Translations under genes and position numbers: made by a program | Assembly: GCF_022385335.1 (NCBI RefSeq) | Contig: NZ_CP092431.1 | Span: 9,176,001 to 9,240,000, forward strand | DNA length: 64,000 bases | Origin: Streptomyces deccanensis | Lineage (GTDB): Bacteria; Actinomycetota; Actinomycetes; Streptomycetales; Streptomycetaceae | Reading direction: 5' to 3' | The notes under the pieces: generated by a model | What the model was told of the DNA's origin: nothing | The model's database searches: none | Seen by the model: the letters and a program-made list of their open reading frames with translations, nothing else | In this document: piece by piece, positions 1-64,000 of the stretch | Layout: each line of letters begins with the position of its first letter | Numbering within the stretch: the stretch's first letter is position 1

Positions 1-156
1 TACGCGGCCAATCAGTCCACGCTCCTGCTCGCCATCTGCAACGCGGGGGGCACCAACCACGAGCTGCGCTTCGTCAGCTCCGACGGCGCCACCGGCTCCA
101 GGAAGCTCACCAACGCGAGCGCCGACATGACGCCCGGGCTGACCGTGACCCCATAG
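1..156 (+). CDS. C-terminal end of an unidentified protein (partial)
   Basis: Frame 1 is open from the window edge to a TAG stop, giving 51 residues that end in LTVTP. The tail is rich in small and polar residues (Ser, Thr, Asn, Gly) and has one Cys, as in many secreted actinobacterial proteins. The start and most of the protein lie outside the window, so no function can be given. Codon use is normal high-GC3. Confidence 0.5.
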   Translation, partial: YAANQSTLLLAICNAGGTNHELRFVSSDGATGSRKLTNASADMTPGLTVTP

Positions 157-195
157 ACGCGCAAGGCTGGCTCGTCCCGCGGGACGAGCCAGCCG

Positions 196-777
196 ATCTA
201 CACCAGCGGGACCACGGGCGTGCCGGAGGGAGTGATGCTCGACCACTCCAACCTCGACGCGACAGCGGCGACGGGGTGCGAGGCGCTGGATTGGGGCCGG
301 ACGACCGGTGTCTGCTGATCCTGCCGCTCTTCCACGTCAACGCGATCGTCATCAGCGTTCTCATCCCGCTGTTCGTGGGCGCCAGTATCGCCATCGCCGA
401 CCGTTTCGATCCCAGCACGGCGAGGTCGTCGTGTGCGGCCCCAACGTCATGCGCGGCTCCCTCGGTCGGCCGGAGGGGACGGCGAGGACGATCGTGGACG
501 GCTGGTCGCACACGGGCGGCGTCGGCCATCTCGACGCGGGCGGCTACCTGTTCCTCGTCGGACGGTCGAAGGACATGATCATCCGCGGCGGCGAGAACAT
601 CTACCCCAAGGACTGGGCGCCACCCCAGCGGCTACGAGCGGCCGACGTCGTACGTCGTGCTCGACACCCTTCCCAAGAACGCCCTGGGCACGATCGACAA
701 TCCCTCCCTGCGGGCCGCCCACGCCACAGCCTGCGCCCGCACGACCGCTCGACAGAAAGGGGAGGGGGAAGGCGGGC
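196..777 (+). pseudogene. Decayed AMP-binding acyl-CoA ligase
   Basis: Fragments of one ANL-family ligase lie in order but in different frames. They are the phosphate loop TSGTTGVPEG (about 200-230), RCLLILPLFHVN (310-350), the GRSKDMIIRGGENIYPK motif (565-610) and the tail RPTSYVVLDTLPKNALG (640-695). Compared with the intact ligase at 25209-26684, the first 145 residues, about 110 central residues and about 50 residues before the tail are missing, and frames change at least twice. It cannot make an enzyme. The close match in motif wording to the 25-kb ligase suggests a paralogue or a second copy of the same family. Confidence 0.8.
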
Positions 778-808
778 TGCTCAAGAGCCGCCGCGACCCC
801 GAGAACCG

Positions 809-1110
809 ATGACCGCGATCGACTACCGCACCCAGACCACACTGATCACCGGTGCGAGTCGGGCCTGGGCGCGGAGTTCGCCCGGCGGCTCGCCGAGCGC
901 GCTCGAACCTCGTGCTTGTCGCTCGACGGGCCGACCGGCTGGAGGCGGCACTGGCCGCCGAACTGTCCGCGCAGCACGGCATCACCCCGCCGCTGGAGAG
1001 GCTCTGGCGACGGAGATCGCCCGGCGCGGGATCACCGTCACCAGTCTCATCAACAACGCCGGCTTTGGCACCCATGGCCAGTTCCGCCGAGCGACACAAC
1101 TGGGCCGGCA
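809..1110 (+). pseudogene. Decayed short-chain dehydrogenase/reductase
   Basis: An ATG at 809 opens MTAIDYRTQTTLITGAS, the nucleotide-binding start of an SDR. The sequence then breaks frame: GLGAEFARRLAER in one frame, NLVLVARRADRLEAALAAEL in a second, and EALATEIARRGITVTSLINNAGFGTHG in a third. The order matches a classical SDR with TGxxxGxG and NNAG motifs. The region after NNAG, including the Tyr-x3-Lys catalytic pair, is absent. It directly follows the broken ligase, so the two were probably neighbours in one lipid-metabolism operon that is now eroding. Confidence 0.75.
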
Positions 1111-1215
1111 GTCGGGGCGTCGGCGGCGGTGAGTCATCGCCGGACGGCGAGGCGTCATTCCGGCCCTCGCCCGCTGGTGGGTGTGTCAGTGGCGTGTGGC
1201 GGCAGCATGCAGGGT

Positions 1216-1905
1216 CTATGCGGACTTCAGGTGCTCGCGCAGCCATTGCTCGGTGTTGCTGACGTGCAGCAGCGCGGCGGCATGGGTCAGTGAGACGTTC
1301 CGAGCGGCCAGGGCCGCGTAGATCGCCTCGTGCTCCGCCAGGGTGCGTCCCGCCGCGCGGGTGTCCACCAGGCCGCGCCAGATCCGGGCTCGTAGGGTGC
1401 GGCCCGATATGCCCTCGAGCACGCTGATCAGCGTTTCGTTGCCGGTGACGTCGACGATGGCGCGGTGGAAGGCCATGTCGTGGGCGTTGAGCCGCTCCAC
1501 GTCCTCGCTCGCTTCCCGCATGGCGTCCAGATGCCGTTTCACCTCGGCCAGGCCGTCGTCCGACAGCCGTGTGGCGGCCAGCGCGGTGGCAGCGGGCTCC
1601 AGAAGGCGCCGGACCTCCATGAGGTCCAGTACGGCCCCGGGATCGCCCTGCAGCAGTTCCACCGCTCCGCCGAGGCCTTCGAGGAGCAGGCTCGGCTGCA
1701 GGCTGGTGACGTAGGTGCCGTCGCCGCGCCTTACCTCCAGCACGCGTGCCACGGAGAGCGCCTTCACCGCTTCGCGGGCGAGGTTGCGGGAGAGCCCGAG
1801 CTGGGCGGCCAGCTCCGGCTCCGGGGGCAGTTTGGCGCCGGGAGGCAGCGCTCCTGAGGCGATGAGTTCGCGGATCTGCGCGATCGCCTTGTCGGTCAGG
1901 GACAT
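1216..1905 (-). CDS. GntR/FadR-family transcriptional regulator of the fucose cluster
   Basis: 229 residues. An N-terminal winged HTH (about residues 3-70, core SRNLAREAVKAL) is followed by an all-helical FCD ligand domain (about 90-215). The FCD carries the usual metal/ligand residues Asp143 and His147 (DMAFH), His192 (EHEAI) and a later His. The ATG at 1905 lies inside the end of the preceding aldo-keto reductase, a 10-base overlap that points to translational coupling and to its being the last gene of the fucose operon. FadR-type regulators in sugar-acid operons usually bind a pathway acid and derepress, so a fuconate-type ligand is likely. This is inferred from context only. Confidence 0.85.
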   Translation of the reverse strand: MSLTDKAIAQIRELIASGALPPGAKLPPEPELAAQLGLSRNLAREAVKALSVARVLEVRRGDGTYVTSLQPSLLLEGLGGAVELLQGDPGAVLDLMEVRRLLEPAATALAATRLSDDGLAEVKRHLDAMREASEDVERLNAHDMAFHRAIVDVTGNETLISVLEGISGRTLRARIWRGLVDTRAAGRTLAEHEAIYAALAARNVSLTHAAALLHVSNTEQWLREHLKSA

Positions 1906-2924
1906 TGTGGGCTCCGTCCTGCGGCCGGACCGCGGATGCCTGCTGCGCCGGGCACGTCGTCCCTGAGGAGTCCTCGGGTGCGCAGGTCGTCCCACAGGGC
2001 TCCGGGGACGGGGGTCCAGTGTAGTCGTGCGTTGCGTGTGACCTGCTCGGCGTTGCGCATGCCGAGAGTGACGTTGACGACCGCGGGGTGGGTGAGGGGA
2101 AAGGCGATGGCGGCCGCCGGCAGGGTGGTGCCGTAAGCCTCGCAGACGTCGGCGATGGCGCGGGCGCGGGCGACGAGTTCGGGTGGGGCGTCGTGGTAGT
2201 CGTACTTCATGCCGTCGGCGGGCCGGTCGCGGGAGAGCAGGCCGGAGTTGAAGACGCCGACAGCGACCACGCTCTTGCCGTGCTCGTCGGCGGCGGGCAG
2301 GACATCGTCCAGGGCGGACTGGTCGAGGAGCGTGTAGCGGCCTGCGAGCATCACCACGTCGGCGGCGCTCTCGCGCAGGAAGCGAGCGAGCATGGCGGAC
2401 TGGTTCATCCCGGCGCCGATGGCGCCGATCACGCCCTGATCGCGCAGGTCGGCGAGGGCGGGCATGGCTTCGTCGGCGGCCTGCTGCCAGTGGTCGTCCG
2501 GGTCGTGGAGGTAGACGACGTCGAGGCGGTCCAGGCCGGTGCGGGTGAGGGTGTCCTCGATGGAGCGCAGGACGCCGTCGCGGCTGAAGTCCCACTGTCT
2601 GCGCAGGTCGTCGTGGACGACGAAGCCCTCGGTGTCGACGCCGGCCGGATGCTCGTTGGGGACGAGGAGGCGGCCCACCTTGGAGGAGACGACGTACTCG
2701 TCGCGGGGCCGGTGGCGCAGGGCGGCCCCCAGCCGGCGTTCGGACAGGCCGAGGCCGTAGTGGGGTGCGGTGTCGAAGTAGCGGATACCGGCGTCCCAGG
2801 CGGCGTCGAGTGCGGCGGCGGCGTCCTCGGCCGGCGTGGTGCGGTAGAGGTTGCCGATGACGGAGGCGCCGAAGCCGAGCTCGGTGAGTTCGACGCCGGT
2901 GGGGCGGATCTTTCGGCGGTGCAA
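1896..2924 (-). CDS. Aldo-keto reductase, probable L-fucose (aldose) 1-dehydrogenase
   Basis: 342 residues, TTG start preceded by AGGAGC. The fold is an AKR TIM barrel with the catalytic tetrad visible: Asp51, Tyr56, Lys82 and His140 (VVYLHDPDD). It belongs to the D-threo-aldose 1-dehydrogenase/pyridoxal dehydrogenase-like branch, whose members oxidise L-fucose to L-fucono-lactone with NAD(P)+. In this operon it would supply the first oxidation, between the mutarotase (FucU) and the lactonase. The C-terminus beyond about residue 325 is a low-complexity extension overlapping the regulator start. Exact sugar and cofactor preference cannot be read from the sequence. Confidence 0.82.
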   Translation of the reverse strand: MHRRKIRPTGVELTELGFGASVIGNLYRTTPAEDAAAALDAAWDAGIRYFDTAPHYGLGLSERRLGAALRHRPRDEYVVSSKVGRLLVPNEHPAGVDTEGFVVHDDLRRQWDFSRDGVLRSIEDTLTRTGLDRLDVVYLHDPDDHWQQAADEAMPALADLRDQGVIGAIGAGMNQSAMLARFLRESAADVVMLAGRYTLLDQSALDDVLPAADEHGKSVVAVGVFNSGLLSRDRPADGMKYDYHDAPPELVARARAIADVCEAYGTTLPAAAIAFPLTHPAVVNVTLGMRNAEQVTRNARLHWTPVPGALWDDLRTRGLLRDDVPGAAGIRGPAAGRSPQCP

Positions 2925-2958
2925 GGCGTGCTCCTGGGGATGCGGATCGGCGTGGGGG

Positions 2959-3996
2959 TCAGCGTCGGACGTGGGCCGTGGAGCCCGCGAGGAGTGCCTC
3001 GACCTCGGCGAGGGTGGCCATGGAGACGTCTCCGGGGGTGGTCATGGTGAGGGCGCCGTGGGCGGTGCCGTAGGCGAGTGCGCGTTCCAGGCCGGCGCCG
3101 GTGAGCAGTCCATGAATGAGGCCCGCGGCGAATGCGTCGCCGGAGCCGATGCGGTCCAGGACGTGCAGGCCGGGCATCCGCGGCCCGGTGACCAGGCCGG
3201 TGTCGGCCGACCAGGCGGCCGAGGACCAGTCGTTGATCCCGGCCGAGGGCACCGCCCGCAGCGTCGTGGCCAGTACCTTCGCCTCCGGCAGCAGTGCGGC
3301 GACCGCGGCGAGCGCGTCGGGCACCTCCTCCTCCGTCAGGCGCACGGCGCCGGGACGGCTGCCCGCCAGGCCCAGGGCGCCCACGACGACGTCGGCATGC
3401 CGGGCGAGCCGCAGGTCGCTCTCGCGGGCCCGCTCCGCGCCGCCCCGTCCGGCCCACAGGCTGGGGCGGTAGTTGGGGTCGTAGGAGACGGTGACGCCGT
3501 GGCGGCGGGCGGCGGCCATGGCCTCGTCGGCGACGTCGGCGGTGGTGTCGGACAGTCCGGCGAAGATGCCACCGGTGTGGAACCACCGCACCCCGCCTCC
3601 GAAGACCGCCTCCCAGTCGACATCCCCCTTGCGCAGCTGGGAGACGGCGGTGTTCGCACGGTCGCTCACCCCCAGGGCGCCGCGTATGCCGTAACCGCGC
3701 TCGACGAAGTTCAGGCCGTTGCGAGAGCCGCGGCCGATGCCGTCGTCGGGCACCCAGCGGATCAGCGAGGTCTCGACGCCGCCCTGCAGCACCAGGTCCT
3801 CGACCAGGCGGCCGACCGCGTTGTCGGCCAGCGCCGTGACCACGGCGGTGCGATGTCCGAAGCAGCGTCGCAGTCCGCGTACGACGTTGTACTCGCCACC
3901 GCCTTCCCACACCTGGAAGCTGCGAGCGGTGCGGATCCTGCCCTCACCGGGATCGAAGCGCAGCATCACCTCTCCCAGGGCGACCACGTCGGTCAC
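2959..3996 (-). CDS. PfkB-family sugar kinase, 2-keto-3-deoxygluconate kinase-like
   Basis: 345 residues. The signatures are a substrate-side GGGEYNV (32-38), DPNYRPSLW (173-181), typical of KDG kinases, and the C-terminal ATP/anion-hole motif GSGDAFAAG (284-292) with Asp287 as catalytic base. The stop overlaps the aldolase start by four bases. KDG kinases phosphorylate O-6 of 2-keto-3-deoxy sugar acids, and the product feeds a KDPG aldolase, the next gene. This does not fit fucose chemistry, because 2-keto-3-deoxy-L-fuconate has a methyl at C6. The kinase may therefore serve a second sugar such as galactose, altrose or a uronic acid. Confidence 0.8.
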   Translation of the reverse strand: MTDVVALGEVMLRFDPGEGRIRTARSFQVWEGGGEYNVVRGLRRCFGHRTAVVTALADNAVGRLVEDLVLQGGVETSLIRWVPDDGIGRGSRNGLNFVERGYGIRGALGVSDRANTAVSQLRKGDVDWEAVFGGGVRWFHTGGIFAGLSDTTADVADEAMAAARRHGVTVSYDPNYRPSLWAGRGGAERARESDLRLARHADVVVGALGLAGSRPGAVRLTEEEVPDALAAVAALLPEAKVLATTLRAVPSAGINDWSSAAWSADTGLVTGPRMPGLHVLDRIGSGDAFAAGLIHGLLTGAGLERALAYGTAHGALTMTTPGDVSMATLAEVEALLAGSTAHVRR

Positions 3997-4625
3997 GGCG
4001 CGCTCCTCCTCACTGCCTCGGCAGTCAGCCGGCGGATCTCCTCGTACTCGCCGCGTTCCAGATGGCCGGGGGTGGCGATCCAGCTCCCGCCCACGGCGAG
4101 CACTGACGGGTGGGCGAGGTAGGCGGGCAGCCGGCCGACATCGATGCCGCCGGTCGGCACGAACCGCGCCTGGGGGAAGGCAGCCGCCAGCGCGCGGAGC
4201 ATCCCAAGACCGCCGAGCGGCTCGGCGGGGAACAGCTTGACCGTGTCCACGCCTGCCTTCAGCGCACGCATCAGCTCCGTCGCACTTGCCACGCCGGGCA
4301 CCACCGGCACCCCCAACTCACCTGCCTTGGTGATGACTTCGTCGTCGAAGCCGGGCGAGACGAGGAAGCGGGCGCCGGCCGCCACGGCCCGCTCGGCCTG
4401 CTCGGCGGTGAGGACGGTGCCCGCGCCGACGGCCAGGCCGCCGTGTGCCGCCATCGCCTTCACCACGCGCTCGGCGCCGGGAGTGCGCAAGGTGATCTCG
4501 GCACAGCGGGCGCCGCCCGCCGCGAGCGCGTCGGCCAAGGGGCCGGCACCCGCGACGGACGGCACGGTGAGGACGGGCACAAGACGTGCTCCCGCCAGGA
4601 CGGCTGTCACGTCGTGGCTGGTCAT
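3993..4625 (-). CDS. KDPG/KHG-type 2-keto-3-deoxy-acid aldolase
   Basis: 210 residues, a class I aldolase of the KDPG (Eda) family. The Schiff-base lysine is Lys130 in VKLFPAEPLGG, Glu43 in AEITLRTP is the general acid/base, and VPTGGI closes the phosphate loop. It overlaps its neighbours by four bases on each side (ATGA junctions), so it is translated with the kinase and the SDR. It cleaves a 2-keto-3-deoxy acid to pyruvate and an aldehyde. With the phosphorylated route the aldehyde is glyceraldehyde-3-phosphate. With 2-keto-3-deoxy-L-fuconate it would be L-lactaldehyde. The substrate cannot be decided from the sequence. Confidence 0.85.
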   Translation of the reverse strand: MTSHDVTAVLAGARLVPVLTVPSVAGAGPLADALAAGGARCAEITLRTPGAERVVKAMAAHGGLAVGAGTVLTAEQAERAVAAGARFLVSPGFDDEVITKAGELGVPVVPGVASATELMRALKAGVDTVKLFPAEPLGGLGMLRALAAAFPQARFVPTGGIDVGRLPAYLAHPSVLAVGGSWIATPGHLERGEYEEIRRLTAEAVRRSAP

Positions 4626-5383
4626 CGGCCGAGCCAGCCGCCGTCGACGGGCAGGACGGTGCCGTGGATGTAGTCGGCGGCAGGGGAAGCGAGAAAGACG
4701 GTGGCACCCGCGAGGTCGCCGGCGGTGCCCCAGCGTCCGGCGGGGATGCGCTCCAGGATGGCCTTGCTGCGGGCGGGGTCGTCCTGGAGGGCCTGGGTGT
4801 TGTCGGTGGCGATGTAGCCGGGCGCGATGGCGTTGACGTTGACGCCGTGCGAGGCCCATTCGTTGGCCAGTGCCTTGGTGAGGCCGGCGATGCCGTGCTT
4901 GGCGGCGGTGTAGCCGGGCACGGTGATGCCGCCCTGGTAGCTGAGCAGCGAGGCGGTGAAGATGACCTTGCCGTGGCCGCGGGCGACCATTGCGGCGCCG
5001 ACGGCCCGGGTGAGGGCGAACTGAGCGTTGAGGTTGACCTGGAGCACCAGCTCCCAGTCGGCGTCGCTGTGCTGGGCTGCCGGTGTGCGGCGGATCGTGC
5101 CCGCGTTGTTGACCAGGATGTCCACCGGCCGTTCGCGTCCGGCGAGGTCCTCGCCGAGGGCCCGTACGGCGTCGGGATCGGCGAAGTCGGTACGGATCGC
5201 CTCGAAGGTGCGGCCAGCGGCGGTGACGTCCTTCTCCACGCCGCTGCCGGAGGTCTCCAGCGAGGCGCTCACCCCGATGACGTCCGCTCCGGCCTCGGCG
5301 AGCGCGCGGGCCATGGCCCGGCCGATACCGCGCCGGGCCCCGGTGACCACGGCGAGTTTCCCGGTGAGGTCGAAGGCGGTCAT
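4622..5383 (-). CDS. Short-chain dehydrogenase, sugar-acid (KduD-like) oxidoreductase
   Basis: 253 residues, classical SDR: TGARRGIG (14-21), NNAG (92-95), Ser145, Tyr158 and Lys162 (YTAAK), and the PGYIATD segment typical of 2-deoxy-D-gluconate 3-dehydrogenases. In non-phosphorylating fucose pathways an SDR oxidises 2-keto-3-deoxy-L-fuconate at C4 with NAD+, which is the likeliest role here. However, the hydrolase that would split the resulting diketo acid is not in the cluster. Alternatively it interconverts keto-deoxy acids such as 5-keto-gluconate derivatives. It is coupled by four-base overlaps to the aldolase and the zinc dehydrogenase. Confidence 0.82.
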   Translation of the reverse strand: MTAFDLTGKLAVVTGARRGIGRAMARALAEAGADVIGVSASLETSGSGVEKDVTAAGRTFEAIRTDFADPDAVRALGEDLAGRERPVDILVNNAGTIRRTPAAQHSDADWELVLQVNLNAQFALTRAVGAAMVARGHGKVIFTASLLSYQGGITVPGYTAAKHGIAGLTKALANEWASHGVNVNAIAPGYIATDNTQALQDDPARSKAILERIPAGRWGTAGDLAGATVFLASPAADYIHGTVLPVDGGWLGR

Positions 5384-6432
5384 GCGTCGGCTCCCTGAGC
5401 TTTGTAGGTGTCGTCGGTGCAGTCGACGAGGATCTTCATCACGTCGCCGCCGCTCTCCAGGGCCTCGAAGGCGGCAGGTGCCTCGCCCATGGGCACGATC
5501 CTGGTGATCAGGCGCTGGGCGGGGACGGTGCCGTCCGCCACCAGCGCCACCGCGCGTTCGAAGTCGGAGCGGTCGTACAACCGGGCCCCGACGAGGGTGA
5601 GTTCACGCCAGAAGAAGCGGTGCAGGTTGATCTCGCGGGGCCGGGGGTGAATGGCGACCAGGCAGAGCCGTCCGCGCACGCCGAGGACGTCGACGGCCGT
5701 GGCCACACCACCGGCGGCCCCGGAGACCTCGAAGGCCACATCGGCGCCCGCGTCCGCGGTCCACTCCGCGACCCGGTCGGTCACATCGGTGACGGCCGGG
5801 TCCCAGGTCGTCAGTCCCTGCTCCTCGGCGAGCAGGCGGCGGTGGGCGTTGAGTTCCACCACCCGCACCTCGGCGCCGGCGGCCCGCGCGACCAGGGCAA
5901 TGAGGATGCCGACGGGGCCGCCGCCGACCACGACGACCTTCTCCCCCTCGCTGACGGCGGCGCGCCGCACGTCGTGCACGGCGACCGCAGTGGGCTCGAC
6001 GAGGGCGGCCTGGTCCAGAGGAACGGATTCGGGGAGCCGGACCAGGGTGGAGGCGGGCACGGTCCAGCGCTGTTGCATGGCGCCGGGGGAGTCGATGCCG
6101 ATGAAGTCCAGGTGCTGGCAGATGTGCTGGTGGCCCGCCCGGCAGGCCGGGCAGGTGTCGTCCCAGCGCAGGGGCATCACGGTGACGGCGTCGCCGGGCT
6201 GCCAGCCCTCCACTCCGGGCCCGACGCGGACGACGCGGCCGGACATCTCGTGCCCGAGGACGGCCGGTGTGCTGACGCGGGCGTCCATGTCGCCGTGGAA
6301 GATGTGCAGGTCGGTGCCGCAGATGCCGACGTAGGCGGGGGCGAGCTCCACCTGGCCGGGGCCCGGTTCCACAGTGCGGGCGGGCGCGGTGTCCAGGGTG
6401 CGGGCCGAGGTGTAACGGACGGCGAGTGTCAT
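5380..6432 (-). CDS. Zinc-dependent medium-chain alcohol/polyol dehydrogenase
   Basis: 350 residues, MDR superfamily. Catalytic zinc ligands are Cys38 (GICGTD) and His61-Glu62 (GHEMSG), and the Rossmann motif is VVGGGPVG (about 168-175). The structural-zinc site reads DDTCPACRAGHQHIC: the first of the four usual cysteines is Asp91, the other three are present. The alcohol dehydrogenase at 41004 has the same substitution, so it is a family variant and not damage. It overlaps the SDR and the fucU gene by four bases. Likely substrates are L-fucose, a keto-deoxy acid or lactaldehyde. Confidence 0.8.
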   Translation of the reverse strand: MTLAVRYTSARTLDTAPARTVEPGPGQVELAPAYVGICGTDLHIFHGDMDARVSTPAVLGHEMSGRVVRVGPGVEGWQPGDAVTVMPLRWDDTCPACRAGHQHICQHLDFIGIDSPGAMQQRWTVPASTLVRLPESVPLDQAALVEPTAVAVHDVRRAAVSEGEKVVVVGGGPVGILIALVARAAGAEVRVVELNAHRRLLAEEQGLTTWDPAVTDVTDRVAEWTADAGADVAFEVSGAAGGVATAVDVLGVRGRLCLVAIHPRPREINLHRFFWRELTLVGARLYDRSDFERAVALVADGTVPAQRLITRIVPMGEAPAAFEALESGGDVMKILVDCTDDTYKAQGADA

Positions 6433-6866
6433 CGTGAGGTCAGGGTCCCTTCAGCGCGGACGCCGATGGTCAGCAGCAGGTTGGCGTAGGTGCGGGTGTC
6501 GGCGGTGACGATCGCCAGCGCCAGGTCGGGGGAGCGGGCGGCGTCGTAGAACTCGAAGCGGCCGAGCGTGTCGACCGGGGCCGGTGCCAGCATCGAGCGG
6601 TACTCGGCGATGGCGGCCGGCTCGGGTTCGCCCTCGGGCGGCACCATCACCTGGGCCGACTCCACGGGCAGGGCGCGCAGCAGCACCTCGAGCACGGTGG
6701 TGACGTCCAGCAGGCCCGGCGCCAGGTTGAGGTGGACGGTTCTGGCCCGATCTCCGGTGGCGGTACTGGCGGGGTAGTGGCCGTCGGCGAGCAGGACGCG
6801 GGCGCCGTGGCCGGCTCCCGCGAGCGCTTCGAGGATGCCGGGGTGGATCAGTTCGGTCAGCAGCAC
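6429..6866 (-). CDS. fucU: L-fucose mutarotase (RbsD/FucU family)
   Basis: 145 residues from a GTG at 6866 with GGGAGAG eight bases upstream; longer open sequence upstream is only the antisense of the next gene. RbsD/FucU features are the catalytic His20 in GAGHGARVLLADGHYP, the LADGHYPA strand and the C-terminal sugar-binding segment TRTYANLLLTIGV. The enzyme interconverts alpha and beta L-fucopyranose so that imported sugar reaches the dehydrogenase in the right anomer. Its presence is one of the strongest signs that the operon is for fucose. It lies 11 bases after the lactonase gene and overlaps the dehydrogenase by four. Confidence 0.87.
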   Translation of the reverse strand: MLLTELIHPGILEALAGAGHGARVLLADGHYPASTATGDRARTVHLNLAPGLLDVTTVLEVLLRALPVESAQVMVPPEGEPEPAAIAEYRSMLAPAPVDTLGRFEFYDAARSPDLALAIVTADTRTYANLLLTIGVRAEGTLTSR

Positions 6867-6877
6867 GGACTCTCTCC

Positions 6878-7753
6878 CTATGTGTCGGCCAGTCGGTAGA
6901 AGGCGCTCGCCGTGTCGTGGAGAATCGCCTGCTTCTCGTGCGCGGAGCAGGTGTCCAGCAGTTCCTCGACGGTGGCGGCCCAGCGGTCCCAGCCGCCGGC
7001 GAGGACGCAGACGGGCCAGTCGGAGCCGAACATCAGCCGCTGAGGGCCGAAGGCGGTCAGCAGGGTGTCCCAGACCGGGCGGATGTCGTCGACGGTCCAC
7101 TTGCCCCAGTCGGCCTCGGTGATGAGGCCGGAGACCTTGCACCGCACCTGCGGGTAGCCGGCCAGCACGTGCACGGTGCGTACCCAGTCGGAGAGCGTGG
7201 GGTGGGCGACGGGTGGCTTCCCCGCGTGGTCCAGGACCAGGGGGAGGTCGGGGAAGCGCTGGGCGAGGCGGATCGCCTGCGGGAACTGGTGGCTGCGGAT
7301 GAGCACGTCGTAGCCGAGGTCCCTTTCCTGAACGGCGCGCAGGCCCCGCTCGACAGCCGGCTGCTGCAGCCACTCCGGATCTGGCTCCCCCTGCACGACG
7401 TGGCGCAGGGCCCGCAGGTACCGGCCCGAAGGCCGGGAGAGCAGTCCGTCGAGTACTTCCCCGATCCCGGGCGCGGTGAGGTCTGCCCAGCCGACGACCG
7501 CGCCGATCAGCGGGTCCTGGCCGGCGAGGTCCAGCAGCTCGGTCGTCTCGGGCACGGAGGCAACGCACTGGACGGCCACCGTGCTCGTCAGGCACCGTCC
7601 GGCGACGGGCCGGGTCACGGCCCGTCGCAGGTCGTCGACGCCGAAGCTGCGGCGGATCGGTTCGTGGCCCGGTTCGTCGAGCCAGGGCTGAGGTCGCCGG
7701 TCGAGGTCCCACACGTGGTGGTGGGCGTCGACCAGGGGCAGCAGCTCAGACAC
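6878..7753 (-). CDS. L-fuconolactone hydrolase-type amidohydrolase
   Basis: 291 residues, amidohydrolase_2 (TIM-barrel, COG3618) family. The N-terminal metal motif is DAHHHVWD (residues 9-16). Later barrel residues are His in [10 protein letters not shown] and Asp in LMFGSDWPV. The family includes the lactonases that open L-fucono-1,5/1,4-lactone and L-rhamnonolactone. It overlaps the dehydratase gene by eight bases, which matches the pathway order lactone to acid to dehydrated acid. Cytoplasmic, no signal peptide. Confidence 0.87.
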
Positions 7754-9059
7754 GGGCGGACCAGACGGGACCGTCGGGGTAGAGGTACTCCTTCACAGAC
7801 TCGGCATGCATCTGCGCGCTCAGCCCGGGGCGGGTCGGTGCGAGGTAGTGGCCGTCGGCGATGCGTACCGGGTCGACGAAGTGCTCGTGCAGGTGGTCGA
7901 CGTATTCGATGACGCGGTCCTCGGTCGTGCCGGAGACGGCGATGTAGTCGAACATCGACAGGTGCTGGACCATCTCGCACAGGCCGACCCCGCCGGCGTG
8001 CGGGCAGACCGGCACGCCGAACTTCGCGGCGAGCAGCAGGATGGCGATGTTCTCGTTGACGCCGCCCACGCGGGCCGAGTCGATCTGCACGATGTCCACC
8101 GCGCCGGCCTGGAGGAGCTGCTTGAAGACGACACGGTTGGCGATGTGCTCGCCGGTGGCCACCTTGATGGGGGCGACGGCCCGGCGGACGGTGGCGTGCC
8201 CGAGGATGTCGTCGGGGGAGGTGGGCTCCTCGATCCAGTACGGGTCGTACGGGGCCAGCTCGCGCATCCAGTCGATGGCGGGCTGGACGTCCCATCTCTG
8301 GTTGGCGTCGACGGCGATGCGGATGGAGTCGCCGACGGTCTCGCGGGCGGTGCGCATACGGCGGACGTCGTCCTCCAGGTCCGCGCCGACCTTCAGCTTG
8401 ATCTGGGTGAAGCCGTCGGCCACCGCCTCGCGGGCGAGGCGGGACAGCTTCTCGTCGGAGTAGCCGAGCCAGCCGGGGGTGGTGGTGTAGGCCGGGTAAC
8501 CCTGGTCGAGGAGACGACCGATGCGCTCCTCGCGATCCGGTTCGGCGCGCTTCAGGATGTCGAGCGCCTCTTCGGGGGTGAGGGCGTCGCTGAGCCAGCG
8601 GAAGTCGACCTGGGCGACCAGGTCCGCCGGGGACATCTCCGCGAGGAACCGCCAGACGGGCTTGCCCGCCCGCTTGGCGGCGAGGTCCCAGGCGGCGTTG
8701 ACGACGGCTCCGGTGGCCATGTGGATGGCGCCCTTCTCCGGGCCGAGCCAGCGCAGTTGGGGGTCGTGGACCAGGGAGCGGGAGAACGCGCCGAGGTCGC
8801 CGCAGACCTCTTCGACGGACAGACCGACGACATGGGGGGCGAGGGTGGCGATGGCGGCGGCCTGGGCGTCGTTGCCGCGTCCGGTGGTGAAGGCCAGGGC
8901 ATGGCCCTCCAGCCCGTCGCCGGCGTCGGTGCGCAGGACGACGTAGGCGGCCGAGTAGTCGGGCTCGGGGTTCATGGCGTCCGAGCCGTCGAGGTGTTCG
9001 GAGGTGGGGAACCGCACGTCCAGGACGTCGAGGGCGATGATGCGGGCAGATGAGGACAT
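7746..9059 (-). CDS. fucD: L-fuconate dehydratase (enolase superfamily)
   Basis: 437 residues, full length for FucD. It dehydrates L-fuconate to 2-keto-3-deoxy-L-fuconate with Mg2+. Active-site residues of the mandelate-racemase-like fold are in register: the KLK motif (221-223), Asp251 and Asn253 (VDANQRW), Glu277 (WIEEPT), Glu304 (ATGEH) and His354 (CPHAGGVG). The spacing to characterised FucD enzymes is constant, so this is one of the most secure calls in the window. It is the first metabolic gene after the transporter, with 91 bases between it and the permease. Confidence 0.93.
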
Positions 9060-9150
9060 GGCGGCGACTCCAGTGAGGGCTGGGGGAAGGGTCCCCTTGC
9101 GGCGAGACGTGAACGCGGCATGGATCAGGCGGCCTGCGCGGCCGCCCGGG

Positions 9151-10188
9151 TCACTCCTGGACCTTGCCGCCGGTGATGCGGGAGATGGTCAGGGCGACCA
9201 GGATGATCAGGCCGTTGAGGGCTCCGATCCACTGCGCGGGCACGCCGGCGAGGGTGAGGACGTTCTGGATCATGAAGAGCAACAGGATGCCGCTGAAGGC
9301 CCCGAACATGGTGCCCTTGCCGCCGTTGAGGCTGATCCCGCCGATCACGGCGGCGGCGAAGACGGTGAAGATGTAGCCGTTGCCCTGCGCGGAGGCGACG
9401 GACGCGAGCCGCCCGGACAGCAGCAGTCCGGCGAGGGCGGCGAGCAGGCTGCCGGTGACGATGACGATCCACAGCACCCGGTCGGTGCGGATGCCGGCGG
9501 CCTTGGCGGCGTCGACGTTGCCGCCGATGGCGTAGAGCGAGCGGCCGAAGCTGGTCCAGCCGAGGACCACGATGGCGACGCCGAACAGGATGAGGCAGAG
9601 CCAGATGGAGGCGGGCATCCCCAGCCACTGGGCGGTGCCGAGGTAGAGCATCGACTCCGGCAACTGGAAGAAGGTCTGGCCGCCGGAGATACCGGTGAGG
9701 ACACCGCGCAGCACGATCAGCATGCCGAGGGTGACGATGAAGCCGTTGAGGCCGAAGCGGATGATCAGCAGGGCGTTGATCACCCCCACGAGCACGCCCA
9801 CGGCGAGTGTGACCGGGACCGACCAGGCGCCCGGCAGCAGGCCGAGACCGTGTCCGGCGCTGCCGATGGTCAGCCAGGCCGCGACACCGGGCGCGAGGCC
9901 CATGGTGGACTCCAGTGAGAGGTCCATCTTCTTGACGATCAGGACCATCGTCTGGGCGAGGACCAGCAGGGCGATCTCGGACATCGTCTGCAGGACGTTG
10001 ATGAGGTTGTCGGCCTGGAGGAAGACCGGGTTGACGATCTGTCCGACGATCGCGATGGCGATGATCGCGGGGACGAGCGCGAGGTCGCGCAGCCGGGCCA
10101 GGGGGATCCGGCCGCCGAGCAGCACGGTCCGCTTCCGCTCGGGTTCCGCGGCCTTGGCGACGGTGTCCGCGAGGACGGTTTCAGGCAT
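9151..10188 (-). CDS. Sugar ABC transporter permease (RbsC-type)
   Basis: 345 residues with about nine to ten hydrophobic membrane segments after a 30-residue basic cytoplasmic N-terminus. The BPD_transp_2 motif region is present ([17 protein letters not shown] near the middle, and a Gly-rich [16 protein letters not shown] before the last helices). It is the single, homodimerising permease type used with RbsA-like double ATPases. The start overlaps the ATPase stop by eight bases. With the binding protein and ATPase it should import a monosaccharide. The operon implies L-fucose. Confidence 0.9.
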
Positions 10189-11746
10189 TGAGGTCCACTC
10201 CTTCCATCGCGGCCACGAGGTCGTGGTCGTGCCAGCCGCGGGCGAGCTCCGAAGTCACTCGGCCCTGGAACATCACCAGGACCCGGTCGCACATACGCAG
10301 GTCGTCGAGTTCGTCGGAGGCGATGAGCACTCCGGTGCCGGACTCGGCGGTCTCCTCGACCTTGCCGAGGAGGAACTCCTTGGACCGCACGTCGACGCCG
10401 GCGGTCGGGTTGATCAGGACCAGCAGCTTCGGATCGTCGGCCAGGGCGCGGGCCATGACGACCTTCTGCTGGTTGCCGCCCGAGAGGGCGGAGACGGGCA
10501 GTTCGGGTCCCGGCGACTTGATGGCCAGATTCTCGATCATGCCCCCGGCCAGCCGGTCCCTGCGGCCGCGGCTGAGGAAGCCGTTCCTGCCGAGCCGCTT
10601 CGGTACGGACAGAGTGGCGTTGTCGGCGATCGACATGTCGGGGACGTAGCCCTGGTGATGTCGGTCCTGGGGTACGAACCCGGCACCCGCGGCGAGCGCG
10701 GCGGGGACGCTACCTGGCTGCGGCCGGTGGCCGGCGATCCGCACGTCGCCGGTGGCCGCGGCGCGCAGTCCGACGACGGTCTCGGCGACCTCGGTGCGAC
10801 CGCTGGCCGCGGCTCCCGCGAGGCCGACGATCTCGCCGGCACCCACCTGGAAGGAGACGTCGTCGTATGTGCCCTCGTCCCCCAGGGCGTGCACGGCCAG
10901 CGCGGGTGCGGCGCTGCGGTCCATGCTGCTGGCGCGTTCCTGCCGGCGGTCGGCCGCCGCCTCGCCGGTCATCGCGGCGACCAGCTCGGTGCGCGGCAAC
11001 TGCGCCACCGGGGCGGTCACGATGTGCGCCGCGTCCCGGAACACCGTCACCATGTCGCAGATCTCGTACACCTCCTGCAGATGGTGGCTGATGAACAGGA
11101 AGGTCACGCCCTGGCGTTGCAGGTCGCGGATGCGTTCGAAGAGTCGGTCGATCGCCGCGGCGTCGAGCTGTGCGGTGGGCTCGTCGAGGATGATGAACCG
11201 TGCCCCGAAGGACAGTGCCCGGGCGATCTCCACGAACTGCCGCTGCTCGACGCTCAGGTCACCGGCGGGTGTCTGCGGGTCGACGTCCACCGACCAGGTC
11301 GAAAGGAGTTCCTGAGCCCGGCGGCGCACGCCGGTCCAGCTGATCAGCCGGTTACGTCCGTGGTGGTGCCGGTTCAGGAAGAGATTCTCGGCGACGGTCA
11401 GCGTGGGAATGATCGTCGACTTCTGGTAGACGCAGGCCACGCGCTGTCGCCAGGCGTCGCGGTCGCTCAGTCGTGGTGCGGGGGCGCCGCCGAAGGCGAC
11501 CGTTCCCTCGTCGGGGGCGTGCAGCCCCGTCAGGACGGAGACCAGCGTCGACTTGCCGGCCCCGTTGCGGCCCACGAGCGCATGGGTCTCGCCGGGCCTG
11601 ATCGTGATACGGGCGCCGTTCAACGCCACCGTCGGACCGAATCGTCTGACTATGCCCGTCGCCTCGACGACGGGCGGGGCTGCCGAGGCCCGCCCGTCGT
11701 CCGCCGGGGCGGGCGCGGGAGTGACTGTTCGCTCCCCGTCGCTCAT
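10181..11746 (-). CDS. Sugar ABC transporter ATP-binding protein (RbsA-type, two NBDs)
   Basis: 521 residues with two fused nucleotide-binding domains. NBD1 is canonical: Walker A GRNGAGKST, signature LSVEQRQ and Walker B FIILDEPTAQLD. NBD2 is degenerate as usual for this family: the Walker A position reads AGAAASGRTE, the signature LSGGNQQK is intact, and the Walker B end is LVLINPTAGVD, with Asn-Pro replacing the Asp-Glu-Pro of an active site. Only NBD1 should hydrolyse ATP. The ATG at 11746 lies 46 bases downstream of the binding-protein stop. Confidence 0.92.
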   Translation of the reverse strand: MSDGERTVTPAPAPADDGRASAAPPVVEATGIVRRFGPTVALNGARITIRPGETHALVGRNGAGKSTLVSVLTGLHAPDEGTVAFGGAPAPRLSDRDAWRQRVACVYQKSTIIPTLTVAENLFLNRHHHGRNRLISWTGVRRRAQELLSTWSVDVDPQTPAGDLSVEQRQFVEIARALSFGARFIILDEPTAQLDAAAIDRLFERIRDLQRQGVTFLFISHHLQEVYEICDMVTVFRDAAHIVTAPVAQLPRTELVAAMTGEAAADRRQERASSMDRSAAPALAVHALGDEGTYDDVSFQVGAGEIVGLAGAAASGRTEVAETVVGLRAAATGDVRIAGHRPQPGSVPAALAAGAGFVPQDRHHQGYVPDMSIADNATLSVPKRLGRNGFLSRGRRDRLAGGMIENLAIKSPGPELPVSALSGGNQQKVVMARALADDPKLLVLINPTAGVDVRSKEFLLGKVEETAESGTGVLIASDELDDLRMCDRVLVMFQGRVTSELARGWHDHDLVAAMEGVDLNA

Positions 11747-11792
11747 CTCAACCGCCTTGTGATGGTTAGCCGTTGGGTGGTACAGAGGCAGG

Positions 11793-12857
11793 TCAGCCGA
11801 GGTTGTTGCCCCACAGGGACGTGTCGTCGCTCTTGACGCTGGGCACGCCGCCGTAGGTGCCGCCGTCGGCTGTCACGAGCGGGGCGGACAGCTGGTCCTC
11901 CAGCAGGCCGTCGCGGACCTGGATGATGGTGCTGTCGTGGTCGGTCTTGCCGGGCTTGAAGGTCTTCCCGGCGATCGCGGCCTTCAGGTAGTACAGGGCG
12001 TACTTGGCGTAGAGGTCGGCCGGCTGGGAGACGGTGGCGTCGATCTTCCCCGCGGCGATGGACTTGAGTTCCTCGGGGATGCCGTCGTTGGAGACGACGA
12101 AGACGTGCTTCTTGTCCTTCGGGTCCACCAGCAGACCCTTCTGCTTGAGCACCTGCAGCGTCCCGGACAGCGCGAAGCTGGACTGCATGTAGACACCCTT
12201 GATGTCCGGGTGCTGGGTCAGCCGGGTCTGGAGCTTCTGCGCGGCCACCGCGCCGTCCCAGTTGGTGGCCTCGCCGAACACGGTGATGTCCGGGTAGTCC
12301 TTCTTCATGCAGTCGTTGAACGCCTCGGTGCGGTCACGGCCGTTGATGGAGTCCAGGCCGCCCTGCAGCATGACGACCTTGCCCTTGCCGCCCAGCTTCG
12401 TGCCCAGGTACTGGCACGCCTTCTCGCCGTACGCGCGGTTGTCGGCGCGCACGACCATGTAGACCTTGCCGCTGTCGGGACGGGTGTCCACGGTGACGAC
12501 CGGGATCTTCTTCGCCTCCAGCTGCGCCAGCGTCGGGGCGATGGCGGCGGTGTCCTGCGGGGCCATCGCCAGGCCCTTGACGCCCTGGCTGATGAACGTC
12601 TGCGCGTTGGCGGTCAGCTTGGCGACGTCGTTCTGCGAGTTGGTGGTCTTCAGATCCAGGCCCAGCTCCTTGGCGAACTCCGGCGTGTACTTGATGTACG
12701 AGTTCCAGAAGTCCGTGTCGGACCGCGGGTAGTCGACGCCCACGAGCGGCTTGTCACCCGACGACGACGTGGTGGTGGAGCCGCTGCCGCAGGCGCTGAG
12801 GAGCGTCAGCGCGCAGACGACGGAGGCGGTGGAGCTGAGTGCGGTTCTGAGTCTCAT
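11793..12857 (-). CDS. Sugar ABC transporter substrate-binding lipoprotein
   Basis: 354 residues. The ATG at 12857 is chosen because AAGGAA lies six bases upstream; an in-frame GTG two codons earlier is inside that site. A basic start is followed by a hydrophobic stretch and the lipobox LLSAC (Cys about residue 24) and a Ser/Thr/Gly linker. The rest is a periplasmic-binding-protein type I fold (Peripla_BP_4) with VGVDYPRSDTDFWNSY at the front and the VVSNDGIPEEL hinge region. It binds the sugar on the outer membrane face and hands it to the permease. It is the promoter-proximal gene of the whole fucose operon. Confidence 0.9.
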   Translation of the reverse strand: MRLRTALSSTASVVCALTLLSACGSGSTTTSSSGDKPLVGVDYPRSDTDFWNSYIKYTPEFAKELGLDLKTTNSQNDVAKLTANAQTFISQGVKGLAMAPQDTAAIAPTLAQLEAKKIPVVTVDTRPDSGKVYMVVRADNRAYGEKACQYLGTKLGGKGKVVMLQGGLDSINGRDRTEAFNDCMKKDYPDITVFGEATNWDGAVAAQKLQTRLTQHPDIKGVYMQSSFALSGTLQVLKQKGLLVDPKDKKHVFVVSNDGIPEELKSIAAGKIDATVSQPADLYAKYALYYLKAAIAGKTFKPGKTDHDSTIIQVRDGLLEDQLSAPLVTADGGTYGGVPSVKSDDTSLWGNNLG

Positions 12858-12938
12858 GGGCACTTCCTTGTGCTGGTCCCGTAGCGGGGCTGTGACACCG
12901 GTGCGACGGCTGTGTGTCGCAGCAGGGGAGATGGGATG

Positions 12939-12968
12939 TTTATAGGTCGCGTTTCGTGGCGTTGTCTA
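12939..12968 (-). promoter_or_regulatory. Candidate promoter of the fucose transport/catabolism operon
   Basis: On the minus strand TAGACA (12963-12968) and TATAAA (12939-12944) are separated by 18 bases and lie about 80 bases before the binding-protein start. The TCTAGA palindrome touching the -35 box could be part of a GntR-type operator. Position and fit to a sigma-HrdB consensus are the only evidence. Confidence 0.45.
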
Positions 12969-13099
12969 GAGCGAGGTGGAAACTTGCTGGAAAAGTGAGA
13001 CTCGCGATCCAGGTCGCCCGTCGTTACGTTCTCTCGCGCGTAGATCCATCCCATCAATGATGTGGATCTGTGATGGGTTGATGCTTGCGCGGAGACCTT

Positions 13100-14260
13100 G
13101 GTGCTCCCGCTGCGGATCCGCTCTGCACGTCCGCGCGCGGGCCGCTCTGTGCGTTGGCGAGGCGGTAGTAGCCGTTGGACGCAGGGACGAGCTTCCACCA
13201 CTGAGTGGGGGCGCCGACTCCAACACCTTGCCGCTCCTGGCATGGGACAGGCGGTGCCCACTGGATGATCGAGGCGCCGTTGGAGGTGGAACCGATCGTG
13301 AGGGTGGTGCTGGTTCCGGCGGTCAGTGACACGACCCTGGCGTGGTCGCCGAGGGACGACGTGGTGACCGTGGCGGAGGTGGCGACGGAGGTGATGCCGC
13401 GCCGGCAGATGAAGGTGATGTCCTGGCCGATGTCCGAGGTGAGCTTGACGGTGGCAGTGCGGACCGTCGTGTCCCAGGTCAGTGACTGGACGGTGATGCG
13501 GTTGCGGCCGCGTACACCCTCGATTGGTTCCCTTGTTCAGCTGGTCGGGGAGGGCGGGGAAGATCTCCAGGACGCCCGGGCGGCTGTATACCAGGGCTTC
13601 GCCGAGGACGCCGGGGAGGGCGTTGGCGGCGTCGCAGTTGTAGATGGCCAGGCCTGGCTCGTGTGAGGTCATCAGGGACCGCCACACCATGTTCCTGCCG
13701 TGATCTTCAGCAAGTCGTTGTAGACGCCGGGGCCGTCCTTCAGGCGGGCGCGGGCCGGGGCCCGGTGCAGGCTGCCGTGGGCGGAGTAGTTCTGGTCACC
13801 GCGCAGATCCGGGGCTTGCGGGCGTATTGACCGGGTCGGGCTTGTTTCGGGGTTGATCTCGTGCAGCGGCCACGCGCCGTACAGGTGCTGGACGTGCCGG
13901 TGGTCGTAGCGGCGGTCAGACCGGCCCAGGACCACTCGACGAGCGCACCGTCACTGTTGATGGTGTAGTCGGGCGACGACTTGGCGAACAGGGCGCTCCA
14001 GCGTTGCACGCCCTGGCCACTGCCCTGTTCCAGGCCGAGTTCGATCAGGGCAGGACCGAGCTTGTTGTTGAAGAAGTCTGCGTCGCCGGTGACCTGGTAG
14101 TACTCGAGCAGGGGATACAGGAGCCAGTCGGCGCCGCCGGTCCATGCCTTGCCGGGGAAGCCTCCGTTGTTGAAGTGCAGCATGTGCCCGTACTCGCCGT
14201 CGGTGCGTGAGGGGGCGAAAAGCCGCGGGCGCCGTACGACGACGAGGCTGGTCGCGTGCT
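13100..14260 (-). pseudogene. GH95-like (six-hairpin) glycosidase with ricin-B tail, frameshifted and 5'-truncated
   Basis: Reading 3' to 5', three frames join into one protein: HMLHFNNGGFPGKAWTGG and the following helical segment near 14180-13930, HVQHLYGAWPLHEINPET to VYNDLLKITAG (about 13900-13695), then MVWRSLMTSHEPG to ALPDQLNKGT (13690-13525). A final shift leads to IEGVRGRNRITVQSLTWD and a ricin-type segment with QWWKL (to about 13110). At 13523 one extra base explains the break exactly. The first several hundred residues of a normal GH95-type enzyme are missing. The intact relative in this window is at 60102. Next to a GH29 fucosidase, this was probably a second secreted fucoside hydrolase. 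Confidence 0.75.
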
Positions 14261-14553
14261 GATCGCCCCTGTCATGGGATCTCTTGAGTCGCGAGTGCGC
14301 CTCGATAAGACATGGCATGTCTGAAACAGTCATAAGCAATTTAACTCGCAAATCGTGCGCCATTTATTACAGATGAAGGCACTTACATCCCTTCAACAGG
14401 TTGACATGGAGCCGTCACATCACTGAACTTCATGCGTAACATTCGGCACTTTGAGGCTCCGGGAGATTCCCAGCCCCAGACCGAACCTCTCCGACGGTCA
14501 CCCCGACCGGTTCGCTCCGGCATGCCGGAGTCCCCTCAACCTGGAGTACGCCC

Positions 14554-16506
14554 ATGTCGTCAGGAAGACTGTCCCGCCGCACGCTGCTGGGTGCGGCGGG
14601 GGCCGCTGTGGCCACCACCGCGCTGCCCGTGCTCCCCGCGTTGTCGCCTCTGCTCACGCGGGCGGCAGCCGCGGACGCCCAGACCAATCTCAGCAACCTG
14701 GTGAACATGCGGTTCGGCATGTTCAACCACTTCAGCCTGGGCACGTTCACCAACGAGGAGTGGGCCGCCCCGAGTCAGAGCCCCGCTCTGTTCGCGCCCA
14801 CAGCCGTGGACTGTGCCCAGTGGGCGGCGGCCGCGGCAGCGGCGAAGATGAGCTACGGCATCCTGACGACCAAGCACCATGACGGCTTCGCGCTGTGGCC
14901 GAGCGCCTACGGCACCCAGAACGTCGCGAACAGCTCCTACAAGCAGGACGTGGTGAAGGCGTACTGCGACGCCTTCCGGGCGAGGGGGCTGAAGGTCGGC
15001 CTCTATTACTCGATCTGGGACCGCACCTTCGGTGTCGAGGCGTGGGAGAGCCGGCACGGGGTGTCCGGTCTCGAGACAACGGACGCCATCCAGCCCGCCG
15101 ACATGACCTTCATCCTGGGCCAGATCACCGAACTGCTCACCAACTACGGCACCATCGACCTGTTCATCACCGACGGGTACGCGTGGCAGATGGGGCAGCA
15201 GGCCCTCTCCTACCAACGCATCCGGGAGCACGTGAAGTCGCTCCAGCCGGACATCGTCATGATCGACCACGGTGCGCTGTCGGTGCCGTTCCTCGGCGAC
15301 GCGATCTACTTCGAGGAGCCGCTGGGTGTCTCCGCCCCGGCCGGGAACACCTACGCCGCCACGCAGGGGCAGACGATCAGCAACGGCTGGTTCTGGCATC
15401 CCTCCACGCCCACCGAGGGCCTGATGAGCAAGGACGCGATCCTGTCCCACCTGGCGGATCTGGAGCCGAAGTACACCTCGTTCATCCTCAACTGCCCGCC
15501 CAACCGCAACGGCAAGCTGGACACCAACATCGTCAACCGGCTCGCCGAAGTCGGCGCGGCATGGAGCCCCAACACCTCCCGGCCGGCGCTGCCGACCCAG
15601 ATGCTGCGCGCCGAACACCCCGTGACCCCCGTCAGCGCCTACGCGACCGGCTTCCGCACCGGCGAGGGACCGCTCAACGCCATAGACGGGCTGAGCGACA
15701 AGGGATACGAGACCTGCTGGTCGACCTGGGGACTCTCCTCGGCCCTGCCGCACTCGATCACCATCGACCTGGGCGGGGTCTGGAGCAACGTCTCCACCCT
15801 GGAGTACCTGCCCAAGCAGTGGAACCGCAACGACTCCACCGACGGCGACATCACCTCGTACACCATCTCCACCAGCACCGACGGCACGAACTTCACCCAG
15901 GTCGCCACCGGCACCTGGGCCGGCAACCGCGCCACCAAGGTGGCCGAATGGCCCGCCCGGAACGTGGGCTTCGTACGGATCCGGGCCACCGCGGCCACCG
16001 GCGGCTACGCCAACGTCGGCGGCGTCCACATCGGCGGCCGGACGGCCAAGCCGGCACTGGTGTCCACGACGCTCCCCGGCAATGCCACCGTCTACCGGCT
16101 GGTCAACCGCAACAGCGGCAAGGTCGCCGACGTGGAGGGCGGAGGCACCGCGAACGACACCCGCATCCTCCAGTGGCCGTGGCTCAACGCGGCGAACCAG
16201 AAATGGACCTTCGCCAACACCGGCGACGGCTACTACAAGATCAAGGGTGCGGGCAGCGGCAAGCTCATGGAGGTCGGCGCACTCTCCCGCGACGACGGTG
16301 GCTACGTCGACATCTGGTCGGACGCCGGCGCCCCCCAGCAGCAATGGGCCGTCACCCCCACCGGCGACGGCTACTACTTCCTCATCAACCGCTACAGCGG
16401 GCTCTGCCTCGCCGTCGACGAAGGCAGCACCGTCGACGGGGCGAAGATCGAGCAGCAGCCGTACGCGTCACTGACGCGTCAGCAATGGCAGATCGTCGCC
16501 GTCTGA
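14554..16506 (+). CDS. Secreted alpha-L-fucosidase (GH29) with F5/8C and ricin-B modules
   Basis: 650 residues. The Tat signal is SRRTLLG (7-13), followed by a hydrophobic stretch. The GH29 catalytic barrel (about 45-345) has TTKHHDGFALWPS (His108-His109), GLYYSIWDR and the probable nucleophile Asp207 in IDLFITDGY. A discoidin/F5-8C-type domain (about 350-490) is followed by a beta-trefoil ricin-B lectin (about 510-650) with QKWTF, QQWAV and QQWQI repeats. It releases alpha-L-fucose from glycans outside the cell and supplies the adjacent importer. It is divergent from the fucose operon, with the broken GH95-like gene between them. Confidence 0.9.
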   Translation: MSSGRLSRRTLLGAAGAAVATTALPVLPALSPLLTRAAAADAQTNLSNLVNMRFGMFNHFSLGTFTNEEWAAPSQSPALFAPTAVDCAQWAAAAAAAKMSYGILTTKHHDGFALWPSAYGTQNVANSSYKQDVVKAYCDAFRARGLKVGLYYSIWDRTFGVEAWESRHGVSGLETTDAIQPADMTFILGQITELLTNYGTIDLFITDGYAWQMGQQALSYQRIREHVKSLQPDIVMIDHGALSVPFLGDAIYFEEPLGVSAPAGNTYAATQGQTISNGWFWHPSTPTEGLMSKDAILSHLADLEPKYTSFILNCPPNRNGKLDTNIVNRLAEVGAAWSPNTSRPALPTQMLRAEHPVTPVSAYATGFRTGEGPLNAIDGLSDKGYETCWSTWGLSSALPHSITIDLGGVWSNVSTLEYLPKQWNRNDSTDGDITSYTISTSTDGTNFTQVATGTWAGNRATKVAEWPARNVGFVRIRATAATGGYANVGGVHIGGRTAKPALVSTTLPGNATVYRLVNRNSGKVADVEGGGTANDTRILQWPWLNAANQKWTFANTGDGYYKIKGAGSGKLMEVGALSRDDGGYVDIWSDAGAPQQQWAVTPTGDGYYFLINRYSGLCLAVDEGSTVDGAKIEQQPYASLTRQQWQIVAV

Positions 16507-16559
16507 CGATCCCGGGGAACGGGCGACAGCGTGCGTCCGAAGTGGCGCCCTCGGTGCCC

Positions 16560-17002
16560 CGCCTGACCTTTGGTAGGTCCCGGCCCAGAACGGTTCGGGC
16601 CAGGGAGCCGAGCAACATCAGGCGCCGTTCGCGGATCTCGCCGGCCCAGTCGGCCTCCGCCACGCTTTCCGGGCGCGGGGCCGCGTCCAGGGGGTTCAGC
16701 CGACCGGGCAGGCCGGGGCCGAGAGCGACGGACCGGCCGCCGAGGGATTCCGCCATCGGCGTCCACTCGCCCTTCGGGTCGCACGGGACGTGGACCCGGT
16801 ATCCGAAGGCCACCGAGCGCAGGGCGAAGCTCTTGGCGAGGGCGCTCTTGCCCTGACCGATCACCCCGGCGAGCAGCAGGTTCGGGTTGGTGAACCCCTC
16901 GACCTCGCTGTACAGGGCGAAGGGGTCGAAGACGAACGATGCCTCGGCGTGGACATCGCGGCCGATGTAGATGCCCTCTGCGCCGAGGACAGACGTCATC
17001 AC
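16560..17002 (-). pseudogene. Fragment of a VirB4-like/conjugation ATPase (actinobacterial SCO6880-type)
   Basis: An open frame from 17002 reads IGRDVHAEASFVFDPF, then the P-loop GVIGQGKSALAKS, VHVPCDPKGEWTPMAESLGG and GLPGRLNPLD. These are features of ATPases carried by actinobacterial mobile elements (VirB4/TraC-like). Recognisable sequence stops near 16560. Neither the N-terminal part nor the Walker B region is present, so this is a fragment. It marks the left edge of a region full of mobile-element debris just after the fucosidase. Confidence 0.6.
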
Positions 17003-17017
17003 GGCATCATTCCTGGA

Positions 17018-17226
17018 GCGGTGATTTGGGCTTCGAGGTCAGCGACGCGACGGTGTTGGAAGCGAAGAGGGCCGGCCTCAACCTTGAGGCCGCCGACATG
17101 CCGCACAGCAGAGCCGGCTTGGTCTACCTCGTCGAGTTGCTTTGGGCCATCACTCTGACCTGGTTGTTCTCCGGTCAGCGCGGCAATGAGATCGCGCGCC
17201 TGCGTCTGGGATGCATCCGATGGCAG
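17018..17226 (+). pseudogene. Scrap of a tyrosine recombinase/integrase
   Basis: About 68 codons encode VSDATVLEAKRAG, LVYLVELLWAITLTWLFSG and QRGNEIARLRLGCIRWQ. The last segment matches the region around the first catalytic Arg (here RxNEIARLRxG) of integrases and Tn554-type transposition proteins. No start, no C-terminal His-x-x-Arg/Tyr box. The match is short and the call is by motif wording only. Confidence 0.45.
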
Positions 17227-17227
17227 C

Positions 17228-17514
17228 ACGACGGCGCAGCCCGACTCGCTGTTCGCCGACCGTGGTTACGCCCACGACATCTACCGCGCCCAGGTCCGTG
17301 CCCGCGGCATCGTGCCCGACATCGCCAGCCGAGGCACACGACAGGCACCGGCCTGGGCACCTATCGGTGGGTGGTCGAGCGGACCTTCCGCCTGGCTACA
17401 CGGATTTCGACGCCTGCGGATCCGATGGGAACGGCGGGCCGACATCCACGAAGCGTTTTTCGAACTCGCCTGCTGCCTCATCAGCCACCGACAAATCAGC
17501 TCATTGTGTTAGCC
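17228..17514 (+). pseudogene. 3' remnant of an IS5-family transposase with right terminal repeat
   Basis: PDSLFADRGYAHDIYRAQ carries the second catalytic Asp (LFADRGY). After a frame change TGLGTYRWVVERTF holds the catalytic Glu, and a second shift leads to HGFRRLRIRWERRADIHEAF and a TAG stop. The DDE signature identifies an IS5-type enzyme. TTGTGTTAGCC at 17504-17514 is the right inverted repeat; its mate is at 17675-17685. The 5' half of this copy is missing. Confidence 0.75.
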
Positions 17515-17685
17515 ACTGTTAAGCCCCGGATAGCGAAAGCGCCGCTCACGCTGCGGCAACAACGGCTCCAGGCAGTCCCACAACTCATCAGACACGATCC
17601 ATGGCGACGTCCCCACCCCCAACCGAACGCACAACTGCCGCCTCGGACACGGCGATCAGGGCCGATCCACCTCTTTGTGTTAGCC
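17515..17685 (-). pseudogene. 5' remnant of an IS5-family transposase with left terminal repeat
   Basis: On the minus strand, GGCTAACACAA (17685-17675) is followed by a short leader, a GTG, then SPWIVSDELWDCLEPLLP and RRFRYPGL, the standard N-terminus of IS5-type transposases. It stops abruptly at about 17521, six bases from the right repeat of the neighbouring fragment. It is the 5' end of the same kind of element as the fragment at 17228-17514 but in the opposite orientation. Confidence 0.75.
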
Positions 17686-17723
17686 GTCTTTGAGGGTCGG
17701 CCCTATTGCACCTTCGGGACTAT

Positions 17724-18197
17724 TCAGCTGATCCAGCACTCCGGAACGCCGTTCCGGTCGTCGCACTTTGCATCCTGCAGGTTCGTAATCTTGGTCCAGA
17801 CCCCCGCCCCGTGCCAGGCCCGGGTGGAGAAGGTCATGTAGTGGCCCCGGTTGTTGAACGTGAAAGCGTCAACGTCGATGTTCCCGCCCCCGTAGTGGTC
17901 GCCCGGTGCTAGGTACAGCTGGTTACACGGCGCGTGCCACCACGAAGGGGTGGAGCCGCCATCCTTGTTCCACACGTCGCAGTAGCCCGACGTTCCCGTC
18001 CCGAGGGTGGTGGTGATGTACATCCCCCAGGGCGTGAGGTTCGTGACTTCCCCGCAGGGGGTCCACGTGCCGCATCCGCCCATGACCGCCGCAGGAGTTG
18101 GTGTCGAGGCTTGAGCAGTTGGGCTCAATGTGAGCGTGCCAGCACAGCTGACTGCCGCAGCGGCCAAGGCAACTGCCGCCCGCATCTTCGTTCTCAT
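17724..18197 (-). CDS. Small secreted protein of unknown function
   Basis: 157 residues; ATG with GGAGG five bases upstream. A Sec signal peptide (basic MRTKMR, hydrophobic core, TAQAS cleavage near residue 31) precedes a mature domain of about 125 residues rich in Trp, Gly, Tyr and Asn. The mature part has five cysteines (C42, C48, C73, C91 and two near the end in DAKCDDRNGVPECWIS), suggesting disulfides. I do not recognise the family. It sits between IS debris and a similar-sized broken secreted gene, so it may be a cargo gene of this hypervariable region. Confidence 0.7.
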   Translation of the reverse strand: MRTKMRAAVALAAAAVSCAGTLTLSPTAQASTPTPAAVMGGCGTWTPCGEVTNLTPWGMYITTTLGTGTSGYCDVWNKDGGSTPSWWHAPCNQLYLAPGDHYGGGNIDVDAFTFNNRGHYMTFSTRAWHGAGVWTKITNLQDAKCDDRNGVPECWIS

Positions 18198-18488
18198 TGT
18201 TCCTCCACTGATCTAGGCCAAACCCAACGCTTGACCCTGCCGAAATTCGAGCGTTCGAGGAGTGCGATGCCTATCTCAATCCGATCATCAACCACGGCGA
18301 GACACCGTCGATCGACGCCAACCCCTGGATTTGAACCCAATCGAAAGCGGTGCCAATTCCCGCTGAAAGGTGTCATGTCTCGCTGAGATTTTCAGTGGGC
18401 TGACATCACGATACAGCTCTGACAGATTGGATTTCGAACGGTATCCACCAGGGGCTGCATCATCGAACTGGCGGCAGTGCTGGGCAGG
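18198..18488. other. Intergenic region with a short protein-like remnant
   Basis: No intact gene. On the plus strand PTLDPAEIRAFEECDAYLNP (about 18221-18280) continues to NHGETPSIDANPWI and a TGA at 18332-18334. It looks like the C-terminal end of some protein but has no start and I cannot assign it. Base composition is clearly lower in GC than the neighbouring operons. Confidence 0.3.
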
Positions 18489-18826
18489 TTACCACCAGGA
18501 AGTGCACCCACCAGAAAGGCTGCTGCAGACCCGGAAGTGCACGGCGTCGCGATCGTTATAGCTGCCTGAGTACGCAGAGTTGTAGACTGTGCCGTCCGCA
18601 AAGCGTTGCAGGTAGCTATACGACGGCAGCGTGGCTACCCCATTCAACCACCACTTCCCGTCGTAGTGCTTTCCCTCCCAAACCCAGCTCTTGCATATCG
18701 GCAGGCGCCCTCACTTCCCGTTATCGTGGTACATACCTGTGCCGCCGACGCGGATGATGTGAGCCCCATGGTCGTGCCCGCAACGGCGGCGACCGTCACA
18801 CCGATTTAGGTAATTGCTCGCTTCAC
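18489..18826 (-). pseudogene. Small secreted protein gene broken by a stop and a frameshift
   Basis: A GTG at 18826 with AGGGGG just upstream opens a signal peptide: MKRAIT, a TAA stop, then in the same frame VTVAAVAGTTMGLTSSASAA and VCTTITGSEGACRYA. The frame then changes and continues as CKSWVWEGKHYDGKWWLNG, LPSYSYLQRFADGTVYNS and RDAVHFRVCSSLSGG to a TAA at 18489-18491. Two defects (nonsense at codon 7, one frameshift near 18700) separate a clear signal peptide from a clear Cys- and Trp-containing mature domain. The product would have been about 110 residues. Function unknown. Confidence 0.6.
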
Positions 18827-19211
18827 GTGCCCCCTTGTCTAACCGTCAGGGCTCCAGAAGTCCTGGCTGAGGTCAATTGCGCGGATCCTACGAGTGCAGC
18901 CCAGCTATCGAATAGATAGATTTTCGGCCAATCAAGCCCATGCCGAGTCGATATAATCTTCATGCCTGTTGGCCTACTTGACCTTGGTTCTGCAGGGCTG
19001 TGAGCGTGTGACTTAAGGTTTTCATGATCGGCCTGAGTCGGCCAGATTTACGGCAAGGGTGACTTCAGCAAGGTCGGCAGCCCAGATAGAGACAGTTCTT
19101 GCTAAAAAATGTCAGGTCTCGCTGAAAAGCTCACCCGGCGGCGGCGTACCTTTGGCGGCGGCGACGCTCCAGCAGTTCCACCCCGGGCACGTGGGAGTGG
19201 TCTACCTCTCC
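18827..19211. other. Intergenic region, no recognised gene
   Basis: 385 bases of lower-GC sequence before the first complete IS. Short open stretches only; the minus strand just before 19130 reads GEVDHSHVPGVELLERRRRQ and ends in TGA, possibly a gene tail cut by the IS. No tRNA or structured RNA noticed. Confidence 0.3.
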
Positions 19212-20077
19212 TTAGACGTCATTTCACTTGGTGAGTCTGCGGTGACATATGAGGGTGGCGGCGATGGCGGTGAACGCGAGGAAGTGTTCCGGCTTGCGCT
19301 CGTAGCGGCGGTGGAGGCGTCGGCAGCCAGACAGCCAGGACACGGTCCGCTCCACGACCCAGCGGTGCCGGCCCAGGCGTTGGGACGACTCGACGCCCTT
19401 GCGGGCGAGACGGTGCGGGATGCCGCGGGAAGCGAGCCATTGCCGCAGGTAGCGGTAGTCGTATCCCTTGTCGCCATGCAGCTTGCCGGGCCGCCGGCGT
19501 CGGGGTCCGCGTCGGGAACGGATGGGCGGAATACCGCGGACCAGCGGGATGAGTGCCTGGCTGTCGTGAAGGTTGGCGGCGGAGATGCCGACCGACAGAG
19601 GCAGGCCCTGGCGGTCCACGATGAGGTGGATTTTCGATCCCCTTTTGCCGCGGTCGGTCGGATTCGGTCCCGTCAGCTGCCCCCTTTGAGGGCACGGACG
19701 CTGACGGAGTCGATTGCGCACCGCGACCAGTCAAGGCCACCCCGGGCACCGAGTTCGTCCAGGACCAGGCGGTGCAGCTTGGCCCACACCCTGGCTTCTG
19801 TCCACTCGGTGAACCGCCGGAAGGCGGTGACCCCCGACAGCCCGAAGCCCGGCGGCAGTCGGTTCCAGGTGCAGCCCGAGGTGGCCACGAAGACGATCGC
19901 GGCCAGCGCCTCGCGGTCCCCTCGCCGGCGGTGCCCTCCACCCTGCGGGCGAACCGGTGCCGGCGGCACCACCCGCTGGAACAACGTCCACAACTCTTCC
20001 GGCGCCATCCGCTCGACAAGCGCAGCAGTCATCACCCCAGACCGCCGCAAGATCACGCCAACTGAAATGACGTCTAA
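19212..20077 (-). mobile_element. Complete IS5-family (IS427-like) insertion sequence
   Basis: An 866-bp element bounded by 20-bp inverted repeats with one mismatch, at 19212-19231 and 20058-20077 (TTAGACGTCATTTCA then C or G, then TTGG). The outermost bases TTA/TAA suggest the TA/TNA target preference of the group. It encodes one transposase in two overlapping frames. Its right end touches the next IS. Confidence 0.85.
19224..20032 (-). CDS. IS5-family transposase, made by a -1 frameshift (orfA/orfB)
   Basis: orfA from the ATG at 20032 gives MAPEELWTLFQRVVPP, WNRLPPGFG, FTEWTEARVWAKLH and CAIDSVSVRALKGGS then stop at about 19673. orfB continues in the -1 frame as GQLTGPNPTDRGKRGSKIHL, DKGYDYRYLRQWL and RHRWVVERTVSWLSG to 19224. 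The junction AAAGGGGGC allows -1 slippage at ALKGG. The fusion restores DDE: Asp in AIDSVSVRA, Asp in LHGDKGYD, Glu in VVERT. The split organisation is normal for IS427-type elements, so the gene is probably functional. Confidence 0.85.
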
Positions 20078-20949
20078 AGCGCGTTGCAGAAGACCGTGAG
20101 TTTGCAGGTCAGGGCCCGTCTACGGCTGTGCTGATCACGCGGACAGGGCGAGGTTGTGCATGTGCGCGACCGCTTGGACGGCGTGATGGAGGCCATCGCC
20201 GTGCTGTCGGCAGTCACGAAGGGCCTTGTAGTTCTTCAGTCGGCCGATCGCATGCTCGACCCGCGCACGGACACGGCGATGCTCCGCGTTGTCGGCTTCC
20301 TCACCAGCCAGCAGCGCCCGGCCGGGTCGTTTGCGGTGCGGGACGACCAGCCCGGTATTGATGTAGGCGCCGTCGCCGAGCACCGTGACTCCCCGACACT
20401 GCTCCGGCAGGCCGGAGTTCCGCCAGACATGGGCGTCGGCCTTGTTGCCCGGAGCCGGACGGGCCGTCGCCACGACCAAGCGGGTGTCGGCATCGATGAT
20501 GACCTGCACGTTCACGGAGAACCGGTAGTTGCGGCTTGAGGCGCCGACCTTGCGGTCGCGGACCGGCACAAGCGTGCCGTCGACGATCCACAACCGGTCC
20601 GCGGCATCGGCCGGACGCGAGGTCGGCGCGATCGCGAGGAGGGGTCCGAGCCGCCGGATGACCCTGCACACCGTCGCCGGCGAGATGCCGAACAGCGGCG
20701 CGAGCTGCCGCATGGTGAGGTTCGTCCGGTAGTAGACCGCTACCACCAGCACCCGCTCGGCAAGCGGCAGACACCACGGCCGGCCGATCCGCGGCCCATC
20801 GCCACCTCGCTCCCGCACCGCCTTCAGCAACCGCTCGAACTGCGTCATCCGCAGCCCCGTGAACGTCTCCACCCACAACGGATCAGCCCTCAACACCCCA
20901 CGCATACAAGGAAAATGCCCTGATCACGGCCTTCTGCAACGGGCTTTAG
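20074..20949 (-). mobile_element. Complete IS5-family insertion sequence, second type
   Basis: An 876-bp element. Its near-perfect inverted repeats (CGTTGCAGAAG, A or G, CCGTGA at 20082-20099 and 20924-20941) extend outward through CTAAAG/CTTTAG to 20074 and 20949. It overlaps the terminal TAA of the preceding IS and truncates the PAPS-reductase-like gene on the other side. Confidence 0.82.
20135..20905 (-). CDS. IS5-family transposase (DDE_Tnp_4-like)
   Basis: 256 residues in a single uninterrupted frame. The N-terminal HTH-like segment (TMRQLAPLFGISPATVCRVI) is followed by the catalytic core: Asp in LWIVDGTLVPV, Asp in TVLGDGAYIN, and Glu in ARVEHAIGRLKNY. Length and motifs are complete and the terminal repeats flank it, so the element may be active. 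It is distinct from the neighbouring IS transposase in its core motifs and lack of frameshift. Confidence 0.88.
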   Translation of the reverse strand: MRGVLRADPLWVETFTGLRMTQFERLLKAVRERGGDGPRIGRPWCLPLAERVLVVAVYYRTNLTMRQLAPLFGISPATVCRVIRRLGPLLAIAPTSRPADAADRLWIVDGTLVPVRDRKVGASSRNYRFSVNVQVIIDADTRLVVATARPAPGNKADAHVWRNSGLPEQCRGVTVLGDGAYINTGLVVPHRKRPGRALLAGEEADNAEHRRVRARVEHAIGRLKNYKALRDCRQHGDGLHHAVQAVAHMHNLALSA

Positions 20950-21437
20950 CGGACGCATTCCGTGCGGGACCAGCCCAGCTCGATGAGCGGATGCCGGTTG
21001 CGCATGTAATGGACGTCGGTGTCCTTGGCCCGGTGGAACTCATCCGTGGAGATACCCACCCACTGCTCGACGAATGTACTCTTCGGGATGCGCTGCGGGT
21101 AAGGGTGACCGAGGAGTTCCCGGACCTTCTTCTTGATCGGCTTTATCTTGTATTCCCCGGTGCACTGGCGCCTGGTCATACCGGGTCTGCCGTCCTTGTT
21201 GAGGACATGCAGAGGCATGGAAGCGAAACGGTGATCCGGGTTGAGGGCGTCCTCGCGGATGTTGCCTGAGCAGACGCGTAGAAAGGGAATTCCCGCGGGC
21301 TCGGCTATCTCGTGTTCCAGGCGGTCCAGGTGAACGTAGACGGCCGCCGGTTCCCAGCCGGTGTCGGCGAAGATCGCGTAGTCGACCTTCGGGAGAATGC
21401 CTTCGGCTGACAGGGCGAGCATGGCGCTGGACTGCAC
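20946..21437 (-). pseudogene. PAPS-reductase-like (adenine nucleotide alpha hydrolase) gene truncated by an IS
   Basis: Just upstream of the in-frame GTG at 21437 the frame already reads ISLGAGVQSSAMLALSAEG (from 21455), where LGAGVQSS is the PP-loop. DYAIFADTGWEPAAVYVHLD, a Cys-containing GMTRRQCTGEYKIKPI and HPLIELGW follow. These are features of the phage/mobile-element PAPS-reductase-like family. The last codon before the stop lies in the inverted repeat of the IS at 20074-20949, so roughly 100 C-terminal residues are lost. No good start codon precedes the PP-loop. Relatives act as nucleotide-binding enzymes of unknown substrate in phages and genomic islands. Confidence 0.7.
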
Positions 21438-21523
21438 TCCAGCGCCTAGTGAAATGGCTCGGAAAGCGGGACGTTCGGAAATGACGGGTCCTTCGGGAAG
21501 CGGACATCGGGGTGCGGCCCGGT

Positions 21524-21730
21524 AGCGAGGCGGGCAGGGTGTGCGTGGTGCGGGGCAGGATCTCCAAGCGGGCGCCGGTCAGACGGTCGGCCAGCTGTGC
21601 GGTTCGGGCGGCGGGGATGTGCCGGTCATCAGCAGCAGCCGCCCGCCGAGCTGCTCCAGGACGGGCGGGCGGCGGGCCCGGTAGCGGCGCAGGGACTGCC
21701 AGAGCGCGGCGAGATCGGCGGTGGGTGTGT
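21524..21730 (-). pseudogene. C-terminal scrap of an alpha/beta hydrolase
   Basis: Two frames join: DLAALWQSLRRYRARRPP, LEQLGGRLLLMTGT, then DRHIPAARTAQLADRLTGA and EILPRTTHTLPASLPG. This is the usual end of an alpha/beta hydrolase: the acid strand ending in GTDDxxIP and a catalytic-His segment, T(T)HTLPASLP. A frame change occurs at the acid residue, and nothing upstream or downstream is preserved. Confidence 0.55.
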
Positions 21731-21806
21731 GGCGTACGCCGTCGCGGCACGGCGGCGGACCGTCGGCCGCCCCGGTCTCGGGGCGGGTCGGTGACGACCT
21801 GGACAT

Positions 21807-22196
21807 TCACACCGTGTTGGCGGTGCTTGGCCGAGCGGCGGGCGCCCGCTGATGCGGCGGGAGTTCGCGCCGCCGGTCACCCTCACGGGTGACGATGAGC
21901 ATCGTGACCCACTCGACGAGGGCATGCGGGAGGTCGAGTGGGGCAGGAAGGGGGACCAACGAGGCTTCTGTGCTGACAGGTTGGGACTTCGAATGCCTCC
22001 CCCAACGGTACGAGGGCTCTGTGCTTTGCGGCCCTCACCTCGATGCAGTCGGCCTCCCCCGATCAGTGGCCGCGCTGAGAACGCTCGGTGCTCGGGCACC
22101 CTTCCCGCGCAGCCATTAGCGCTAAGGAACGATCTTCCTCTCCTAGCACGGTGATCCTTGCCCTCGCCCGAACGCCTCGATGCGACCCTCAAATCC
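21807..22196. other. Intergenic region, no recognised gene
   Basis: About 390 bases between the hydrolase scrap and the two-TM protein. Open frames on either strand have no family resemblance. No hairpin or repeat stood out. Confidence 0.3.
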
Positions 22197-22682
22197 ATGG
22201 CAGAAGACGACACGTACCATCAAGACAACTCACAGGGGCAGGTGACGCCTGTTCGGGCCGAAGCAGAACGCCTGCTAATCGAAGCGCAGCGTCTGGAACG
22301 CGCTGCCCACAAACGCGTGGTCATTTGGGGTGTGACAGACATTGCACTCGGATTTCCGGCCGCAGTCCTCGCCGGGCTCGCAGGAGCTGCGGGACTTGCT
22401 TCGTCGGGGCTCCGTGTCCCTGCAGCGCTGCTCGCCCTCCTCTCCGCCGGCCTATCAGCAGGAGCTGGCTTCCTCCGCTGCGACGTAAGACGCGCCGAAA
22501 ACCGACGCAGCCGTCTGGCATGGTCTGAGGTTGAAGCGGGGGCCCGACTGCTCCTCGCGCGGAACACCCAGCAGGATCGCGAGGCCGCTCACGAAGCTCT
22601 CCGAGACCTGTTCGACTGCCGGATTCGAGCCATCGCGACCCATGCTGAGAGCGACCCCGTTAAACGATTCACAGAAAGCTAA
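22197..22682 (+). CDS. Two-transmembrane SLATT-like protein
   Basis: 161 residues from the ATG at 22197 (an in-frame TTG at 22158 is an alternative; neither has a clear ribosome site). A helical N-terminus with AERLLIEAQRLERAAHKR is followed by two hydrophobic helices (about 42-68 and 73-95; ALGFPAAVLAGLAGAAGLAS, VPAALLALLSAGLSAGAGF) and a charged helical tail RAENRRSRLAWSEVEAGARL. This helix-TM-TM-helix pattern and wording resemble the SLATT family, two-TM proteins associated with nucleotide-sensing defence systems. No SMODS, SLOG or other sensor gene is adjacent. The call is by pattern only. Confidence 0.5.
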   Translation: MAEDDTYHQDNSQGQVTPVRAEAERLLIEAQRLERAAHKRVVIWGVTDIALGFPAAVLAGLAGAAGLASSGLRVPAALLALLSAGLSAGAGFLRCDVRRAENRRSRLAWSEVEAGARLLLARNTQQDREAAHEALRDLFDCRIRAIATHAESDPVKRFTES

Positions 22683-22808
22683 TGGGAACCAGTCGAACGC
22701 GGCATGACCCGGCTGAAGCCCTGGCAGATCTTCCGCAGATGCCGTATCAGTCGCAACCGGATGACCGCCATCGCCCAAGCCGTCCTCACCCTGGAGAGCC
22801 AACGCTGA
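22683..22808 (+). pseudogene. C-terminal remnant of an IS transposase
   Basis: Immediately after the SLATT-like stop, the frame reads WEPVERGMTRLKPWQIFRRC, RISRNRMTAIAQAVLTLESQ and TGA at 22806-22808. ERGxxRLKxWxIFR followed by a helical LTLE end is the catalytic-Glu helix of IS5/DDE transposases. It is about 40 residues only, with no upstream part. Confidence 0.55.
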
Positions 22809-23216
22809 AAAGGCTCACAGGCGGCACGTACGGCACATACTCCTGAACGTGTACCTGCTCGGCCGTAATGATCCGAACCGACACCGGTCGGTAGTCGTTC
22901 CTTACCCCTACCCGCCACGATCCGTTGGAGACCCCGGAAGACGCTCAGGGCGGCCGTCTCGTCGCGTTGTAGACCTCCGCACCGCTCGACAGCCGCATCC
23001 TGTGTCGCGATCCCCGCTCCTCCACCTGCTTCCCACCCGCCGTCCGGTACCGGACTTTGTGCAGATTCGGACACCTCGATCACCGCGACCGCGGATGCGC
23101 AGTTCCTGAAAAAACCGACCCCATCCAAAGCTTCAGTACAACCGAACCCATAACTGCTGACCGCCAGACAATCAGATCGCTACTGACCTGCGAAGACGCG
23201 CGCACGGTCAGCTGCG
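22809..23216. other. Intergenic region, no recognised gene
   Basis: About 400 bases between a transposase remnant and a pirin remnant. No start with a ribosome site and no family motifs on either strand. Confidence 0.3.
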
Positions 23217-23378
23217 TTCGGGAACTGGGTCGGCCGGTCCCAGGAAGAAATCGCACAGGCCCGCCAGGACTGGATGGAAGGGACCCGTTTCGGCGAGGTG
23301 AAGGGGTACGAGGGTGCCCCGCTGCCTGCGCCGGAGCTGCCGCCTCTGCCGTTGAAGCCGCGAGGGAGGGTGCGCTGA
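23217..23378 (+). pseudogene. C-terminal remnant of a pirin-family protein
   Basis: 54 codons: FGNWVGRSQEEIAQARQDWM, GTRFGEVKGYEGAPLPAPEL, PLPLKPRGRVR, TGA. The pattern NxVGRSxEEIxxAR...RFGxVxGYxGxPLPAPxLPxxxLKPR is the C-terminal cupin end of bacterial pirins (quercetinase-like metal proteins). No N-terminal half or start is present. Confidence 0.6.
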
Positions 23379-23541
23379 GCTGCAGGAAACGGCGAGGTGG
23401 GCGACTCTCAACCCCCGCTCGTCGGTGACCTGGCCATACGCGGCGCCGTACGGTGGTGTCGGTGGCGCGGGCAGGAGCGCGTCGACGAGCGGCTGACGCC
23501 GACAGCACCGTGTCTGCCCTCCCGGCCGAAACGACGCCCCC

Positions 23542-23943
23542 TCAGCCTCCGTCGCGCTGGATCTGGACTTCGGCCTCCCGTCCGCAAGACGTGCCCGTGA
23601 GCATGTTGCCGGTGGCGGCGGAGATGACCGCATCGAGCCGGTCCCGGGCGTGCAGGAGTTCGGTGATGCGCTGGTCGACGTGACCGCGCTCTGTCGTCAG
23701 CCGCTCGAGCAGGGCGGGTGTGGCTCGGGCGTCGATGACGCACGGCAGGAGCTCGGCGATGGTCCTGCTGGACAGCCCGGCGGCGTAGAGCTGCTGGATG
23801 AGCTGGACCCGGTCGACCGCGCTCTCGGGGTAGTGGCGCTGGCCGCTGGAACTGCGCTCGGCGCTGAGCAGGTGCTGCTCCTCGTAGTAGCGCAGGGCCC
23901 GGACGCTGACGCCGGTCCGGGCGGCGAGTTCTCCGACGCGCAT
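23542..23943 (-). CDS. MerR-family transcriptional regulator
   Basis: 133 residues. The winged HTH MRVGELAARTGVSVRALRYY (1-20), then GQRHYPESAVDRVQLIQQLY, is the MerR DNA-binding domain; a dimerisation helix with LLERLTTERGHVDQRI follows (about 75-115). The C-terminal effector region is short, with a single Cys (GTSCGRE), so a Zn/Cu or SoxR-type Cys cluster is unlikely. It is divergent from the hydrolase at 24181, with a perfect palindrome in between. The usual MerR arrangement is activation of the divergent gene by DNA distortion. Confidence 0.87.
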   Translation of the reverse strand: MRVGELAARTGVSVRALRYYEEQHLLSAERSSSGQRHYPESAVDRVQLIQQLYAAGLSSRTIAELLPCVIDARATPALLERLTTERGHVDQRITELLHARDRLDAVISAATGNMLTGTSCGREAEVQIQRDGG

Positions 23944-23979
23944 CTCGTCTCCTGGGCGACTCCGTCAGGCGACTTGCCT

Positions 23980-23995
23980 CTGACGTCAACGTCAG
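23980..23995 (+). promoter_or_regulatory. MerR operator/promoter
   Basis: CTGACGT-CA-ACGTCAG is a perfect inverted repeat 36 bases upstream of the merR-type start. It sits between TTGCCT (23974-23979) and TTAGCG (about 23999-24004), giving a 19-bp spacer. A long spacer with the dyad between the -35 and -10 boxes is diagnostic for MerR-activated promoters, here reading toward the hydrolase. Confidence 0.7.
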
Positions 23996-24036
23996 GTTTT
24001 AGCGTAACCGACGTGCGCCTCACCGAAAGGCTCGCC

Positions 24037-24120
24037 CGGTACGTCCACCGGTACGTCCACCGGTACGTCCACCGGTACGTCCACCGGTACGTCCACCGGT
24101 ACGTCCACCGGTTCGTCTCC
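24037..24120 (+). repeat. Tandem 12-bp repeat in the hydrolase leader
   Basis: Six perfect copies of CGGTACGTCCAC (24037-24108) and a degenerate seventh (CGGTTCGTCTCC, 24109-24120). The array lies between the MerR promoter and the hydrolase start, so it is probably in the 5' untranslated leader. It also stays open as a YVHR repeat in one frame, but that frame has no supported start. Copy number is likely to vary between strains. Confidence 0.95.
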
Positions 24121-24180
24121 GGGTTCGATTCCCCGGCCGTCTCCCGGCGCACGAAGCCCGAACGCAAGGAGGACGCGCGC

Positions 24181-25122
24181 ATGACCGCGAGCCAGATGAC
24201 CGGCCTCACGGACCCCCCGTTCACCCCGACCGTGTCGGTCAAGCCGGTCGTGCTTCCCGCGCCGTATCGCGGCGAGGATCTGCCCGTGCGCGTTTCCGCA
24301 CCCGTCACCGGTACGAAGCTGCCGATCGTGGTGTTCGCGCACGGATTCGGTTCGCATCTGGACGGCTACGCGCCGCTGGTCGACCATTGGGCGTCCCATG
24401 GTTTCGTAGTGATCCAGGCCACACACCTCGACTCCCGGCGCTACGGTCTCCCCGCCGACGACCCCCGCAGGCCCCACCTGTGGCGCTACCGCGTGCAGGA
24501 CATGAAGCAGATCCTCGACGAACTCGATCACCTGGAGGCGTCCGTACCCGCCCTCGCCGGCCGGGTGGACCGCAGCCGCATCGTCGCGGCGGGGCATTCC
24601 TTCGGCGGCCAGACCGCGGGTGTCCTCGTCGGCCTGCGTGTCATGGATCCGATGACTGGCATCGCGCAGGACATGTCCGACCGCCGGGTCATGGGCAGCG
24701 TCCAACTGGCCACCGCCGGCAGGGGCGGCGACGAATTGACCCCCTTCGCCCTCGAGAACGCTCCCTGGCTGCTCGGCCAGGACTTCTCCCACATCACCGC
24801 GCCCGGACTCGTCGTCGCCGGGGACAAGGACGAACTCCCGCTCTCCACCCGGGGACCGTCCTGGACGACCGACCCGTACACCCTCAGCCCCGGCGGCAAG
24901 AGCCTGCTGACGGTCTACGGCGGCCGGCACTCCCTCGGCGGCATCGCGGGCTACGAGGCAGCCGAGACCACCGACGAACAACCCGGCCGCGTCGCCCTCG
25001 TCCGGCAAGTCACCCTCGCCTACCTCCGCCACGTCACCGGCATCGACCACACCGACTGGGAAACCGCGCAAGTCGCGCTCACCGGCGACTCCCACCCGCT
25101 GGGCCGACTGGAGTCGAAGTAA
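24181..25122 (+). CDS. Alpha/beta hydrolase (chlorophyllase/dienelactone-hydrolase-like)
   Basis: 313 residues, ATG start after AAGGAGG. The oxyanion motif is HGFG (54-57), the nucleophile Ser140 is in AAGHSFGGQT, the acid is in LVVAGDKDELP, and the catalytic His is in YGGRHSLGG. The central HLDSRRYGLP loop and overall length fit the family of chlorophyllase/PAF-AH-like actinobacterial hydrolases. No signal peptide, so it is cytoplasmic. Control by the divergent MerR regulator is likely from the palindromic promoter. The inducing compound is unknown. Confidence 0.82.
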   Translation: MTASQMTGLTDPPFTPTVSVKPVVLPAPYRGEDLPVRVSAPVTGTKLPIVVFAHGFGSHLDGYAPLVDHWASHGFVVIQATHLDSRRYGLPADDPRRPHLWRYRVQDMKQILDELDHLEASVPALAGRVDRSRIVAAGHSFGGQTAGVLVGLRVMDPMTGIAQDMSDRRVMGSVQLATAGRGGDELTPFALENAPWLLGQDFSHITAPGLVVAGDKDELPLSTRGPSWTTDPYTLSPGGKSLLTVYGGRHSLGGIAGYEAAETTDEQPGRVALVRQVTLAYLRHVTGIDHTDWETAQVALTGDSHPLGRLESK

Positions 25123-25165
25123 CCACCACCCCGACGCCGGACCCGGCCGCACCAGATGGCACTGA

Positions 25166-25187
25166 GGCCGCGCCCCGGGAAGCGGCC
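25166..25187. terminator. Possible terminator hairpin between convergent genes
   Basis: GGCCGC (25166-25171) and GCGGCC (25182-25187) form a 6-bp GC stem with a 10-base loop, between the hydrolase stop and the ligase stop. No U-tract, as is usual in Streptomyces. Confidence 0.35.
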
Positions 25188-25208
25188 CACAGTGCACACC
25201 CATCAAGG

Positions 25209-26684
25209 TCAGGACCGCGCGGCGACCTCCGCGTGGGCGGCGCGCAGCGCGACCTTGTCGATCTTGCCGACTGCGTTCTTCGCGATGGCCTCCACCACGA
25301 AGAACGCGGTCGGGCGCTTGAAGCCGGTGAGGCTGCGGGCGCAGAGGGCCTGCAGAGCCGACGGATCGACGTGCCCACCCGGTCGCGGCTGGACGTAGGC
25401 GACGACGACCTCTCCCCATTTCTCGTCGGGGACGCCGATGACGGCGGCCTCGAGCACCGACGGGTAACCGACGAGGACGTCCTCGATCTCCTTGGGATAG
25501 ATGTTCTCCCCACCCCGGATGATCATGTCCTTGGAACGTCCTACCAGGGTCAGGTAGCCGTCGGCGTCGACCCGGCCCACGTCGCCGGTGTGCAGCCAGC
25601 CGTCGACGATGACTTTCGCTGTTTCCTCCGGGCGTCCGAGATAGCCCCGCATGACGTTGGGGCCCCGCACGACGACCTCTCCGTCCACGCCCGGCGGCAC
25701 CTCGCTGCCGCCGGGGTCGACGATCCGGATCTCCTGGCCGGGGAAGGGCAGTCCCACGGTTCCCGCGCGTCGAGGGCCCGCGACAGGATTGATGGTGGAC
25801 GCGCAGGTCCCCTCGGACAGCCCGTACCCCTCCACGAGCGGGAACCCGTAACGGGCCTCGAACCGGGTCAGCAGCTCGGCGGAGGCGGGTGCCGCGCCGC
25901 AGACTCCGAAGCGGAGCGACGAGGTGTCGGGCCGGACGGTGTCCGGGAGCGCCGCGAGCATCGTGTAGATCGTCGGGACGGCGCTGAAGAAGGTGGGGCG
26001 CTCGCGCTCGACGACGTCGAAGAAGGTCTCAGGACGGAACCGGTCGGCGATGGCGACACTCGCGCCGGCCAGCAACGGTATGAGGGTGCTGACCACGATG
26101 CCGTTGACGTGGAAGAGCGGCAGGATCAGCAGGCACCGGTCGGCCGGCCCGACCTCCAGCGCCCGACGCCCCATGTCCGCCATGGCGTCGATGTTGGCGT
26201 GGTCGAGCATCACCCCTTTGGGCACCCCGGTCGTGCCGCTGGTGTAGATGAGCAGGGCCAGCGCGGACGGGTCCGGAAGGGGGGCCTCGCCCGGCTCCGC
26301 CGCGCCACCCTCCCGCAGTTCGCCGACGGCGAGGACGGCGGTCCCGTCCACTGCGGCGGCCTCACCGTCCTCGCCCACCAGCAGGCGTGCGCCGGAGTCC
26401 TTGAGCTGTCGGGCCACTTCGACGTCGGTCATGCTCGGGTTGACCGGCGTGATGGTGGCGCCGAGCCGCCAGGCGGCGAACAGCAGGAGCACGAACTCGA
26501 CGCGGTTGGTCAGCTTGAGGGCCACGACGTCGCCGGGGCCGATCCCGAGGTCCTGGAGCTGACGTGCCGCCGCCTGGACGCGACGCAGCAACTGGACGTT
26601 GGTGAGCGCCTGACGGCCGTCCGAGACCGCGGCCCCGTCGGGGTCGAGGGCCGCGCGGCGGTCGGGCAGAGATGCGAAGTTCAT
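25209..26684 (-). CDS. Acyl-CoA synthetase (AMP-forming, class I ANL family)
   Basis: 491 residues. The motifs are complete: TSGTTGVPKG phosphate loop (148-157), YGLSEGT acyl-adenylate motif, GWLHTGDVG with the ribose-binding Asp, GRSKDMIIRGGENIYP hinge, and the catalytic Lys in KNAVGKIDK near the end. It activates a carboxylic acid to acyl-AMP and then acyl-CoA. It is likely the entry enzyme of the lipid or cyclic-acid degradation genes in 25.2-33.4 kb. Substrate length cannot be inferred. The eroded ligase at 196-777 is a close relative. Confidence 0.9.
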   Translation of the reverse strand: MNFASLPDRRAALDPDGAAVSDGRQALTNVQLLRRVQAAARQLQDLGIGPGDVVALKLTNRVEFVLLLFAAWRLGATITPVNPSMTDVEVARQLKDSGARLLVGEDGEAAAVDGTAVLAVGELREGGAAEPGEAPLPDPSALALLIYTSGTTGVPKGVMLDHANIDAMADMGRRALEVGPADRCLLILPLFHVNGIVVSTLIPLLAGASVAIADRFRPETFFDVVERERPTFFSAVPTIYTMLAALPDTVRPDTSSLRFGVCGAAPASAELLTRFEARYGFPLVEGYGLSEGTCASTINPVAGPRRAGTVGLPFPGQEIRIVDPGGSEVPPGVDGEVVVRGPNVMRGYLGRPEETAKVIVDGWLHTGDVGRVDADGYLTLVGRSKDMIIRGGENIYPKEIEDVLVGYPSVLEAAVIGVPDEKWGEVVVAYVQPRPGGHVDPSALQALCARSLTGFKRPTAFFVVEAIAKNAVGKIDKVALRAAHAEVAARS

Positions 26685-26700
26685 GGCGGGGCGTCCCTGT

Positions 26701-26744
26701 CTCGGTGTCTCGGTGTGTCTCGGTGTGATGCGGTGCCTCGGTGT
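26701..26744 (+). repeat. Four copies of CTCGGTGT between two genes
   Basis: CTCGGTGT occurs at 26701, 26709, 26719 and 26737, filling the spacer between the ligase start and the hydrolase stop. The ligase ribosome site should be nearby, yet the spacer is made almost entirely of this repeat, so slippage could alter ligase expression. Confidence 0.8.
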
Positions 26745-26756
26745 GACGCCGTCCGG

Positions 26757-27680
26757 TCACGCAGCCGACGCGGCGGCCGCCGGGTCCAGTTGGCGGGTGA
26801 GGAACTCGATCTGGTCGCGCACCAGCACCTCGAAGGTCTCGCCGGTGTAGAAGTCGAAGTGGCCGGCGTCGTACCTCTTGGTCTCCCCTCTGGGCGCGGT
26901 GCGCGCGTAGCGGAGGGTCTGGGCGGGAGGCGTGACGGAGTCGGTGTCGCTGACACAGAAGAGGATCGGGAAGGCGATCTTCTTGGCCGCGCGCCCGGGC
27001 CGGTAGGTGAGGATGGTCGGGATGACCCTGGCCGCCACCTCGTTGCGGAACGTCGTTCCCGGGGGCTGGAGCGCCTGGTATCCGGGCAGGGCGTCCGGAG
27101 CGTTCATGAGCGCCGTTGCGCCGGGGGCGGCGGCGATCGGAACCATGACGGGCGGCTTCCCACGACCTCGCGCCGCCAGATCGCGGGCCACCACGGGGAG
27201 GACCTTGAGCGAGGCGGCGGGGCCCAGCGCGAGCGCCGCGGCGAGACCGTCGGTGAACGGGCACTGCGCCACGGCCGCGCGCAGTTCGGGATGGCGGGAG
27301 GCGACGGTGATGGCATGGCCGCCGCCGAACGAGCTGCCCCACACGGCGATACGCGTCCGGTCGACGTCCGTGCGCGTCTTGACGTAGGCGAGGGCGGCGT
27401 CCCAGTCGGCGAGCTGACGCTTGATCGACAGGAGCTGGCGCGGGTGGCCGCCGCTGTCGCCGAAGTGCCGGTAGGTGAAGGCCACCGCGGCGATGCCGGC
27501 CTGTGCGAAGCGCTCGGCGAAGGCGTCCAGGCGCATCTCGCGGACGGCGCCGAGGCCGTGCCCGAGGACGACGACGGGCGGAGACGTGACGCCTGTGGGG
27601 AGGTAGAGCCATCCGGCGCATCTGCTGTCGCCGGAAGGGAACGTGATGTCGTGCCGGGTGAAGGACTGCTGCGTGGTCAT
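26757..27680 (-). CDS. Alpha/beta hydrolase (dienelactone-hydrolase/X-Pro-like)
   Basis: 307 residues from the ATG at 27680. Oxyanion segment GHGLG, nucleophile elbow WGSSFGGGH, acid in CVSDTDSVTPP, and His in DAGHFDFYTG. The long cap and TFRNEVAARVIPTILTYRPG segment are typical of actinobacterial alpha/beta hydrolases of the DLH/acetyl-xylan-esterase-like clan. It lies 72 bases upstream of the ligase and 7 bases after the enoyl-CoA hydratase, so it is co-transcribed with both. It may open a lactone or cleave an ester or CoA thioester in the same pathway. Confidence 0.8.
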   Translation of the reverse strand: MTTQQSFTRHDITFPSGDSRCAGWLYLPTGVTSPPVVVLGHGLGAVREMRLDAFAERFAQAGIAAVAFTYRHFGDSGGHPRQLLSIKRQLADWDAALAYVKTRTDVDRTRIAVWGSSFGGGHAITVASRHPELRAAVAQCPFTDGLAAALALGPAASLKVLPVVARDLAARGRGKPPVMVPIAAAPGATALMNAPDALPGYQALQPPGTTFRNEVAARVIPTILTYRPGRAAKKIAFPILFCVSDTDSVTPPAQTLRYARTAPRGETKRYDAGHFDFYTGETFEVLVRDQIEFLTRQLDPAAAASAA

Positions 27681-27687
27681 CGTCGGA

Positions 27688-28656
27688 TCACCGCCCGCTC
27701 GTCGGGCGACGGCCCGGCACACTGCCCGAGGCGAGAGCCCGAGCGTAGGTGCCCGGTGTGTAGAGCGGGAGTTCGCCGGTGGCGGCGGTGGTGGCCTGGT
27801 AGTCGAGCATCAGTTCCTGGCCTTCCTTCGACATGATCTGGACGAAGAACTCGGCGCGTTCGACGTGCAGGCCGTCCTCCAGGGACATCGAGCCGCCGAA
27901 ATACACCGACCTCTTGGCGGCCGCGACCGACCCCTTCGACCGCTTCCCGAAGTGCTCGGCGAGATCGACCGCCTGCGCGACCACCTTGTCCTGCGGAACG
28001 ACCTTGTCCACCGCGCCGTTGGCGAGGGCCTCCTCGGGCGTGAACGGCTTGCCTTCGAGGATCGCGGCCAGGGACCGGTGGGTGCCGATCAGGCGGGTCA
28101 GCCGCTGGGTGCCGCCGCCGCCCGGGATGATGCCGAGGAGGATCTCCGGCTGCCCGATGAAGAAGTCTCCGTCGGCCATGACCCGCAGGTCGCACGCCCA
28201 GGCGAACTCCGCGCCGAGGCCGAGGGCGGAACCGTTGAGGGCGGCGACGTAGAGCACACCGCTGGCGTTCATCCGCAGGAAGCTCCTGTGCAGACGTTCC
28301 AGCTGCAGTGCCCCGCGCATCGGGGTCCTGCGCATCACGGGCCCGAGGAGGCGGGACCGGTCCACGTGCTTGGCCATGCGGACGACGGCTGAGGCGGCGC
28401 GCCGGCCGACCGTGGGACTCGCGGCGCCCTCTTCCTGCAGCCACCGGACCGCGGCATGGCTGACGAACCGCTCGGGATGCGCCCCGGTGAAGACGACGGC
28501 ACGGATGTTCGGATCACGGTCGGCTCGTGCCACCAGCCTGTCCAACTGCTGGGCGATGTCGAGGCCGAACTCCTGGAGCGGGCCGCCGTCCACCCGGACG
28601 ATCAGGACGGCCCCCCGATCTTCGATCGTCAGACGGCCCTTGTCTTTGTATGGCAT
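27688..28656 (-). CDS. Enoyl-CoA hydratase/isomerase family protein
   Basis: 322 residues, longer than the usual 260 because of an insertion at about 75-125 (rich in Arg; VRWLQEEG to MRRTPMRGA). Crotonase oxyanion segments are VVFTGAHPERFVSHAA and ALNGSALGLGAEFAWACD, and the GIIPGGGGTQRLTRLIG segment carries the region where the catalytic Glu normally lies. There, ILLGIIPGGG has Ile-Ile where typical hydratases have xxPExxLGxxPGxGGTQ (here GQPEILLG keeps Glu). It hydrates trans-2-enoyl-CoA or isomerises a related ester. Divergent from the TetR gene across a palindromic operator. Confidence 0.85.
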   Translation of the reverse strand: MPYKDKGRLTIEDRGAVLIVRVDGGPLQEFGLDIAQQLDRLVARADRDPNIRAVVFTGAHPERFVSHAAVRWLQEEGAASPTVGRRAASAVVRMAKHVDRSRLLGPVMRRTPMRGALQLERLHRSFLRMNASGVLYVAALNGSALGLGAEFAWACDLRVMADGDFFIGQPEILLGIIPGGGGTQRLTRLIGTHRSLAAILEGKPFTPEEALANGAVDKVVPQDKVVAQAVDLAEHFGKRSKGSVAAAKRSVYFGGSMSLEDGLHVERAEFFVQIMSKEGQELMLDYQATTAATGELPLYTPGTYARALASGSVPGRRPTSGR

Positions 28657-28872
28657 GAGTTCTGCTCCCGTGCTGAGTTCATGGGGATGGGACAGTGCGT
28701 GCGGACGGCCGCGGATGCGTGTCGCAGCGATGAGGTCGGGTCCGCCCCGACGTGCTGGGTGCGCATGGGCGGCAGGAGACTGGACCAGCGCGTGATGACG
28801 TGCCCGAAGGCGGACGCGGGTGTCCGAAGAGGCACGTCACATGAGATGTGTACTATTGCCGTGAAGAATTAC

Positions 28873-28885
28873 ATAACCAAGTTAT
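28873..28885. promoter_or_regulatory. TetR-type operator, copy 1 (ATAAC-N3-GTTAT)
   Basis: ATAACCAAGTTAT is a perfect 5-3-5 palindrome 33 bases before the TetR start, in the divergent spacer with the enoyl-CoA hydratase. The same half-sites recur at 30542-30554. Low-GC sequence in an otherwise very GC-rich spacer supports a real regulatory site. Confidence 0.75.
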
Positions 28886-28918
28886 TTCCGATGTGTCAAC
28901 GGTGGAGGGGTACGGGAC

Positions 28919-29602
28919 ATGGCAGGGCGGGCGAAGGTCGAGGACGCACCGGAACGACTTGTGCGGGCGGCCATCGGCTTGCTGGCCGAACAGGGTCCGT
29001 CGGCCTTGAAGGCGCGCGCGGTGGCTTCCGCGAGCGGACTGTCGACGATGGTGGTCTACAGCCACTTCGGCGGGATCCCCGAGCTGATGAGCGCTGTCGC
29101 CGACCACGGGTTCAGGGAACTCGGCGCGGCGTTCGCCCGGGTGCCGGTGACGGAGGACCCGATCGCGGATCTCTTCGCCATGGCTCTGACCTGCCGTCGG
29201 CAGGCCCGTGAGAACCCGCACCTCTACGACCTGATGTTCGGACTGTCCACCCGGGCGACGTACCGGCCTCTGCCGGACACGGACCGTCGCCTGAGCGGGC
29301 GTTCCCCGGCCTTTCAGGAAGCCCACGCTCATGTCACCGCGGCGTGCGAACGGCTGGTGCGATTGGGCAGGGTCGAGCGACAGGAACCCGAAGCCATCGC
29401 CGCCCAGCTGTGGAGTTACGTGCATGGTTACATCACCCTCGAACTGGCTGAGCACTTCGCGGAGTTCGACGACGCCGTGGCCCAGGTGCTCCTGCCGCTG
29501 GGTGTGAACTTCTGTGTCGGACTGGGCGACCGGCGGGAACGTGCCGAGGCCTCCCACGCGGCCGGCGTGCGCCTGTACGACTCGATCGTTCAAGGCGGCT
29601 GA
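28919..29602 (+). CDS. TetR-family transcriptional regulator
   Basis: 227 residues. N-terminal HTH: AAIGLLAEQGPSALKARAVA followed by SGLSTMVVYSHFGGIPELM (about 14-60), the classical TetR_N recognition helix. The C-terminal ligand domain has ENPHLYDLMFGL and a WSYVHGYITLELAEHF helix typical of the TetR_C_33/WHG-type domain. It is divergent from the enoyl-CoA hydratase operon and upstream of a convergent SDR. Two matching palindromes in front of those transcription units make autoregulation plus repression of the lipid genes the simplest model. An acyl-CoA ligand is likely but unproven. Confidence 0.88.
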   Translation: MAGRAKVEDAPERLVRAAIGLLAEQGPSALKARAVASASGLSTMVVYSHFGGIPELMSAVADHGFRELGAAFARVPVTEDPIADLFAMALTCRRQARENPHLYDLMFGLSTRATYRPLPDTDRRLSGRSPAFQEAHAHVTAACERLVRLGRVERQEPEAIAAQLWSYVHGYITLELAEHFAEFDDAVAQVLLPLGVNFCVGLGDRRERAEASHAAGVRLYDSIVQGG

Positions 29603-29635
29603 AATGCCGGGTGGCTGGGCTCTGCCCCGTCGCGG

Positions 29636-30532
29636 CTAGGACGCCCTGGGCTCTTCGGCAGGGGCATCCGTGCCCGGCGTGAGCTGGTCGTGCCTCCCCA
29701 GCGCCGCGACCTCCCGTTCGAGGGACGGAACCGCCCGGGCCGCGAAACGCCTCGCCCAGGGCCAGGCCGGCGGTGAATTCAGCAGCGCCTTGGCCCAGTT
29801 GGCCACGACGACCGCGCGCGGGACGTACACGCGGCTGCGCCGGCGTACGAGTCCGTCGACGATCGCGGCGGCCGCCCGGTCTGCGCTCGTGGTGACATTG
29901 CCCGGATAGGGCAGCCGCGTGCGCAGATCCTGGAACGAGGGGAGGTCCGCCTCGGCGCCGCGCACGAGGTCCGTGTCGATCCAGGAGGGGTGGACCACGC
30001 CGACCGTGACCCCGAGGTGGGCCACCTCCTGCCGGTAGGTCAGGGCGAGCAATTCGGCCCCGGCCTTGCTCGCGCCGTAGGAGGCCATCGCGGCCAGCGG
30101 CATGAACGACAGCGCGGACGCGACGACCAGCACGTGGCCCCGGCTGCGCTCCAGATGCGGCGTCGCGTACTTCAGGGTGCGGAACACACCGTTCAGGTTG
30201 ATGTCCAGCACCCGCTCGAACGATGCCTCGTCCGTCTGCCGCACCGTCCCGTACGCCACGACGCCGGCGTTGGCGACGACGAGGTCGATGCCGCCCATGA
30301 CCTCGGCGGCCTCGTCGATCGCCGACCGTAGGGCGGCCCCGTCGCGTACGTCGGCCTCACGCCACGAAGCGGTGGGACCCAGCTCGTCGGCGAGGGCGCG
30401 CAACCGGTCGGCTTCGAGACCGATCACGGTCACCCGGGCCCCTCGGGCGGCGGCCAGGCGGGCCACCTTCTCGCCGATGCCGCGTGCCGCTCCGGTGACA
30501 ACCAGCTTCCTGCCCAGCAAGTCACGTTTCAT
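29636..30532 (-). CDS. Short-chain dehydrogenase/reductase
   Basis: 298 residues, classical SDR: TGAARGIG (about 14-21), VANAG at the NNAG position, Ser in VVASALSFMPL, and Tyr/Lys in SYGASKAGAE. The C-terminal 60 residues form a hydrophobic/basic extension (VVANWAKALLNSPPAWPWAR) as in mycolate-reductase-like and membrane-associated SDRs that act on lipid substrates. A TetR-type palindrome sits 10 bases before its start, so it should share control with the enoyl-CoA hydratase operon. Confidence 0.87.
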   Translation of the reverse strand: MKRDLLGRKLVVTGAARGIGEKVARLAAARGARVTVIGLEADRLRALADELGPTASWREADVRDGAALRSAIDEAAEVMGGIDLVVANAGVVAYGTVRQTDEASFERVLDINLNGVFRTLKYATPHLERSRGHVLVVASALSFMPLAAMASYGASKAGAELLALTYRQEVAHLGVTVGVVHPSWIDTDLVRGAEADLPSFQDLRTRLPYPGNVTTSADRAAAAIVDGLVRRRSRVYVPRAVVVANWAKALLNSPPAWPWARRFAARAVPSLEREVAALGRHDQLTPGTDAPAEEPRAS

Positions 30533-30541
30533 GGCGGAAAC

Positions 30542-30554
30542 ATAACTTCGTTAT
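30542..30554. promoter_or_regulatory. TetR-type operator, copy 2 (ATAAC-N3-GTTAT)
   Basis: ATAACTTCGTTAT, with the same half-sites, spacing and flanking ACATAAC as the site at 28873-28885. It lies directly upstream of the SDR start at 30532, overlapping where its promoter and leader must be. Confidence 0.75.
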
Positions 30555-30622
30555 CGATGGAGCACAAGAGACTTGTCGCACCTGTCTGCCGTTCGGTTAC
30601 GGGGGGCTGGAGCGGATGCCTG

Positions 30623-31117
30623 TCAGGCCCTTTTCGCGCCGCTCTGCTCGCGTACGGCGTCGAACATGGCGGTGAGAGCGGGGCTCTCGGCGAGGCTGCA
30701 CAGCAGGGTGTGCAGCGTGTGCCGTTCGGGGGAGCCCAGGTCGGCGAGGATGTCGTGGTCGAGGCCCGCGAGCGTGCGGTTGAGGACGGCCAGGACCTCG
30801 CGCCCCTCGTCGGTGATGTCCACGGCGTAGCGACGCCGGTCCTGCGGATCGCGTGTCCGCTCGGCGTAACCGGCCCGCTCCAGGTCGTCGAGGCTCGTCA
30901 CCATCGTCGCCGGGTCGATGCGCAGGAACGAGCCGAGCGCCAGCTGCGGCATGGCACCGTTGTCGGCCAGGGCCTGGAGGACGCTGTAGTGGCGCACCCG
31001 CAGGCCGGTACCGCTGATGCCGTCCTCGGCGATCCTGAAGGCCACCTGCCCGAGCTTGACCAGCAGGCAGATGGTGTGTTCGGCCACTGTCCCCGGTACC
31101 AGCGGAGCCTCGGACAT
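30623..31117 (-). CDS. MarR-family transcriptional regulator
   Basis: 164 residues. Winged helix with RVRHYSVLQALADNGAMPQL, LGSFLRIDPATMVTSLDDLE and the wing AERTRDPQDRRRYAVDITDEG (about 40-110), flanked by dimerisation helices. The acyl-CoA dehydrogenase at 31262 lies upstream on the same strand, separated by 145 bases. MarR proteins beside acyl-CoA dehydrogenases usually sense aromatic or acyl acids. No clear operator was found; CGTAC-containing half-sites occur near 31190 and 32500. Confidence 0.87.
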   Translation of the reverse strand: MSEAPLVPGTVAEHTICLLVKLGQVAFRIAEDGISGTGLRVRHYSVLQALADNGAMPQLALGSFLRIDPATMVTSLDDLERAGYAERTRDPQDRRRYAVDITDEGREVLAVLNRTLAGLDHDILADLGSPERHTLHTLLCSLAESPALTAMFDAVREQSGAKRA

Positions 31118-31261
31118 CGTTTATCCCGCCCATGGTTGGTTCTGCGTACGGTCCGCGTCCATCGTACGAGAAGGCCCGGGGTGGCCTGACCGGGCGGCGA
31201 TTTCGGTGCGCGGGGCGGGGCCCGTACGCCGGCGGCGGTCGTCGCTCCGTGGGCGTCGCTC

Positions 31262-32488
31262 TCAACCGGTGATGGTCCGGCCGAAGATCTGCCGGGCGAT
31301 GACCCACTTCTGTATCTCGTTGGTGCCCTCGTAGATCTCGCCGATCTTGCTGTCCCGGTAGATCGCCTCGACGGGTCCGGGGCTGCCGTCGGCGCCCAGT
31401 TCGCGGGCGAAGCCGAGGCCTCCGAATGCCTGGACGGCGTCGCGCGCCATGTCCACCGACAGCTTCGTGGCGTAGTACTTCGCCATCGCGGCCTCGGGTT
31501 CCGGGGACGGATCGCCGGCGTCCAGGCGCAGGGCGGCCTTGGTGACGAGGGTGCGGGCGTTGTCGATCTCGGTGGCCCGCTCGGCGAGCAGGAACTGCCA
31601 GTGCTGGTTGGCGGCCACCGGCCTGCCGAAGGCGTGTCGCGTCGACAGGTGGGCCACGGTGTGGTCGAAGGCGGCCTGCGCCATGCCGACCCCGGCGGAC
31701 GCGATGCCGATCCGGCCGTACGTCAGTGTGGACAGCGCGTGGCGCAGCCCGTGTCCCTCGGTGCCGCCGAGGAGGTAGTCGTCGGACAGGTGGACGTCCT
31801 TGAAGTGGATGTCCGCGGTGAGCTGGCCACGGTTGCCCATCTTGCGGTCGGCGAGACCGACGTGAACGCCCGGCAGCGCCGTGTCGACGATGAACATGCT
31901 CAGCCGCTCGCCGGTGCGGGCGAGTACCACCACGAACCCGGCCACGGGCGAGTTGGAGATCCACCGCTTGTGGCCGTTCAGCACCCAGCCGGCCTGGGTG
32001 CGTACGGCCTCGGTCCGAACGGCCTGCGGAGACAGGTCGCTGGAGGCGTCCGGCTCGGTGGTGGCGAACGCGCCGACCACCGAACCCTGCGCGACCCTGG
32101 GCAGCCAGCGCTGCCGCTGCTCCTCGGTGCCCTGCCGCAGGGCGTTGCCCGCCAGGATGCAGTGCACGTCGAAGACGGCCGCGACGCTGCTGGAGTAGTA
32201 GGCCAGTTCCTCGATCGCCGCGGCGGTGGCGGCGGCCGGGTGGATCAGGCCGTCGCCGCCGACCTCGACGGGGAAGGGGATCCGGAGGACCTCGGCCGAC
32301 GCGAGTGCGTCGAACACCTGGCGGGGGAAACCGTCGGTGCGCTCGTCGCCGTTCGCGATCGCCGCGGCGTGCGGAGCCACCTCTCGCTCCGCGACGCGGC
32401 GCACGGCGGCGCGTACGGACTGGGTCTCTTTGGGGGCGAGGAGCTCGTGGTAGAGCCGGTCGCTCTGGCGTACGGGAGTGGAAGTCAT
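31262..32488 (-). CDS. Acyl-CoA dehydrogenase
   Basis: 408 residues, complete ACAD. It has an N-terminal helical domain, a middle beta domain with FATTEPDASSDLSPQAV and ISNSPVAGF (FAD/substrate contact), and C-terminal helices with VDMARDAVQAFGGLGFAREL and YEGTNEIQKWVIARQIFG, the signature 2 region. The base position typically falls in IYEGTNEIQ, where the Glu is present. It oxidises an acyl-CoA to the 2-enoyl-CoA using FAD, one step before the enoyl-CoA hydratase at 27688. It is divergent from an SDR at 32552. Confidence 0.9.
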   Translation of the reverse strand: MTSTPVRQSDRLYHELLAPKETQSVRAAVRRVAEREVAPHAAAIANGDERTDGFPRQVFDALASAEVLRIPFPVEVGGDGLIHPAAATAAAIEELAYYSSSVAAVFDVHCILAGNALRQGTEEQRQRWLPRVAQGSVVGAFATTEPDASSDLSPQAVRTEAVRTQAGWVLNGHKRWISNSPVAGFVVVLARTGERLSMFIVDTALPGVHVGLADRKMGNRGQLTADIHFKDVHLSDDYLLGGTEGHGLRHALSTLTYGRIGIASAGVGMAQAAFDHTVAHLSTRHAFGRPVAANQHWQFLLAERATEIDNARTLVTKAALRLDAGDPSPEPEAAMAKYYATKLSVDMARDAVQAFGGLGFARELGADGSPGPVEAIYRDSKIGEIYEGTNEIQKWVIARQIFGRTITG

Positions 32489-32551
32489 GCGCGGACCATA
32501 TCATTCGTACCGCGTATTATTAGTTCACCAATCGACTTTGGAGGTTCGACC

Positions 32552-33379
32552 ATGACACGGACGCTGACGGGCAAGACCGTTCTGATGTCGGGAGGCAGCC
32601 GAGGCATCGGACTCGCCATCGCCCTGCGCGCGGCCCGCGACGGGGCGAACGTCGTGATGCTCGCCAAGACCGCCGTACCGCACCCCAAGCTCGAAGGCAC
32701 GGTCCACACCGCCATCGAGGAGGTCCAGCGCGCGGGCGGCAAGGGGCTGGCCGTCGTCGGCGACGTCCGCAACGAGGACGACGTGCACACCGCCGTCGAC
32801 GCCGCCGTCAGCGCCTTCGGTGGCATCGACATCGTGGTGAACAACGCCAGTGCGATCGACCTGTCGTCGTCGGAGCGGCTGGAGATGAAGCGCTACGACC
32901 TGATGCAGGACATCAACACGCGGGGCACGTTCCTGCTGAGCAGGGCCGCGATCCCGCACCTGCGGGAAGCGGACAACCCGCACATCCTCACCCTCTCGCC
33001 ACCGCTGAACCTCGCGCCGCACTGGGTGGGCAAGCATCTCGGCTACACGCTGTCGAAGTACGGCATGAGCCTGTGCACCATCGGCCTCGCCGAGGAACTC
33101 GCCACCGACGGCATCGCCGCCAACTCGCTGTGGCCCCGAACCCTGATCGACACCGCCGCCGTGCGCAACGTGGTCGGCGGCGCCGGACAGGCCCGCAGCC
33201 CGCAGATCATGGCCGACGCCGCGTACGCCGTCCTCACGCGTGACGCGCGCGAGTGCACCGCCAACCTGTTCATCGACGACGAGGTGCTGCTCGCCGAAGG
33301 CGTCACCGACCTGTCCGTCTACAGCCCGGCCGGCTTCGAGGGCGACCTCGCGCTCGACATATTCGTCGATCCGGCCTGA
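32552..33379 (+). CDS. SDR family oxidoreductase (HSDL2-like)
   Basis: 275 residues from the ATG at 32552 (GGAGG upstream). SGGSRGIG (14-21), VVNNAS in the NNAG position, SPPLNL at the Ser position, and YTLSKYGM with the Tyr-x3-Lys pair. The wording MSGGSRGIGLAIALRAARDG, AKTAVPHPKLEGT and TLSPPLNL is typical of the human HSDL2/peroxisomal-type SDR branch, linked to fatty-acid metabolism. The C-terminal SCP2 domain of HSDL2 is absent. It is divergent from the acyl-CoA dehydrogenase. Confidence 0.88.
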   Translation: MTRTLTGKTVLMSGGSRGIGLAIALRAARDGANVVMLAKTAVPHPKLEGTVHTAIEEVQRAGGKGLAVVGDVRNEDDVHTAVDAAVSAFGGIDIVVNNASAIDLSSSERLEMKRYDLMQDINTRGTFLLSRAAIPHLREADNPHILTLSPPLNLAPHWVGKHLGYTLSKYGMSLCTIGLAEELATDGIAANSLWPRTLIDTAAVRNVVGGAGQARSPQIMADAAYAVLTRDARECTANLFIDDEVLLAEGVTDLSVYSPAGFEGDLALDIFVDPA

Positions 33380-33696
33380 TCCTCCTCGGGTTCGAGGCGT
33401 GGGGGCCCTGTCTCCTTGGTCGGCGAAACGACCTGGACTTGATGCGGGTCGTCGGCAGACGCGCGTGTCCCGGACACCGCGGTGGAGGACTGGTTGGTGG
33501 GCGGGGAGACGGTGCTTCCGGTGCCCCGGGGCGGAGGCCGCGCTGTCCCGAGCGGCGGTTCACGAACCGCCGGTGCATGGTCGGAAGTCGAACTGCCCCG
33601 CCCGCACTCACCGATCGGCCTCGCCCCCCGAGCCCTGAGCTTGGCGTTTGCCCCGCAGGGGTTGAACGGAACACGCACCTGTAGCGTCTGAGATTC
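33380..33696. other. Intergenic region with a perfect palindrome
   Basis: 317 bases with no supported gene. A weak hairpin CCTCG-GGTT-CGAGG (33384-33397) follows the SDR stop. CGGCGGTTC-AC-GAACCGCCG (33553-33572) is a perfect 9-2-9 palindrome about 125 bases before the lipoprotein start, suitable as an operator or a small terminator. Confidence 0.5.
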
Positions 33697-34116
33697 ATGA
33701 AGGTATCGCGCCATTTCGCAGTCTTGCTTCTGAGTGCCGGTTTGCTGCTCTCAGGGTGCTCGTCACCGTTCGACGAGCGGGGTGACGACTCCTCCGGCCC
33801 AACCCTGCCCGCCCGTACCGTCGTCGAGGGCAAGTGGCAGAAAGGGCCGGCAGATCCCGAGCAGCACAAGCCGTACCCGTACGACATCTATACGCATTGT
33901 GGGATCAAGTGGGTGAAGTTCGGTGGCCGTTGGTGGGTCTTGGACTCCGTGTTCCTCGGCGCTGAGCAGGTCAAGGGGGAGCCGCGCTCACAAGCAAGCC
34001 AGAGGCTCGCCGGCTACATGACACTGATCGGTCCGGATACCGCCAATTTCGACGCCGCCGGGATGCCCACGATGCAATTCGTACCGACCGAGGATGAACC
34101 GGGGGGCTGTGCCTAG
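33697..34116 (+). CDS. Putative lipoprotein of unknown function
   Basis: 139 residues. Basic start MKVSRH, hydrophobic core, lipobox LLLSGC with the modified Cys at residue 21, then a Ser/Pro-rich linker and a small domain of about 90 residues (YDIYTHCGIKWVKFGGRWWV, ending in EPGGCA) with two further cysteines that could pair. THCGxxWxxFxGRWW resembles short extracytoplasmic proteins common in Streptomyces. I do not know their role. It is monocistronic, with its start six bases inside the region after a long leader. Confidence 0.72.
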   Translation: MKVSRHFAVLLLSAGLLLSGCSSPFDERGDDSSGPTLPARTVVEGKWQKGPADPEQHKPYPYDIYTHCGIKWVKFGGRWWVLDSVFLGAEQVKGEPRSQASQRLAGYMTLIGPDTANFDAAGMPTMQFVPTEDEPGGCA

Positions 34117-34278
34117 GAATTTTCGTCGGCGGTAGGGTCAGGCACCGCGGACGTCCACCAGGAGGCACTTCAACGCGTCGCTGGAATCGCCGCCGCGACC
34201 GAGGCGCCTTCCCCCGGCATATGGAATCGGGACCGGTATCTAAGCTGGGCTCTCCTTCCGCCCCGTCCGAGGAGTAGC

Positions 34279-35223
34279 GTGCCGCCGGCCTTCGTCCACC
34301 GGATCACCAAATACGACCCCGCCGACCGCGACGAGCACGGCCACTACACCGGGGTCGAAAGCACGGTCAGCGACCATGGGCCTGTCGAAGCGGCGTACCT
34401 GGCGGCGGTCGCCGCCTTCGCGGAGGCATCGGACATCGACCGGCTGGAGATCCGCGAGCCCGCGGTCACCGGCTTCGTCCACTTCGGTGGGGAGCCGCCG
34501 GCTGAGGGGCACGGCCTCGGCGGGCTCTTCCCGCCCGACCTCACCGGCTACCACGACGGGGCCGAGGTCCCTCTTCCGGTCGCCCTGGAACTGGTCCGGG
34601 CCATGCTCCGCGACCAAGGCGCTTGGTGCCGACTGGAGGTGGGGGATTCGTTCACCGTGCATGTCGGGTGGGACCAGTACGTGTACGTGGGCAGTGACCG
34701 GCCCTGTGCGGACGCCGTGGCCCGTACGCGGGAACTCGGCCTCTTCCCGGAACCGCTCACTGCCTCGCCCTATGCGGCCGAGGCCGACGAAGCGGAAGTG
34801 ACGGAGCCGGCGGACGAGCACTTCTGGATACGCGTGCACTCCGCGCTGGCCTCACGGCATGCCTTGCTCCTTGAGGAAAGCCACGTTCGCAACGCCGCAC
34901 GCTGGCACCGCATCACACCGGAGAACCTCGACACCGTGCGCGCCGGTCTCGGCCCGCGCGCCCTGCTGACCGTCTGGCCCGACCTGACCCCGGACGTCGG
35001 CGCCGTCCTCGCCGCATTGCCCCCGGAGGAGTCCATCATCTTCGTCTGGGAGGCGCAGGACGGGACGATCAGCCACGCGATCGTCGACGACACCGACTAC
35101 CAGGCGCTCAGCGCCCACGTGGCCGATGCCCGCGCCGCCTGCGCCCTGCCCCTCGCCGAACACCACCCGCTGTTCTGTGCTGCTCTCCCGGACAGCGACG
35201 GCGTACTGCGCGCCCGGTGGTGA
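34279..35223 (+). CDS. Conserved hypothetical protein (two-part, immunity-like)
   Basis: 314 residues from a GTG with GAGGAG seven bases upstream. It opens with VHRITKYDPADRDEHGHYTG, then an acidic region; around 120-150 EVGDSFTVHVGWDQYVYVGS resembles small-molecule or toxin-immunity folds seen in actinobacteria. The second half (about 185-314) has ILE-rich strands with PPEESIIFVWEAQDGTISHA. No signal peptide, TM helix or catalytic motif. I do not recognise the family with confidence. A short hairpin follows the stop. Confidence 0.68.
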   Translation: MPPAFVHRITKYDPADRDEHGHYTGVESTVSDHGPVEAAYLAAVAAFAEASDIDRLEIREPAVTGFVHFGGEPPAEGHGLGGLFPPDLTGYHDGAEVPLPVALELVRAMLRDQGAWCRLEVGDSFTVHVGWDQYVYVGSDRPCADAVARTRELGLFPEPLTASPYAAEADEAEVTEPADEHFWIRVHSALASRHALLLEESHVRNAARWHRITPENLDTVRAGLGPRALLTVWPDLTPDVGAVLAALPPEESIIFVWEAQDGTISHAIVDDTDYQALSAHVADARAACALPLAEHHPLFCAALPDSDGVLRARW

Positions 35224-35241
35224 CCCGGCTCGCGCGCCGGG
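35224..35241 (+). terminator. Short terminator hairpin
   Basis: CCCGGC-TCGCGC-GCCGGG starts one base after the TGA: 6-bp GC stem, 6-base loop. No U-tract. The next 290 bases up to the hydrolase start hold no recognised gene. Confidence 0.5.
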
Positions 35242-35532
35242 CGAGCCTGCAGACGCTGTGCGCCGAAGTCGCAATCCGGCGACTCCTGGCAACGGGCCAC
35301 CCCACGTCGACGCACCCGCCACGCGCTGAACTGGTCCCGCCGGCGCCGCCGGCACCACCTCAGAACAGACTCTGAACGGCGGCGATAACGCGCTGCGAGC
35401 GTCTGCCCGGTCATTCATATCCAGGGGACGTTTTCTTCCCCCCATGGCGTGTGGACATCACCTCGACACCGGCGAATCATGGTGTGCGGACCGCCAATCG
35501 GCGGAACAGGGGCGAAAAAGGGGACAGGTCCC

Positions 35533-36444
35533 ATGGTCGAGTCCGTTTCATTCAGGAACAAAGAAATAGAAATCGCGGGCCACCTGCACCTGCCAGACGA
35601 CTTCGACGAAGAAAAGAAGTACCCGGCTCTGGTCGGAATTCACCCGGCCGGTGGCGTGAAGGAGCAGACCATCGGCCAGTACGCGAAGCGGCTGGCTGCC
35701 CAGGGATTTGTCACCGTGGTCTACGACTCCACTTACCAGGGAGAAAGCGGCGGCGAACCGCGTCTGCTGGAAGACCCGACGGCCAGAGTGGAGGACGCCC
35801 GCTGCGCGGCGGACTTCCTCACCACCCTCCCGTACGTCGACACCGAGCGGATGGGCGTCTTCGGTATCTGCGCCGGCGGCGGCTACGCGATCAGCGTGGC
35901 GCAGACCGAACGCCGCTTCAAGGCGGTCGCCACCGTCAGCGCGGCCCCGATGGGGGAGGGTTCGCGGGGCTTCCTGGGGCACATGTCCCCGGTGGCCGAG
36001 CAGATCAAGACCCTGGAGATCGTCGCCCAGCAGCGCACGGCGGAGGCGCGAGGAGCAGCACCCGCCTACGCTCCCTTCGTCCCGGAGACGCTGGAGGAGA
36101 TCGACGACAACACGCCGGACCTCCTGCGTGAGGGATACGACTACTACCGGACTCCTCGTGGCCGGCATCCGAATTCCAAGGGCCGTTTCCTGCTGACCAG
36201 CATGGACAAGATGTACGCCTTCTCGGCGTTCGACCAGATCCCGGAACTGCTGACCCAGCCGCTGCTTCTCATCGCGGGAAGCAAGGCGGACACGAAGGTT
36301 TTCAGCGACCAGGCGTACGAGCTTTCCAACGGCCCGAAGGAACTGTTCGTGGTCGACGGTGCGACGCACATCGCCCTGTACGACGTTCCCGAGTACATGG
36401 ATCAGGCGATCACCAAGATGGTGAAGTTCTTCGCCGTTCTTTAG
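35533..36444 (+). CDS. Dienelactone-hydrolase-like alpha/beta hydrolase
   Basis: 303 residues from the ATG at 35533. The nucleophile elbow is FGICAGGGYA, so the nucleophile is Cys instead of Ser, as in dienelactone hydrolases. Oxyanion region HPAGG, acid in IAGSKADTKV, and His in GATHIALYDVP. It is the first gene of a co-directional set with a WrbA-like flavoprotein, a SnoaL-fold protein and a DJ-1/PfpI protein, a combination common in actinobacterial redox/electrophile-detoxification clusters. Substrate unknown. Confidence 0.8.
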   Translation: MVESVSFRNKEIEIAGHLHLPDDFDEEKKYPALVGIHPAGGVKEQTIGQYAKRLAAQGFVTVVYDSTYQGESGGEPRLLEDPTARVEDARCAADFLTTLPYVDTERMGVFGICAGGGYAISVAQTERRFKAVATVSAAPMGEGSRGFLGHMSPVAEQIKTLEIVAQQRTAEARGAAPAYAPFVPETLEEIDDNTPDLLREGYDYYRTPRGRHPNSKGRFLLTSMDKMYAFSAFDQIPELLTQPLLLIAGSKADTKVFSDQAYELSNGPKELFVVDGATHIALYDVPEYMDQAITKMVKFFAVL

Positions 36445-36480
36445 GCCCGCCGAGGAAATCATTCAAGGAGAACCACCACC

Positions 36481-37080
36481 ATGTCCCATCCCGGTCGGCC
36501 CATCGTCGCCGTCGCCTTTCATTCGGGCTACGGCCATACGGCCGTCATCGCCGAAGCCGTGGCGCGTGGTGCCGCTGAAGCCGGCGCCGAGGTCGTCTCG
36601 ATCTCCGTCGACACCATCACCGACGAGCAGTGGGCCCAGCTGGACGCCGCCGACGCGATCATCTTCGGCGCCGCCACGTACATGGGCACCGCCTCCGCCG
36701 CCTTCCACGCCTTCGCCCAGGCCAGCAGCAAGCGGTGGTTCCCGCACGCGTGGGTGGACAAGCTCGCCGCGGGCTTCACCAACTCCGGTGCGAAGAGCGG
36801 CGACAAGTCGTCCACGCTGGGCTACTTCGCCACCCTCGCTGCCCAGCACGGCATGCATTGGATCAGTCTGGGTCTGCTGCCGGGATGGGACTCCACCAAG
36901 GGCAGCGAGGACGACATCAACCGGCTGGGCTTCTTCCTGGGCGCCGGTGCGCAGAGCCCGACCGACGCCGGCCCCGAGGCGGTCCACACGTCGGACATCG
37001 CCACCGCGGAGCACCTCGGCGCGCGCGTCGCACGCCAGGCCGCGATCTTCCGCGCGGGGCTGGCCGCCCTCGCTGCCTGA
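36481..37080 (+). CDS. Flavodoxin-family NAD(P)H:quinone oxidoreductase (WrbA-like)
   Basis: 199 residues with ATTCAAGGAGAA before the start. FMN phosphate loop SGYGHTAVIAEAVARGA (14-30), then FGAATYMGTASAAFHAF in the 60-loop and FTNSGAKSGDKSSTLGYFAT for the ring-binding loop. It is a two-electron quinone reductase or electron-transfer flavoprotein. Only 36 bases separate it from the hydrolase upstream, and 54 from the SnoaL-like gene, so it is operonic. Confidence 0.88.
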   Translation: MSHPGRPIVAVAFHSGYGHTAVIAEAVARGAAEAGAEVVSISVDTITDEQWAQLDAADAIIFGAATYMGTASAAFHAFAQASSKRWFPHAWVDKLAAGFTNSGAKSGDKSSTLGYFATLAAQHGMHWISLGLLPGWDSTKGSEDDINRLGFFLGAGAQSPTDAGPEAVHTSDIATAEHLGARVARQAAIFRAGLAALAA

Positions 37081-37134
37081 TCACAGGAACCTTCGCCGCT
37101 TTCCGCTTCATCCACGCCCCGCAAGGAGTACGCC

Positions 37135-37527
37135 TTGTCCGATTCCCCCAGCCTCGCCCTCATCCGGCGGGTCTACGAGTCCCGAATGGCACCCGAGGTC
37201 ACCAAGGAGGTGATGGCCGCGGACTTCGTCTGGGACATCACCCCCGGCTTCCCGAACAGCGGTGTCTACCACGGCTGGGACAGCGTGGCCACGGACTTCT
37301 TCGGCAGGACGATGCCGAACTACGAGTCCTTCGGCGCGGTGCCCGAGGAGTTCTACGCGGACGACGAAGGCCACGTCTTCGTCTACGGCCGCTACCACGC
37401 GGAGACGAAGACCGGGAACACGGCCGACGTGCGCTTCCTGCACCTGTGGACCGTCCGCGACGGCCAGGCCGTACGGATGCGCCAGATCGCCGACAGCCAC
37501 GTCCTCCAGGAAGCCCTCAAGGGCTGA
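37135..37527 (+). CDS. SnoaL/NTF2-fold protein
   Basis: 130 residues, TTG start preceded by AAGGAG. A helix (LALIRRVYESRM) then the cone-shaped NTF2 beta-sheet with FVWDITPGFPNSGVYHGWDS, GRYHAET and FLHLWTVRDGQAVRMRQIAD. Family members are small ketosteroid-isomerase-like enzymes or ligand binders. The Asp in VWDITPG and the following His are candidate catalytic residues. Function within the cluster unknown. Confidence 0.83.
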   Translation: MSDSPSLALIRRVYESRMAPEVTKEVMAADFVWDITPGFPNSGVYHGWDSVATDFFGRTMPNYESFGAVPEEFYADDEGHVFVYGRYHAETKTGNTADVRFLHLWTVRDGQAVRMRQIADSHVLQEALKG

Positions 37528-37551
37528 TCCTCCCCTCATCAGGAGCTCCCC

Positions 37552-38250
37552 ATGGCGAAGATCCTCTTCGTGATCACCGCGTCCGACCACTGGACGCTGG
37601 CCGACGGCACCCGCCAGCCGGCCGGCTTCTGGGCCGAGGAGGCCCTCGGCCCGTACCAGGTCTTCAAGGAGGCCGGATACGAGATCGCGGCCGCGACACC
37701 GGGCGGAGTGCCGCCCACGGCTGACGCCCTCAGCCTCACCCCCGACTTCAACGGCGGCGAGGAAGGCGCCGAGCGCATGCGGACCGCGCTGAGGGAGGCC
37801 ACCGAGCTGGCGCATCCGATGCGTATCGAGGACGTGGACATCGACGACTACGTGGCCGTCTTCTATCCCGGCGGCTGGGGTCCCATGGAGGACCTGCCCG
37901 ACGACGCCGCCTCCGGCAGGCTGCTCACCGACTGGCTCGCCTCCGGCAAGCCGGTCTCCCTGGTCTGCCATGGACCTGCGGCGTTGCTCGCGACGATCGG
38001 CCCCGACGGCACGTCCCCCTTCTCCGGCTACCGCATGACCGGCCTCTCCAATGCCGAGGAGAAGCAGAACGGTCTCGCGGACCGCGCGAAGTGGCTGCTC
38101 CAGGACCGCCTCGTGGGCGAACTCAAGGCCGACTACCGGGAGGCCGACCCCTTCACCCCGCACGTCCAGGTCGACCGCACCCTCTACACCGGCCAGAACC
38201 CCTACTCGGCCGTCCCTCTCGCCCAGGAACTGGTCAAAGCACTCAGCTGA
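37552..38250 (+). CDS. DJ-1/PfpI superfamily protein (type-1 glutamine amidotransferase-like)
   Basis: 232 residues. FVITASDHWTLADGTRQPAG at the front, PGGWGPMEDL and the nucleophile elbow SLVCHGPAALL with Cys and adjacent His (CHG) define the Hsp31/DJ-1 group. The Glu partner is in GFWAEEALGPY. Such proteins act as glyoxalase III-like or stress-response enzymes that remove reactive carbonyls. It begins 24 bases after the SnoaL stop and ends the operon. Confidence 0.87.
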   Translation: MAKILFVITASDHWTLADGTRQPAGFWAEEALGPYQVFKEAGYEIAAATPGGVPPTADALSLTPDFNGGEEGAERMRTALREATELAHPMRIEDVDIDDYVAVFYPGGWGPMEDLPDDAASGRLLTDWLASGKPVSLVCHGPAALLATIGPDGTSPFSGYRMTGLSNAEEKQNGLADRAKWLLQDRLVGELKADYREADPFTPHVQVDRTLYTGQNPYSAVPLAQELVKALS

Positions 38251-38647
38251 CGGGCTGACGCAAGCGCGGTCCTGATCCGGCAGCCTCGGCGAACGAGCGC
38301 GGCCAGTACATCGCGCCCTCGCCCCGGTCGTCGGCCAGATGCCGCCGAGGACGTCGCAGCCCGTCCCTGGTCTTCGCTGCCCGTCGTTTGTCGATCATGC
38401 CCCCGCTCCGCACCGTGTCGCCAACCCCCACACCGCCATCGAGATCCGGGGAACCGCCGAGATGGTGACGGCGCCATCCAGGAGCCGACGGGGCCCGGAC
38501 TCGGCCCGGTGCACGCGCGTGCACCGGGGCCACCGGACATTGCAGGCTGGACCACGGCCTCAAGAGGAACGTCGCCCTCTGGCCGATCAGCCAGGGGAGG
38601 AATCCGTACCCCCCACAAGATGCCGCGTCTGTGCCAGGCTGAAAGCC
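38251..38647. other. Intergenic region before the first XRE regulator, with palindrome
   Basis: About 400 bases. A perfect 24-bp palindrome occupies 38505-38528 (half-site CCCGGTGCACGC). On the minus strand a short frame (MIDKRRAAKTRDGLRRPRRH onward, 38399-38243) is open but unassigned. No other gene seen. Confidence 0.5.
38505..38528. promoter_or_regulatory. Perfect 24-bp palindrome upstream of the XRE gene
   Basis: Two complementary 12-base halves, the left reading CCCGGTGCACGC, about 120 bases before the XRE start at 38648. It could be an operator for that regulator or a hairpin ending the preceding operon. Perfect symmetry over 24 bases is unlikely by chance even at this GC content. Confidence 0.55.
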
Positions 38648-39517
38648 ATGAACCGCAACCCTCATCTGAACGAACTGGGTGCGTTCCTCAAGGCGCGCCG
38701 CGCTGAGCTCACCCCCTCCGATGTCGGCCTCCGGGGCGGGCAGCGACGGCGTGTGAAGGGGCTGCGCCGTGAGGAGGTGGCACTCCTCGCCGCGATCAGC
38801 ACCGAGTACTACACCCGGATCGAACAGGGTCGGCTCCAGGCATCGGCCCCCCTCCTCGACGAGATCGCCCAGGCGCTGCAACTGAACGACGCCCAGCGGG
38901 CCTATCTCTTCGACCTCGCGGCGAAGGAGAGGGTGCGTCCGTCCGCGTACCGCGAGCGCCAGCAGGTCGACCCGCAGCTGCAGCGCATGCTCGACGACCT
39001 CAGCGCCTCCCCGGCCTTCGTCATCGGGCGGTGCACCGACATCCTCGGCTGGAACCAGCTCGCCGCCGCCCTGTGGACCGACTTCGGACGCTACTCCGAG
39101 CAGGAGAGGGTATTCGTCCGGCTGCTGTTCACCGAACCCTGGATGCGCGAGCTGTACGTCGACTGGGAAGAGGTCACCCGGCTGGCCATCGCCCAACTGC
39201 GCATGGAGAGCGCACGCTACCCCGACGACCAGCCGCTGACCGCGCTGGTCGAGGAACTCTCCGCCCGTGACGCGCAGTTCCGGCAGTGGTGGACCGAACA
39301 CGATGTCGCCGTGCGGGGCAAGGGCGTCAAGAAGCTGCGTCACCCGGTGGTGGGCGAGTTGACGCTCGACTGGAACACGCTCACCTGCGGCACGGACCCG
39401 GACCAGCACATCATCGTGTGGAACGCCGAACCCGGCACCCCCTCCCACGACGGGCTGCGCCTGCTGGCGTCCTGGACCGCCGATCAAGAACCGACGGCGT
39501 CCGACGCGGCTACCTGA
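38648..39517 (+). CDS. XRE-family regulator with MmyB-like ligand domain (paralogue A)
   Basis: 289 residues. HTH_31: LGAFLKARRAELTPSDVGLR, RRVKGLRREEVALLAAISTE and YYTRIEQGR (about 8-65). The MmyB-type C-terminal domain (about 105-270) has DILGWNQLAAALWTDFGRY, RQWWTEHDVAVRGKGVKKLR, HPVVGELTLDWNTL and the GTPSHDGLRLLASW end. This family usually represses a neighbouring oxidoreductase and binds a lipophilic ligand. It is convergent with a paralogue 55 bases away. Confidence 0.9.
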   Translation: MNRNPHLNELGAFLKARRAELTPSDVGLRGGQRRRVKGLRREEVALLAAISTEYYTRIEQGRLQASAPLLDEIAQALQLNDAQRAYLFDLAAKERVRPSAYRERQQVDPQLQRMLDDLSASPAFVIGRCTDILGWNQLAAALWTDFGRYSEQERVFVRLLFTEPWMRELYVDWEEVTRLAIAQLRMESARYPDDQPLTALVEELSARDAQFRQWWTEHDVAVRGKGVKKLRHPVVGELTLDWNTLTCGTDPDQHIIVWNAEPGTPSHDGLRLLASWTADQEPTASDAAT

Positions 39518-39572
39518 GCCTTCTCCCAAGGTCGGGCCCCTACGGTCGGCCCCGAACGCACCGCGCGCGGAT

Positions 39573-40439
39573 TCAGGCTGACGCGTCCTGGGCCGGCTGG
39601 TCCGGATCGGTGATCCACGACGCCAGGAGGACAAGCGCGTCATGCGACGGGGTCCCGGGTTCGGCGGTGGCGATCAGCAGTTTCTGTGCGGGGTCGGCGG
39701 CGCACGTCAGGCTGTCCCAGTCCAGGGTGAGGTCACCGGCGACCGGGTGGCGCAGCCGCTTCGTGCCCATCCGCAGGCCGTTCATCTGGCGGCCTGCCCA
39801 CCATTGCCGGAAATCGGCGTCGGCCACCGACAACTCGCCGACGAGTGCGGCAAGTTCGGTGTCGCCGGAGTGCCGTGCGGCCTCCAGGCGCAGCTGGGTC
39901 ACACAGGTCCGGGCGTTGGTCCTCCAGTCGAGGCAGAGCTCCCGGAAGGCGGGGTCGGTGAACATCAGCCGCGCGTAGTTGCGCTGCTTCGCGGGGATCC
40001 TGTCGAAGTCGGTGAGCACAGCGGCTGCCAGAGGGTTCCAGGCGAGGATGTCCAGGTGTCGGCCGATGACGAGTGCGGGGGTCGTGGCCAGCTCGTCCAG
40101 AAGGCGTCTGAGCTGCGGGTGAGCCCTCTGCGCCGGTCGACGGCGCGACGCGCGGGTGCCTTCCGCCGCCAGCTCGAACAGGTGGTCCCGCTGGTGATCG
40201 GACAGGTGCAGGACATGGGCGAGCCTGGCCAGCACTGACGTGGACGGCTGAATGCGGCCCTGTTCCAGCCGTGTGTAGTAGTCGGCGCTGATGGTGGCGA
40301 GCAGGGCGACCTCCTCCCTGCGCAACCCGGGCACACGTCGGCCACCGGTGTCGGGCAGACCCACGGTGCGCGGGGTCAATTCGGCCCTCCGCGCCTTGAG
40401 GAATTCTCCCAGCTCGTTCGGTCGCGCGTAGCCGGTCAT
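39573..40439 (-). CDS. XRE-family regulator with MmyB-like ligand domain (paralogue B)
   Basis: 288 residues. Same architecture as paralogue A: LGEFLKARRAELTPRTVGL, RRVPGLRREEVALLATISAD, YYTRLEQGRIQPS; then DILAWNPLAAAVLTDFDRIP, RQWWAGRQMNGLRMGTKRLR, HPVAGDLTLDWDSLTC, GTPSHDALVLLASW. It is divergent from the CMD-protein gene at 40603. The shared spacer carries direct and inverted repeats that are likely its operator. It probably controls the 40.6-46.1 kb oxidoreductase run. Confidence 0.9.
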   Translation of the reverse strand: MTGYARPNELGEFLKARRAELTPRTVGLPDTGGRRVPGLRREEVALLATISADYYTRLEQGRIQPSTSVLARLAHVLHLSDHQRDHLFELAAEGTRASRRRPAQRAHPQLRRLLDELATTPALVIGRHLDILAWNPLAAAVLTDFDRIPAKQRNYARLMFTDPAFRELCLDWRTNARTCVTQLRLEAARHSGDTELAALVGELSVADADFRQWWAGRQMNGLRMGTKRLRHPVAGDLTLDWDSLTCAADPAQKLLIATAEPGTPSHDALVLLASWITDPDQPAQDASA

Positions 40440-40474
40440 GTCGCCAGTGTGGCAGCACCCGGCCGCCGGGAGGG

Positions 40475-40526
40475 GGGTAAGGATTTCTCCCCTGGATAAG
40501 CGTTTACCCGAATGGAATTCTCCCCT
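40475..40526. promoter_or_regulatory. Operator region between XRE paralogue B and the CMD gene
   Basis: GGGTAA (40475-40480) and TTACCC (40504-40509) are an inverted pair. Overlapping them are direct repeats GGATTTCTCCCCT (40481-40493) and GGAATTCTCCCCT (40514-40526), 33 bases apart, three helical turns. They lie in the divergent spacer 75 bases before the CMD start. Confidence 0.55.
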
Positions 40527-40602
40527 TTGCGGGTTCCCGGGAAAGTGACAAATTCGGTGCCTCGCACACCCCCCACCCGAATCCACGCAGGAGCACCACC
40601 TC

Positions 40603-40935
40603 ATGTCGGAACGGAAGAAGTTCGCGCCGCCTGCCATCCAGGAATTCGCCCCCAAACTCGCCGAGGTGACCGACACCGTCCTCTTCGGCGACATCTGGGA
40701 GCGGCCGGGCCTGTCTCCGCGCGATCGCAGCCTCGTCACCGTCACCGCGCTGGCCTCCCTGTACCGGACCGACCAACTCGACTTCCACCTCGGCAAGGCC
40801 CTGGAGAACGGTGTCACCAAGGACGAGCTGATCGAGGTCATCACCCATCTGGCCTTCTACACCGGATGGCCGAACGCCATGACCGCGATGACACAGCTCA
40901 AGGAGATCGTGGAGAAGACGGAGCAGTCGGGCTGA
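40603..40935 (+). CDS. Carboxymuconolactone-decarboxylase/AhpD-like protein
   Basis: 110 residues, GCAGGAGC before the ATG. A single CMD domain: LSPRDRSLVTVTALASLYRT, the helix QLDFHLGKALENGVTKDELI, and HLAFYTGWPNAMTAM. The Cys-x-x-Cys of AhpD peroxidases is absent, so it belongs to the decarboxylase-like non-redox branch. It is the first gene after the operator, followed after 68 bases by an alcohol dehydrogenase. Confidence 0.87.
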   Translation: MSERKKFAPPAIQEFAPKLAEVTDTVLFGDIWERPGLSPRDRSLVTVTALASLYRTDQLDFHLGKALENGVTKDELIEVITHLAFYTGWPNAMTAMTQLKEIVEKTEQSG

Positions 40936-41003
40936 CGCCTGAGGGACGCGCCCACGCACCCGCTCGACGGCACGACAGACACGAAGAGAGCTGGAAAGGC
41001 ACG

Positions 41004-42020
41004 ATGCGAGCAACCATCATCCACGCGCCGGGTGACATCCGGGTGGAGAACGCCCCCGAGCCGACCGTCATGGCTCCGACGGACGCGGTCGTCCGCACCG
41101 TCGCCGCCTGCGTCTGCGGCTCCGACCTGTGGAGCTACCGGGGCGTCCTGCCGGTCGCCGGGCCACAGCCGATCGGCCACGAGTACGTCGGCGTCGTCGA
41201 GGAGGTCGGCAGCGACGTATCGACCGTCAGGCCCGGGCAGTTCGTCATCGGTTCCTTCGTGGCGTCCGACAACACCTGCCCCAACTGCCGGGCCGGCTAC
41301 CAGACCTCCTGCCGGCACGCGCAGTGGGTGAACGGCGCCCAGGCCGAGTACGTCCGCATCCCGCTCGCCGACGGCACTTTGGTCGCCACCCCGGAGCAGC
41401 CGGACGAGGAGCTGATCCCGAGCCTGCTGACCCTGTCCGACGTCATGGGCACCGGCTGGTACGCCGCCAGGGCCGCCGAGGTCAGGCCCGGTTCGACGGC
41501 CGTGGTCGTCGGTGACGGCGCGGTGGGTCTGTCCGGGGTCATCGCCGCGAAGGAGCTGGGCGCCGAGCGGATCATCGCCATGAGCCGGCACGAGTCCCGG
41601 CAGAAGCTGGCCCTGGAGTTCGGCGCCACCGACATCGTCACCGAGCGGGGTGAGGAAGGTGTCGCCCGCGTCAAGGAGCTGACGGACGGTGTGGGCGCCG
41701 ACTCCGTCCTCGAGTGCGTCGGCACGCAGGAGTCGATGCGCCAGGGCCTGCGGGCCGCGCGCCCGGGCGGCAACGTCGGCTTCGTCGGCTTCCCGCACGG
41801 TACGCAGATCGACGGCCAGGAACTCTTCTTCTCCCACGTCGGCCTGCGCGGTGGCCCCGCTCCGGTGCGGGCCTACCTTCCCGACCTGATCGACCGCGTC
41901 TTCGACGGTCGTATCGACCCGGGCAAGGTCTTCGACCTCACCCTGTCCCTGGACCAGGCAGCCGAGGGTTACCAGGCGATGGACGAGCGCCGCGCCATCA
42001 AGACGCTGCTGCGTCCGTGA
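41004..42020 (+). CDS. Zinc-dependent alcohol dehydrogenase
   Basis: 338 residues, start after GGAAAGG. Catalytic zinc: Cys in CVCGSDLW and His-Glu in GHEYVG. Structural zinc: DNTCPNCRAGYQTSC, with Asp in place of the first Cys and three Cys retained. Rossmann loop VVVGDGAVGLSG and the SRHESRQ segment after the second strand, where a basic residue suggests NADP(H). It converts an alcohol and an aldehyde/ketone; with the CMD protein, DUF2255 and AKR it forms a redox set. Confidence 0.87.
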   Translation: MRATIIHAPGDIRVENAPEPTVMAPTDAVVRTVAACVCGSDLWSYRGVLPVAGPQPIGHEYVGVVEEVGSDVSTVRPGQFVIGSFVASDNTCPNCRAGYQTSCRHAQWVNGAQAEYVRIPLADGTLVATPEQPDEELIPSLLTLSDVMGTGWYAARAAEVRPGSTAVVVGDGAVGLSGVIAAKELGAERIIAMSRHESRQKLALEFGATDIVTERGEEGVARVKELTDGVGADSVLECVGTQESMRQGLRAARPGGNVGFVGFPHGTQIDGQELFFSHVGLRGGPAPVRAYLPDLIDRVFDGRIDPGKVFDLTLSLDQAAEGYQAMDERRAIKTLLRP

Positions 42021-42030
42021 GGTGGCTGCC

Positions 42031-42402
42031 ATGAATCCCTGGACAGGCGACGAGCTCGAGCGCATCGCCGAGGCGGACGAACTGGAGATGGCCCCGCTCC
42101 GGCGTGACGGCACACTGCGCGCACCGGTGCCGATCTGGGTGGTCCGCGACGGCGACGACCTGTACGTCCGCTCCTTCCGCGGCGCGGCGGGCGGCTGGTG
42201 GCGTACCGCCGTCGCGACCCACGCGGGCCATGTCCGCTCGGGCGGGGTCGACAGGGACGTCACGTTCGCCGAGGTGCCGGACCTGGGGATCAACGACCGC
42301 GTCGACGCGGCGTACCGGAGCAAGTACGGCCGTTTCGGCGGGGCGTACGTCGATCCCATGGTGGCGGCGCGTGGCACGACGCTGCGGCTGCTGCCCAGAT
42401 GA
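42031..42402 (+). CDS. DUF2255 family protein
   Basis: 123 residues from the ATG at 42031 with GAGG eight bases upstream; an in-frame GTG at 42022 lies inside the ribosome site. The sequence (DELERIAEADELEMAPLRRD, PIWVVRDGDDLYVRSFRG, YRSKYGRFGGAYVDPMV) is typical of DUF2255, a split-barrel-like family related to flavin/F420-binding nitroreductase-type folds. It is often beside XRE-controlled dehydrogenases in Streptomyces. No catalytic residues can be named. Confidence 0.8.
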   Translation: MNPWTGDELERIAEADELEMAPLRRDGTLRAPVPIWVVRDGDDLYVRSFRGAAGGWWRTAVATHAGHVRSGGVDRDVTFAEVPDLGINDRVDAAYRSKYGRFGGAYVDPMVAARGTTLRLLPR

Positions 42403-42469
42403 CCCGGAAGACCCCCGCCGATTCGGCTGAGCCGTCACCGCCGGCCGGCCCCGCACCGGAGTAAGCGTC

Positions 42470-44056
42470 ATGATCGGTCTCGAACTCGTCGTCGTCCTGG
42501 GGGCGGCGGTGCTGGCGGGCAACTTCCTGGGACAGCGCTTCCGCGTCGCCCCGCCTGTCGTCCTCCTGGTCCTGGGCGCCCTCATCGGACTCGTCCCGGC
42601 CGTCCGCCAGACCCAACTCCCGCCCGAAGTGGTGTTGTTGCTCTTCCTCCCCGTCCTGCTGTACTGGGAGAGCCTGACCACGTCGATGCGGGAGATCCGG
42701 ACGAACCTGCGTGGCATCGTCCTGCTCAGCACCGTGCTGGTGATCCTCACCGCGGGGGCGGTCGCGGTCGCCGGGCACGCGCTCGGGTTGCCGTGGGGAC
42801 CGGCGTGGGCCCTGGGCGCGGCTGTCGCGCCCACCGACGCCACAGCGGTGAGCGCACTGGCGGGTTCCCTGCCCCGCCGTCAGATCACGGTCCTGCGCGC
42901 GGAGAGCCTCGTCAACGACGGCACCGCACTGGTGATCTTCGGTCTGGCGGTCGGTATCACCGTGGGGGAGGAGCACCTCACCCTTCCGCACGTGGGCGGG
43001 CTGTTCCTGCTGGCGTACGGCGGTGGGGCCGCGGTCGGCGTCGTGGTCGCCTGGGTCAACATGAACCTGCGCCGCCGACTGGACGATCCCCTGCTCGGCA
43101 ATCTGGTCATGATCCTCGCGCCGTTCACGGCGTATCTGCTGGCCGAGTTGATCCACGCCTCCGGCGTCCTCGCGGTCGTGGTGAGCGGCCTGATCATGGC
43201 CCAGGTGGCGCCCAGTCTCATCCGGGCCGAGCACCGCCGCCAGGCACTGGCCTTCTGGCCGTTGGCCACGTTCATCATCAACGGCGCCCTGTTCGTCCTG
43301 GTGGGAGTGGAACTGCAGTACGCGCTGCACCACCTGAGCAGGACCGACCTCCAGGACGCCCTCGTCGCGATCGGGGCGGTCAGCGCGGTCCTCGTCGCGG
43401 TACGGTTCGCGTTCCTGTTCTCCTCCGCCTACCTGATCCGCGCGGTCGACCGGCGTCCCGAGCAGCGCTCGCGCAGGATGAGCGACCGGGCACGGGTGGT
43501 CAGCGGGCTCGCGGGGTTCCGGGGCGCGGTGTCCCTGGCCGTGGCCCTGTCGGTGCCCGAGGCCCTCGACTCCGGAACGCCCTTCCCCGACCGGGACTTC
43601 ATCGTCTTCGTCACCTCCGGCGTCATCGTGGTGACCCTCGTGGTGCAGGGTCTGCTGCTGCCGGCCGTGGTGCGCTGGGCCCGACTGCCTCGCGACACCT
43701 CCGTCGACGAGGAGCAGATCCTCGCCGAGACCACGGCGACCGAGGAAGCCATCGAGGCGCTGCCCCGGCTCGCGGCCGAACTGGGCACCACCCCCAAGGT
43801 CATGGAGTGGCTGCGTCAGGAGTACGAGGCCAATCTGGCGACCGTACGAGCCAGGGGCGCGGGCACGGACGACGATCCCGCCCTGCTCCACAACCGCCAC
43901 TACACGGACCTCCGCCTCGCCCTCATCTCCACCAAACGCGCGGCCGTCGTCCGTCTGAGGGACGAGGCGCGGATCGACGACACCGTGCTCCGCCGACTCC
44001 AGGCCGCCCTGGACGCCGAAGAAGTCCGGCTGGCCGGAGGCGAGCAGGCGGAGTAG
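42470..44056 (+). CDS. Na+/H+ antiporter (CPA1/NhaP family)
   Basis: 528 residues; about 12 hydrophobic helices up to residue 400, then a cytoplasmic tail of about 120 residues. The CPA1 ion-binding sequences are present: VAPTDATAVSAL (TM-unwound Thr-Asp) and ESLVNDGTALVIF (Asn-Asp). The tail has TATEEAIEALPRLAAELGTT, a helical regulatory region. It exchanges cytoplasmic Na+ (or K+) for H+. It follows DUF2255 after 67 bases. Its place in a redox operon may reflect pH control or chance. Confidence 0.92.
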   Translation: MIGLELVVVLGAAVLAGNFLGQRFRVAPPVVLLVLGALIGLVPAVRQTQLPPEVVLLLFLPVLLYWESLTTSMREIRTNLRGIVLLSTVLVILTAGAVAVAGHALGLPWGPAWALGAAVAPTDATAVSALAGSLPRRQITVLRAESLVNDGTALVIFGLAVGITVGEEHLTLPHVGGLFLLAYGGGAAVGVVVAWVNMNLRRRLDDPLLGNLVMILAPFTAYLLAELIHASGVLAVVVSGLIMAQVAPSLIRAEHRRQALAFWPLATFIINGALFVLVGVELQYALHHLSRTDLQDALVAIGAVSAVLVAVRFAFLFSSAYLIRAVDRRPEQRSRRMSDRARVVSGLAGFRGAVSLAVALSVPEALDSGTPFPDRDFIVFVTSGVIVVTLVVQGLLLPAVVRWARLPRDTSVDEEQILAETTATEEAIEALPRLAAELGTTPKVMEWLRQEYEANLATVRARGAGTDDDPALLHNRHYTDLRLALISTKRAAVVRLRDEARIDDTVLRRLQAALDAEEVRLAGGEQAE

Positions 44057-44112
44057 AGGCAGCAACCACCTGGCCGCCACGTCGCACGCCCACCAGAAGG
44101 AAGCCCGCCGCC

Positions 44113-45075
44113 ATGACCTCCGGCCTCATCGACGTCCACGCCCACCACCTGCCCGACTTCTACGTCGAGCAGGCGACCGCGGCGGGCCACGCCCATCCCG
44201 ACGGCATGGGCGGCTGGCCGTCGTGGTCCGTGCGCGACCATCTGGAGCTGATGGACCGCAACGGCATCGAGACCGCGATGCTCTCCCTGTCCTCTCCCGG
44301 CGTGCACTTCGGCGACGACAAGGCGGCCCGCCTCCTCGCCCGGCGCGTCAACGAGTACACCGCCGAACTGGCACGCGACCACCGCGGCCGCTTCGGCACC
44401 TTCGTGTCGCTTCCACTGCCGGACGTGGACGGCGCGTTGGAGGAGATCACCTTCGCCTTCGACCAACTGGGCGCCGACGGCGTGGCGTTGCTGACGCACA
44501 CCGACGGTGTGTACCTGGGCGACGCCCGCCTGGAGCCGGTGTTCGCGGAGCTGGACCGCCGCAAGGCCGTCGTCTTCCTGCATCCCACCTCCCCCGTGTG
44601 CTGGGAGCAGTCCGCTCTGGGCAGGCCGCGTCCGATGGTCGAGTACATCTTCGACACGGCCCGCACCGTCACGGACCTGGTGATGGCGGGCGTCCTGACC
44701 CGTCATCCCGGGCTGCGGGTGATCGTGCCCCACTGCGGTGGCGCGGTTCCCGTCCTGGCCGACCGCATCGACGAGTTCATGCGGCTGTTCCTGCCCCCGG
44801 GGACGCTCCCCGCCCAGGACGCGGTGCGGCAACTACAGGGCCTGTACTACGACATGGCGGGCACGGCGTTCCCTCGCCAGGTCCCCGCACTGCTGAAGCT
44901 CGTCGATCCGGAACGCGTGCTCTTCGGCAGCGACTACTGCTGGACTCCGCCGCCCCTTGCCGACGCCCACATCGCGGCGATCGACGCGGCCGACCCGCCG
45001 GCCGAAGGTGCCACATGGCGCTCACTCACGACAGCCAACGCCTTGCGCCTGTTCCCGCAGATCCCGCCCCACTGA
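44113..45075 (+). CDS. Amidohydrolase (ACMSD/gamma-resorcylate decarboxylase-like)
   Basis: 320 residues. Metal site IDVHAHHLPDFY (His-x-His near residue 9), a barrel His in VFLHPTSP, HCGGAVPVLADRI and the Asp in VLFGSDYCW. This is the amidohydrolase_2 pattern shared by aminocarboxymuconate-semialdehyde decarboxylase and resorcylate decarboxylase, which cleave C-C bonds of (hydroxy)aromatic acids without an external cofactor. It fits an aromatic-compound role for this cluster. Substrate unknown. Confidence 0.85.
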   Translation: MTSGLIDVHAHHLPDFYVEQATAAGHAHPDGMGGWPSWSVRDHLELMDRNGIETAMLSLSSPGVHFGDDKAARLLARRVNEYTAELARDHRGRFGTFVSLPLPDVDGALEEITFAFDQLGADGVALLTHTDGVYLGDARLEPVFAELDRRKAVVFLHPTSPVCWEQSALGRPRPMVEYIFDTARTVTDLVMAGVLTRHPGLRVIVPHCGGAVPVLADRIDEFMRLFLPPGTLPAQDAVRQLQGLYYDMAGTAFPRQVPALLKLVDPERVLFGSDYCWTPPPLADAHIAAIDAADPPAEGATWRSLTTANALRLFPQIPPH

Positions 45076-46083
<1,008 letters not shown>

Positions 46084-46116
46084 GGGACGCGCACGCCGGC
46101 CTCGCTGCTGGATGGC

Positions 46117-46919
46117 TTACCCGAAGAGGCCGCTGCTCAGGTACTTGTAGCCGGAGTCGGGTGCCAGCGTGACGACGGCTGCCTCGCGCGGCAGTCGGGC
46201 CGCGAGGCGCAGCGCCCCGTACACGTTGGCGCCGCCTGAGACGCCGGTGAAGATGCCTTCCTCCTCGGCCAGGCGGGACGTTGTCGCAAACGCGTCGTCG
46301 TCGCTGATGAGGTCGACCGCGTCGACGGCGTCCATGTCGAACAGCGGTGGGGCGAAGCCGCTCCAGCCCTGCATCGCGAAGACGCCCCGGGTGCCGGCGG
46401 TGATACCGGGCGATCCGGCCGGCTCCAGGCCGACGATTCGGGGGCGCGGGTCGCGCCGACGGATCGCTGCGGCCACACCGAGAAGTAGTGGCCGGGTTGT
46501 CGGGCGAGGTCTGCCGCGCGGGCGCGCATCGCGTCGACGTCGGTCGGCGTGACCGTACCGGGTGCGACGGCGGCGTCGAGCACCTCCACGTCGGCGCCGA
46601 GTGCCCGCATCAGCCGCCGCGGCTCGTCGCTGAAGCAGGCCGACGTGACGATCTTGAGCCGGTACCCCTTGACCGCGCAGACCAGCGCGAGCCCCGGGCC
46701 GGTGCTGCCGCCGGTGTACTCGACGACCGTCATCCCCGGGACGAGCCTGCCGTCACGTTCGGCTCCCTCGACCATCGCCAACGCCAGCCGGTCCTTCATG
46801 GCGCCAGTCGGGTTGAGGTATTCGAGCTTCACCAGCACCCGGGCACCGGTCGAGGGCGCGAGGTGCCGCAGTTCCACGAGCGGCGTGTTGCCGATCGCGG
46901 CCAGCGTTCCTGGTCGCAT
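46117..46919 (-). pseudogene. Cysteine synthase/CBS-family PLP enzyme with an internal deletion
   Basis: From the ATG at 46919: MRPGTLAAIGNTPLVELRHL, PTGAMKDRLALAMVEGAE (PLP lysine in MKDR), VVEYTGGSTGPGLALVCAV, then GHYF. About 70 residues, including the GTGG PLP-phosphate loop region, are missing, and the frame changes by one base. The second half resumes as AAIRRRDPRPRIVGLEPAGS, GWSGFAPPLFDM, EEGIFTGVSGGANVYGAL to a stop at 46117. Both halves are otherwise well preserved, so the deletion is recent. The active enzyme would have made cysteine or a related amino acid. Confidence 0.85.
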
Positions 46920-46923
46920 CGCC

Positions 46924-47331
46924 CTACCCTCTGCCGGTTGCGGCAGGCACGGTGGCCCGGCCCGCAGCGTGTGCGACAGCGGCGTGGGCGAAGGCCCGCA
47001 CCATCGGATGGCACCCTCCGTCGTCAACGGCGAGTTCGGGTGGGAAGAGCGTGCCGTACCCGCAGTGGTGGCGCTCCATGATCGCGCCCACGCCGAGCGC
47101 GCCGGTCCCGCTGCGGTACGGGCTGCCGGGCAGCAGCCAGATGGCGTCTAACCGGTCCAGCGTGGTGGCGTGCGCCTCCTCGGTCGGTACCCAGTAGGCG
47201 TCCAAGGCGAATTTGTCGCGTCGCCGCAGGCTGTCCAGCAGGACGGCTGTCCGCGTGTGGGACCGCACGTGCGGCGAACGGTCGCCCACGAGTGCCACCT
47301 TCGCTGTATGCGTCTCGTCGGTGCTCTCCAT
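46924..47331 (-). pseudogene. CTP-synthase-like glutamine amidotransferase domain with core deletion
   Basis: The ATG at 47331 gives VALVGDRSPHVRSHTRTAVL, LDAYWVPTEEAHATTLDRLD, AIWLLPGSPYRS, matching the small stand-alone proteins related to the CTP-synthase GATase domain. The nucleophile-elbow region (normally GxCxGxQ) is gone; the frame jumps to GAIMERHHCGYGTLFPPELA and a distorted end. Without the Cys elbow it cannot work. It overlaps the start of the cysteine-synthase-like pseudogene. Confidence 0.7.
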
Positions 47332-47543
47332 GAACTCATCGTGCGCAGCCCGCAGTTATTAGTCCAACGAGAAATCATCGTTCCACTATCAGAGATACTT
47401 ATGACCATGGGTGGCAACTTCCTGGGCACCGTCGTGGCCGTAGCCGATGAAGGGGCCGTGGGGCAGCAACTCCCAGCGCTTGCCAGGCCACTCATCGCTG
47501 TACGCACCGAACTGCAGCGCTCGATGCCGCGATTGACAATCGC
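47332..47543. other. Non-coding or unrecognised stretch
   Basis: Part of a run of about 210 bases with no assigned gene. The minus strand reads QFGAYSDEWPGKRWELLPHG in one frame, protein-like but without a start or a family I recognise. Confidence 0.3.
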
Positions 47544-47872
47544 CGTAAGAACCCATGGGCCCGTGTCGGTGTCCTCGCGGCCGCCGCACTTCTGCTGGTG
47601 TTCCTCGCGCTCGCCGGCCTGAACTCACCTCTGATCTTCCCGAGGTCGATCGGTGCGCAGGAGGCACAACGCCGCAGCGTGGACGACGGCCGACCGGTCG
47701 TCTTCTGGCGGCCGGGGTGCAAGTACTGCGTACGACTGCGCATCCGGATGGGCCGCGGCGCCCGCCAGTCGCACTGGGTCGACATCTGGCGCGACCCGAC
47801 AGGAGCGGCAGAGGTGAGAGCCCGAATGGGTGCGCGATCAGCTCTCCCTTCCGCGTGATCAGAAGCCGCGGT
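47544..47872 (+). pseudogene. Glutaredoxin-domain (mycoredoxin-like) membrane protein, internally deleted
   Basis: The frame has no usable start upstream: RRKNPWARVGVLAAAALLLV, FLALAGLNSPLIFPRS, RRSVDDGRPVVFWRPGCKYC, then HWVDIWRDPTGAAEVRA. One TM helix and a CxxC (CKYC) glutaredoxin motif are clear. Downstream, the intervening 30 or so residues with the cis-Pro (TVPT) motif are missing, and a different frame holds EPEWVRDQLSLPRDQKP, the expected C-terminus. Truncated 5' and deleted inside. Confidence 0.65.
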
Positions 47873-48119
47873 CTACGGGGAAGCACCCGCAGACACAAGC
47901 GCGCAGAGGTCAAGAGACAAGCTGAGCGACTTACACACGCCGATGCACCATGGAGCCCGGCCATGTCGCGCCGCAGGACGTCGCTGCCGACGAGGTGGGG
48001 ATCGGGCGGTGGCGCAGTCAGCGGGTAGGACTGCGGCTCAGGGCGTGGTGTCGCTCTGTGGAGGTTTATCGGAGTGCGCAGAGGGGCCCGGGAGTGCCAC
48101 AGTCGCTGTCGTGACCTTG

Positions 48120-48608
48120 ATGGACGTGCTCGTCGACTTCGCCCGTACCGGCCGGATCGGGCCGCTGCACTGCGGGATGCCCTTGGCCGAGGCCGAGGAC
48201 CTCCTTGGGCCGGGGCGTCCGCACCCGGCCATCGTCATGAAGGGGCCCGACATCGACGGCTACCCCTACTCCTGGGACGGACTGAGGCTGGACGTCACCC
48301 GGCGGCGGGTCAGCGGCCTCTGCATCGACCTCCAGCCCGGCTCCACCACCAAACTCCCCCCGCTCGTCCTGCCCGCATCGACGACCTACGAGGCCACGGT
48401 CCAGCGCGAGGAACTCATCACGGCCCTCGACGACGCGGGCTGCGGGCACGACGTCAACGGCGTCCTCACGTTCGGGCAGCAGTCGAGCATCCTCACCCGG
48501 CCCGCCGGCGTGTGCGCGGTCTTCAGCCTCCCGGGCCGGGACAACCACGTTCCACACCGCGACCGGCATTACATGTGCGTCATGCACAAGCACGCCGACC
48601 TCGTCTGA
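48120..48608 (+). CDS. Conserved hypothetical protein, about 162 residues
   Basis: 162 residues from the ATG at 48120; the GTG at 48111 is an alternative, and neither has a strong ribosome site. MDVLVDFARTGRIGPLHCGM, LAEAEDLLGPGRPHP, YPYSWDGLRLDVTRRRVSGL and a Cys-rich C-terminal half. It has the look of small globular Streptomyces proteins of unknown role (often in polymorphic-toxin neighbourhoods). No membrane or catalytic motif. It is flanked by pseudogenes but intact itself. Confidence 0.65.
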   Translation: MDVLVDFARTGRIGPLHCGMPLAEAEDLLGPGRPHPAIVMKGPDIDGYPYSWDGLRLDVTRRRVSGLCIDLQPGSTTKLPPLVLPASTTYEATVQREELITALDDAGCGHDVNGVLTFGQQSSILTRPAGVCAVFSLPGRDNHVPHRDRHYMCVMHKHADLV

Positions 48609-48734
48609 TTCTCCCGCTCACGAAGTGAGTTGTTGAGCGGCGACGTCGGCTCCGCCCTCGGCCGGGGCGCCGTCGCTTGTGCCCCGGCTTATGAGCCGTC
48701 AGCAGCTCCAGGGCCGGGCGGGTGCCCTGATCGG

Positions 48735-48893
48735 TCACCTCCAGTGCCCCGCCGCCGTGTCCGTGACCATCGCCGGATCGCGCACGGGCGTTAGGTTCGG
48801 CAGCCGGGCCCCGCCCGGTAACGCGCGGGCCGCCTCCACCAGCAGCCGTGTCTTGCCCACGCCACTCGTACCGGTCAGCGTTACGCGAGGTCG
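48735..48893 (-). pseudogene. P-loop scrap of a large regulator ATPase (LuxR/LAL or AfsR-like)
   Basis: 53 codons: RPRVTLTGTSGVGKTRLLVE, AARALPGGARLPNLTPVRDP, then TGA at 48735. TGxSGVGKTRLLVEAA is the Walker A of NB-ARC/LAL-type transcription activators. Nothing before or after is recognisable. Confidence 0.6.
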
Positions 48894-48926
48894 TCACCGC
48901 GCAGCACGCCGCAGCCGGCGCCCCCT

Positions 48927-49334
48927 TCAGTCGAGGATCGCCGTGGCCTCGATCTCGACCAGATGCTCGGGTACGTCCAGTGCCGCCACGCCGATCAGTG
49001 TGGCCGGTGGTGTTGCGGTGACGCCGAGCTTCGCGGCTGCCCGGGAGATGCCGTCCAAGAGCAGGGGCATCTTGTCGGGCGTCCAGTCGACGACGTAGAC
49101 GGTCAGCTTCGCGACGTCTTCGAACGATCCGCCCGCGCCGGCCAGGGCGGTGCCGACGTTGAGGTAGCAGCGCTCGACCTGGGCGGCCAGGTCGCCCTCG
49201 CCGACCGTGACGCCGTCGGCGTCCCAGGCGACCTGGCCGGCGATGAAGACGGTTCTCGTACCGGATGCGATCGCCACCTGCCGGTAGATGTCGGTCTTCG
49301 GCAGTCCGTCGGGGTTCAGCAGGGTGATGGCCAT
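48927..49334 (-). CDS. RidA/YjgF family enamine deaminase
   Basis: 135 residues. LNPDGLPKTDIYRQVAIASG, GQVAWDADG, QVERCYLNVGTALAGAGGSF, KLTVYVVDW and PPATLIGVAALDVPEHLVEI. The catalytic Arg of canonical RidA lies in a PxRxxxxV segment; here PPATLIGV lacks it, so this belongs to a variant subfamily rather than classic 2-aminoacrylate deaminase. Divergent from an HxlR regulator, which probably controls it. Confidence 0.87.
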   Translation of the reverse strand: MAITLLNPDGLPKTDIYRQVAIASGTRTVFIAGQVAWDADGVTVGEGDLAAQVERCYLNVGTALAGAGGSFEDVAKLTVYVVDWTPDKMPLLLDGISRAAAKLGVTATPPATLIGVAALDVPEHLVEIEATAILD

Positions 49335-49433
49335 GGGGATACAGCTCCTCGTGCTCTCTTGTGGTTACTCGGAAACCGTAGGAGAGTGAGCGCTGACATG
49401 GAAGAACGCACTTTCTGGTGACTGGGGAACCCG

Positions 49434-49820
49434 ATGGTGACCAAGCAGGTCGAGGGCTCGGCCAAGGACGAAGCCGATGTGAGGCGGGCGGATTCCCTCG
49501 CGCGGGAGATCTTCACGGACATCGCCAACAAGTGGGCCCTGTTGATCATCGAGGCGGTGGGCGAGCGCACCCTGCGCTTCACCGAGCTGCGGGGCGAGAT
49601 CGAGGGCATCAGCCACAAGATGCTCACGCAGAACCTGCGCCTGCTGGAGCGCAACGGCCTGGTCGAGCGCACCGTGTATCCGACCGTGCCGCCACGCGTC
49701 GAGTACACGCTCACCGAGCCGGGCCGGGCCCTGCGCGCGACCGTCGACGCCATGTGCGACTGGACCCACCGCTATCTGGGCGCCATCGAGACCGCCCGCC
49801 ACCGCTTCGATACGACCTGA
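49434..49820 (+). CDS. HxlR-family transcriptional regulator
   Basis: 128 residues. The winged helix spans IFTDIANKWALLIIEAVGE, RFTELRGEIEGISHKMLTQN, LRLLERNGLVERTVYPTVPP and VEYTLTEPGRAL, an exact HxlR signature (KWxxxII...L...I.GIS.KMLTQ.L). HxlR proteins usually sense electrophiles or redox state. It lies 99 bases from the divergent RidA gene and 60 from the convergent methyltransferase. Confidence 0.92.
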   Translation: MVTKQVEGSAKDEADVRRADSLAREIFTDIANKWALLIIEAVGERTLRFTELRGEIEGISHKMLTQNLRLLERNGLVERTVYPTVPPRVEYTLTEPGRALRATVDAMCDWTHRYLGAIETARHRFDTT

Positions 49821-49832
49821 CGCCGAAGCCAC

Positions 49833-49867
49833 GGGGCCGGGACGGGCATGGTGTGCCGCCCGGCCCC
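49833..49867. terminator. Strong bidirectional terminator
   Basis: GGGGCCGGG (49833-49841) pairs with CCCGGCCCC (49859-49867), and the loop can extend the stem with CGGGCA/TGCCG. It lies between the convergent HxlR and methyltransferase stops. Confidence 0.75.
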
Positions 49868-49879
49868 GCGAGGTCGGGG

Positions 49880-50773
49880 TCAGACGCGGTCGGCCGCGAT
49901 CAGGACGTACTGGAAGGAGCCGTCCCGGTACGACTCGATGAACGCCTCCTCGATCCCGGTGACCAGCGAGGACGTGGCCCGCAGCTCCCAGTAGGGCAGC
50001 GTCTCCGCGGTGAGGTCGACGATGGTGTGCGGCACCAGCCGGTTGTCGGCCATGGCCCGCAGATACTCGCGACGGGAGTGGATGTTGCACTCGAAGTGGG
50101 CGTTGATCTGGGAGACCCACTTCGACGGCTGCCCGTAACGGGGGTTCCAGCAACCGGTGATGGTCACGTACCGCCCGCCCGCCTTCAGGAAGCGGGAGTG
50201 CTCGGCGAACAGGTCGTGGAGGTCGACGTACATGGTCGACTCGTTGTTCCACGACGCCGCGATGCTGCCCTTGTCGAAGGGGGTGTCGAGCATGTTGCAC
50301 ACGCGGGAGCGGACGTGGTCGTCCACGCGCAGTTCTCGCGCGCGCCTGTTGCCGAAGTCGGCCTGCGTGGCGGACAGGGTGACGCCCTCGACCTTGGACC
50401 CGAAGCGCTGGTGGGCCATGATCATGGACCCGCCGCGCCCGCAACCGGCGTCGACGAGGGTGTCGTCGGGGCCGACGGAGCCGAGGTGGTCCAGCAGGAA
50501 CTCCGCCTGCGCCGACTCCAGCCGGTGCAGCTCCGCGATCAGCTTCTTCTCGTACGCGCTGTCGGCCGGGTCGCCGAGCGCGGCGTGGTCCACGGCGCCG
50601 ATGCCGTAGTGGTGGTGGTAGAGCCCGTCCACGTCGCCGAGGCGGAGGTTGACGGGTCGTGCCTCGTTGTTCCAGTAGCGGGCGATGTCCTCCTGGTACG
50701 GCGATGCCGGGGCCGGGATCTTCGGGGTGGTCGCAGCGGTGGCCGTGGCGGGGGCGGTCGTTTCAGTGGTCAT
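49880..50773 (-). CDS. gppmt: Geranyl diphosphate 2-C-methyltransferase (2-MIB pathway)
   Basis: 297 residues. SAM-binding VDAGCGRGGS (107-116), then FGNRRARELRVDDHVRSRVC, STMYVDLHDLFAEHSRFLKA and VTITGCWNPRYGQPS, the substrate region with aromatic residues for the allylic cation. Sequence and context match the enzyme that methylates C2 of geranyl diphosphate to 2-methyl-GPP. The flexible Thr/Ala-rich first 22 residues are typical. It starts 16 bases after the 2-MIB synthase stop, the last gene of the operon. Confidence 0.95.
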   Translation of the reverse strand: MTTETTAPATATAATTPKIPAPASPYQEDIARYWNNEARPVNLRLGDVDGLYHHHYGIGAVDHAALGDPADSAYEKKLIAELHRLESAQAEFLLDHLGSVGPDDTLVDAGCGRGGSMIMAHQRFGSKVEGVTLSATQADFGNRRARELRVDDHVRSRVCNMLDTPFDKGSIAASWNNESTMYVDLHDLFAEHSRFLKAGGRYVTITGCWNPRYGQPSKWVSQINAHFECNIHSRREYLRAMADNRLVPHTIVDLTAETLPYWELRATSSLVTGIEEAFIESYRDGSFQYVLIAADRV

Positions 50774-50789
50774 GGAAAATATCCGTTCT

Positions 50790-52163
50790 CTACCAGAAAT
50801 CGGGCAGGCTGTAGCGGAAGGTATTGGTGCGGTGCCAGTCGTGGTTGCCGTCGACCCAGGCGGCCACGCCCCGCAGGAAGCGCAGCACGGTGGGCAGGGG
50901 ACAGGCCTGCGCGAGCTCGGTCGCGGCGGCCTCGAAGGCGTGCTGCAGTTCGTTGTGGATCTCGACGGCCTTCAGATAGGCGTCGCGCTCGGAGAGCTGC
51001 TCGCGTTCCGCGAGCACCACCGGAAGGTTCAGGTGGTGGCCGGGGCTGTCGAGTTCCTTGGTGTACGAGTAGAGGTCGTTGACGATGGTGGTCGCGTTGC
51101 CGGCCAGGGCGATGACCCGCTGCATGTCCGGCCGGGCGTGCAGGTCCGCGGGCAGCTCGTAGCCGCCGACGCTGTCGGTGATCGTGGGGCAGGGGCGGAA
51201 GTTGTTGAACTGGCGCATCGCCAGGTACTCCCACACCTCCGGGACGTGACCGGTCTGCGCCCAGGCGGCCTCGGCGAGGTACCCCATGTGCAGCCGGGCC
51301 ATGTCGTGCCGGTAGCGGTCGGCCTGGGACGGCGTCGTCGCGCGGACGAAGTACTCCATCGCGCTGTCGTACGCCCGGCGCGGGGCGTCCGAGGCGAGGG
51401 ACTCCCGCCACGCCGGCGCGTACTCCCCGGTGGTGTGGCAGTGGTCGAGCGCGGTGTGCGCGAGGAGGAGGCGCCCGCCGAGGCCGACGGGTGACCCGCC
51501 GTGGTCCTCGCAGTAGCAGTCGTCCACCGCGTTCTCCGCGACCATCAGCCGTGTGGCGAGCATCAGATGGTCGACCGTCGGGGCGTCGGGGTGGCAGGCG
51601 ACCATGTAGCGGCCGACGGAGAAACCGTCGAACTGCCCCTCCCACTCCTCGGGATAGAGCTGGACCTCGTCCTCGGCCCAGCGCTTGATGCGGCGGCTCA
51701 CCTCCTCGACGCGTACGGGGTCGGGCTCCGGAATCGGATGGTGGTAGAGGCCGGGGACCGCTCGCCCCTCGGCGGACGGAGCGGACGCCGGGGACGCCGG
51801 ACCCGGGAGCGGGGGGTTCAGACGGGAGGCCACGGCGAGCGAGGCCGTACCCGGTCCGGTCGGTCCGCGCAGGATCGCCCGGAGCGCGGAGTCGGCTGCC
51901 GTCGTGTCGGGCGCGTCCGGTACGGCGGTGACGGGCGCCGGGGACGGCAGCGGGGACGGGGCCGTGGGCGGGGGCGGTGGCTGTGCTGGTGGCGGGCCCG
52001 GGATCGTCACCGGGGGATGCAGTGACGCCAGAAAGCCGGCGGGGATCGGCGTGACCGTAGGGGTAGGGTCCGCGACCACCGGTGCGGGGGCGTCCGGCAC
52101 GGCTGTGGGCGGTGTCGGCCGCTGCTCGGGGGGTGATGATCCGAGGGGCCCGGAGTCGGGCAT
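50790..52163 (-). CDS. 2-methylisoborneol synthase (terpene cyclase) with Pro-rich N-terminus
   Basis: 457 residues; ATG at 52163 with AAGGAG six bases upstream (the frame stays open further upstream through repetitive DNA, but with no site). Residues 1-135 are disordered, rich in Pro, Ala and Thr, and contain a conserved-looking ALRAILRGPTGPGTASLA (93-110). The class I terpene synthase fold follows with the Asp-rich Mg2+ motif DDCYCED (214-220) characteristic of 2-MIB synthases, the NSE-type NDLYSYTKE, and a WxDGNHDWHRTN end. It cyclises 2-methyl-GPP to 2-MIB. The N-terminus is the likely loading peptide for the adjacent shell protein. Confidence 0.95.
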   Translation of the reverse strand: MPDSGPLGSSPPEQRPTPPTAVPDAPAPVVADPTPTVTPIPAGFLASLHPPVTIPGPPPAQPPPPPTAPSPLPSPAPVTAVPDAPDTTAADSALRAILRGPTGPGTASLAVASRLNPPLPGPASPASAPSAEGRAVPGLYHHPIPEPDPVRVEEVSRRIKRWAEDEVQLYPEEWEGQFDGFSVGRYMVACHPDAPTVDHLMLATRLMVAENAVDDCYCEDHGGSPVGLGGRLLLAHTALDHCHTTGEYAPAWRESLASDAPRRAYDSAMEYFVRATTPSQADRYRHDMARLHMGYLAEAAWAQTGHVPEVWEYLAMRQFNNFRPCPTITDSVGGYELPADLHARPDMQRVIALAGNATTIVNDLYSYTKELDSPGHHLNLPVVLAEREQLSERDAYLKAVEIHNELQHAFEAAATELAQACPLPTVLRFLRGVAAWVDGNHDWHRTNTFRYSLPDFW

Positions 52164-52199
52164 CGACGGCTCCTTGCTGTGCTGCGGTGGGGTGGGTGC

Positions 52200-52320
52200 T
52201 CCGTGGTGCGCGCACGCGGGGATGCACGTGTCCATGCGTGCGTAAGTGCGTGCGTCCATGCGTGCCTACGCGCGTGCGAGGCAGGTGCGTGCGTGTGTTC
52301 GGCGGGGCGGGTCGGGCGCT
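52200..52320 (+). repeat. TGCG-rich simple repeat between shell and synthase genes
   Basis: Interrupted (TGCG)n runs such as GTGCGTGCG, CATGCGTGCG and GTGCGTGCGTGTG fill the spacer between the encapsulin stop and the synthase ribosome site. Length is likely to vary and could tune the ratio of cargo to shell. Confidence 0.75.
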
Positions 52321-52351
52321 GACCCGCCGCGATCAGGGCGTGATCAGGGCC

Positions 52352-53776
52352 TCAACGCGGTCTGGCCGCGATCTGCACGTTCTCCATCACGCCGAGGGCG
52401 TCGGGCAGGAGCACGGCGGCGGAGTAGTAGGTGCTGACGAGGTAGGAGGTGATCGCCTTCGCGTCGATGCCCATGAACCGCACGGAGAGACCCTCCTCGT
52501 ACTCGTCCGGCAGTCCCGTCTGCCGCAGGCCGATGACGCCCTGGTTCTTCTCGCCCGTGCGCATCGCGATGATGGAGCTGGTCTGCTCCGGGCTGATCGG
52601 GATCTTGTCGCAGGGCAGGATGGGCACCCCGCGCCAGGCGGGGACGGTCTGCCCGCCGAGGTCGACGTGGTCGGGGTGGAGGCCGCAGGCGTTGAAGCCG
52701 CGTCCGATGGCGGCGATGGTCCTGGGGTGGGCGAGGAAGAGCTTGGTGCCCCGCCGACGGCAGAGGAGATCGTCCATGTCGTCCGGGGTCGGCGGGCCCG
52801 AGCGGGGTTGGATGCGCTGCTTGAAGTCGGCGTTGTGCAGCAGCCCGAACTCGCGGTTGTTGATCAGCTCGTGTTCCTGGCGTTCACGCAAGGCCTCGAT
52901 GGTGAGCCTGAGTTGCTCCTGGCTCTGGTTCATCGGGCCGTTGTAGAGGTCGGACACCCGGGTGTGGACGCGCAGAACGGTCTGCGCGACGGAGAGTTCG
53001 TACTCGCGCGGGCGCAGTTCGTAGTCGACGAAGGTGCCCGGCAGGTCGGCCTCGCCGACATGGCCGGCCGACAGGGCGATCTCGGCCTCGCCGTGCTTGT
53101 TCTGCCGCTGCCGGGTGCGGGAGCCGAACGCCTCGACGTGCGCCCGGAGTTGGGGCGCGGCGGCCTGGACGGCGGCGAAGTCGGCACGGGAGAGGGTGAG
53201 GAGGGTGCCGGCGGTCTCGGCGGTGACCGTGCAGTCGTGGCGGGCGTCGGGGTTCGACAACGCCTCCTCGCCGAAGTGGTCGCCGTCCGCGAGCACCGCG
53301 ACGGCGACCTCCCCGCCGTACTTGCCCTCGGAGGTCCGGTGGACCCGGCCGTGGGCGATCAGATGGATCCGGTCGGCGGGGCTGCCGCGCTCGACGAGGA
53401 CCTCGCCCGCCGCGAAGTCGCGCTGCGCGCAGCGGCCGGCGAGGGCGGTGAGGACGTCCGTGTCCTCGAACCCGCGCAGCGGGGCCAGCTCACCGAGTTC
53501 CCGGGGGATCACCTGGACCGTGGCGCCCTCCTGGACGAACTCGACGCGCCCGTCGCCCAGGGTGTGGCGCAGCCGTCGGTTGACCCGGTAGGCCCCGCCT
53601 CCGGCCTCGACCCAGGGCAGCATCCGCAGCAGCCAGCGGGAGGTGATCTCCTGCATCTGCGGGGCGGACTTCGTGGTGGTGGCGAGGTTGCGGGCGGCGG
53701 CGGTGCTCAGGGACTGCTGGGGCTGCTGAGGCGTGTCGGGTGCGGTCCGCGCTTCCGGGACGCTGTCGACGGACAT
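52352..53776 (-). CDS. Family-2B encapsulin shell protein with cyclic-nucleotide-binding-fold insertion
   Basis: 474 residues from the ATG at 53776 (AAGGAG upstream). HK97-fold encapsulin: an N-arm rich in Gln/Thr ([20 protein letters not shown]), then [21 protein letters not shown] cyclic-nucleotide-binding-like domain (about 100-205; [30 protein letters not shown]) is inserted in the E-loop position. The rest completes the fold with [50 protein letters not shown] and [20 protein letters not shown]. Such shells assemble into hollow particles that house 2-MIB synthase. First gene of the 2-MIB operon. Confidence 0.92.
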
Positions 53777-54146
53777 CGGGGGCTTTCTCCTTGTGCGACG
53801 GGTCGTCCGGCGCACACGGGTGCGCCGACCGGGAGACAGGGAGGGGTGGGCAACGGGCGAGAAGGATCACGGGGAATCCGTCCACCTGCAGAAACCTAGC
53901 CCCCGGACCGGCCCCATCGAGCGGGCGGACGAGATGCTTACCTCGAAGCGGTGACAATCGGCGCGATGCGGTTTATCGGTCCGCGACGGGGCATCGCTCT
54001 GCCTCCCGGTTCCGTTTTGTGCGGAAACGCGAGTGATCTGCGACATATGAGCTGGTCGCGCGTTATGGGTAGCTTGAGGTGCTTGCCCCGTCCGTGGCGG
54101 TGCGTGTCGAACGCACCGCCACGCCGATCCCCGGTCCGGGAGACCC
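53777..54146. other. Divergent intergenic region (2-MIB operon / VanW gene)
   Basis: 370 bases holding both promoters. On the minus strand AAACCGCATCGCGCCGATTG and nearby TTGTCA could be the -35 side of the shell promoter, but no confident pair is visible. No small gene was supported. Confidence 0.35.
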
Positions 54147-55886
54147 ATGCGCCCTCGAATAGCCTCCGTGCCGCCCCTCGCCCTGGCGGGCGGTGCGCTG
54201 ACCGTCGGTCTCGGCGGTCTGTACCTGGCCGGTCTGCTCGTCCTGGGGGGTGAGATCGAGGCGGGTACGACGGTGCGCGGGGTGGACATCGGGGGCCTCA
54301 GCCGCGCGGAAGCCGTCCGCAAGCTGGACGACCACCTGGCGGCGGCCGGCTCGCGGGAACTGGCCGTGAAGGTCGGCGACCGCGAAGGGACCGTCGACCC
54401 GCGGCAGGCCGGACTCGCCTTCGACGTCGAGCGGACCGTCGACCGGGCGGCGCGCACGGCCTCCGACCCTGTCGGGCTGATCGGCGGGCTCTTCCGTTCC
54501 GGGGGTGCCATCGAGCCGGTCGTACGCCTGGACGAGGGGAAGACCCGCGCCGCTCTCGGGAAACTGGCGAAGACCCTCGACCAGCGGGTCCGCGACGGGG
54601 CCGTGACCTTCGAGGACGGTCGGGTCGAGCAGGTCGCTCCGCACCGGGGCTACGCGCTGGACGTGGACGCCGCCGTCGACACCCTGCGGACCTCCTTCCC
54701 GCACACCACGGGGGACACGGTCACCGCACTGCCCACCCACATGACCGAGCCCAGGGTGGAGGCGGCGGAGGTGCGGCGGGCGGTGCGCGAGTTCGCGCGG
54801 CCGGCCATGTCGGCGCCCGTCACCCTCACCACGGGCGGCAGCCGGTTCACCATCGGCCCGGCCGTCGTGGGCGAGCACCTGACGATGCGGCCGGACGACT
54901 CCGGCAGGCTGGTCCCGAAGCTGGACGGCAAGGGCCTGCGCTCCGCCCCCGAGGTGGCCGGCCCCCTGGCGGACGTCACCGCCACGGCCGAGGACGCCCG
55001 CCTGCGGCTGGACGGCGACCGTGTCGTGGTGGCCGACGACGCCCGGCCCGGCGCACAGGTCACCGACGAGGCGCTGAGCGGCGCCGTGCTGCCGCTGCTC
55101 ACCGAGACGGGCGCGGCCCGCACCGGCGAAGTGGCCGTACGACACGTCGAGCCCGAGGTGACCCGGGAGAACGCGGCACGGCTGGGGCTGACGGAGAAGA
55201 TGTCGTCCTTCACCGTCAAGTTCGAACCGGCCCCGTACCGCACGAAGAACATCGGTCGGGCCGCCGAACTCATCAACGGCTCCCTCGTCAGGCCCGACGA
55301 GACCTGGAGCTTCAACCGCACCGTGGGGCAGCGCACCGAGGCCAACGGTTTCGTCGAGGGCGTCATGATCCTCGACGACCAGTTCACCAAGGCGGCCGGC
55401 GGTGGGGTCTCCGCCGTGGCCACGACCATGTTCAACGCGATGTACTTCGCCGGGGTCAAGCCGGTGGAGCACGGCGCCCACTCCTTCTACATCGAGCGGT
55501 ACCCGGAGGGCCGAGAGGCGACGGTCGCCTGGGGCAGCCTCGACCTCAGGTTCACCAACGACTCCGGCAAGGCCCTCTACATCCAGGCCGAGGCCACCGA
55601 CACCTCGGTGACCGTCACCTTCCTCGGCACCCGGAAGTACGACGAGATCACCTCGGTGAAGGGACCCCGGACCGATGTGAAGCCACCGGCGAAGAAGGTC
55701 AGCACCGACGAGAAGTGTGTGCCGCAGACCCCGCTCGAAGGCTTCGACGTCACCGTCGAACGGGTCTTCCACGACGACGGCAAGGTGGTGAAGCGGGAGC
55801 CCTTCCGCACCCACTACACCCCACGCGACGAGATCACCTGCGAAACCCCCGAGAAAGCCGACGACGACCGCCCCGACAAGCAATAG
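54147..55886 (+). CDS. VanW-family protein with peptidoglycan-binding-4 domains
   Basis: 579 residues. One N-terminal TM (about 7-30, PPLALAGGALTVGLGGLYLA), then PG_binding_4 repeats (about 45-330; VRGVDIGGLSRAEAVRKLDD, TTGGSRFTIGPAVVGEHLTM) and the VanW domain (about 340-560) with NIGRAAELINGSLVRPDETW, KAAGGGVSAVATTMFNAMYF and HSFYIERYPEGREATVAWGS. Anchored in the membrane and facing the wall, it is thought to bind or modify peptidoglycan. Standard in Streptomyces and not necessarily a vancomycin gene. GC-rich imperfect dyad after the stop may terminate it. Confidence 0.9.
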   Translation: MRPRIASVPPLALAGGALTVGLGGLYLAGLLVLGGEIEAGTTVRGVDIGGLSRAEAVRKLDDHLAAAGSRELAVKVGDREGTVDPRQAGLAFDVERTVDRAARTASDPVGLIGGLFRSGGAIEPVVRLDEGKTRAALGKLAKTLDQRVRDGAVTFEDGRVEQVAPHRGYALDVDAAVDTLRTSFPHTTGDTVTALPTHMTEPRVEAAEVRRAVREFARPAMSAPVTLTTGGSRFTIGPAVVGEHLTMRPDDSGRLVPKLDGKGLRSAPEVAGPLADVTATAEDARLRLDGDRVVVADDARPGAQVTDEALSGAVLPLLTETGAARTGEVAVRHVEPEVTRENAARLGLTEKMSSFTVKFEPAPYRTKNIGRAAELINGSLVRPDETWSFNRTVGQRTEANGFVEGVMILDDQFTKAAGGGVSAVATTMFNAMYFAGVKPVEHGAHSFYIERYPEGREATVAWGSLDLRFTNDSGKALYIQAEATDTSVTVTFLGTRKYDEITSVKGPRTDVKPPAKKVSTDEKCVPQTPLEGFDVTVERVFHDDGKVVKREPFRTHYTPRDEITCETPEKADDDRPDKQ

Positions 55887-56023
55887 GCGGGGCCCGGCAC
55901 GCGCCCGCGCCGTCCCGCGTCGTCCCGTGCGGGCGTGCGGTCTCCCGTCGAGGGAGGTAAGACTGACAGGGACCGGCGGACGGGGTGAGCGCACCCCTGT
56001 GCGCCGCCGGAAGGAGCCCCGGT

Positions 56024-58105
56024 ATGCCTGAGGAAGAGACCCGGAGCGGGAGCGGTGGGCAGGACCGCGTCACCGCCGCGCCGGGTGGGCTGCTGGATGT
56101 GCTGCGGGTGGCCGCCCTCGTCCTCGGCAGCGACGGCCGGATCGTGCTGTGGAGCCCTGAGGCCGAGGCCCTGCTCGGCTTCAGCGCGGCCGAAGCGCTG
56201 GGGCAGGACGCCGGCGCGCTGCTGGTGGACCCCGATCACCGGTCACTGGCGCACGAGCTGTTCGACCGTGTGCGTACGGGCGCCCGCTGGGCCGGCGTCT
56301 TCCCGGTGCGGCACAAGGACGGCGCCACCCGCCGGGTGGAGTTCCGCACGATGCAGCTGCGCGACGCCCGTGGCGACATCCACGCCCTCGGCCTGGGCAC
56401 CGACGCCGACACCGTGCGCGATGTGGAGCGGGACCTGGCCCTCTCGCAACTCCTGGTCAGCCAGTCACCCGTCGGCATCGCGGTCTTCGACACGGATCTG
56501 CGGTGGGTGCGGGTCAACCCGTCACTGGAACGCATCAACGGCGTCCCCGAGGCGGCCGTGCTGGGCCGCCGCGTCGGCGAGGTGCTGCCCGCGCTCGACG
56601 TCGAGGCCATCGAGTCACGCATGCGGCGGGTCCTGCGGACCGGCGAGCCGCTGCTGGACCAGCAGACGGTCGGCAGGACGGCCGCCGACGGCGAGGATCA
56701 CGCCTATTCGGAGTCGTACCACCGGATCCAGGACGCCAACGGGCGGGTCCTGGGCCTGGCGATGGCGATCATCGACATCTCCGAGCGGCAGCGGGCGACG
56801 AGCGAGGTCGCGAAGGCCCGCGAACGCCTGGCGGTGATCGCCGACGCCGGCGTCCGCATCGGCACCACGCTCGACCTGCGCCGGACGGCACAGGAACTCG
56901 CCGACGTGGCCGTTCCCGAGCTCGCCGACGTCGCGGCCGTCGACGTCCTGGACGCGGTGGTCAACCCCGGCGGCACGGCCGCGCCCCGGACGGACGGCTC
57001 CCTCGACTTCTGGGCGCTCGCCCTCAAGGCGAACCGCCCCACCGACGCGCTCGAGGCCCTGGACCCGGTCGGGGAGCCCGCCCAGTACAGCTCGTCCCGG
57101 CTGGTCACCCGGTCCGTACGCGAGGCGCGGACGATCCTCCTGGAGCACGTCGACGACGCGGCGATCCGGCACATCGCCCGGGACGAGACCGCGGCGCGGG
57201 CCCTGCGGCGCGCCGGTGTCCACTCCTGTCTGGTGGCTCCGCTGATCGCGCGCGGCGAGGTCCTGGGCACACTCAGCCTGTACCGCACGGCCGGCCCCCG
57301 GCCCTTCGACGACCAGGACCTCACCCTCGCCGGCGAACTGGCCGCGCGCGCCGCCATCTGCATCGACAACGCCCGCCTGTACGGCCGCGAGCGCGACATC
57401 GCGCTCACCCTCCAGCGCAGCCTGCTGTCCCAGCAGCCACCGCAGCACGGCGGCATCGAGGTCGCCTCCCGCTATGTGCCCGCCGTCAGCGAGGTGGGCG
57501 GGGACTGGTTCGACGTCCTGCCGCTCAAGGACGGCAAGGTCGGACTCGTCGTCGGTGACGTGATGGGCAAGGGTGTGCACGCAGCGGCGATCATGGGCCA
57601 GCTCCGCACGGCCACCCGCGCCCTCGCCCGGCTCGACCTGCCGCCCGCCGAGCTGCTGCACCACCTCGACGACCTCGCCACCTCCCTCGGCGACTCCGAC
57701 ACCCTGGCCACCTGCCTCTACGTCGTCTGCGACCCCCGGCACGGCCGGTGCGAACTCTCCCGCGCGGGCCACCTGCCCCCGGCCCTGGTCGGCCCGGAGG
57801 GCGGAGCCGAACTCCTCGACGTCGCCGGCGGGGTGCCGCTCGGGGTGGGGGGCGTGCCGTTCACCGTCGAGGAACGGGAACTCCCCGAGGGAGCGCTGCT
57901 CGTCCTGTTCACGGACGGCCTGGTGGAGAGCCGCGCGACACCCGTCGGGGCAGGGCTGCGGCGCCTGCTCGGACTGCTGGACGACGCCCGGCTTCCCCTG
58001 GAGCAGACCTGCGACATGCTCCTCGGCGCCCTGGACCGCGAGCGCAGCGACGATGTGGCGCTGCTCCTCGCCCGCCGCGTGGGCCGGTGCCCACCGGACG
58101 CCTGA
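56024..58105 (+). CDS. PAS-PAS-GAF-PP2C (SpoIIE-type) protein phosphatase
   Basis: 693 residues from the ATG at 56024 after AAGGAG. PAS1 (about 28-120; LVLGSDGRIVLWSPEAEALL), PAS2 (about 135-255; GIAVFDTDLRWVRVNPSLER, DISERQRA), GAF (about 275-455; EARTILLEHVDDAAIRHIAR, FDDQDLTLAGELAARAAICI) and a PP2C-SpoIIE phosphatase (about 480-690) with Mg/Mn Asp in EVGGDWFDV and GLVVGDVMGKG and the FTDGLVESR motif. It dephosphorylates anti-sigma-antagonist proteins in response to a small signal sensed by PAS/GAF. Such proteins usually act on the SigB-like or SpoIIAA-type switches. Confidence 0.9.
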   Translation: MPEEETRSGSGGQDRVTAAPGGLLDVLRVAALVLGSDGRIVLWSPEAEALLGFSAAEALGQDAGALLVDPDHRSLAHELFDRVRTGARWAGVFPVRHKDGATRRVEFRTMQLRDARGDIHALGLGTDADTVRDVERDLALSQLLVSQSPVGIAVFDTDLRWVRVNPSLERINGVPEAAVLGRRVGEVLPALDVEAIESRMRRVLRTGEPLLDQQTVGRTAADGEDHAYSESYHRIQDANGRVLGLAMAIIDISERQRATSEVAKARERLAVIADAGVRIGTTLDLRRTAQELADVAVPELADVAAVDVLDAVVNPGGTAAPRTDGSLDFWALALKANRPTDALEALDPVGEPAQYSSSRLVTRSVREARTILLEHVDDAAIRHIARDETAARALRRAGVHSCLVAPLIARGEVLGTLSLYRTAGPRPFDDQDLTLAGELAARAAICIDNARLYGRERDIALTLQRSLLSQQPPQHGGIEVASRYVPAVSEVGGDWFDVLPLKDGKVGLVVGDVMGKGVHAAAIMGQLRTATRALARLDLPPAELLHHLDDLATSLGDSDTLATCLYVVCDPRHGRCELSRAGHLPPALVGPEGGAELLDVAGGVPLGVGGVPFTVEERELPEGALLVLFTDGLVESRATPVGAGLRRLLGLLDDARLPLEQTCDMLLGALDRERSDDVALLLARRVGRCPPDA

Positions 58106-58144
58106 GACCCCACGCCGGCGGCACGGAGCCGCCGGCGTGGGGTC
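58106..58144. terminator. Bidirectional terminator
   Basis: A perfect 17-bp stem (58106-58122 with 58128-58144; GACCCCACGCC at the 5' base) and a 5-base loop ACGGA, immediately after the phosphatase stop and before the convergent GH97 gene. Confidence 0.85.
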
Positions 58145-58153
58145 GGGGCGCGG

Positions 58154-60049
58154 TCAGCGGTGGCACGTGGTGAGTCCCGGGCGCCACGGGCAGGTGAGGG
58201 CGGCGAAGCCGCCGTTCGCGACGACGTCCACCGTGAGCGTGTCGCCGCCGCGGCGCACCTGACGGTCCTGGACGAGACCGTCGGCGCCGTCCCGGACCGT
58301 CTCGACCAGCCAGCGGCCCGGCCCGAGGGACAGCGGTACCTCGGCGGTGCGGGCCGCGCCGGCGTACACGCCGCCCAGGAACCAGCGGTCGCCGCTGCGC
58401 CGCGCGAGCACCGCCTCCCGGCCGGGCTGTCCGGCGAGAAGCCGGGTGTCGTCCCAGGCGGCGGGGACCTGGTCGAAGTAGGCCCGGGCGAGCGGACGGG
58501 CGTCGTACGACTCGGGGGTGCCGGCGAACATCTGCAGGCCCGACTCGTAGGCGACGGCGAGGCCGACCTCGGCCGCGTCGGAGTTGGGGCGCAGCCCGAC
58601 GCGCTGGAAGGCGCCGGGCGTGAAGTCCATGGAGCCGATGACGTTGCGGGTGAACGGCAGGGTGGTGAGGTGGGCGGCGGTGTTGGTGCGCTTCTCCTCG
58701 CCCGCGACGCCCTCCAGGGTCATGACGTGCGGCCAGGTGCGCTGGATGCCCTTGGGGATCGTGGAGCCGTGGAAGTTGACCAGGAGGTGGTGGGCGGCGG
58801 TCTCCGGGAGGATCGCGTCGTACCACTTCAGCGTGGCCTGCGCCTCCGAGTCCATGAAGTCGATCTTGACGCCCTTGACGCCCCAGCGTTCCAGGGTGGG
58901 CAGCCACCGGGCACGTTCCTCGGCCGTGTCGAGGTCCCGCTGATGGATCCAGACGATGATGCCGACGCCCTTGGCCCGCGCGTACTCCACGAGGTCGGGC
59001 ATCCAGCTGTTGGTCGGCCAGTCGGGGTCGGTGGTGTCCCAGGCGTCCGGCCGGAAGTACCAGCCCGCGTCGACCGCCTCGTACGGCCAGCCGCGTTCGG
59101 CCGCGTAGTCGACGTAGGCCTTCTGCGCGGTGAGGCTCTGTCCGGCCGGTCGCCCACCGGCCAGCCAGGTCCACAGGGCCGTGCCGGGCCGGATCCAGGA
59201 AGGGTCGCGGACCTTGGAGGCGGGGGCGAGGTCGTCGGTGAAGGTGGAGCGGGTGACGGTGGCGAGGTCGCCGGTGACCAGGGCACGCCAGGGGGTCGCG
59301 AGCGGGCCGTCGGTCGTCACCCGGTCGTCGGCGAGCTTGATCCGGTAGGCGCCGCTGCCCTGTTCGTGGATGAGCCGGGCGCCGGAGTAGGCGCCGGTGA
59401 GGTCGGACTCGGCGAGCAGGGTGTAGCCGCCGTCGGTGCGGAACAGGGCCTGGTCCGAGTACGCGCCGGTGGGCGCGCCCGCGGCCGTGTAATGGACGAA
59501 CTGCCCCTCGTTGTCGGCCCGGTAGGCGCCGAGCCAGGCGTCGGCGTTCGCCGGCAGGTGGAACGCTGAGGTCTCGCCGAGCACGTCGCCGTGGCCGGCG
59601 GGCAGCACGTACCGGTAGGCGACGCCGTCGGCGGCGGCGCGGACGACGAGATCGAGCCGGGCACCGGCGGCGGTCGCGAACGACAGCCGGCTCTCGTGCA
59701 TCCGCACCCGGCGTTCCAGCCGCTTGCCGGCCTTCGTGCGGTACCGCTCGTCGATCACCCGGTCCCCGCGGCGCAGGAACCGCAACCCCTGGGACAGATC
59801 GGCCTGTTCGGTGACGATGCCGACGGGTGACGGTTCGACGACGATACGGCCGCCGCGGGACACCGTGAGACTCAGGGCGCCGGTGTCCGCGTCCAGGGAC
59901 ACCCGCGCGCGGGGCGCGTGCGCGGAGGCCGAGGCGGACACCGACCAGGCGCGGTCGTGCGGCTCGGCCCGTGCGGGCACGGTCGTGAGAAGGGTGGCCA
60001 CCAGCCCGGCGCAGAGCCCGGCGACCGCGGTCCTGATCGGAACAGCCAT
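58154..60049 (-). CDS. Secreted GH97 glycoside hydrolase (retaining, alpha-galactosidase type likely)
   Basis: 631 residues. Signal peptide cleaved after about residue 28 (VPARAEP). N-terminal beta-supersandwich (about 35-290) and TIM barrel (about 295-560). The barrel has WPYEAVDAGWYF and the nucleophile strand VKIDFMDS with Asp397, followed by the acid/base Glu446 in TLEGVAGEE. An Asp at that position is the retaining arrangement, whereas inverting GH97 enzymes lack it. It hydrolyses an alpha-linked sugar, most likely galactose. It lies 52 bases downstream of the GH95-like gene in the same operon. Confidence 0.9.
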   Translation of the reverse strand: MAVPIRTAVAGLCAGLVATLLTTVPARAEPHDRAWSVSASASAHAPRARVSLDADTGALSLTVSRGGRIVVEPSPVGIVTEQADLSQGLRFLRRGDRVIDERYRTKAGKRLERRVRMHESRLSFATAAGARLDLVVRAAADGVAYRYVLPAGHGDVLGETSAFHLPANADAWLGAYRADNEGQFVHYTAAGAPTGAYSDQALFRTDGGYTLLAESDLTGAYSGARLIHEQGSGAYRIKLADDRVTTDGPLATPWRALVTGDLATVTRSTFTDDLAPASKVRDPSWIRPGTALWTWLAGGRPAGQSLTAQKAYVDYAAERGWPYEAVDAGWYFRPDAWDTTDPDWPTNSWMPDLVEYARAKGVGIIVWIHQRDLDTAEERARWLPTLERWGVKGVKIDFMDSEAQATLKWYDAILPETAAHHLLVNFHGSTIPKGIQRTWPHVMTLEGVAGEEKRTNTAAHLTTLPFTRNVIGSMDFTPGAFQRVGLRPNSDAAEVGLAVAYESGLQMFAGTPESYDARPLARAYFDQVPAAWDDTRLLAGQPGREAVLARRSGDRWFLGGVYAGAARTAEVPLSLGPGRWLVETVRDGADGLVQDRQVRRGGDTLTVDVVANGGFAALTCPWRPGLTTCHR

Positions 60050-60101
60050 GGAAACCTTCCTGTGGTGCGTGCGGACGAGCGACGGGTCGGTGGTGCGGCG
60101 C

Positions 60102-62438
60102 CTACGGCAGTCCCCAGGCCGCGCCCGGCGCGCTGATGTCGACCGGCGCGACGACCAGGTCGGGCCGGGCCCCGGAGTGGACCAGCACCTCGCGGCCCTT
60201 GGGCAGCTCGATGCCGAGGGTGCCGTCGCCCAGGTCCTGGGTGCGGGCCGGGGTGCCGTCGTCGAGGAGCACGGTGAGCCGGCCGGAGAGCCCGTGCCGG
60301 AGCCTCAGCGGCTCGCCGGCCAGGCTCCTGATCCGGATGAAGCGGGTCGTCCCGCCCTTGCGGACGGCGCTGACCAGGAAGGCGCCCTGGGTGCGGAAGT
60401 CGTGCAGGGTGACGTCCGCCCAGGCGGTCGGGACGGCCGGGAAGACCCGGATCACTCCGTCCCAGCTCTGGCAGAACATGTCGTGCAGCGACTGCGAGGC
60501 GGACAGCGGCGTCTCGATGACCGGACCGGCCTCGGTGTAGTGGGTGTTGGCCTGGCAGGGGTAACGGGTGCTCGGGTCGAAGAACTTCCGCAGATAGCCG
60601 AGCGCGGTGTCGCCGTCGCCGGTCATCGCGTACATCGAGGCGGCGCCGGTGTAGCTGTAGCCGCGGTGCGCGCTCGGCAGCGCGTGCCAGTGGGCCACCG
60701 ACTTCGTGATCAGCTCGCGGTTCTCCGGCTGCTCCCAGTTGACGAGGTACAGCGGATAGATCATCAGCAGATGCGAGTAGTGCCGGTGGGACTGGGCGTA
60801 CGGGGTGTCGGCGCCGATCATGAAGCCGTCGGCGTCGACCGGGTACGGCGTGAGCCGGGTCAGCACCTCCTGCCAGCGCGGGAGCAACTCGTCGTCGACG
60901 CCGAGCAGTTCGGCGGACTCGATGAGCGTCCGGCAGCCCCAGCGGATGAGGGCCAGGTCGTAGTTGGTGTCCTGCGGCGGCACCACCGGGTACTCGGGGG
61001 AGAGCGTGCTCGGCAGATGCAGCTTGCCGTCGCTGCCGGGGGTGAGGAAGTGCAGGTAATAGTTGATCGCCCGGCGCAGCACCGGGAAGACGGTGTCGCG
61101 CAGCAGGGACTCGTCCATGGAGTGGCGGTAGGTCAGCCAGACGTTGTGCAACGCCCAGGTGAGGTTGCCGACCTCGGTGGCCTGGCCCGGTCGGCCCACA
61201 CCCCGGTTGGCGAACATGTCGGAGCTGCGGCCGACGCCGGAGCTGTCCGCGCGGTAGGCGGCGGGCACGTTGGCGATCAGCTGTTCCTGGCTCTGCCGCA
61301 CGGTGGTGGCGAGCGAGTCGAGCTCCAGGTGGTTGGAGCCGTGGACGAGCCAGTACTCCAGCTGGATGTTGAGGTTCCACCACACCGCGGGCCACGGCGT
61401 CGGCTCCAGCCAGGGGCCCGAGGTCGCCATGACGGGGCCGCCCGCGCGGCTGGCGGAGGCGACCTTGTAGAGCTGGATCCAGTGGAAGCTCTGCAGCCGC
61501 TGGTCGGGGAACGACACGAAGCTCTTCGGGTAGAAGGCGTGCCACCAGCGCCGGTGTCGTCGGCGGAGCGCGTCGTAGGACCGGGCACGCCGCAGCAGCC
61601 GTAGCGAGTCGGCCTCGGCGGCGGTCTCGGAGGGGGAGCTGTGGCCGACGCCGAGCAGCAGTTCGTCGCCGTCGCGCCGGTAGGCGGTGGCGGTCTGGCC
61701 GGTGAACAGGGGCTGGAGCACCTGCTCGGTGCCGTCGTCGCGCGTCCGGGTCGTCCAGGGCGGGTTGGGGGTGTACCCGGCGGGCGGCGCCTCGCTGATC
61801 TTCCGGGGGCTGACGGCCTCCTCGGGGTGGAAGGTCCACACGACCCGTTCGTCGCCCTCGGCCGTGACCCGGGTGGCCAGCACCTCGTCGTGGACGAGGG
61901 CGGAGAGGGTGAGGGTGCCGGCGGTGGTGGTGACGGTGCCGGTGAGCTCGGCGTTCCACAGGCTCAGCCGCCAGTCGACGGCCGTGATGGTGCCGACCGG
62001 GTCGAGGGTGAGGTGCCCGACGGGCAGTCGGCAGGTGCCCCAGCCGCTGCCGAACTCGGGCCGGTGGTCCTGGACACGGCCGTGCTGCACGGTGAAGCGG
62101 ATCCGGTTGGCGCCCGGCTCCTGGTAGATCATGCTGCCGAGCAGCCCGTCGCCGAGGAACGGGCCCTCGTACCAGCGCGTGGGCAGTCTGCTCCAGCGGA
62201 GGTCCTGGCCGCGCAGGAACCGCTCCCAGGAACGGTCGGTGGTCATGGTGTCGCGGAGTCTCCAGGGGCGTCGTGCCCCCGCGGCCACCGCTTCGGTGCG
62301 GGCGGACGGTGCCGCCGACGGTAAGGACGGTCCGGCGTGGGCCGTCCCGGGCAGGGCCGCCACCGCCGCTCCGCCCAGGGCCGTGCCGAGCACGGAACGG
62401 CGGGGCAGGGGTGAGTCGTTCGCCGACTGCGAGGTCAT
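60102..62438 (-). CDS. Secreted GH95-like (six-hairpin) glycoside hydrolase
   Basis: 778 residues. Tat-like signal PRRSVLGTALGG (12-23), AHAG cleavage. Then LGDGLLGSMIYQEPGANRIR (the GDGLLG/GNGRLG start of GH95), a barrel with WWNLNIQLEYWLVHGSNHLE and QSHRHYSHLLMIYPLY, the SHRHxSH signature, and a C-terminal beta-sandwich. The (alpha/alpha)6 architecture, length and motifs fit GH95-type alpha-L-fucosidase or L-galactosidase clans, but some catalytic positions differ, so I call it GH95-like. First gene of a minus-strand operon with GH97. Confidence 0.8.
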   Translation of the reverse strand: MTSQSANDSPLPRRSVLGTALGGAAVAALPGTAHAGPSLPSAAPSARTEAVAAGARRPWRLRDTMTTDRSWERFLRGQDLRWSRLPTRWYEGPFLGDGLLGSMIYQEPGANRIRFTVQHGRVQDHRPEFGSGWGTCRLPVGHLTLDPVGTITAVDWRLSLWNAELTGTVTTTAGTLTLSALVHDEVLATRVTAEGDERVVWTFHPEEAVSPRKISEAPPAGYTPNPPWTTRTRDDGTEQVLQPLFTGQTATAYRRDGDELLLGVGHSSPSETAAEADSLRLLRRARSYDALRRRHRRWWHAFYPKSFVSFPDQRLQSFHWIQLYKVASASRAGGPVMATSGPWLEPTPWPAVWWNLNIQLEYWLVHGSNHLELDSLATTVRQSQEQLIANVPAAYRADSSGVGRSSDMFANRGVGRPGQATEVGNLTWALHNVWLTYRHSMDESLLRDTVFPVLRRAINYYLHFLTPGSDGKLHLPSTLSPEYPVVPPQDTNYDLALIRWGCRTLIESAELLGVDDELLPRWQEVLTRLTPYPVDADGFMIGADTPYAQSHRHYSHLLMIYPLYLVNWEQPENRELITKSVAHWHALPSAHRGYSYTGAASMYAMTGDGDTALGYLRKFFDPSTRYPCQANTHYTEAGPVIETPLSASQSLHDMFCQSWDGVIRVFPAVPTAWADVTLHDFRTQGAFLVSAVRKGGTTRFIRIRSLAGEPLRLRHGLSGRLTVLLDDGTPARTQDLGDGTLGIELPKGREVLVHSGARPDLVVAPVDISAPGAAWGLP

Positions 62439-62471
62439 CGTCGTCCTCCAGACCTGACGGATCGGATCATT

Positions 62472-62488
62472 GATACATCGGGTGTATC
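62472..62488. promoter_or_regulatory. Shared operator of the polysaccharide genes
   Basis: GATACA-TCGGG-TGTATC, a perfect inverted repeat with a 5-base spacer, lies in the 225-bp divergent spacer between the GH95-like gene and the lyase-like gene. Lower GC than its surroundings; resembles LacI/GntR-type half-sites. Confidence 0.6.
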
Positions 62489-62663
62489 GGCGAACCTAGG
62501 CAGGGCTCGTGTACCTGTCAATGGTCGGGACGGTGGCGAGTTCCCGCGCAACGCGGGCTGAAAATAGGCTGTTTATCGTGCGGATCGGCCTCCATGCTCA
62601 CTCTGGCAACATGGTCCAGACGTTTTCACCCATCCGATGTTTCCTGTGCGGGAGGACATTCCG

Positions 62664-63317
62664 ATGAAGAGACGCACGGTCCTGCGAGCGGGAGCCGGCC
62701 TGCTGGCCGGCGGCACGGTCGCCGCCGCCCCGGCCGCCGATCCGACCGACGGCTGGACACGGACCTCGTTCACCCACAGCTGGCAGAAGCCCTGGAACCT
62801 CGACCTGAGCGACCGCCACAGCTTCACCGGAGGCGTCCACCGCATGTGGGTGTACGCCACCGACGAGCCGTTCGAGGAGGGCAGCTCCACCGACCCCCGC
62901 ACCGAGATGCGCTGGAAGAACGACTACAGCACCGGCGACCACATGTGGGACGCCGACGTCTACCTCCCGGCCGGCACCGACGGCGCGTCCTTCGTCCAGA
63001 CCCTGCGCACCCGGCGCCCCTCCGGCACCCCGGCCACCGACATCATGCTCAACGTGTACGACACCGGCGGCGGGACCGTGCGCCGCTACGACGGCACGGT
63101 CCTCAAGACCAATGCCTACGACACCTGGTTCAACGTGAAGATCGCCCACCAGGCGAGCAGCGGGACCGGCACCATCAAGGTCTACCTCGACGACTCCCTC
63201 GTCCTCACCGTCGCCGACCGGGGCCCCGCCACCCGCTACTTCAAGAACGGCGTCTACCACCACGGCTCCGGCCGCGCCGAGGCCCGCTTCCGCGACATCA
63301 CCTACTGGAGGCGCTGA
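62664..63317 (+). CDS. Secreted polysaccharide-lyase-like protein (jelly-roll fold)
   Basis: 217 residues from the ATG at 62664; the open frame before it lacks a ribosome site. Tat-like signal KRRTVLRAGAGLLAGG, cleaved near AAAPAAD. The mature domain of about 190 residues looks like a concanavalin/PL7-PL20 jelly roll: STDPRTEMRWKN (the R[ST]E[LM]R strand), FVQTLRTRRP in place of the QIH strand, and ATRYFKNGVYHHGSG, close to the YFKxGxYxQ catalytic strand of alginate/glucuronan lyases with His replacing Gln. Activity and substrate are therefore uncertain. Confidence 0.68.
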   Translation: MKRRTVLRAGAGLLAGGTVAAAPAADPTDGWTRTSFTHSWQKPWNLDLSDRHSFTGGVHRMWVYATDEPFEEGSSTDPRTEMRWKNDYSTGDHMWDADVYLPAGTDGASFVQTLRTRRPSGTPATDIMLNVYDTGGGTVRRYDGTVLKTNAYDTWFNVKIAHQASSGTGTIKVYLDDSLVLTVADRGPATRYFKNGVYHHGSGRAEARFRDITYWRR

Positions 63318-63326
63318 CCGCGCCCA

Positions 63327-63362
63327 CCGCCGGACCGTACGGGGCGGGGGACGGTCCGGCGG
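63327..63362 (+). terminator. Terminator after the lyase-like gene
   Basis: CCGCCGGACCGT (63327-63338) and ACGGTCCGGCGG (63351-63362) form a perfect 12-bp stem with a 12-base G-rich loop, ten bases after the stop. Confidence 0.8.
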
Positions 63363-63496
63363 ACGCGCACCCCACCCGGGCACGGCCGCGCAGGTCACCG
63401 CCCAGTAGAGTGCGCGTCTGTCGCCCCCGGGAGCCGCCTGCCGTCCGACGGGAGCAGCCCCCGAGCACCGCCCCCGAACCACCGAGGTACCGCGCA

Positions 63497-64000
63497 GTGA
63501 CCCCCGCCCCACCAGGACCGCCGTACGCCGTCACCGTCGTCGGGATCGGCGCCGACGGCTGGCCGGGCGTCCCCGACGCCTCCCGGGCGGCCCTGCGCGA
63601 CGCCGAGGTCCTGATCGGCGGGCCCCGCCAACTCGACCTGCTGCCCCCGGAGTGCGCGGGCGAGCGGATCGCCTGGCCCTCGCCCCTGCGCCCCGCCGTC
63701 CCCGCGCTCCTCGCCGCCCACACCGGCCGCCGCATCGCCGTCCTGGCCAGCGGCGACCCCATGTTCTACGGCATCGGCCGGGCCCTCGCCGAGGAGGCCG
63801 GCGACCGGCTGCGCGTCCTGCCGCACCCCTCCTCCGTCTCCTACGCCGCCGCCCGCCTCGGCTGGCCGCTGGAGGACACCGAGGTCGTCACCCTCGTCGG
63901 CAGACCCACCGCCCGCCTCGCCGCCGCCCTGCACGAGGGCCGCCGGCTCCTCGTGCTCAGCGCGGACGCCGGCACACCCGCCGAGGTCGCCGCCCTGCTT
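63497..64000 (+). CDS. cobL: Precorrin-6Y C5,15-methyltransferase, N-terminal (CobL/CbiE), partial
   Basis: 168 codons from a GTG, running off the window. The CbiE-type tetrapyrrole methylase domain shows VVGIGADGWPG (GxGxG SAM loop), AEVLIGGPRQLDLLP, IAVLASGDPMFYGIGR (the ASGDPxFYGIG signature) and LPHPSSVSYAAARLGW. CobL methylates C5 and C15 of precorrin-6B/6Y and decarboxylates the C12 acetate in aerobic cobalamin synthesis. Whether the CbiT half follows cannot be seen. No cobalamin riboswitch was recognised in front of it. Confidence 0.9.
   Translation, partial: MTPAPPGPPYAVTVVGIGADGWPGVPDASRAALRDAEVLIGGPRQLDLLPPECAGERIAWPSPLRPAVPALLAAHTGRRIAVLASGDPMFYGIGRALAEEAGDRLRVLPHPSSVSYAAARLGWPLEDTEVVTLVGRPTARLAAALHEGRRLLVLSADAGTPAEVAALL

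Follow-up and report, generated by a model that had tools for sequence, protein, structure and literature searches.

The window analysed here is a stretch of 64,000 nucleotides within the 10.1 Mb single-contig genome of the soil bacterium Streptomyces deccanensis. On its minus strand, at 49880-53776, it carries three genes transcribed in the order shell protein, synthase, methyltransferase, all in the same direction. The gap between shell and synthase genes is 188 bp and that between synthase and methyltransferase genes is 16 bp, with AAGGAG found upstream of both the shell start and the synthase start. The features of the locus are as follows:

52352..53776, minus strand: family 2B encapsulin shell protein, 474 aa (NF041163 encap_f2b, 754 bits, cut-off 400; PF19307, 454 bits, residues 220-470; PDB 9bhu, E 4e-242, residues 1-474)
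53168..53422, minus strand: cyclic-nucleotide-binding (cNMP)-fold insertion, shell residues 119-203 (PF00027, E 5e-16)
53237..53275, minus strand: degenerate phosphate-binding cassette, shell residues 168-180 (residue counts over 81 shells)
50790..52163, minus strand: 2-methylisoborneol (2-MIB) synthase, 457 aa (PDB 3v1x, E 5e-250; NF041167 f2_encap_cargo2, 494 bits, cut-off 400, scored on the longer ORF from 52259)
51768..52163, minus strand: disordered Pro/Ala/Thr-rich N-terminal tail, synthase residues 1-132 (composition, pLDDT and column conservation)
51834..51887, minus strand: conserved tag element, synthase residues 93-110, ALRAILRGPTGPGTASLA
51846-51866, minus strand: tag core GPTGPGT, synthase residues 100-106
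49880..50773, minus strand: geranyl diphosphate (GPP) 2-C-methyltransferase, 297 aa (NF041943, GPPMT_Stmyces, 489 bits, cut-off 400)

The coordinates and the curated family models confirmed the proposal of an earlier note, made from this DNA alone, that a shell protein, a 2-MIB synthase and a GPP methyltransferase are adjacent and co-directional. The shell protein has an HK97-type domain of the SrpI/encapsulin kind and belongs to family 2B by PF19307 and NF041163. Both metal-binding motifs of class I cyclases are found in the synthase (AVDDCYCED and NDLYSYTKE), and the adjoining GPP 2-C-methyltransferase identifies the trio as a 2-MIB biosynthetic cassette. No GPxGxG element was found within the methyltransferase sequence, and a scan of viral contigs gave zero relatives. 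As a 2-MIB operon that includes a family 2B encapsulin shell gene, the cassette is a gene trio of an already described kind.

The closest solved shell is 9bhu from S. griseus (EshA/Sg Enc). It matches the window shell over the full length with the same domain order and 66% identity in the Foldseek alignment, while the insertion differs in sequence, for instance with FGEHALLDEDARWSQT in 9bhu. The closest solved enzyme, the 2-methylisoborneol synthase 3v1x from S. coelicolor, also matches over the full length including the tail and the GPTGPGT tag, but the proline-rich linker is longer in the window synthase. The two-component 2B shell of S. lydicus (9bix, 9bje) is of the same shell family and has the same cNMP insertion; it is formed by two shell proteins of a putative xylulose-kinase system, whereas the window cassette has one shell gene. 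PMC12407261 describes the Enc2 shell of S. lydicus as a T=1 particle of 60 protomers and 28 nm with the insertions external, above the two-fold pores. The cyanobacterial cnb-mtf-mic operon, as described in PMC3072421, likewise combines a methyltransferase and a 2-MIB cyclase with cNMP-type genes, although two cnb genes flank the pair there and a single shell gene lies upstream here.

Pro, Ala and Thr make up 56% of synthase residues 1-132, in agreement with the composition attributed to this N-terminus in the earlier note, and the structure model predicts disorder, with pLDDT below 50 across nearly all of residues 1-133. When the window synthase was aligned with 39 orthologues (n = 40), the only invariant tail columns were M1, G100, P101, G103 and G105; those after M1 all fall in the element at residues 93-110 that had been singled out as conserved-looking. 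Comparison of N-termini across the best 120 of 1259 homologues, as the earlier note had recommended, found G[PA]xGxGx before the core in 118 of the 120, the other two having a shortened motif in one case and a short tail beginning inside the motif in the other. G[PA]xGxG[TA] is present in 118 of the 119 tails of at least 40 residues in this set (the shorter-tailed 120th being omitted), with 0.99 expected from shuffling, and appeared in 34 of 20000 shuffles of the window's own tail. The majority residues around the tag at 78 loci are approximately L-x-R-[IV]-L-R-G-P-[ST]-G-L-G-T-[AT]-[SG]-L-x-L. In PMC8346489, GPTGLGT was already proposed as a targeting sequence, and unannotated termini of 2B cargo are described as commonly disordered. 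At the sequence level, residues 93-110 match this published motif, and the protein has the layout of 2-MIBS-like family 2 cargo, with a disordered N-terminus, a GPTGLGT-type motif and then one cyclase domain. The conservation in orthologues and the agreement with the published motif are consistent with a cargo-loading tag, as had been suggested. A later study reportedly showed that the synthase tail loads the synthase into the S. griseus shell.

The best 80 loci of at least 513 synthase relatives were used to examine the association of tag and shell, and 77 of them could be classified. Unclassed are L121 and L134, located at contig ends, and L146, a short contig on which shell and synthase are fused in one frame; because of a fragment match L146 had first counted as shell-bearing, and it was reclassed by hand. 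A shell of 88% identity does occur in the genome of L121, at a further contig end (L220). The absence of a shell gene beside orthologous synthases sharing the tail had been regarded beforehand as evidence against the proposal, and the outcome was divided. In 64 of the 77 classifiable cassettes, including L127 with its shell split into two frames, a shell gene lies upstream of the synthase on the same strand; 63 of these 64 are tagged according to the regular expression, and in S. scabiei L126 the retained shell is accompanied by the variant tag APTGPGT. In 13 of the 77 (L142, L145, L148, L149, L155, L156, L162, L164, L167, L185, L186, L195 and L198), an intact shell gene is absent from the examined flank, which covered 10 kb upstream in all of them and was shorter downstream in L148 and L149. 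This count becomes 11/75 without L142 and L167, which hold matching shell fragments and were likewise classed by hand. The tag heptamer and the two catalytic motifs are intact in all 13 shell-less orthologues, and 12 retain the methyltransferase. Shell remnants were detected at three of the 13 loci: three fragments at L142, a gapped match of 37% over residues 215-470 at L167, and a weak one of 24 residues at L148 (E 0.001). On the tree of synthase plus methyltransferase, the shell state changes at least eight times. The new observation is the loss of the shell gene in several relatives that retain the tag.

Further 2B shells above the cut-off are encoded in each of the 13 shell-less genomes. 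Where full-length, these share 45-66% identity with the window shell, compared with 74-89% for shells beside orthologous synthases (remnants and the split L127 shell excluded), and a truncated shell in the genome of L142 (L256) is 69% identical over residues 325-474. A tandem pair, defined as two 2B shells on one strand less than 1 kb apart, was found in 11 of 13 shell-less genomes versus 3 of 63 genomes with a shell-bearing cassette, counts that rest mostly on listed matches with E-values of 1e-100 or lower. In the genome of L185 the pair's second shell is broken into two frames, and in that of L170 the first is cut by the contig end. Seven of the 11 pairs (L231, L233, L235, L237, L238, L239 and L240) lie next to a gene for an FGGY sugar kinase of xylulose-kinase type, assigned by Pfam for L231 and L239 and by near-identical N-termini for the other five. 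The remaining four pairs are in the genomes of L145, L162, L155 and L186 (loci L230, L232, L234 and L236); Pfam revealed no obvious cargo among two neighbours in L230 and three in L232. Both shell and pair are kept in four tips (L147, L170, L176 and L080), and the shell-less tips without a pair are L149 and L164.

The link between shell loss and the tandem pair was evaluated on a gene tree, not a species tree, of 92 tips comprising the 77 classified loci, the window and 14 further loci after removal of two duplicates. Many of the genomes are drafts, and pair states for the 14 further genomes were taken among listed matches of at least about 624 bits. Assuming irreversible shell loss, the dependent model outperformed the independent one (LR 22.25, 3 df, p 5.8e-5). 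When shell loss was simulated independently of the pair, an equally strong association arose in 1 of 4000 runs; leaving out the S. violaceusniger group, or counting any two shells within 10 kb as a pair, brought this to 0 of 4000 in each case. A stricter sign test lacks power, since it has five independent pairs on well-supported branches, with means of 1.6 for the link, 0.1 against and 3.3 showing no difference (median p 0.5). Simulations on this one gene tree support an association of shell loss with the tandem pair.

Seven pairs of shell-less synthases were compared with each other. In L145/L162, 17/17 tag positions are alike versus 52/81 aligned tail positions, and four other pairs share 15 or 16 of 17 tag positions. 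L142/L167 present no clear difference (14/17 tag and 77/101 tail positions), and L195/L198 have only 10/17 tag positions alike. These comparisons are only suggestive of the tag still being under selection after shell loss.

Beyond the orthologues, a GPxGxGT-type tag is found in divergent shell-linked cyclase subfamilies as well (for example L067, L070, L083 and L093). As a requirement for 2B loading the tag is not universal, because 17 shell-adjacent cyclase loci of other subfamilies (L102-L109, L111-L119) do not have it; nine of these 17 have instead a tail of the form LPGPP[NS][LI]A. No shell match was found in the stretch around four divergent tagged relatives (L069, L076, L079 and L100; core 35-49% identical), nor around two more on short contigs, L086 tagged and L110 untagged.

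Two readings of the tagged synthases without a dedicated shell were weighed. The tag might be a feature of the synthase independent of any shell, serving solubility, oligomer contacts or turnover, with the enzyme free in the cytoplasm wherever a dedicated shell is missing. The intact tag and catalytic motifs of the 13 shell-less orthologues and the four divergent tagged relatives just mentioned would fit such a role; however, other 2B shells occur in every one of the 13 genomes, the motif recurs in divergent shell-linked cyclases, and the remnants indicate that a shell was formerly present, so that we regard this reading as unlikely. Because of the remnants at three of 13 loci (one weak) and the other 2B shells in 13 of 13 genomes, the data point to loss of the shell gene and not to a shell-unrelated tag. 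Tentatively, and with less than even confidence, the tagged synthases may be loaded in trans into other 2B shells, chiefly those of the tandem pairs including the sugar-kinase-linked ones; a two-component shell would make the dedicated shell redundant and favor its repeated loss.

For the insertion, the question was whether it binds a cyclic nucleotide. The usual signature of the phosphate-binding cassette is R-A-A-T. The PF00027 match at residues 119-203, which precedes the PF19307 match, agrees with the cNMP-type fold that the earlier note had placed at about residues 100-205. In the predicted shell model, block mean pLDDT is 75-93 across residues 81-220 and Foldseek matches CRP and HCN domains, whereas the model is poor outside the insertion (whole-model mean pLDDT 57, pTM 0.37); on this prediction, the insertion folds like a cNMP domain. 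Binding of cAMP or cGMP with gating of the shell would be favored by this clear fold, by the largely kept FGE motif (Glu170 in 69/81 shells) and by Arg179 of the window shell, the cassette Arg that the note had asked to look for. Nevertheless, no more than 51 of 81 shells have Arg179 (the set being the window, 64 orthologue-set loci with the L146 fusion among them, and 16 further ones, two of which, L084 and L088, are duplicates of L152 and L166), so the phosphate-binding Arg expected of a cyclic-nucleotide-binding regulator is not conserved, and across four other 2B groups it is nearly absent (2/11, 0/9, 0/7 and 1/28). There is also one residue more between Arg179 and the next Thr than in the usual signature. 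Trp, His or Tyr occupies position 180 in 80/81 shells, and Trp does so in 55/55 shells of the four other groups. The insertion is, moreover, the most variable of five shell regions measured, with a mean entropy of 0.85 bits versus 0.44 for residues 246-474. PMC12407261 reports no cyclic-nucleotide binding, citing its reference 35 for the earlier demonstration; it locates the insertion at the E-loop of family 2B shells and mentions suggestions of a different ligand and of pore regulation. Gating by cAMP or cGMP is therefore very improbable, and the ligand, which the earlier note had left open, is now less so: the insertion probably serves to cover the pore or has a structural function, or binds a ligand other than a cyclic nucleotide. 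An older annotation makes the cNMP-fold protein the Crp/Fnr transcription factor of the operon, as in the depositors' names for 9bix and 9bje and a prediction in PMC3072421. It can be practically dismissed, being refuted at the family level by PF19307 in the C-terminal half (454 bits); Pfam found no DNA-binding domain, and the closest solved structure is a shell.

The observed gene order, family membership and tag conservation fit a 2-MIB cassette of the family 2B encapsulin kind, with a tag-tethered synthase inside the shell and the insertion outside, a reading to which we assign a probability of about 0.93. The methyltransferase, probably working outside the shell, would convert GPP to 2-methyl-GPP, which the synthase would cyclize to 2-MIB. 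The shell protein would self-assemble and display its cNMP-fold insertion outside, near the two-fold pores, while the LRGPTGPGTASL element in the disordered tail would tether the synthase inside. Packing of the synthase into the virus-derived protein shell by means of its short conserved tag is very probable. The cassette adds one case to an already described system for the musty odorant that spoils drinking water, and the comparative result outweighs it in importance. If tagged enzymes use shells encoded elsewhere, searches for cargo only beside shell genes will miss cargo, and the xylulose-kinase-type two-component shells, with native cargo given as undetermined in PMC12407261, would gain a concrete candidate.

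Two further candidates were discarded. Shell positions that distinguish tagged from untagged cyclase systems were considered as a tag-binding site, but many of these states are also found in the tandem-pair shells, which may reflect descent alone. A search for other tagged proteins in the window's genome, made with a degenerate DNA pattern for GP[ST]GLGT that leaves out the GPxGPGT variant and other Leu codons, gave one match versus 1 and 1 in the reversed control. No convincing tag was seen at the loci of the other terpene synthases of this genome (L001, L002, L004 and L005). At 1.17 Mb, the genome has a second shell-linked cyclase cassette (L118), with no methyltransferase match within the 17 kb examined; its cyclase carries the tail LPGPSSPA and is accompanied by its own shell.

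In the cNMP-fold insertion of the shell, residue 180 comes directly after the phosphate-binding Arg position. It is Trp in all shells of the four other family 2B groups compared (55/55), and Trp, His or Tyr in 80 of the 81 orthologous shells. Judged from sequence, this pattern across the 2B groups indicates a pocket that has changed family-wide.

Two further genes of the window:
54147-55886, divergent from the shell gene, VanW-like protein with a peptidoglycan-binding domain
55985-58105, next after the VanW-like gene, PAS/GAF/SpoIIE phosphatase

The shell gene itself is altered in two relatives. At the S. galbus locus L127 it is made up of two frames next to an intact tagged synthase, reflecting either recent decay or a sequencing error. 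In Streptomyces sp. ms191 (L146:1867-3930), shell residues 1 to ~319 continue in frame into the tagged synthase, the result either of a deletion that fused the two in nature or of a misassembly; L146 and L082 are one record, on a contig of 7.6 kb.

Other shell–cyclase arrangements were also found. Seven shell-linked loci (L102-L108), all from a single genus of a different family within the same order, carry a methyltransferase and a cyclase without the GPxGxGT tag, and several of them give additional partial cyclase matches. At L098, one cyclase is located between two 2B shells in divergent orientation, and divergent shell pairs of this kind occur in two other genomes (G144 and G173).

At L118 (G000:C1:1166779-1183804), the S. 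deccanensis genome itself has a second 2B shell, accompanied by a cyclase of the cargo type. The tail of this cyclase has LPGPSSPARARR in place of GPxGxGT; no methyltransferase match was found near this shell and cyclase. A third shell is located at G000:C1:6889179.
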